Shown here: one piece after another, positions 1 to 22,114 of the stretch
How positions within the stretch are numbered: the stretch's first letter is position 1
Layout: each line of letters starts with the position of its first letter
Origin: a virus
Direction: 5' to 3' (one strand)
Virus record (IMG/VR): IMGVR_UViG_3300047472_000450
Span: 1 to 22,114 of that record
DNA: 22,114 nt
Notes under the pieces: generated by a model
What the model saw: only the letters and a program-made list of their open reading frames with translations
Database searches by the model: none
Told to the model about the DNA's origin: nothing
Made by a program: the position numbers and the translations under genes

Positions 1-330
1 ATGAAGAACTACGTGCAGGACGGTGAGAACCTTACGGTGACCGCACCGTACGCCCTCCCCAGCGGCGGCGGCTGCAAGGTCGGTCTGATCTTCGGCGTCG
101 CGACCACCGACGCCGCCATTGGCGCGGCGGTCGAGCTGCAGCTCGAGGGCGTCGTCGACCTGACCGCTCTCGGCACCGACACCGGAATTCCCGGCGACGT
201 GATTTACTGGGATGACGCGAATAAGCGGCTGACGACGACGTCGGCCGGCAACACCAAGGTCGGCGTCCTGACTGCGGCAAAGGCGAACGGCGCCACGAGC
301 GCGCGCGTGCGTCTGAACGCCAACTTCTGA
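1..330 (+). CDS. DUF2190-family capsid decoration (cement) protein, free form
   Basis: This 109-residue protein begins with the first base of the window and matches the DUF2190 fold. It has an N-terminal block of the type MKNYVQDGENLTVTAPY, a central VGLIFGVATTDA strand pair, a conserved D-T-G-x-P-G-D-x-x-Y-W-D-D block near residues 59-72, and a C-terminal ARVRL strand. DUF2190 proteins are small beta-rich capsid proteins that usually follow the major capsid gene and are thought to stabilise the shell, like lambda gpD. The next genes are head-tail joining and tail genes, which fits. It is clearly paralogous to the N-termini of the proteins at 15253 and 17174. The upstream capsid genes lie outside the window, so a more upstream start cannot be excluded, but the length is normal for the family. 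Confidence 0.85.
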   Translation: MKNYVQDGENLTVTAPYALPSGGGCKVGLIFGVATTDAAIGAAVELQLEGVVDLTALGTDTGIPGDVIYWDDANKRLTTTSAGNTKVGVLTAAKANGATSARVRLNANF

Positions 331-343
331 TCAGGTAGTCCCC

Positions 344-676
344 GTGCCGCCGTCGATCGACGCCACTGCAGCAGCGGAACTCCGCATGGGAGCTTCGCTG
401 CTGAAGTGCCTGGCGAATGCGGCGGCACAGATCGACGGCGGTCAGCCGATCGACGTGATCTTCGACGATCCGCCGATCGATGCGGCATTCGGCGGTGCGG
501 GCATGCAGGCGCGGCGTCCGCGCCTGACCTGCTCGATCGCGGATGCCGCCGACGCCGGCGAGGGCGCGGCGGTCATGCTGACCTTCCGAGGCGTGCAGAC
601 CGACTACACGGTCGCGGAACGTGATTCGGACGACCACCAGGCCGGCCACGCCGTGCTCTACCTGGCAAGGAGCTGA
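344..676 (+). CDS. Head-tail joining protein, lambda gpFII-like
   Basis: This 110-residue protein starts with GTG 13 bases after the decoration gene, behind a weak Shine-Dalgarno (AGGTAG). Its size, its position between the decoration protein and the tail genes, and the C-terminal pattern (a beta-rich domain with VMLTFRGVQTDYTVAERDSDD) fit the lambda FII / phage-attachment family, which caps the connector and forms the platform where the tail docks. The N-terminal half is a helix (about residues 8-27) followed by a variable loop with IDVIFDDPPIDAAFGG. The neighbour at 677 starts directly after its stop codon. I cannot see a catalytic motif and expect none. The role is inferred mainly from position and length. 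A generic minor head protein is the alternative. Confidence 0.65.
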   Translation: MPPSIDATAAAELRMGASLLKCLANAAAQIDGGQPIDVIFDDPPIDAAFGGAGMQARRPRLTCSIADAADAGEGAAVMLTFRGVQTDYTVAERDSDDHQAGHAVLYLARS

Positions 677-1129
677 ATGGCCGCGCTGCTCGCCCATTCC
701 ACCGTCGTCGGTGCGTTCGTCGCCACGCTGAGAGCCGCCGCGACGTTGACGGACGTGCCCATCATGCGATCCCGCGTCAGGGCGATCAGCGACCAGGTGA
801 CGCGGGCCGTCTGTGTCCGCCCGACAACTTCGGATCCGAGCGGCGGCGTGATCCTCGGGCATCCGATCGACTGGTCGACCGCCATCCAGGTCGAGTGCTA
901 CGCCCGCGGCGACGCGTCGCAGGCGGCGGATGAGGCCTGCGGCGCGCTGCTGCTGATCGTTGCAGACGCGCTGGCGGTCGATCCTTCCCTCGGCGGCGCG
1001 CTTGACGACATCGGCGACCCAACGCTCGCCTGGGCGCTCGACGAGGCCGATACGACGCTGGGCTGCCTCGTCGCCACCTATCCCGTGACCCACCGCACCG
1101 CCTACCGTAGCTTGGCGGCGCCGACCTGA
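677..1129 (+). CDS. Putative tail terminator / minor tail protein (gpU/gpZ position)
   Basis: This is a 150-residue protein whose ATG directly follows the stop of the preceding gene. A strong AAGGAG at 667-672 lies four bases upstream. It sits between the FII-like joining protein and the tail tube gene, where lambdoid phages place gpZ and gpU. Sequence features are an N-terminal helix (AHSTVVGAFVATLRAA), a central DWSTAIQVECYARGD strand followed by a long alanine-rich helix (DEACGALLLIVADALAVDP), and a C-terminal DEADTTLGCLVATYPVTHRT strand. That alpha/beta arrangement is typical of tail terminator proteins, which form a ring capping the tube at the head-proximal end. Assignment rests on order and overall pattern, since no diagnostic residue is known to me. 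Confidence 0.6.
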   Translation: MAALLAHSTVVGAFVATLRAAATLTDVPIMRSRVRAISDQVTRAVCVRPTTSDPSGGVILGHPIDWSTAIQVECYARGDASQAADEACGALLLIVADALAVDPSLGGALDDIGDPTLAWALDEADTTLGCLVATYPVTHRTAYRSLAAPT

Positions 1130-1139
1130 CAGGACCACC

Positions 1140-1292
1140 ATGACTGAAGACCAGACGCCGGCGCCGAAGGCGCTCGAGCCCACCGAAGGCGGCAGCTATG
1201 TGCGCGATCCGGAAACGGGCGCGCTGACCCGCGCCGAGTCGGAGACGCCCGCCTCCGAACCCGCAGCCGACGCGCCGCCGGCGGCCGGCTGA
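1140..1292 (+). CDS. Small acidic, Pro/Ala/Glu-rich protein between tail terminator and tail tube
   Basis: A 50-residue reading frame starts at ATG 1140 with an AGGA (1131-1134) upstream and ends at TGA 1290-1292, filling the gap between two tail genes. The predicted protein is strongly acidic and low in complexity, has no hydrophobic core, and contains a GGSYVRDPETGALTR stretch in the middle. It is therefore probably disordered. Small proteins with a similar SYxRDPxTGxL core occur at this site in related lambda-like prophages as far as I recall, which supports a real gene, but no function is established. It could be a short accessory to tail tube assembly. Confidence 0.6.
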   Translation: MTEDQTPAPKALEPTEGGSYVRDPETGALTRAESETPASEPAADAPPAAG

Positions 1293-1320
1293 ACCTGCGC
1301 ATCTCACCGGAGCCTGACCC

Positions 1321-2301
1321 ATGCCCCGTTTCGTACGCAATACAGCGATCCTCGCGAAGATCGAGACGACCTACAACACCGATCCGACGCCGACTGGCTC
1401 GGCCAACGCGCTGTTGGTCAGCAACTTGTCGACCAACCCGCTCAACGCGAACAACGTCGATCGGGATCTGGTGCGGCCGTACTTCGGCGCGTCCGAGCAG
1501 CTGCTCGGCACCTACAACGTCGAGATGGGGTTCGACATCGAGCTTACTGGGTCGGGAGTGGCCGGCACCGCGCCGCTCTGGGGGCCGTTGATCCGCGCAT
1601 GTTCGTTCGCGGAGGTGCTGACAGCGACCACGCGTGTCGACTACACGCCGATCACCTCCAATCAGGAATCGGTCACGATCTACTGGTACGACGACGGTGT
1701 GCTGCAAGTGGCGACCGGTTGCCGCGGCACGATGACGCTCGCCATGAAGTCCGGCGAGCGGCCGGTGATGAGCTTCAAATTCACCGGCCTGGTCGGGGCG
1801 ATGTCCGCGGTCGCCAACCCGAGCATCACGCTCACCGGCTGGAAGACGCCGCAGATCCCGACGGACGCCAACACGATGGACCTCACGTACGGTGGGGCGG
1901 TGTCTCCCACCGGCGCGCCGGCGATCACGGGCGGGACCTCGTATCCGAGCACCGGCCTCGATCTCGACATCGGCAACACCGTGACGCATACGCCGCTGAT
2001 CGGCGGCGAGACCGTCGACGTGACCGACCGCCAGGCAAGCGGCAAGGTGCAGCTCGATCTCACGGCGGCGCAGGAAGTGAGCTTCCTCAGCACCGTCAAG
2101 CTCGCGACGCTTGGGGCACTCAGCATGCTGCACGGCACCGTCGCAGGTCAGAAGGTGCTGGTGCATGTCGCCAGCGCCCAGCTCTTCAACCCGAGCAAGG
2201 CCGAGCTCAACGGTCGCCGAATGATCGGCTACGACCTGCGCGCGGTGCCGACGCCTGGCGGCAGCGGCAACGACGAACTGCGCATCGTCACCAGCTTCTG
2301 A
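1321..2301 (+). CDS. Major tail tube protein
   Basis: This 326-residue protein starts at ATG 1321 with a GGAG at 1309-1312 upstream. The N-terminus (MPRFVRNTAILAKIETTYNT, followed by D-P-T-P) matches the large phage tail tube family (Phage_tube_2 type), where this block precedes a two-layer beta fold. Later landmarks are ELTGSGVAGTAPLWGPLIRAC (residues ~79-99), the YTPITSNQESVTIYWYDDG strand pair (~110-128), the G-RGTMTLAMKSGERPVMSFKFTG hairpin (~134-155) and a C-terminal YDLRAVPTPGGSGNDELRI. Subunits of this family stack as hexameric rings to form the tail lumen. The frameshifted assembly chaperone and tape measure genes follow immediately, the standard siphophage order. The sequence is full length and undamaged. 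Confidence 0.85.
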   Translation: MPRFVRNTAILAKIETTYNTDPTPTGSANALLVSNLSTNPLNANNVDRDLVRPYFGASEQLLGTYNVEMGFDIELTGSGVAGTAPLWGPLIRACSFAEVLTATTRVDYTPITSNQESVTIYWYDDGVLQVATGCRGTMTLAMKSGERPVMSFKFTGLVGAMSAVANPSITLTGWKTPQIPTDANTMDLTYGGAVSPTGAPAITGGTSYPSTGLDLDIGNTVTHTPLIGGETVDVTDRQASGKVQLDLTAAQEVSFLSTVKLATLGALSMLHGTVAGQKVLVHVASAQLFNPSKAELNGRRMIGYDLRAVPTPGGSGNDELRIVTSF

Positions 2302-2315
2302 AGGTCAACGAAACG

Positions 2316-2669
2316 ATGTTCACTCTTGCGAAAAGCCCGTCCTACTGGTGGCCCGTCGTCGTCGTGGTTCCGGGCGACGATGGCCAGGTGATCACATCGC
2401 AGTTCGACGGCCTGTTCAAGCGCCTCTCCCCAAGCGAGCACGAAGCGCAGGTGTCGAAGATCCGCGCTGCGACGCCCGAGCAGCCGTACGGTGACGTACA
2501 GATGGCGCGCGACCTGATGGAGGGTTGGCGCGGCGTCGTGGCAAGGGACGGCGGCGAGATCCAGTTCACCGACGGCACCTTCGGCCAACTGCTCGACCTG
2601 CCGGGAGCGGCCACAGCGATCGTCAAGGCCTACAACGGCAGCCTGCGCAAGGCCGCAGAAAAAAACTGA
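2316..2669 (+). CDS. Tail assembly chaperone, short (gpG-like) form
   Basis: This is a 117-residue product starting at ATG 2316 (AAGG at 2301-2304, slightly distant) and ending at TGA 2667-2669. It lies between tail tube and tape measure, the place of lambda gpG. It opens with a beta-rich piece (MFTLAKSPSYWWPVVVVVPGDDG), followed by QFDGLFKRLSPSEHEAQVSKI and a C-terminal helix (ATAIVKAYNGSLRKAAEKN). Proteins in this position coat the tape measure protein during tail assembly and are absent from the finished virion. The last codons run through seven A residues and contain the slippery heptamer A AAA AAC, so a fraction of ribosomes should continue in the -1 frame into the DUF1799-like extension. 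The ORF is intact. Confidence 0.8.
   Translation: MFTLAKSPSYWWPVVVVVPGDDGQVITSQFDGLFKRLSPSEHEAQVSKIRAATPEQPYGDVQMARDLMEGWRGVVARDGGEIQFTDGTFGQLLDLPGAATAIVKAYNGSLRKAAEKN
2660..2666 (+). promoter_or_regulatory. Programmed -1 ribosomal frameshift site (A AAA AAC)
   Basis: The heptamer A AAA AAC occupies the X-XXY-YYZ register relative to the gpG-like frame (GAA AAA AAC TGA), with the zero-frame stop directly behind it. Slipping back one base gives AAA AAA CTG and opens the frame that runs to 3043. An SD-like AAGG at 2649-2652 lies seven bases upstream and a G-rich stretch follows. Both are possible stimulators. A AAA AAC is an established slippery sequence in bacteria, and tail chaperone genes are the classic users of this device. 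Confidence 0.85.
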
Positions 2670-3043
2670 CGGGGGCGGGCCAGACGTGGGCACGCGGCGG
2701 CCAGGTCTTCGACGAGACCCCGCTGCAGGCGCTCCGAGCGCTTGGCGCGCCCGAAACCTTCATCGCGGAGCAGCACGCGGCGCTGCTCGAACGAAATCAG
2801 CGACTGCTGTACGAGGTATGGCCGGAGCACTGGCATGCGGTCCAAGTGTTCCGCGACATGCGCACGCAATGGAACTCGGTGCAGGGCCTGGGGGGAGTCC
2901 ATGCGGTGGGCTTGCGATACGAGGCGCTGCCGGTAGTGATTCGCGCGCATCGATCGAACCCTCATGCCCAGCCCTACGAAGAGCTTTTCGCACAGCTTCG
3001 CTGCCTAGAAGACGCGGCACTCAGAGTGATGCGCACCAGGTGA
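2666..3043 (+). CDS. Tail assembly chaperone, frameshift extension (gpT-like, DUF1799), made as a GT fusion from 2316
   Basis: This -1 frame reading has no plausible start codon of its own with a ribosome binding site. It continues from the slippery site at 2660-2666, giving a 242-residue fusion encoded by 2316-2666 and 2666-3043. The extension contains ETPLQALRALGAPETFIAEQ, then W-P-E-H-W-x-A-V-x-V-F-R and T-Q-W-N-S-V-Q-G-L-G-G-V-H-A-V-G-L-R-Y-E-A-L-P-V, a pattern typical of DUF1799 phage proteins. In lambda the T domain of gpGT binds the tail tube protein while the G part coats the tape measure, and I infer the same division here. The stop lies seven bases before the tape measure ATG. A separate weak CTG start at 2666 is the less likely alternative. 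Confidence 0.8.
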   Translation: MTGAGQTWARGGQVFDETPLQALRALGAPETFIAEQHAALLERNQRLLYEVWPEHWHAVQVFRDMRTQWNSVQGLGGVHAVGLRYEALPVVIRAHRSNPHAQPYEELFAQLRCLEDAALRVMRTR

Positions 3044-3049
3044 TGGAAC

Positions 3050-5518
3050 ATGGCTGACCAAACCCGCACGTTTCTCGTCCTGCTGCAAGGGGACAACAGC
3101 TCCCTGGTTAAGGCCTCGCAAGGCGGTGCTGCCGCCCTGAAGGGCGCCTCAGACGGCGCGGACGAGTTCGTGCGCGCGCAGCAGGCGCAGCAGGCGTCGA
3201 CGAAGCTGACGGCCTACCAGACGCAGCAGCTCACCTATCAGCTGAACGACTTTTTTGTGCAAGTCGCGAGCGGCAGCAGCCCGCTGACGGCGCTCATCCA
3301 GCAAGGCTCCCAGCTCACCGGTACGTTCGGTGGTGTACGCGGCGCAGTCGGTGCGGTTCTGTCGCTCTTCACGCCATTGCGCATCGCCGTGGGCGGTGCC
3401 GCTGCAATCCTTGGAGTACTTGGTGTTGCGGCGTACGAGGGCGCGCAGCAGCTCGCCGCCCTGCAGAAGGTGGAGCAGCTCTCGGGCAACATAGCCGGCG
3501 CGACCGCCGACAGCTTCGATGCATCGGCGAAATCGATCGAACGGTTCGGCGGCGGCACGATCACGCAGGCACGTGCGGCGTTCCTGAGCCTCGTTCAAAG
3601 TGGCCAGGTCACTGAGACGGCGATCGACAGCGTGGGCGCCGCGGTCGTGCGCATGGCGAATTCGACCGGCGAATCCGTCGATGGAGTGGCGAAGGATTGG
3701 GTCGGGATGACCTCGGATGTGGCGGCCGGTGCCGCCAAGCTCAACAGGCAGTACAACTTCTTGACCGCGGCGCAGTACGACTACATCCGAGCCTTGCAGG
3801 CCGAGGGACAGACGCAGCAGGCGTTGAAATACACGGCCGATAAGTACAACGAGGCGAAATCCAAGCAGATCAGCAACCTGGGGACGATCGAACGCCTGCT
3901 GCAATCTGGCAAGAAGGCGTGGTCAGACTGGTGGGACTCGGCACTCGCCCTCGGTCGTGAGCCGACGATCGCCGAGCGCGTTGCGCAGGCGCAGCAGCTC
4001 GCAGACCTCGCATCGAAGTCGGTTCTCGACCCCAACGACACCGGTGCGTATTTCGGGCGACCGCGCGCGTCGGATGCCTCTCGTCGCGACAATGCACAGG
4101 AGATCCTGCGTCTCGCTAAGCAGTCCCAAGGTGCTCAAGCTGACAGCGCTGCTGCTGCTGCCGCTGCCGCCGAGAAAAACCAGCAGGAGATCCTGCAACG
4201 CTCGGCGGACTATCAGGCTGCGCTGACCGCGATCGCGATGGCGGGTTCCGAGCAGCGATTGGCCTTCGCTCAAGCCAGCGCGGCGAAGGAGCTAGACGCG
4301 CTCGATCAGTCGTACGCGACGGCCAATATCAGCATCGCGGGCTATGCAAAGGCCCGCTTCGCGATCGAAAGCCAGGAGATTCGTGCCGAGATGGCGCTGG
4401 TCGACGACCAGATCGCCCAGGAGAAGAAGCGTCAGCCGGACGGCCAGGCCGATAGCCTCCAGCAGCGCGCTCGGCTTCTCGCCCTCGACACCCAGCGATT
4501 CAACGTGCAACAGAAGCTCGTGCAGCTGCAGGTGCAGTATCGCAAGGGCGAGTTGATTCCCGGTGACCTGCGCACCTCCGAAGCTCCAACAGCTGCACAG
4601 CAGTTCAGCGCTTTCGAGCATGCGCAGTCGGCAGCTGCGGAGCAAGGGATTCTGGAGCGCAGCGCCGCGGCTGCGCAGGCCTACACCGACCTCATCGACC
4701 AGAACAAGCAGACGAGTGCCGCTTTGATCCTGGACGACCAGACCCGCGGCCAGGCGCAGATCGCCTTGGACACGGAGACCCTTCGCAAGCGCTTGGAGTT
4801 GGAAACGCTGAGCGCACAGGACCGTCAAGCCGCTGAGAGCGCGCTCGCGGACTACGTCGCGCTTCGAAATCAGCAGCTGACCGAGCAGCTCAAGCCCGAG
4901 TGGCAAAAGCAGCTCGATGGCTGGAAGGACACCGTCAAGCTCATGCGCGACGCGTCCGACGAGTTCATGCAGGGCTTCATCGATCAGGGCCGCGACATGT
5001 GGGTCGAGTTCGGCAAGACAGGCAAGCTGTCCGTGACGAGCCTGCTGGACTTCGTTCGCACCGAGTTCCTGAAGCTCACGTACAACCAACTGATCGCACC
5101 GGCGGCGGCGAGTTTCGGCCAGTCGCTCTTCGGAGCCATCACCGGATCCCTCGGTAGCCTATTGGGTGGTGGATCGGGGCTGTCCATCGATCCGTCGGGC
5201 GCAGGCCTGACTGCCGGCGGCCCGAGTCTGGTCGAGCTCGGCCTCGGCGGCGGTCGAGCCGGCGGCGGCGGTGTCGATCCCTACACGACCTACCTGGTTG
5301 GGGAGGAGGGCCCGGAGCTGCTCCGCATGGGCGGCCGCGGCGGCACGGTGATTCCGAACAAGGCGATCGGCGGTGGCGACATGCACCTCACGATCGCGCC
5401 CGTCTTCAACGGCGGTGTCTCCCGCAACGAGCTGGTGAACGGCATGAACCTCGCAACCGATGCGGCTGTTGCTCGCATCCGCGACGCGCGTCGCCGCGGC
5501 GATCGGACGGTCGGATGA
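3050..5518 (+). CDS. Tail tape measure protein
   Basis: This 822-residue protein, the second-largest in the window, starts at ATG 3050 (TGATGGAAC context upstream). The N-terminus (TRTFLVLLQGDNSSLVKA) is followed by QLTYQLNDFFVQVASGSSPLTALIQQGSQL, characteristic of the prophage tape measure family TMP_2 (I give it in parts: QLTYQLNDFF, then QQGSQL). Hydrophobic helices lie near residues 90-130. Long alanine/glutamine-rich coiled-coil stretches fill residues ~180-640. The C-terminal part resembles the lambda gpH C-terminal domain (FLKLTYNQLIAP), followed by a Gly-rich loop and a YLVGEEGPELLRMGGRGG motif common to tape measure tails. The protein sets tail length and is probably ejected with DNA. 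At the usual ~1.5 angstrom per residue this predicts a tail of roughly 120 nm, an estimate only. Confidence 0.92.
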   Translation: MADQTRTFLVLLQGDNSSLVKASQGGAAALKGASDGADEFVRAQQAQQASTKLTAYQTQQLTYQLNDFFVQVASGSSPLTALIQQGSQLTGTFGGVRGAVGAVLSLFTPLRIAVGGAAAILGVLGVAAYEGAQQLAALQKVEQLSGNIAGATADSFDASAKSIERFGGGTITQARAAFLSLVQSGQVTETAIDSVGAAVVRMANSTGESVDGVAKDWVGMTSDVAAGAAKLNRQYNFLTAAQYDYIRALQAEGQTQQALKYTADKYNEAKSKQISNLGTIERLLQSGKKAWSDWWDSALALGREPTIAERVAQAQQLADLASKSVLDPNDTGAYFGRPRASDASRRDNAQEILRLAKQSQGAQADSAAAAAAAAEKNQQEILQRSADYQAALTAIAMAGSEQRLAFAQASAAKELDALDQSYATANISIAGYAKARFAIESQEIRAEMALVDDQIAQEKKRQPDGQADSLQQRARLLALDTQRFNVQQKLVQLQVQYRKGELIPGDLRTSEAPTAAQQFSAFEHAQSAAAEQGILERSAAAAQAYTDLIDQNKQTSAALILDDQTRGQAQIALDTETLRKRLELETLSAQDRQAAESALADYVALRNQQLTEQLKPEWQKQLDGWKDTVKLMRDASDEFMQGFIDQGRDMWVEFGKTGKLSVTSLLDFVRTEFLKLTYNQLIAPAAASFGQSLFGAITGSLGSLLGGGSGLSIDPSGAGLTAGGPSLVELGLGGGRAGGGGVDPYTTYLVGEEGPELLRMGGRGGTVIPNKAIGGGDMHLTIAPVFNGGVSRNELVNGMNLATDAAVARIRDARRRGDRTVG

Positions 5519-6132
5519 ATTACGACTGGCCCGTCTATGGCTCCGACAAGGCGTTCTGGCCTGCCTCGGTCGAGCCGCACCAGACGCACAACAATCGAGT
5601 GTCGGTGAGCCCACTCAGCGGCGACGTGCAAACCGGCAGTGTGCCGGGCTCGTACTGGGGCTGGACGTTCAACTTCTCCGAACAGTTCTGGGACGAACGT
5701 GCGCGGCTCTGGGCCTTCCTTTCGCGCCTGGAGGGCCAAAAGAACCGAGCCCGGATCTTCGACCCACATCAGCCGCGCCCCGCCGGCTCGATCAGCCTGG
5801 CGGGGGTTACTGCAGCCGCGGCAGCGCAGTTCGCGACCTCGATCGCGCTGCGCAACTGCGGCGCCGGCAAGACGCTCCTACCCGGCGATTGGTTCAACGT
5901 CGGAGGCCAGCAGCTCGTGCAGACGGTCGTTGGCGGCACCGCGGACGGCTCGGGCAACCTGACCGTCGAGTTCCGCCAGCAGCTGCGCGCCGCGGTCGCC
6001 GTCGGTGCGGCGATCACGCTCGATCAGCCGAGGGCGCTCTACATCCTCACGACGCCCGACATCGGCACGGCTTACGGCCCTGGGTATCGGGCGCCGGCGT
6101 TCAGCATCACCTTTCGGGAGGTTTTTGCATGA
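5515..6132 (+). CDS. Putative distal tail protein (minor tail protein, gpM position)
   Basis: This 205-residue protein starts at ATG 5515, overlapping the tape measure stop by ATGA, so it is translationally coupled. It follows the tape measure as lambda gpM does. The N-terminal part is tryptophan-rich (NYDWPVYGSDKAFWPASVEP, then WGWTFNFSEQFWDERARLWAFLSRLEGQKNRARIF), which resembles the strand-helix core of distal tail proteins that form the ring between tube and tip. The second half (residues ~85-180) has an inserted beta domain with GAGKTLLPGDWFNVGG, where the GKT is not a nucleotide-binding loop in context. The C-terminus ends AFSITFREVFA, typical for these tip proteins. The general role is well supported by order, the exact family is not. 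Confidence 0.65.
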   Translation: MNYDWPVYGSDKAFWPASVEPHQTHNNRVSVSPLSGDVQTGSVPGSYWGWTFNFSEQFWDERARLWAFLSRLEGQKNRARIFDPHQPRPAGSISLAGVTAAAAAQFATSIALRNCGAGKTLLPGDWFNVGGQQLVQTVVGGTADGSGNLTVEFRQQLRAAVAVGAAITLDQPRALYILTTPDIGTAYGPGYRAPAFSITFREVFA

Positions 6133-6704
6133 CGACGGGCCGCGCGCTCGACAGCGACTTCGCGTCGCTGATGCAGGGCGTCCACGTCGAGAGCTTCATC
6201 CTCGTCGAAATGGGCTTCGACAGCGGCACCCTCTACCTCGTGGGCCTCGCATTTCCGGTCACGTGGAACGGCAACCTTTATGCGCCCGTGATGGGCCTTG
6301 GTGCGGTCCAGTCGATCCTTGAGACCGACAGCGAGGTGCAAGGTCTGACGTTCTCCCTCTCGGCCGTCCCTGAAAGCGCGATTGCGACGGTACTTGAGGA
6401 GCCAATCCAGGGGCGCCCCGTCATCGTTCGCCAGGTCGCGTTGAAGCCGGACGGCAGCATCACCATCGACCAGAACGTCTGGCAGGGCCTGCTGGACACG
6501 ATGACGATCGACGACCAGGGTCCCACCTCGACGATCACCGTGACGGCCGAGCACAAGCTCGCGGCCTGGTCCGATGCGAATCTCAGCCGCTTCAGCGACG
6601 AAGACCAGCAGGCCAAGCATCCGGGCGACCTCTTCTTCCAGTACGCCGCGCAGATGGCCGAGGCGACGATCGTATGGCCCAACAAGACGTTTTTCCGCCA
6701 GTGA
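6129..6704 (+). CDS. Putative tail tip / baseplate hub protein (gpL position, DUF2163-like)
   Basis: This 191-residue protein starts at ATG 6129, overlapping the preceding stop by ATGA, with a strong GGGAGG at 6116-6121. It begins with ALDSDFASLMQGVHVESFIL and continues with MGFDSGTLYLVGLAFPVTWNG, a beta-rich hub-like pattern. It then has ILETDSEVQGLTFSLSAVPES, PVIVRQVALKPDGSI and a C-terminal HPGDLFFQYAAQMAEATIVWPNK. Proteins of this layout precede the NlpC/P60-like and gpJ-like genes in lambda-like tails and form part of the tip complex. Lambda gpL carries C-terminal cysteines for an iron-sulfur cluster. None are seen here, so equating it with gpL is by position. The DUF2163-like label is a similarity judgement, not a verified match. 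Confidence 0.62.
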   Translation: MTTGRALDSDFASLMQGVHVESFILVEMGFDSGTLYLVGLAFPVTWNGNLYAPVMGLGAVQSILETDSEVQGLTFSLSAVPESAIATVLEEPIQGRPVIVRQVALKPDGSITIDQNVWQGLLDTMTIDDQGPTSTITVTAEHKLAAWSDANLSRFSDEDQQAKHPGDLFFQYAAQMAEATIVWPNKTFFRQ

Positions 6705-7141
6705 AGTTTCGCCGAGTGCCTGACTGGCCTGCCGCGCTGGCCGCGCTCATCGAGCGGCGGCGCGCCGAACCCTTTTTGTGGGGTCAGCAGGACTGCGTCA
6801 CTTTCGCTGCCGACGATGTGCTCGCGCTCACCGGCCAGGATGTCCTGGGTGAGCTGCGCGGTGCCTGGCGGTCGCTGGACGAGGCGGTAGCGGTGCTGCG
6901 GCGCGAGGGCGGTCTGCGCGCCGCGATCGCGCGGCGGCTGGGGGCGCCCTTGCCGACACCACGTCTCGCGCAGCGTGGGGACGTGCTGCTCGTGTCGCGG
7001 CCGCTGCTGACGGGCTGCGCCGTCGCCCGTAGGCGTCTCTTCGTCGCTGTCTGCGATGCCGATCGCTTCGTCGCGCCCGCCGAAGGTGGCCTGGTGCACG
7101 GGCCCATGCAGGCAGCACAGACCGCTTGGGGGGTGCGCTGA
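6674..7141 (+). CDS. DUF6950-family tail tip protein (NlpC/P60-like, gpK position)
   Basis: This reading is 155 residues from ATG 6674. A GTG at 6701, overlapping the previous stop as GTGA and giving a 146-residue protein that begins KFRRVPDWPAALAAL, is equally plausible and closer to the usual family N-terminus. The hallmark F-L-W-G-Q-Q-D-C-V-T-F-A-A-D (Cys in the WGxxDC block) aligns with the catalytic cysteine of NlpC/P60-like papain folds. A late His lies in GGLVHGPMQAAQTAWGVR. In lambda, gpK at this position combines a zinc peptidase and an NlpC/P60 domain and acts in tail tip assembly. Whether this short version is an active peptidase is unknown. It stops one base before the fibre gene ATG. 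Confidence 0.75.
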   Translation: MAQQDVFPPVKFRRVPDWPAALAALIERRRAEPFLWGQQDCVTFAADDVLALTGQDVLGELRGAWRSLDEAVAVLRREGGLRAAIARRLGAPLPTPRLAQRGDVLLVSRPLLTGCAVARRRLFVAVCDADRFVAPAEGGLVHGPMQAAQTAWGVR

Positions 7142-7142
7142 C

Positions 7143-10100
7143 ATGCCGGCCGCCGTACTCATCCCCATCTTGATCGACCTCGCGTCGGCCGCTGTGTGGC
7201 TGGCTGAGACCTACGGTCTGCAGCTCGCGCTGACGGCCGCGTCGGTCGTGATCGGCCGCGAACAACAGCGCCGTGCAGCCAACCGGGCCCGCGACGCCTA
7301 CAACGCGAACCTCACCGATCACCAGGTGATGATCCGTTCCGCGATTGCGCCGCGCACCATCGTCTACGGGCGCGACAAGGTGAGCGGCCCGGTACCCTTT
7401 GGGTTGAGCACAGGCGCAAAGGGCGAGTATCTGCTCGTGGTCGTCGTGCTGGCGGCCCACGAGTGCGACGCGATCGAAAAGGTCTACTTCAACGAGATCG
7501 AGGTGCCGGTCGACAGCGACGGCTTCGTGCGCACGGGTCAGTTCGCCAAGACGCAGGCAAAGACGACCGTGCAGAGTGTGACGGGCACCTCGCTGACGCT
7601 GACGCACGCGCCGACCCGCATCACCGGCGTGACGAAGAGTGTCGACACCGGCGACGGAGTCGACCGCGCGGCGATCGTCCCCTCGAGCGCCTATAGCCTG
7701 TCGGGCAGTACCATCACTTTCACGTCAAGCGGCAGCTACTTCGTCAACTACGAATATGACGACAGCACCGGCACCCCGCTGGTGCGGATCCGCAAGCACC
7801 TCGGCGGCCCTGGCCAGGTCGCAGACCCAGATCTGGTCGCCGAGTCCGGTGGCAAATGGACGTCGGCACATGTCGGCGTTGGCATCTGCTACCTGTACGT
7901 CCGGCTCCAATACGACCAGGAAGTCTTCGGCCAGATCGGCGTGCCGCAGATCAGCGGCGTGGTCCGCGGCAAGAAAGTCCGCGACCCGCGCACCGGTGCC
8001 ACCGCCTGGTCGGAGAACTGGGCGCTGTGCACGGGCGACTACATGCTCGACGCCGATCTCGGGATGGGTTTTGCCGTCGGCGAGCTGCCGGACGACGAGC
8101 TGACGGTGGCGGCGAACATCAGCGACGAAGACGTGGCCCTCGACCACGATGGCACGACGCAGAAGCGCTACACGCTCAACGGCTCGCTGTCGGTCGATAC
8201 CGGCCGGCGCGCTGCGCTGGAAAGCCTGCTGGCGCCAGGAGCGGGCACGGCCGTGTGGGTGCAGGGGCGCTGGCTGCTGCGCGCTGGCGCCTGGCGCACG
8301 CCCGAGTGGACGCTCGACGAGTCGTGGCTCGCTGACGGGCCGCTGCAAACGTCGCCGCGGCCGGCGCGCACCGATCTTTTCAACGCGCTCACCGGCACGT
8401 ATGTCGACCCGAATCAGGGCTACGCGGAGGTGGCGATGCCGGCTGTCACCAATGCCATGTACGAGACCGAAGACGGCGGCAAACGGATCTCGAAGGACGT
8501 GCAGATGCCTTACGTCCGCGACAGCTTGCGCGGGCAGCGGCTCAACAAGATCACGCTCGAGCGCGCCCGCCAGGCGCTGACGCTCAAGGCCACCTGCAAC
8601 ATGCGAGCCTACAACACCTTGCCGACGCAGGTCGGTACCGTGAATCTCGCGCGCTACGGCTTCGTATCGAAGGCGTTCGAGGTCACGGAGCGGGAATTCG
8701 ATGTCGGGGCCAACAAGGTCGCCCTGACGCTCCGCGAGACCGCCAGCGCCGTGTGGGACTGGAACTACGGCGAAGCCACGACGACCGATCTGGCGCCGAA
8801 TACTGTCCTTCCCGACCCCTTTGCGGTACCGCCCCAGCTCGCCAACTTGGCCGTCGCGACGGGCTCCGACCAGCTGCAGGTGCTGGCCGACGGCACGATC
8901 ATCACACGCGGCCTGGTCAGCTGGGACGCCAGCGCTGACATCTACGTGCAGAGCGGCGGCTCGATCGAGCTACAGTGGAAACTCGACTCCGCGACCACGT
9001 GGCAGAGCGCCTCGCCGGTGTCGGGCGATTCGACGAGTGCTTACATCGGGCCGCTCGACGATCGACGCGTGACCTTGGTGCGCGTGCGGGCCGTCAGCGG
9101 CCTCGGCAAGCCCGGGCCCTGGGCGACCGTCGCGATCACGGTGATCGGCAAGACCGAGCTGCCCGACAACGTCACCGGCTTCTCGTTCACGCTGATCCCG
9201 GGCGGCGTGCAGTTCAACTGGTCGCCCGAGACCGAGGCCGACTACCTCAATACCGAACTGCACGACGAGGCGGTGTGGAACAACGCGACAGCGCCAAAGT
9301 TCAAGGGCAACGCGACCACATGGACGTGGATGAACCCGTCGCTCGGCAGCCACACCATACTCGCCAAGAATCGCGACACAAGCGGCAATCTCTCGTCGAC
9401 GGCCGCCTCGGTAACGTTCACGATCGATCAGTCGATGCTGCAGCAGACGCTGACGCCGAGTGCGAACATTTCGGTCATCGGCAACACCGTGAAGAAGGTG
9501 AGCGGTACCAACGCATGGGACTCGGGCGCCTACAGCCAGGAACGCTACGCCGGCGGCTGCTACGTGTCCTTCCAGGCCGGCCAGACGAACGCCTACTTGA
9601 TGTGCGGCCTGAACCAAGATGCCGAAGCGACGAGCGGATACGCGGACATCGACTACACGTGGTATCCGCAAAACGATGGCAGCCTAAGGATCTATGAGAG
9701 CGGCGCGGCCGTCGGCGGGGGGACCAACTTCGGCAGCTATGACACCGACGACGTCTTGTCCATCGTCTACGACAACGAGAGCGTCACTTACATGCTCAAC
9801 GGCGTCGTCAAGCGCACCATTGCCGTTGCCGCCGGCCGGATCTTCGGGGCCGACATGTCGCTCTACAGCGTTGGCGGCCAATTGAAGAATGTCAGGTTTG
9901 GGCCGGCCGGCAGCCATGGCGCCGATGGAACTGCGTCCAAGATCCTGGTACTCGCCGCCTCGAGCCAGGTCTTCCAAATCCCTAAGAACGGCGGCGCGAT
10001 CGCGCCGGCGAGCATCACCTTCACCGCAAACGGACAGGGGCTTGCCGGCACGCCGTCCTTCAGCGTCACAGCGGGAACAGCGACCCTGACGGGAAGCGGC

Positions 10101-11795
10101 CTGACGCGCTCGCTGACGCCGGCGTCGATGACGACCGACACCGTGACGATCACCTGCACATGGGACGGGGAGACGGATCAAATCACCGTCGTCAAGGTTC
10201 GGGAGGGCAGCGACGCCTACAACGGTCTCCTGACCAACGAGTCGGCGACGGTGGCAGCCGACGCCGTCGGCACCGTGGCCAGCTTCGCCGGCGCCGGCGG
10301 CGAGTATCGCGTGTGGCTGGGTGCGACCGAGCTGACGACCGGAGTTGTGTACAGCCTGGTCAACAGCTCCGGTGTGACGCTCTCGATCAACGCCTCGACG
10401 GGCGTCTACGCGATCACCGCGATGAGCGCTGACAACGGCACCGCGACCTTGCGCGCGACCATCGGCAGCACCGTCATCGACAAGCTCTACACGATCGCGA
10501 AGAGCCGCGCCGGCGTGAACGGGCTGGATGGATCGGACGCGAAAATCATCGTCGTTGCCTCGTCGTCCCAGCTTTTCCAGGTTGCAAAGAGCGGCACCGT
10601 ATCGCCGTCGTCGATCGCGATCACTGTGGCCGGCCAGCACGTCGCGGGATCGCCAGTCTTCGCGGTCACGTCCGGCACCGCGACGCTCACCGGCTCTGGC
10701 AACAGCCGAACGCTCGCGTACGCCAACATGACGAGCGACAACGTGACCGTCACCGTCACCTGGGACGGACAAACCGACAGCGTGTCGATCGCCAAGGTGC
10801 GGGAGGGGAGCGACGCATACAACGGGCTGCTGACGAACGAGGCGGCGACCGTCTCGGCGACCGCCGGTGGCACCGTCTCGAGCTTCGCGGCCGCCGGCGG
10901 CGAGTTCCGCGTCTGGCTGGGCGCGAGCGAGCTGACGACGGGCGTCGTCTACAGCGTCGTCAGCAGCAGCGGCGTCACCATCGCGATCAACAGCTCGAGC
11001 GGCGTGTACACCGTCTCGGCCATGAGCGCCGACAGTGGCACGGCGACGCTGCGGGCGACGATCGGCAGCACGGTCATCGACAAGCTCTACACGATCGCGA
11101 AGAGTAAGGCGGGCACTGACGGCGCTGATGGTCAGACACTGACGCTGCAGGCCACCAGCTTGACGTTCAAGGTGCCGGCGAGTGGCTCGGCGACACCGTC
11201 CTCGATCACCCTGACGGCCGTCGGCCAGAATCTCGCCGGCTCGCCCACCTTCAGCGTCACCGGCGGGGCGACGCTGACGGGCAGCGGGAACACGCGCTCG
11301 CTCGCCTACGCGAACATGACCGTCGACTCGGTGACGGTCACCGTCGCATGGGGCACCCTCAGCGCCTCGCAGACGATCGTCAAGGTGCGCGACGGCTCGA
11401 ACGGCAGCTCGGGCACGCAGACCGTCGTCTTTCCGTACGTGATCGCGGAGCAATTCGTCCTGCAGCCGAACACCGCGCGCGCCGAGATCCGCTTCAACTC
11501 GGACGGCACGATCTCTCGGGTAATCGGAACGACGGCGACGAACGTCGGCAACTGGTACCTGCCGACCACGACCGGCATCGGCTCGAGCCACTACCTGCGG
11601 GTGCAGCTGCTCAGCGGCGACTCCCCCGGCGCGCTCGGCTCGTGGCGCCAGATCCTCACGAACCAGTCGGCGGTGCTCAGCACGAACAACAGCGACAAGC
11701 AATGCGCGCTGGCCTTCCAGGTCGCCTCCGACAGCTCAGGCAACACGATCACCGGGCAGGGCAACGGCGAGCTGCACGTCGCCAGCGAAACCTGA
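7143..11795 (+). CDS. Central tail fibre / host specificity protein, gpJ-like
   Basis: This 1550-residue protein starts at ATG 7143, one base after the previous stop; an in-frame extension upstream is the shadow of the preceding gene. The N-terminus carries a hydrophobic segment (residues ~2-38), then the gpJ-type IAPRTIVYGRDKVSGPVPFG. Residues ~320-540 fit the Phage-tail_3 region. Residues ~558-761 look like fibronectin type III domains (VSWDASADIYVQ, NVTGFSFTLIPGGVQFNWSP). Residues ~770-923 form a beta-sandwich, lectin-like domain (GGCYVSFQAGQTNAYLMCGL). From ~930 to ~1420 there are tandem repeats separated by short collagen-like linkers (GVNGLDG, GTDGADG, DGSNGSSG). The C-terminal ~130 residues are unlike the repeats and probably bind the host receptor. 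It forms the trimeric tip fibre. Confidence 0.92.
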   Translation: MPAAVLIPILIDLASAAVWLAETYGLQLALTAASVVIGREQQRRAANRARDAYNANLTDHQVMIRSAIAPRTIVYGRDKVSGPVPFGLSTGAKGEYLLVVVVLAAHECDAIEKVYFNEIEVPVDSDGFVRTGQFAKTQAKTTVQSVTGTSLTLTHAPTRITGVTKSVDTGDGVDRAAIVPSSAYSLSGSTITFTSSGSYFVNYEYDDSTGTPLVRIRKHLGGPGQVADPDLVAESGGKWTSAHVGVGICYLYVRLQYDQEVFGQIGVPQISGVVRGKKVRDPRTGATAWSENWALCTGDYMLDADLGMGFAVGELPDDELTVAANISDEDVALDHDGTTQKRYTLNGSLSVDTGRRAALESLLAPGAGTAVWVQGRWLLRAGAWRTPEWTLDESWLADGPLQTSPRPARTDLFNALTGTYVDPNQGYAEVAMPAVTNAMYETEDGGKRISKDVQMPYVRDSLRGQRLNKITLERARQALTLKATCNMRAYNTLPTQVGTVNLARYGFVSKAFEVTEREFDVGANKVALTLRETASAVWDWNYGEATTTDLAPNTVLPDPFAVPPQLANLAVATGSDQLQVLADGTIITRGLVSWDASADIYVQSGGSIELQWKLDSATTWQSASPVSGDSTSAYIGPLDDRRVTLVRVRAVSGLGKPGPWATVAITVIGKTELPDNVTGFSFTLIPGGVQFNWSPETEADYLNTELHDEAVWNNATAPKFKGNATTWTWMNPSLGSHTILAKNRDTSGNLSSTAASVTFTIDQSMLQQTLTPSANISVIGNTVKKVSGTNAWDSGAYSQERYAGGCYVSFQAGQTNAYLMCGLNQDAEATSGYADIDYTWYPQNDGSLRIYESGAAVGGGTNFGSYDTDDVLSIVYDNESVTYMLNGVVKRTIAVAAGRIFGADMSLYSVGGQLKNVRFGPAGSHGADGTASKILVLAASSQVFQIPKNGGAIAPASITFTANGQGLAGTPSFSVTAGTATLTGSGLTRSLTPASMTTDTVTITCTWDGETDQITVVKVREGSDAYNGLLTNESATVAADAVGTVASFAGAGGEYRVWLGATELTTGVVYSLVNSSGVTLSINASTGVYAITAMSADNGTATLRATIGSTVIDKLYTIAKSRAGVNGLDGSDAKIIVVASSSQLFQVAKSGTVSPSSIAITVAGQHVAGSPVFAVTSGTATLTGSGNSRTLAYANMTSDNVTVTVTWDGQTDSVSIAKVREGSDAYNGLLTNEAATVSATAGGTVSSFAAAGGEFRVWLGASELTTGVVYSVVSSSGVTIAINSSSGVYTVSAMSADSGTATLRATIGSTVIDKLYTIAKSKAGTDGADGQTLTLQATSLTFKVPASGSATPSSITLTAVGQNLAGSPTFSVTGGATLTGSGNTRSLAYANMTVDSVTVTVAWGTLSASQTIVKVRDGSNGSSGTQTVVFPYVIAEQFVLQPNTARAEIRFNSDGTISRVIGTTATNVGNWYLPTTTGIGSSHYLRVQLLSGDSPGALGSWRQILTNQSAVLSTNNSDKQCALAFQVASDSSGNTITGQGNGELHVASET
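9936..11400 (+). repeat. Tandem ~600-bp coding repeats inside the gpJ-like gene (about 2.5 copies)
   Basis: Three copies of an A module start near 9939, 10542 and 11133 (xSSQxFQVxxSG, TLTGSG-TRSL, VKVREGSDAYNGLLTNE), and two copies of a B module follow the first two (GEYRVWLGATELTTGVVYS, SAMSADxGTATLRATIGST). The B copies are exactly 600 bases apart: identical 32-base stretches lie at 10473-10504 and 11073-11104. Each A-B unit ends with a short Gly-X-Y linker. The third A module is not followed by B but by the unique C-terminal domain. Nucleotide similarity is high enough to allow length change by recombination. Confidence 0.88.
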
Positions 11796-11816
11796 TCAAT
11801 CCATCGAAGGAAACGT

Positions 11817-12524
11817 ATGAAGCTTCTGATCAACAAGTCGATGACCGCAGAGAACGGCGTGGCCGTCGAGCAGCACAGCATCACGCGCATCGAGCTGTCG
11901 CCCGACCTCGAGACGCTCTACATCGACATCGAGTCGTATGCATCCGAGGATGCGCGCGTCACCGGCGCCGGGCCCGCTTGGAGCTACCGGATCGCCGCGA
12001 CCGTCGCCGGGCTCACGCTTACCGGCGGGCTGCACGCCGGGATCGTGGCTGCTGTGCTCGCCGATGCGACCTTCGAGGGGGGAGAGGAAACGGCGGATGT
12101 GTCCGACGAACTGGCAACGGTCCAGGCGCGCCAGTGGGCGGCGATCAAGGCGCACCGCAATGCGATCGAGCTCAGCCCGTTTTCCTACGATTCGCACGAC
12201 TACGACGGCGACGCGGTCGCGCAGCGGCGCATCATCGGTGCCGTCGCCGCGGCGCTGGTCGAGCGCGTCGAATGGCTGACGACGAGCGTCAAGGCGCTGG
12301 CGACGCACGATTCGGTGACGCTGGGTGCGGAACCGACCTTCAGCCAGACATGGACGCTGGCTGACGATACGACCGAGGACCTCGACGAAGCCGGCATGTT
12401 CGGCCTCGGGATGGCCCTGCTGGATCGCACGGCCACCGCGTTCGCAACGGCTCGCGATCTCTACGACGAAATCATGGCAGCCACGACAACCGAGGACGCA
12501 GAAGCGGTCGCCTGGCCAGGCTGA
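11817..12524 (+). CDS. DUF4376-domain tail-fibre-associated protein
   Basis: This 235-residue protein starts at ATG 11817 with a good AAGGAAA (from 11807) upstream, 21 bases after the fibre gene. The first ~95 residues form a beta-rich domain (RIELSPDLETLYIDIESYAS). Residues ~100-230 match the DUF4376 pattern: W-A-A-I-K-A-H-R-N, a buried F-S-Y-D-S-H-D-Y-D-G-D segment, a long helix, W-T-L-A-D-D and a C-terminal amphipathic helix (LLDRTATAFATARDLYDEIM). DUF4376 domains sit next to or inside tail fibre proteins and are thought to act as fibre attachment or assembly modules. The role is inferred from this association. Confidence 0.75.
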   Translation: MKLLINKSMTAENGVAVEQHSITRIELSPDLETLYIDIESYASEDARVTGAGPAWSYRIAATVAGLTLTGGLHAGIVAAVLADATFEGGEETADVSDELATVQARQWAAIKAHRNAIELSPFSYDSHDYDGDAVAQRRIIGAVAAALVERVEWLTTSVKALATHDSVTLGAEPTFSQTWTLADDTTEDLDEAGMFGLGMALLDRTATAFATARDLYDEIMAATTTEDAEAVAWPG

Positions 12525-12648
12525 CAGATAGAACAGGGCGACCGTGCACGGTGCGGGAAACACCGGGCACGGCCGCCTTCCCGCAGAGGTAGCTGCGAGT
12601 GAGCCGAGGCCCTGCTGCCACGCGTGGCGGGGCGGAGTTTATTTCGCA
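12525..12648 (+). other. Structured intergenic leader between tail module and dam-like gene
   Basis: This 124-base gap holds no convincing coding sequence. A 12-bp stem with one A-G mismatch (12542-12553 with 12561-12572, seven-base loop) is followed by a small hairpin (12582-12586 with 12593-12597) and by a perfect 12-base palindrome at 12617-12628. A competing 7-bp pairing, GCGGGAA 12553-12559 with TTCCCGC 12578-12584, is mutually exclusive with the first stem. No T-run follows any stem, so a simple intrinsic terminator is not supported. The ribosome site of the methyltransferase (GGAG 12634-12637) lies at the 3' end, so this may be a regulatory leader. Confidence 0.45.
12542..12572 (+). 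other. Strong hairpin downstream of the tail module
   Basis: The arms CCGTGCACGGTG and CACCGGGCACGG pair over 11 of 12 positions around the loop CGGGAAA. It lies 18 bases after the DUF4376 gene stop. Without a following T-tract it may act as a 3' end protector, a processing or pausing site, or part of the leader for the next gene, rather than as a classical terminator. Confidence 0.5.
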
Positions 12649-13437
12649 ATGTCCGTTCCTATCGTCCCTTGGATAGGTGGAAAGCGTCGGCTCGCCGACA
12701 CGCTACTGCGTCGCTTTCCTCCTCACACGTGCTACGTCGAACTCTTCGCCGGTGGCGCAGCTCTGTTCTTTCTCCGGCAGCCCGCTGAGGTCGAGGTGCT
12801 CAACGACGTCAATGGCGAGCTGATCAATCTGTATCGCGTGGTGCAGCGCCACCTGGAAGAATTCGTTCGCCAGTTCAAATGGGCGCTCAGCTCGCGAGAG
12901 GTCTTTCGATGGTTGCAGGACACGCCGCCGCACACGCTGACCGACATCCAGCGGGCGGCGAGGTTCTACTACCTGCAGCAATTTGCCTTCGGCGGCAAGG
13001 TCACAGGACAGACGTGGGGAACGGCCACGACGGCCCCTCCGCTCAACCTCCTGCGTATCGAGGAGACGCTAAGCGCAGCCCATCTCCGTCTGGCAAGCGC
13101 TTACATCGAGCACCTCGACTGGGGCCGCTGCATCGAGGTCTACGACCGGCCGCACACGCTCTTCTATGCCGACCCTCCCTACTGGAAGACGGAAGGCTAT
13201 GGGGTGCCGTTCGCGTGGACTGAGTATGAAAGGCTCGCGCAGTGCATGGCGAGTCTCAAAGGCAAGGCGGTCGTCAGTCTCAACGATCACCCCGATATTC
13301 GGCGAACTTTCGGGGGCTTCGACATGGAGGTTGCCGAGATCGAGTATCAGGTCGGGGGCGGCGACCAGCGCGCGAAGCGTGGCGAGCTGATCATCTACAG
13401 CTGGGACCGCGCTCTCGACCCGCCAGGACTCTTCTGA
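12649..13437 (+). CDS. dam: Phage D12-class DNA N6-adenine methyltransferase (Dam-like)
   Basis: This 262-residue enzyme transfers a methyl group from S-adenosylmethionine to adenine N6 in DNA. I chose ATG 12649 (GGAG 11 bases upstream) because family members start shortly before the motif P-W-I-G-G-K-R-R-L, found here at residues 7-15. A longer GTG-initiated frame from 12544 would add 35 residues of unrelated leader sequence. Motif I, V-E-L-F-A-G-G-A-A-L-F-F, lies around residues 31-42 and the catalytic D-P-P-Y at 175-178, followed by W. This is the D12 class (Dam, DpnM, T4 Dam), often GATC-specific, but specificity cannot be read here. No restriction endonuclease neighbours it, so it is a solitary phage methyltransferase, likely for protection from host restriction or packaging/expression control. 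Confidence 0.88.
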   Translation: MSVPIVPWIGGKRRLADTLLRRFPPHTCYVELFAGGAALFFLRQPAEVEVLNDVNGELINLYRVVQRHLEEFVRQFKWALSSREVFRWLQDTPPHTLTDIQRAARFYYLQQFAFGGKVTGQTWGTATTAPPLNLLRIEETLSAAHLRLASAYIEHLDWGRCIEVYDRPHTLFYADPPYWKTEGYGVPFAWTEYERLAQCMASLKGKAVVSLNDHPDIRRTFGGFDMEVAEIEYQVGGGDQRAKRGELIIYSWDRALDPPGLF

Positions 13438-13476
13438 CTGTCGAAATCGTCTCAGCTTTTGCAAGACTTGAGACAC

Positions 13477-13498
13477 GCCCGCCGCTACGGTGGCGGGC
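13477..13498 (+). promoter_or_regulatory. GC-rich UACG-tetraloop hairpin directly before the gpW-like start
   Basis: Arms GCCCGCCGC (13477-13485) and GTGGCGGGC (13490-13498) pair over nine positions with one G-T wobble and close a TACG loop by a C-G pair, a UNCG-type arrangement that is unusually stable in RNA. It ends one base before ATG 13499 and contains the only SD-like purines (GGCGGG) for that start. It could terminate or protect the methyltransferase transcript and also limit translation of the gpW-like gene. There is no T-run. Confidence 0.5.
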
Positions 13499-13720
13499 AT
13501 GGCCATTTCGCAAGCAGATCTTGACGTACTCGACGCCGCGATCGTGGCGTCCGAGCTCGAAGTGCAGATGGCTGACGGCAGGCGGGTGCGCTATCGCTCG
13601 ATGAGCGAGCTGATGGCCGCCCGCAGCTTCGCTGCGTCTGCACTCGCCCAGGGCAGTGGCGGCGCGACGCGCCCGACAGGCTCGTTTCGGTACGACATGA
13701 TCGGCAGCCGGGACTGCTAA
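13499..13720 (+). CDS. Head-tail joining protein, lambda gpW-like
   Basis: This 73-residue protein starts at ATG 13499; a GTG at 13490 in the same frame would add three residues but lies inside the hairpin. It is close to the 68 residues of lambda gpW and has the same order of elements: an N-terminal helix (SQADLDVLDAAIVAS), a short hairpin (ELEVQMADGRRVRYRSMSE in continuous register) and a second helix (SELMAARSFAASAL). gpW plugs the portal after packaging and prepares it for tail joining. The stop overlaps the portal ATG by one base (TAATG), as expected for the gpW-gpB gene pair. The odd point is location: it lies after the tail genes with no terminase gene in front. Confidence 0.75.
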   Translation: MAISQADLDVLDAAIVASELEVQMADGRRVRYRSMSELMAARSFAASALAQGSGGATRPTGSFRYDMIGSRDC

Positions 13721-15237
13721 TGGCCGGCAACGTCCTCGATCGGCTCATCGGCTGGATGGACCCGCGTGCGGGCCTGCAGCGTCACTACATGCGCGAGATG
13801 CTGTCGCGCGCCTACGAGGCGGCCAGCCCGCGAGACAAGTGGAAGCCGCGCCGCAGCGGTGCCAGCGCAGACGCCGATCACTTCGCCGATGCGGCGAAAC
13901 TGCGCGCGAAGGCGCGTGCGCTCGTTCAAAACGTGCCCTACATCCGCGCGGGGATGGATTCGATGGTGGCGCAGGTCATCGGGACCGGCATCGTGCCGCG
14001 GACAGTCGGCGACAACGCCGATGCACTGAACCGCCTGTTCGACGCGTGGGTCGATGTCTGCGACGCTGACGGCCGGCTTGACTACTACGGCATGGAGGCC
14101 GCTGCGTACCGGGCGATGGAGCAGGACGGCGAAGTGCTGGTCCGGCTCCGTCCGCGCTACCTGTCGGATGGTCTCCCGGTGCCGCTCCAGCTGCAGCTGC
14201 TCGAGATCGACTGGCTCGATGCCACAAAGATCGGCGTGGTCGGCTCGAACAAGGTGATCAACGGGATCGAGTACGACGTGCTCGGGCGCAAGGTCGCCTA
14301 TTGGCTGTGGAACCAGCACCCGGGCGACACCACCGTGTCACGCGGCTTCCGGCTGCAGAGCAGCCGCGTGCCCGCGTCGTCGATCATCCATCTGTACAAC
14401 CCGGAGCGGCCCGGGCAGGGCAGGGGCTTTACCCGCCTGGCGCCGGTGATCGCGCGAACGCGCGATCTCAGCCTTTACGAGGATGCGGAGCAGGCGCGAA
14501 AGAACCTCGAGGCGCGTTTGTCAGTGCTCGTCTCCGGCGATGCCTCACAGATGGTGAACCCTTCGAGCTTGGGCGGCACCGCGGATGCCTCGAACGCCAA
14601 GCAGACGGGCGATCTCGGCCAGCTCGCGAGCGGAAGCATCACGCAGCTGCCGCCTGGCATGACGAATCTGCAGGTCGTTGAGCCGAAGGCCGCGCCCGGC
14701 TATTCCGAGTACGTGAAGCAGCAGCTGCACCTGATCGCCGCCGGCTGCGGCTGGTCCTACGAAATGATGACCGGCGACATGACGGAGGTGAACTTCTCCT
14801 CGGCACGGGTCCGCCAGAACGATCTGCGGCGGCAGTGGGAGCAGATCCAGTGGTTGACCTTCGTGCCGAAGTACGTCAAGCCGATCCATCGTGCCTTCGT
14901 CGACGCCGCTGTGCTCATGCGGACCGTCACCAAGCCGAACTATGCGCTGCGCTGCAGCCCGCCGAAATGGTCCTACGTCGATCCGGCGAAGGAAGTCACC
15001 GCCGAGCTCGCTGGCGTGGCCGGTGGCTTCACGTCGATCAGCCAGGTGATCCGCAGCCACGGTGAAGACCCGCAGGAGGTTTTCGCAGAGCTGGCCTCCG
15101 ACATCGAAAAGCTCAAGGGCCTCGGCGTGCTCGACGTGCTCTTCATGCTTCAGAAGGGCCGCGTGATGGATGACCTTGCCACGCAAGCGTCCGACGACAA
15201 GCAGTCGCCAAAGGCGGCCAAGAAGCAACCTGCCTGA
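13720..15237 (+). CDS. Portal protein, lambda gpB family
   Basis: This 505-residue protein has the length of the lambda-type portal family (Phage_portal_2; lambda gpB is 533). Landmarks include the N-terminal LDRLIGWMDPRAGLQR, ALVQNVPYIRAGMDSMVAQV (~68-87), EQDGEVLVRLRPRY (~134-147), a HLYNPERPGQGRGFTRLAPV block (~224-243) and the C-terminal core helices LHLIAAGCGWSYEMMTGD and NFSSARVRQNDLRRQWEQ. A final helix carries DPQEVFAELASDIEKLKGLG. Twelve copies form the DNA gateway and packaging motor docking ring. It starts in TAATG overlap with the gpW-like gene, but the protease, capsid and terminase genes that normally adjoin it are absent. It appears intact, so this may be the only portal or a second copy. 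Confidence 0.92.
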   Translation: MAGNVLDRLIGWMDPRAGLQRHYMREMLSRAYEAASPRDKWKPRRSGASADADHFADAAKLRAKARALVQNVPYIRAGMDSMVAQVIGTGIVPRTVGDNADALNRLFDAWVDVCDADGRLDYYGMEAAAYRAMEQDGEVLVRLRPRYLSDGLPVPLQLQLLEIDWLDATKIGVVGSNKVINGIEYDVLGRKVAYWLWNQHPGDTTVSRGFRLQSSRVPASSIIHLYNPERPGQGRGFTRLAPVIARTRDLSLYEDAEQARKNLEARLSVLVSGDASQMVNPSSLGGTADASNAKQTGDLGQLASGSITQLPPGMTNLQVVEPKAAPGYSEYVKQQLHLIAAGCGWSYEMMTGDMTEVNFSSARVRQNDLRRQWEQIQWLTFVPKYVKPIHRAFVDAAVLMRTVTKPNYALRCSPPKWSYVDPAKEVTAELAGVAGGFTSISQVIRSHGEDPQEVFAELASDIEKLKGLGVLDVLFMLQKGRVMDDLATQASDDKQSPKAAKKQPA

Positions 15238-15252
15238 CCGAAAGAGAACGAC

Positions 15253-16101
15253 ATGCGAAGCGCTGTCCAACGCGGCAACATCATCACCCTCGTCGCGCCC
15301 TATGACGTGAAGGCCGGCGAGGGTCTGCTGGTGGGCGAGATCTTCGGCATCGCCACGGCCGACGCAGCCGCCGGCACGCCGCTCGAATGCGACGTCGTTG
15401 GCGTCACCGACATCGTCTGCCAAGACGGCGATACCGGCACGCCGGGTATGCCGGCGTACTGGGACGACGACAACCGCTGGATCACGGTCGGCGGCGGGAC
15501 GCCGGTCGGTCACCTCGTGGCGACGAAGACCGCTGGCTCACCGACCGCCCGTGTGCTGATGTCCGGGCCCGGCAGTTCGGGCTTCACAGCCGACGAGGTC
15601 GCCGCGATCCGCGCCAGGCTCAATGCGTCGCTGTCACCTGGCATCGGCGTTGCAATCGACGACAACGGTTCCGGCGCGCTCACGCTCTCCGCACTCATCG
15701 CCGGCACGCCGCAAAAGGATACGGTGGCGATCGCCAATGCCGTGGCGCTGACGACCGCCGTGAAGGCCGATGTGAGCGTCGGCGGCACCGGCAACGGCAT
15801 CGTGCTGCAGCCCGGCACATACCTCATCTTCGGCACGATCTGCTTCAACGGGACCGCGACTGCCGTGACCTACGCCGCGGGCTGGATCACGACGTCGACC
15901 GGTGCTGCGTTGCCGACGGGCGACCTGCGCACGACCTGGCTGGGTCGCGGCGCCGCGCTGCCTGCCGATTCAACCTACCCGGTGCCCTTGCAGGTCATCA
16001 CGGTCACGGTGGCGACGAACCTCCGCTTGTGCGCGCAAGCGAGCTTCACCGGCGGCACGTGCCTGGCCTACGGATCTCTCTCCGCGCTGAGACTGGCCTG
16101 A
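15253..16101 (+). CDS. DUF2190 decoration domain fused to a C-terminal beta-barrel, adhesin-like domain
   Basis: This 282-residue protein starts at ATG 15253 (AAAGAGAA upstream), 15 bases after the portal. Residues 1-~105 are a complete DUF2190 domain, with AVQRGNIITLVAPYDVKAG, GEIFGIATADAAAGT, a D-T-G-T-P-G-M-P-A-Y-W-D-D-D block and TARVLM, clearly paralogous to the free protein at 1-330. A linker with a short helix (DEVAAIRARLNASL) leads to residues ~130-282, a beta-rich domain (GTYLIFGTICFNGTATAVTY, AAGWITTSTGAALPTGDLRT, CAQASFTGGTCLAYGSLSAL) of the type I recognise from C-termini of phage fibre-like proteins. It may decorate the capsid and present a binding domain, or use the DUF2190 fold as an anchor elsewhere. 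Confidence 0.78.
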   Translation: MRSAVQRGNIITLVAPYDVKAGEGLLVGEIFGIATADAAAGTPLECDVVGVTDIVCQDGDTGTPGMPAYWDDDNRWITVGGGTPVGHLVATKTAGSPTARVLMSGPGSSGFTADEVAAIRARLNASLSPGIGVAIDDNGSGALTLSALIAGTPQKDTVAIANAVALTTAVKADVSVGGTGNGIVLQPGTYLIFGTICFNGTATAVTYAAGWITTSTGAALPTGDLRTTWLGRGAALPADSTYPVPLQVITVTVATNLRLCAQASFTGGTCLAYGSLSALRLA

Positions 16102-17165
16102 TGGTCGCGCATCCCGCCTTCTACGCACTGTCTTTGCCCGGCAATCAGCTGCTGCTGGATCAGCGCATTCCGGTTGTCGGTTCGCCGGGCGCGTACCACC
16201 CGCACACCGTCGACAAGTACATCCCGTCGGTACCGATCCGACAGGTGCTCTTTGTCCAGCACGGCGCCGGTGGCGACGTCAAGACGCACCTGAAGAAGCT
16301 GAAGATGTTCTCCGGCAGCACGCCGACGATGGCGAACGTCTCCTGGGGCGTGCTGGCCCACCTCGGCATCGCCGTCTACGCCATCGAAGGCTTCAACTGC
16401 GACGGCGTCTATGACGCGCAGTACAACCCGCGCGCGGTGACCGCCGTGGACGGCCAGGGTCGCAAGGTGCGCGCATGGCACAACGGAATCATGTACAGCG
16501 GCCACACGGCCCAGGGCGACCGCTCTGCGATCGTCGACTGCGTTGCGATGATCCGAACCGCGCATCAGGGCGCGCGCGTGGGCTTCTGCGGACACTCCAA
16601 TGGCGCCATGTGGGGCCAGCTCGAGCTCCTCACGTACGGCAGCACGGTCTTCGACTTCTTCTGCCTTGCCTCGGGGCCGCCGGGGCTTCCGCTGGCGCTC
16701 AATCTGCCTGCCACGCCGGGCGGCATTCCGCCTGTCTACTGCATCATGGGTGACGCCGACACTGTTATCGGTGTTGTGCAAAGCGGGGGCATCAACGCGG
16801 GGGTCTACACGCAGCCGCGCGAGAAGTTCTCGGTGGCCGACGTCTATTGGCCGGCCGAGGTCGCGCCGCCTGGCGATCCGCGTGTTGGCGAGACGCAGTG
16901 GCAGGGCATCTTCCCTGCGTTCCAGCACCAGGTGGATCTCCGCAACGCCGCCAAGGGTCTGGGCGCTCAGACCGTGGGCGCCGGCGTGACGAACGGGACC
17001 GTCACGACCTACACCGCATCGGTCAGTGGTGCCAATCCCTCCGGTGCGTGCGTGCTGGACATCGTCCATGGCAGCGATCACCAGATTGACCAATTGCAGG
17101 ACGTTGGCGGCCTCACCTTGATTCCGAAGTACGCGGGCTTCGGCTACGCGAATGCTGCCGGCTGA
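16101..17165 (+). CDS. Phage-encoded alpha/beta hydrolase (PHB-depolymerase/feruloyl-esterase-like)
   Basis: This 354-residue protein starts at ATG 16101, overlapping the previous stop by one base (TGATG), so it is translationally coupled to the DUF2190 fusion. The frame has the order expected of the polyhydroxybutyrate depolymerase / LpqC esterase group: strand VRQVLFVQHGAGGD style oxyanion loop (seen as QVLFVQHGAGGD, ~49-60), a nucleophile elbow G-F-C-G-H-S-N-G-A with Ser166, an acidic residue in M-G-D-A-D-T-V-I (Asp220 is best placed) and a His in V-H-G-S-D-H-Q (His323 or His327). No signal peptide is seen. The substrate is unknown. A host surface ester such as O-acetylated polysaccharide, or a storage polymer released at lysis, is possible. 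Its setting between two virion-type proteins favours a virion enzyme. Confidence 0.8.
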   Translation: MVAHPAFYALSLPGNQLLLDQRIPVVGSPGAYHPHTVDKYIPSVPIRQVLFVQHGAGGDVKTHLKKLKMFSGSTPTMANVSWGVLAHLGIAVYAIEGFNCDGVYDAQYNPRAVTAVDGQGRKVRAWHNGIMYSGHTAQGDRSAIVDCVAMIRTAHQGARVGFCGHSNGAMWGQLELLTYGSTVFDFFCLASGPPGLPLALNLPATPGGIPPVYCIMGDADTVIGVVQSGGINAGVYTQPREKFSVADVYWPAEVAPPGDPRVGETQWQGIFPAFQHQVDLRNAAKGLGAQTVGAGVTNGTVTTYTASVSGANPSGACVLDIVHGSDHQIDQLQDVGGLTLIPKYAGFGYANAAG

Positions 17166-17173
17166 GGAGCTAC

Positions 17174-19126
17174 ATGAAGAACGCCTTTCAACGTGGGAAC
17201 GTGGTCACCCTGGTCGCGCCTTATCCGGTCCGCTCCGGTGACGGAGTTCAAGTCGGAGGTCTCTTTGGAATCGCAGCCAGTGATGCACCAGCGAACGCCG
17301 CAGTCGAATGCGAGCTCGTGGGCGCGGCGCAGATCAACGCCTATCCCGATGACGTCGGTGAGATAGGTGACGCGATCTACTGGGACAACTCCAGCCGATG
17401 GGCCACGACGTCAAACAGCGGCATGGAGATCGGATACCTGCTATCGCCCAAGCGGCCAGGATCGACGACCGTCCTTGTGCGCCTCATCGGCGCGGGAGCC
17501 GGCAATTCCTTCGGAGCGTCGTCGGCTTCGGGGACATGGCAAGTGCTGCCGACGATCCTCGGTCTGGCGCTGAGCACGCCGGGATTTGGCTCCAGCGCGC
17601 CGGACCCAAAGAAGGGGTCACCGGCGATCAACTATGTTGCCGGTCTCAGCTATGCGAAGGGCGCCGTTCGAGCGAAGGGCGGAAACATCTACCAGGCGAC
17701 AAATGCTGCCCCTGGGGTTGCGGGCGCATCAAGCCCTCCGACCGGCACAGGCAGCGGGATCGTCGATGGTGGGGTGATCTGGAAATATCTGCGCGCTGAC
17801 CCCGACCGCTGGCTCGCAAACACAGTCTACGCGCGCGGCACCTATGTGAACAACGCGGACGCGCTCTACTACTGCATCCAGGGTGGCACGTCGGCATCCT
17901 CTGGCGGCCCGGCCGTCAACAACGTCAACATCGTCGACAACACGTGCCTCTGGAACCGGGTGACGAACCAGTTCTACGATTGCGTCAGCGGCGACGACAC
18001 GAACAACGGCCAGAACCATACGGTGCCCAAGAAGACGCTGCCGCTGGTGGCGGGATCGAACATCCGCTACCTCGCCGCGGCCGGCACTGGCATCAAGCTG
18101 ACCGGCTCCACCGCCCAAAACGGAATCGCCATCAATGGTCCGGCCATCATCCTGACGGTGTGGGATCGCGCAACGGGCAATGAAAACGTCGCGCAAAAAA
18201 ACCCCTTCACGGAGGGCTGCAAAGGCAACTGGTACACCGCCGCCGATCTCGCGAACTACTTCACCTACGAAGGCAACAGTCTCGACGTTGGTCTGTACCT
18301 CGGCACCAACGGGCAGGGGGTCGTCAGCGTGATGCAGGCGGACCCACCACTGGTACGCGGATGGCGCGTCAAAGGGTTCGGGTACGGCGGCATCGTGGCA
18401 AAGAACGGTTGCGCGATGCGAATCGAGGACTGCATCGTCGTCGACAACCAGAGGATCTCGAACCCGGCCGCGCCATTTGGTGGTTGCGGGATCAAGTTCG
18501 AGGGAACGTCTGCCGGCCTGGGCGCACCGCCCGGGACATGCCAGGTCGTTCGGTGCTGGGTCTCAGGCTCTGGCGAGGACGAGATCTGGGCGGCCGACGC
18601 GCCGGAGTGCGCAAGGGCGCCCGTCTTCAGGGACACGTGCATCCGCCACTACGGCGCGCAGCAGAAGTTCAACACACAGCACAGCGATGGCATCCAACTC
18701 GGCACGTACCCGGGTGACTTCGTCTGCCAGCGCGTGATCATTGAGCACCAACTCGCGCAGAACTTCCCGCTGGACCCGACCGGCGGCAGCGGCAACTACG
18801 TCGTTGGATCAGCCTTCCTGGCAGTCGCCCCGGCCGGCACGGTCGCCACGGGCGGCAACCTGACCGACTGCATCCTGATCAGCGACACCCTGCTGTTCAA
18901 CCTGCAGGCGCAGGCGGGCGTCGCGTTGAACCGCGTGGTCGGATATCACAACTACAACGCCGACACGGCCCAGTCGCTGCCGCCATCGGGTGGCGTGTTC
19001 GCCGGCGTGGCCTACACCGAGACCGGTTGCCGCTGGGTGACCGGTGTACTGCCGCCTGGCTTTGGCGTGAGATACGCGGCAGGCGGCGTGACCATCAACA
19101 GCCCGGCGGGCGAGTTCATCGGCTAG
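17174..19126 (+). CDS. DUF2190 decoration domain fused to carbohydrate-binding repeats and a right-handed beta-helix (tailspike/depolymerase-like)
   Basis: This 650-residue protein starts at ATG 17174 with GAGGAG at 17163-17168. Residues 1-~108 are the third DUF2190 domain (AFQRGNVVTLVAPYPVRSGD, GGLFGIAASDAPAN, AIYWDNSSRWATTS). Residues ~155-270 contain two related modules: YAKGAVRAKGGNIYQATN...DGGVIWKYLR and WLANTVYARGTYV...YYCIQGGTSASSGGP...CLWNRV, resembling small carbohydrate-binding modules of phage fibres. From ~272 (FYDCVSGDDTNNGQNH) a parallel beta-helix is likely, with rungs such as VKGFGYGGIVAKNGCAMRIE and a TQHSDGIQLG segment typical of pectate-lyase-like folds. Such proteins usually bind or cleave capsule, LPS or exopolysaccharide. 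Catalytic residues cannot be assigned. The DUF2190 head piece in place of a tail anchor is unusual. Confidence 0.8.
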   Translation: MKNAFQRGNVVTLVAPYPVRSGDGVQVGGLFGIAASDAPANAAVECELVGAAQINAYPDDVGEIGDAIYWDNSSRWATTSNSGMEIGYLLSPKRPGSTTVLVRLIGAGAGNSFGASSASGTWQVLPTILGLALSTPGFGSSAPDPKKGSPAINYVAGLSYAKGAVRAKGGNIYQATNAAPGVAGASSPPTGTGSGIVDGGVIWKYLRADPDRWLANTVYARGTYVNNADALYYCIQGGTSASSGGPAVNNVNIVDNTCLWNRVTNQFYDCVSGDDTNNGQNHTVPKKTLPLVAGSNIRYLAAAGTGIKLTGSTAQNGIAINGPAIILTVWDRATGNENVAQKNPFTEGCKGNWYTAADLANYFTYEGNSLDVGLYLGTNGQGVVSVMQADPPLVRGWRVKGFGYGGIVAKNGCAMRIEDCIVVDNQRISNPAAPFGGCGIKFEGTSAGLGAPPGTCQVVRCWVSGSGEDEIWAADAPECARAPVFRDTCIRHYGAQQKFNTQHSDGIQLGTYPGDFVCQRVIIEHQLAQNFPLDPTGGSGNYVVGSAFLAVAPAGTVATGGNLTDCILISDTLLFNLQAQAGVALNRVVGYHNYNADTAQSLPPSGGVFAGVAYTETGCRWVTGVLPPGFGVRYAAGGVTINSPAGEFIG

Positions 19127-19147
19127 AGCAAAGGCGAACGGAGTCGG

Positions 19148-19543
19148 ATGAACGAAGAGATTCAACAGCCAGTCATCAGCGTGGTTGTGGCCGCCGCGAA
19201 GGACCCGCTGAGTTACCCGCTGAAGCAATGGGCGCTGGTGCTCGGTCTGGCGCTCTTTGGCGGTATCGCGAGTTGGTGGGCGAAGGTGCGCAAAGGGACC
19301 GTCGCGTTCCACAACCTGCAGGCTTTGATCGGCGAATTGACCATCTCCGCGTTCGCTGGCGTGATGGTGTTCCTGATCTGCGAGTACATGAACCTGGCGC
19401 CTACGCTGACAGCCGCGATCGTCGGCATGGCCGGGCACATGGGCAACCGCGCGATCAGCTTCGTGGAGCGCCGGTTGTCGACGCGCATCACGAACGTGCT
19501 CGTCCCGAACGACAGCGATCACACCCCTCTCGGAAAGGACTGA
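19148..19543 (+). CDS. Holin, LydA-type (phage holin 3 superfamily)
   Basis: This 131-residue inner-membrane protein starts at ATG 19148 behind a GGAG at 19140. Three hydrophobic segments are visible: residues ~28-46 (ALVLGLALFGGIASWW), ~64-82 (ELTISAFAGVMVFLICEYM) and ~87-101 (PTLTAAIVGMAGHMGN). A basic stretch, KVRKGT, follows the first. The pattern G-E-L-x-x-S-A-F-A-G plus G-M-A-G-H-M-G is that of P1 LydA-like holins. It makes the membrane lesion that times lysis and lets the endolysin, which has no signal peptide, reach the wall. The endolysin, Rz and Rz1 genes follow in one block. No dual start or antiholin gene is evident. Confidence 0.88.
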   Translation: MNEEIQQPVISVVVAAAKDPLSYPLKQWALVLGLALFGGIASWWAKVRKGTVAFHNLQALIGELTISAFAGVMVFLICEYMNLAPTLTAAIVGMAGHMGNRAISFVERRLSTRITNVLVPNDSDHTPLGKD

Positions 19544-19545
19544 CG

Positions 19546-20094
19546 ATGGATCCTGCAACGCTCGCGGTCTGCACAGGCGCAACGCTGCCGCGTGCATTGG
19601 CTTTCGCTCCGCTCATCGACCAGGCCATGGCCGAATTCGCTGTCGACGCGCCGTCGCGCCAGGCTGCGTTTCTTGCGCAGATCGGCCACGAGAGCGAAGG
19701 TCTGCACTGGCTGGTCGAGATCTGGGGTCCGACCGATGCACAGCGCCGCTACGAGGGCCGGCGCGACCTGGGCAACGTCGGACAGGGCGACGGCTATCGC
19801 TACCGCGGCCGCGGGCTCATCCAGGTCACCGGCCGCGCGAATTACCGCCAGGCCGGTCAGGCCCTCGGCCTGGACCTCGAGGGACAGCCCGAGCTGCTGG
19901 CGCAGCCGGAGCTGGCCGCGCGCAGCGCAGCCTGGTGGTGGAAACAGCACGGGTTGAACGAGCTCGCCGACGCGACTTCCGGCGATGCCGGCGCGTTCGA
20001 ACGCATCACGCGCGTCATGAACGGCGGCACGAACGGGTTGGCCGATCGGATTGCTCGTTGGGATCTGGCAAAGAACGCGCTGGGGGTTGCATGA
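19546..20094 (+). CDS. Endolysin, glycoside hydrolase family 19
   Basis: This 182-residue protein starts at ATG 19546 three bases after the holin stop, with GGAAAGGA upstream. It is a chitinase-class-I-like lysozyme: A-F-L-A-Q-I-G-H-E-S-E-G-L carries the likely catalytic Glu49, followed by YEGRRDLGN, GDGYRYRGRGLIQVTGRANY (residues ~81-100) and a C-terminal WWWKQHGLNELAD helix plus RVMNGGTNGLADR. GH19 phage endolysins cleave the glycan strands of peptidoglycan. There is no signal peptide or separate wall-binding domain, so it is a single-domain enzyme dependent on the holin. Its stop overlaps the spanin start as ATGA. Confidence 0.92.
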   Translation: MDPATLAVCTGATLPRALAFAPLIDQAMAEFAVDAPSRQAAFLAQIGHESEGLHWLVEIWGPTDAQRRYEGRRDLGNVGQGDGYRYRGRGLIQVTGRANYRQAGQALGLDLEGQPELLAQPELAARSAAWWWKQHGLNELADATSGDAGAFERITRVMNGGTNGLADRIARWDLAKNALGVA

Positions 20095-20636
20095 GCCTTC
20101 TCGATAACGTCCTGCCCGGCGCGGCCGCCTTGAAGGTTCTCGCCGTCTTGATTGCGCTTGGCGCGGTCACCGCCGAGTACGCCTATCAGCGTCACCAGAT
20201 CGACGACGCGCGCGCGGCGCTGGCCGGCGAGCAGGCCGCGCATCAGCGAGATCTCGCGTTGGAGGCTGCCGCTGCTGCCTCTGCAAGCGAGGCGGCGCGC
20301 AGCGAGGAACAACGCCGCTCAGCGGCCATGAAGGAGATCTCCGATGAATCGATCCGCCAGGCGGACCAGGCTCGCGACGATGCTGTCACTGCCGCTGATG
20401 CTGCTGGCCGCCTGCGCCAGCGCGCCGCCGTCGTTGCCGCCGGTTGTGGTCACCACCCCGGCGATCCCGCCGCTGCCGCTCCAGGCCCGGCAGCCAGCGC
20501 CCCCGGCGATGTGCTCGCCGACGTGCTCGGCCGCCTTGGCGACGCTGCTGGACAGCTTGCTGCCGCAGCCGACCGGGCCCGGATTGCGGGCGCGGCCTGC
20601 GAAGCCAGCTACGACGCCCTGAGTCCGGCGCGCTGA
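20091..20636 (+). CDS. Inner-membrane spanin, Rz-like (DUF2514-type)
   Basis: This 181-residue protein starts at ATG 20091, overlapping the endolysin stop by ATGA. It has one N-terminal transmembrane helix (residues ~11-30, AALKVLAVLIALGAVTAEYA) with few charges before it, followed by a long Ala/Glu/Gln-rich coiled coil across ~35-110 (ALAGEQAAHQRDLALEAAAA). It ends in a Pro/Ala-rich then helical segment. This is the Rz-type i-spanin architecture: anchored in the inner membrane, it joins an outer-membrane lipoprotein to fuse the membranes after wall digestion. The partner gene lies fully inside it in the +1 frame. Confidence 0.85.
   Translation: MSLLDNVLPGAAALKVLAVLIALGAVTAEYAYQRHQIDDARAALAGEQAAHQRDLALEAAAAASASEAARSEEQRRSAAMKEISDESIRQADQARDDAVTAADAAGRLRQRAAVVAAGCGHHPGDPAAAAPGPAASAPGDVLADVLGRLGDAAGQLAAAADRARIAGAACEASYDALSPAR
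20344..20622 (+). CDS. Outer-membrane spanin lipoprotein, Rz1-like, nested in the Rz gene
   Basis: This 92-residue reading frame lies entirely within the Rz-like gene in the +1 frame. It starts at ATG 20344 behind a strong AAGGAG (20331-20336, seven bases upstream). The N-terminus is a lipoprotein signal: basic NRSARRTR, hydrophobic core LATMLSLPLM, lipobox L-L-A-A-C with Cys24. The mature ~69 residues are proline-rich (ASAPPSLPPVVVTTPAIPPL), as in lambda Rz1. The lipoprotein would sit in the inner leaflet of the outer membrane and bind the Rz periplasmic coil. Nesting, frame, signal, lipobox and proline content all agree. It is easily missed by gene callers that forbid full overlap. Confidence 0.88.
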   Translation: MNRSARRTRLATMLSLPLMLLAACASAPPSLPPVVVTTPAIPPLPLQARQPAPPAMCSPTCSAALATLLDSLLPQPTGPGLRARPAKPATTP

Positions 20637-20638
20637 CC

Positions 20639-21025
20639 ATGCTGCGCACGCAGACCCTTTGCCGCGTGGACGTGCTGCGGTGGTCACCGGCGACCACGGT
20701 CGACCCGATGCCGCCGTGGGACCTCGCCTGCGATGTCGTGTGGCGTGACGGGAGTACCGAGGTCTGGATTGAAGCGATGCGCGGCAAGCTCCGGCCGCAG
20801 TACCTGCGGGATTGGGCCGACTGGCTCCGCGCGAATGGCATTACGAAGGTCTATGCGCATCGCGTCGTCGGGCACCGTCTACCACTGTTCGAGGACGCTG
20901 GCGATCACCTCGAGCTGCGCCAGGTCGAGCGGTTCGTGGGCCGCTTCGGGTCGCATCAGGCCTCCGGCTCTGAGAAGCCGTCGGCATTGATCTCGATCGT
21001 CTCCGGCAACACGCCGAGCTGCTGA
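20639..21025 (+). CDS. Conserved-looking phage protein of unknown function downstream of the lysis genes
   Basis: This 128-residue protein starts at ATG 20639, two bases after the Rz stop, with no strong SD, so it probably depends on coupling. I do not recognise a function. The core is WDLACDVVWRDGSTEVWIEA, then RGKLRPQYLRDWADWLRANG and ITKVYAHRVVGHRLPLFEDA, a compact alpha/beta pattern without signal peptide or membrane helix. The last ~23 residues (after VERFVGRFGS) are coded by DNA that also encodes, on the opposite strand, the end of a small ORF. Homologues might end earlier, so the C-terminus may be an extension into the phage edge. Codon use matches the late genes. Confidence 0.65.
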   Translation: MLRTQTLCRVDVLRWSPATTVDPMPPWDLACDVVWRDGSTEVWIEAMRGKLRPQYLRDWADWLRANGITKVYAHRVVGHRLPLFEDAGDHLELRQVERFVGRFGSHQASGSEKPSALISIVSGNTPSC

Positions 21026-21117
21026 GGCGCGTCGGAGGCGCGCAGAGCGGCCAGGAAGTCTGGCCGGCACTGATCCCGGCGGACCCGGACAGTGGTTTCG
21101 TTGCTCGCGTGGCCCAC
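20956..21117 (-). CDS. Small SOS-box-associated ORF of unknown function
   Basis: On the minus strand a 53-residue frame starts with GTG at 21117 and runs to 20956. An AGGAA lies six bases upstream and directly adjoins a LexA box (21126-21141). The product has GHASNETTVRVRRDQ, then RPDFLAALRASDAPQQLGVL and an acidic end (EIEINADG-like, seen as ETIEINADGFSEPEA). I do not recognise the family. It overlaps the 3' end of the plus-strand gene ending at 21025 by 70 bases in a tail-to-tail arrangement. The promoter-RBS-start arrangement, rather than the protein, argues for a real gene. A longer GTG start at 21177 would place the LexA box inside the coding region and is less likely. Confidence 0.45.
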   Translation of the reverse strand: MGHASNETTVRVRRDQCRPDFLAALRASDAPQQLGVLPETIEINADGFSEPEA

Positions 21118-21125
21118 GTTTGTTC

Positions 21126-21141
21126 CTGTATATTTATACAG
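21126..21141. promoter_or_regulatory. LexA (SOS) box
   Basis: The 16-base sequence CTGTATATTTATACAG keeps the CTG-N10-CAG frame with an AT-only core apart from its outer T and A, as in the Escherichia consensus CTGT-(AT)4-ACAG. It lies in an AT-rich island in otherwise GC-rich DNA, eight bases before the minus-strand GTG at 21117 with the RBS between. It is the only one noticed in the window. Confidence 0.75.
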
Positions 21142-21163
21142 CACGAACGGTAGAACCCGTTTA

Positions 21164-21175
21164 GCAGACGTCTGC
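21164..21175. other. Perfect 12-bp palindrome near the SOS box
   Basis: GCAGACGTCTGC is a perfect inverted repeat, 22 bases from the LexA box and 79 bases before the start of the last gene. It could be an operator for a dimeric regulator. Nothing in the window identifies one. Confidence 0.3.
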
Positions 21176-21234
21176 ACTCAGCAACATCCTTAAACGAGCT
21201 GATTTACAACTAGTGACACGGCGACGACACTCCC

Positions 21235-21249
21235 GCCCCTGGAAGGGGC
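21235..21249 (+). promoter_or_regulatory. Hairpin enclosing the ribosome binding site of the last gene
   Basis: GCCCCT (21235-21240) pairs perfectly with AGGGGC (21244-21249) around a GGA loop. The only Shine-Dalgarno candidate for ATG 21254, GGAAGGGG (21241-21248), lies inside it. A six-bp GC-rich stem at this place would reduce initiation unless opened. Confidence 0.45.
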
Positions 21250-21253
21250 ATTC

Positions 21254-22114
21254 ATGGCAACGGCAAAGACGAAGAGCTTCAAGGTGGACTTTTATGCAAC
21301 AGGTTCGGATGGAGACAGAACTTCACCAGACTTCGCCGAGCTACTCGCCCGGGCAGTGGATGGCCGGACAGAGGCTTTGGCGCTCGACTCCGAGGAAGAC
21401 CGTTATCAGGTAAGGTCGATCATCCCCAGTGCCAAGGGCGCAGTCGTGTTGGGTGTCTTCGGCCGGTGCAGATTCGGAGAGCAACCTGTGCAGGGGACCA
21501 TGGACGGTCAGGAGTCCGACGTTGAACTAGCACCAGGCCACGGCCTAATCCAAAAAAATCACTTTATGTTTGTTTCTGCCTTGAATTTGCTGGTTTATCA
21601 ACGGAACGTTGATGGCAGCCACATTTCACGGTTTCAGAGCTACGTCAGGCATGCTACGGGGCGACCCGTCGAGCTCGAGCCACTCTTGACGCGAGACTCC
21701 TACCGAAAGCTCTTGGAAGGTGGCGAAGCGAAGTGGGTCGATTTTTCGTTCAGCAAGCCCAAGGATCCGAGCATGTACGAGGGAATGGCCACAAAAAAGG
21801 CGGTCGAACTCGTCAACGAGATGGGTGGACTGAATGCTCGCATCCGAGTGAGCGTAGGACGTAGTGACCAGACATTGGTGAACCAGCTCAAGGATGCGAT
21901 CGTGATGATGGCCCGAAGCGGCCAGGCCAAGGTCGCGCGGGTTAAACTTGAAGAACTAGAAGCGCCTGTGGACCTGATCGCCGAGCGCATTGTTGAGACG
22001 GCGACCGTACCGGTTCAAGAAAATGGACGTCCTTCGTCGAGAGACATCTATGCGGCTCTACAGGAGGCTAGAACCCAACGAGGTGACGACATCCGCACGT
22101 TCTTCGGCACGTGA
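21254..22114 (+). CDS. Unrecognised 286-residue protein at the right edge, likely acquired cargo (moron) gene
   Basis: This protein starts at ATG 21254 behind GGAAGGGG and ends with the last base of the window. I do not recognise it firmly. The N-terminal KSFKVDFYATG strand, an acidic helix (SPDFAELLARAVDG), RYQVRSIIPSAKGAVVLGVFGR and GHGLIQKNHFMFVSALNLLVYQRN suggest an alpha/beta domain. Residues ~180-240 (TKKAVELVNEMGGLNARIRV, DQTLVNQLKDAIVMMARSG) look like a second helical part. There is no signal peptide or membrane helix. General shape and size recall uncharacterised families such as DUF6731, which I cannot verify. The DNA is visibly less GC-rich than the phage genes (for example 21541-21610), with its own leader. 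Together with the location after the lysis cassette, this suggests a recently acquired moron, perhaps defence related. Confidence 0.8.
   Translation: MATAKTKSFKVDFYATGSDGDRTSPDFAELLARAVDGRTEALALDSEEDRYQVRSIIPSAKGAVVLGVFGRCRFGEQPVQGTMDGQESDVELAPGHGLIQKNHFMFVSALNLLVYQRNVDGSHISRFQSYVRHATGRPVELEPLLTRDSYRKLLEGGEAKWVDFSFSKPKDPSMYEGMATKKAVELVNEMGGLNARIRVSVGRSDQTLVNQLKDAIVMMARSGQAKVARVKLEELEAPVDLIAERIVETATVPVQENGRPSSRDIYAALQEARTQRGDDIRTFFGT

Follow-up and report, generated by a model that had tools for sequence, protein, structure and literature searches.

A head-decoration domain (DUF2190) as N-terminal base of two long proteins, probably capsid appendages, in a lambda-like siphophage fragment

Many decoration proteins of viral heads chiefly stabilise the head (PMC7602432). 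The gp48 protein of phage phiCD508 is a capsid decoration trimer present in 420 copies, each trimer contacting nine capsid proteins (PMC11948020). The combination of a decoration-fold base with a projecting part is already known from phi29, whose head fibre protein gp8.5 (280 aa) consists of a base of ~110 aa followed by a C-terminal fibre and is localised on quasi-3-fold sites (PMC6542822, PMC7602432). The turrets of HFTV1 carry a deacetylase-like and a carbohydrate-binding-like domain and have been proposed to mediate a first reversible attachment (PMC12494034), and the head spikes of RcGTA provide a head-borne contact with glycans by binding the capsule polysaccharide of the host (PMC7296036). 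T4 Hoc and T5 pb10 are capsid-bound accessory proteins whose projecting domains aid adhesion to carbohydrates.

In the present study we have analysed a window of 22,114 bases, which is a whole IMG/VR entry and, judged by its gene content, is a fragment of a lambda-like siphophage. The genes follow the order DUF2190, head-tail attachment protein (PF05354), tail genes, tape measure, J, DUF4376, Dam methylase, gpW, portal, fusion 1, hydrolase-like gene, fusion 2, holin and GH19 endolysin, and neither a terminase gene nor a capsid gene was seen within the 22,114 bases. Fusion 1 and fusion 2 are long proteins that begin with a DUF2190 domain (Table 1). We propose that both are probably capsid appendages, that is head fibres or spikes, in which the DUF2190 domain forms the base and the outer part is directed toward host polysaccharide; the location on the capsid is what we infer from the evidence discussed below.

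Table 1. Coordinates of the DUF2190 proteins and neighbouring genes in the window, with the supporting matches.
Feature	Position	Strand	Evidence or description
Free DUF2190 / Phage_cement_2 head decoration protein, 109 aa	1..330	+	PF09956 86.8 bits, E 1.4e-24; PHROG 122 E 3e-29
gpW-like head-tail adaptor	13490..13720	+	phrog_2545 head-tail adaptor Ad1, E 1e-12
Lambda-family portal protein, 505 aa	13720..15237	+	PF05136 E 6e-93
Fusion 1, whole protein, 282 aa	15253-16101	+	N-terminal DUF2190 of ~105 residues and C-terminal part
Fusion 1, N-terminal DUF2190 domain, residues 1-106	15253..15570	+	PF09956 58.3 bits, E 1.1e-15 (residues 5-101)
Fusion 1, C-terminal part, residues 107-282	15571..16101	+	predicted short helix 113-126, then region without known relatives
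Hydrolase-like protein, 354 aa	16101..17165	+	G-H-S-N-G nucleophile-elbow motif; candidate Asp (GDAD) and His (HGSDH)
Fusion 2, whole protein, 650 aa	17174-19126	+	DUF2190, tandem CBM5/12-like modules and C-terminal part
Fusion 2, N-terminal DUF2190 domain, residues 1-107	17174..17494	+	PF09956 61.6 bits, E 1e-16 (residues 6-104)
Fusion 2, two tandem CBM5/12-like modules, approximate borders	17630..17960	+	repeat score; PF02839 E 0.009, below cut-off
Fusion 2, C-terminal part, possible right-handed beta-helix	17961..19126	+	PF13229 22 bits, below 25.9 cut-off

The identity of the three DUF2190 domains is well defined. A sequence-only reading of this DNA had claimed that the N-termini of the two long proteins share their domain with the free 109-aa protein, and this is borne out by PF09956, whose curated cut-off of 24 bits is exceeded in all three proteins by matches spanning nearly all of the 103 profile positions, and by PHROG 122 'head decoration' (E 2e-17 for fusion 1 and 5e-21 for fusion 2). 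These E-values exclude a chance occurrence of the three copies, which show 42-45% pairwise identity. The shared motifs listed in the same reading are present with small differences, the ending given as VRL being for instance VLM in the 282-aa protein. The free copy stands in the usual place of the family, ahead of the head-tail attachment gene. In searches of Pfam and PHROGs the N-termini of both fusions matched head-decoration families only, and no known tail-anchoring family was found.

In order to examine the fold of the fused domains, AlphaFold2 models of both fusions were built with DUF2190 rows from related loci. Both N-domains were predicted with a pLDDT of about 97 as decoration-type folds, and the best solved match in each case is phiCD508 gp48 (9gay), with Z 13.7 for fusion 1 and 13.4 for fusion 2 over 106-107 residues (rmsd 2.6 Å). 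This protein is also found by sequence with the DUF2190 profile (E 1.1e-11); it differs, however, in being a plain subunit of 127 residues with no appended domains, from a phage of a distant host. The next match is a capsid chain of HFTV1 (Z ~10), followed by the decoration proteins of Pam3, Sf11, XM1, FCWL1, TW1 and T1 (Z 7.5-8.6), lambda gpD (6.3-6.6), the phi29 head-fibre base gp8.5-N (6.2-6.4) and the C-terminal part of the phi29 tailspike gp12 (3gqh; 5.9-6.2), where values of Z below 8 may mean only a common arrangement. Proteins annotated as head fibre in a viral model library also match fusion 1. Since the tailspike gp12 is among the matches, the fold alone is no proof of a capsid location.

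The closest architectural parallel is phi29 gp8.5, which has a base of the same fold class first and a projecting part at the C-terminus, and whose 280 aa compare with the 282 aa of fusion 1. Both fusions have, in unbroken reading frames, the domain order of the gp8.5 type, a decoration-fold base and then a C-terminal part. The match to gp8.5 is nevertheless by fold only (Z about 6) and not by sequence, and the C-terminus of gp8.5 is a helical supercoil rather than a set of glycan-type modules.

The origin of the fused domains was explored with a tree of 129 DUF2190 domains, in which the two appear as sisters (99/98), although both sit on long branches, and long branches can be grouped together falsely. 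They group with the free copy of the window and with L068, L069 and L080 at 96/73, which is below the starred threshold, and a second quick tree likewise places the free copy close to the fused domains. Furthermore, 23 and 25 of the 29 family-conserved positions are kept in the two fused domains, the mean of the 123 plain copies being 26.1. These observations fit a descent of the fused domains from the phage's own decoration lineage under continuing constraint. The re-use of a capsid-decoration fold as an N-terminal base, the central claim of the earlier reading, is backed in this way by profile, structure model and tree.

The position of the cassette is more ambiguous. Portal, fusion 1, hydrolase-like gene and fusion 2 show a tight, operon-like layout, with 15 bases between portal and fusion 1, an overlap of the fusion 1 stop with the start of the hydrolase-like gene (TGATG), and 8 bases between the stop of the latter and the start of fusion 2. 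The reading frames of the fusions are unbroken at the domain boundaries and show strong coding bias (GC3 0.70-0.86); the fusions are thus not frameshift artefacts. The portal, which shares 54% identity with that of Stenotrophomonas phage S1 and lies directly 5' of the cassette, stands together with gpW outside its usual place. The relatives have terminase, gpW, portal, capsid/protease, DUF2190 and tail in this order, so that the gpW-portal-cassette block found here between Dam and holin is either a displaced block or a second copy. Such a block might belong to a defective or mis-assembled element whose fusions are neither made nor used, in keeping with a portal that follows J and Dam instead of preceding the capsid gene and with a record that is a fragment lacking capsid and terminase genes. 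However, no gene of the block is disrupted, coding bias is strong throughout and the genes are closely spaced, and a mis-assembly would need two wrong joins, one before gpW and one after fusion 2; we regard this as the least probable of the explanations considered, with very little to be expected of it. In the J-like tail protein gene (7056-11795) it is possible to see two direct repeats of 300 bases at 10189-11088, 80% identical and 600 bases apart.

The main rival explanation is that the decoration domain has been recruited as a tail or baseplate anchor, the long proteins being an ordinary tail fibre and tailspike. It owes this rank to the location of the fusions downstream of tail genes, in the window as well as in two other viruses described below (L094 and G192), and to the similar fold of the gp12 C-terminus. 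In the window the genes sit downstream of J, DUF4376 and Dam and immediately ahead of the holin and endolysin genes, the usual site of tail-fibre genes, and CBM-like modules of the same type as those of fusion 2 occur in phage baseplate proteins. Against it stand the exclusive match of the N-domains to head-decoration families, their retention of most family-conserved positions, and the head genes gpW and portal at the start of the block. On balance we consider a tail anchor rather unlikely. The caveat of the sequence-only reading that the cassette lies in the usual tail-fibre position was half right: the block does lie between J/Dam and the lysis genes, yet the cassette itself directly follows the head genes gpW and portal.

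The C-terminal parts are less well defined than their bases. Their pLDDT is mostly below 50, the alignments being deep only in the N-domain; in fusion 1 it is 76-79 at residues 101-130 and mostly below 50 beyond. No relatives of these parts were found in IMG/VR or among GenBank phages except for the DUF2190 part and a CBM-like module of ~53 residues. The duplicated module that had been noticed in the 650-aa protein was recovered with a local repeat score of 45, a value that 2 of 2000 shuffles reach (shuffle scores 23 +/- 4.4), and its likeness to CBM5/12 is supported. For the 'fibre-type beta-barrel' ascribed to the 282-aa protein neither family nor fold evidence was obtained, and the beta-helix ascribed to the 650-aa protein did not reach the Pfam threshold. 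The 'polymer-degrading' character of these modules is accordingly putative.

Between the fusions, the hydrolase-like protein contains candidates for the Ser (in G-x-S-x-G), Asp and His of an alpha/beta-hydrolase in this order, with the motifs at positions 164, 217 and 323. It has no match in Pfam, PHROG or NCBIfam and no relatives in IMG/VR, GenBank phages or 369 bacterial genomes; its PDB matches, which are antibody chains, were dismissed as effects of chance or composition. The TGATG overlap with fusion 1 and the shared operon fit its belonging to the cassette set, as had been suggested.

A further alternative holds that the long proteins are plain variants of a capsid stabiliser, with C-terminal parts that sit on the head and form, for example, a protective surface layer with no role in host contact. 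Stabilisation is the main function of many decoration proteins (PMC7602432), and the activity of the C-terminal parts is only putative. However, the tandem CBM-like modules, the weak beta-helix match and the coupled hydrolase-like gene all suggest a connection with glycans, and esterases are found in the corresponding slot of relatives; we therefore hold this reading to be highly improbable.

The preferred reading, a capsid appendage, can also be compared with heads of known or proposed glycan contact. The HFTV1 head bears sugar-type domains, and its capsid chain has the same fold as the fused N-domains; its sugar-active part, in contrast, is carried by a turret base of its own on the capsid hexamers and is not fused to the stabilisation protein. 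The RcGTA spikes (Rcc01079/Rcc01080) differ in their position at five-fold vertices, their jellyroll base, which is not DUF2190, and their separate fibre protein, while T4 Hoc and T5 pb10 use Ig-like domains as monomers at quasi-6-fold sites on another base (PMC7602432). A DUF2190 base in two long versions beside a plain copy, with CBM-like modules and a coupled hydrolase-like gene, was unmatched elsewhere in this analysis.

C-terminal fusions of DUF2190 are rare among the 142 loci with DUF2190 and the roughly 140 matches in bacterial genomes. In L094 (IMGVR_UViG_2889415604_000003) the domain continues into a GDSL esterase (PF13472, E 2e-12), with a plain copy present in this virus as well, at a distance of about 12 kb from the fusion; this is an independent DUF2190-esterase fusion. 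In G192 a DUF2190 domain (34-39 bits) is followed by about 500 residues of no assigned family, 15.7 kb downstream of a plain copy; the gene directly preceding it looks by eye like the DUF4376 type associated with tail fibres, and a methylase-like gene follows. Shorter C-terminal extensions are carried by the DUF2190 copy after the capsid gene in L144 (157 aa) and L027 (59 aa), which indicates that the domain tolerates C-terminal additions in its usual post-capsid place. Three sorts of candidate were set aside, namely an apparent 3000-aa fusion in G314 (L152), which is masked sequence, a 205-aa tail in G086 (L158), whose DUF2190 domain was unconfirmed by hmmscan, and several long open frames among the genome matches that are upstream extensions and not C-terminal fusions.

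A similar arrangement to that of the cassette (portal, DUF2190 fusion, hydrolase-like gene, DUF2190 fusion) is seen in L016, whose post-portal set (8836-12829) comprises a second DUF2190 protein of 138 aa, a LamG+GDSL protein of 721 aa and a protein of 461 aa with similarity to a PHROG minor tail protein. Variable genes amounting to 2.2-4.3 kb fill the slot between portal and capsid in about 20 related loci (L016, L071, L073, L076, L077, L081, L085, L087, L089, L097, L105, L110, L112, L114, L119, L120, L121, L127, L133 and L142). Cargo of this slot includes GDSL esterases (L120, L142) and a SASA acetylesterase (L119), and several of its genes end in a common C-terminal domain of ~100 aa (ANGERFYRSIQFNRVDN and variants). 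Some post-portal cargo of the relatives bears a weak likeness to the Gp77 fibre-tail adaptor (PF23148, E 0.01-0.14, below cut-off), a hint that part of it could be tail-borne.

As capsid appendages, the two proteins may function as follows. Like phiCD508 gp48, the N-terminal DUF2190 domain, probably a trimer, would occupy (quasi-)three-fold sites of the head, while the C-terminal part would extend outward as in the head fibre gp8.5. The long versions would be mixed with plain 109-aa subunits on one head or fill some of the sites of these subunits. The projecting parts, namely the CBM5/12-like modules and possible beta-helix of fusion 2 and the uncharacterised part of fusion 1, might bind or act on surface polysaccharide of the host, holding the phage reversibly before the tail engages, and the co-transcribed hydrolase-like protein could act on the same polymer as a virion part or helper. 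We infer capsid location, trimer, binding and catalysis alike, and enzymatic activity on the capsid is possible. A more far-reaching version would be a mixed display head, in which one decoration fold exists as a plain and at least two long versions with glycan-binding or glycan-cutting modules on the same sites, together with a dedicated hydrolase in the operon, while other viruses have made such fusions independently (L094); to this we give only tentative credence, and it may well not hold.

If the proposal is correct, a common small family of head-decoration proteins would serve as a reusable base for sugar-binding or enzymatic capsid arms, in phages for which adsorption is usually regarded as a task of the tail. 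This would bear on the passage of phages through capsules and biofilm matrix and would offer a natural example of capsid display. Titles and abstracts of the open-licence literature on DUF2190 did not suggest such fusions, and earlier reports may exist; nor did any title in that literature appear pertinent to a capsid decoration protein joined to a lyase or esterase.

Finally, the two ends of the record deserve a comment. Positions 1-3 coincide exactly with the start codon ATG of the gene for the free DUF2190 protein and may mark a trimmed provirus border, and the opposite end (21254-22114) is a stretch of lower G+C with an open-ended DUF6731 protein (PF20505, E 1e-11).
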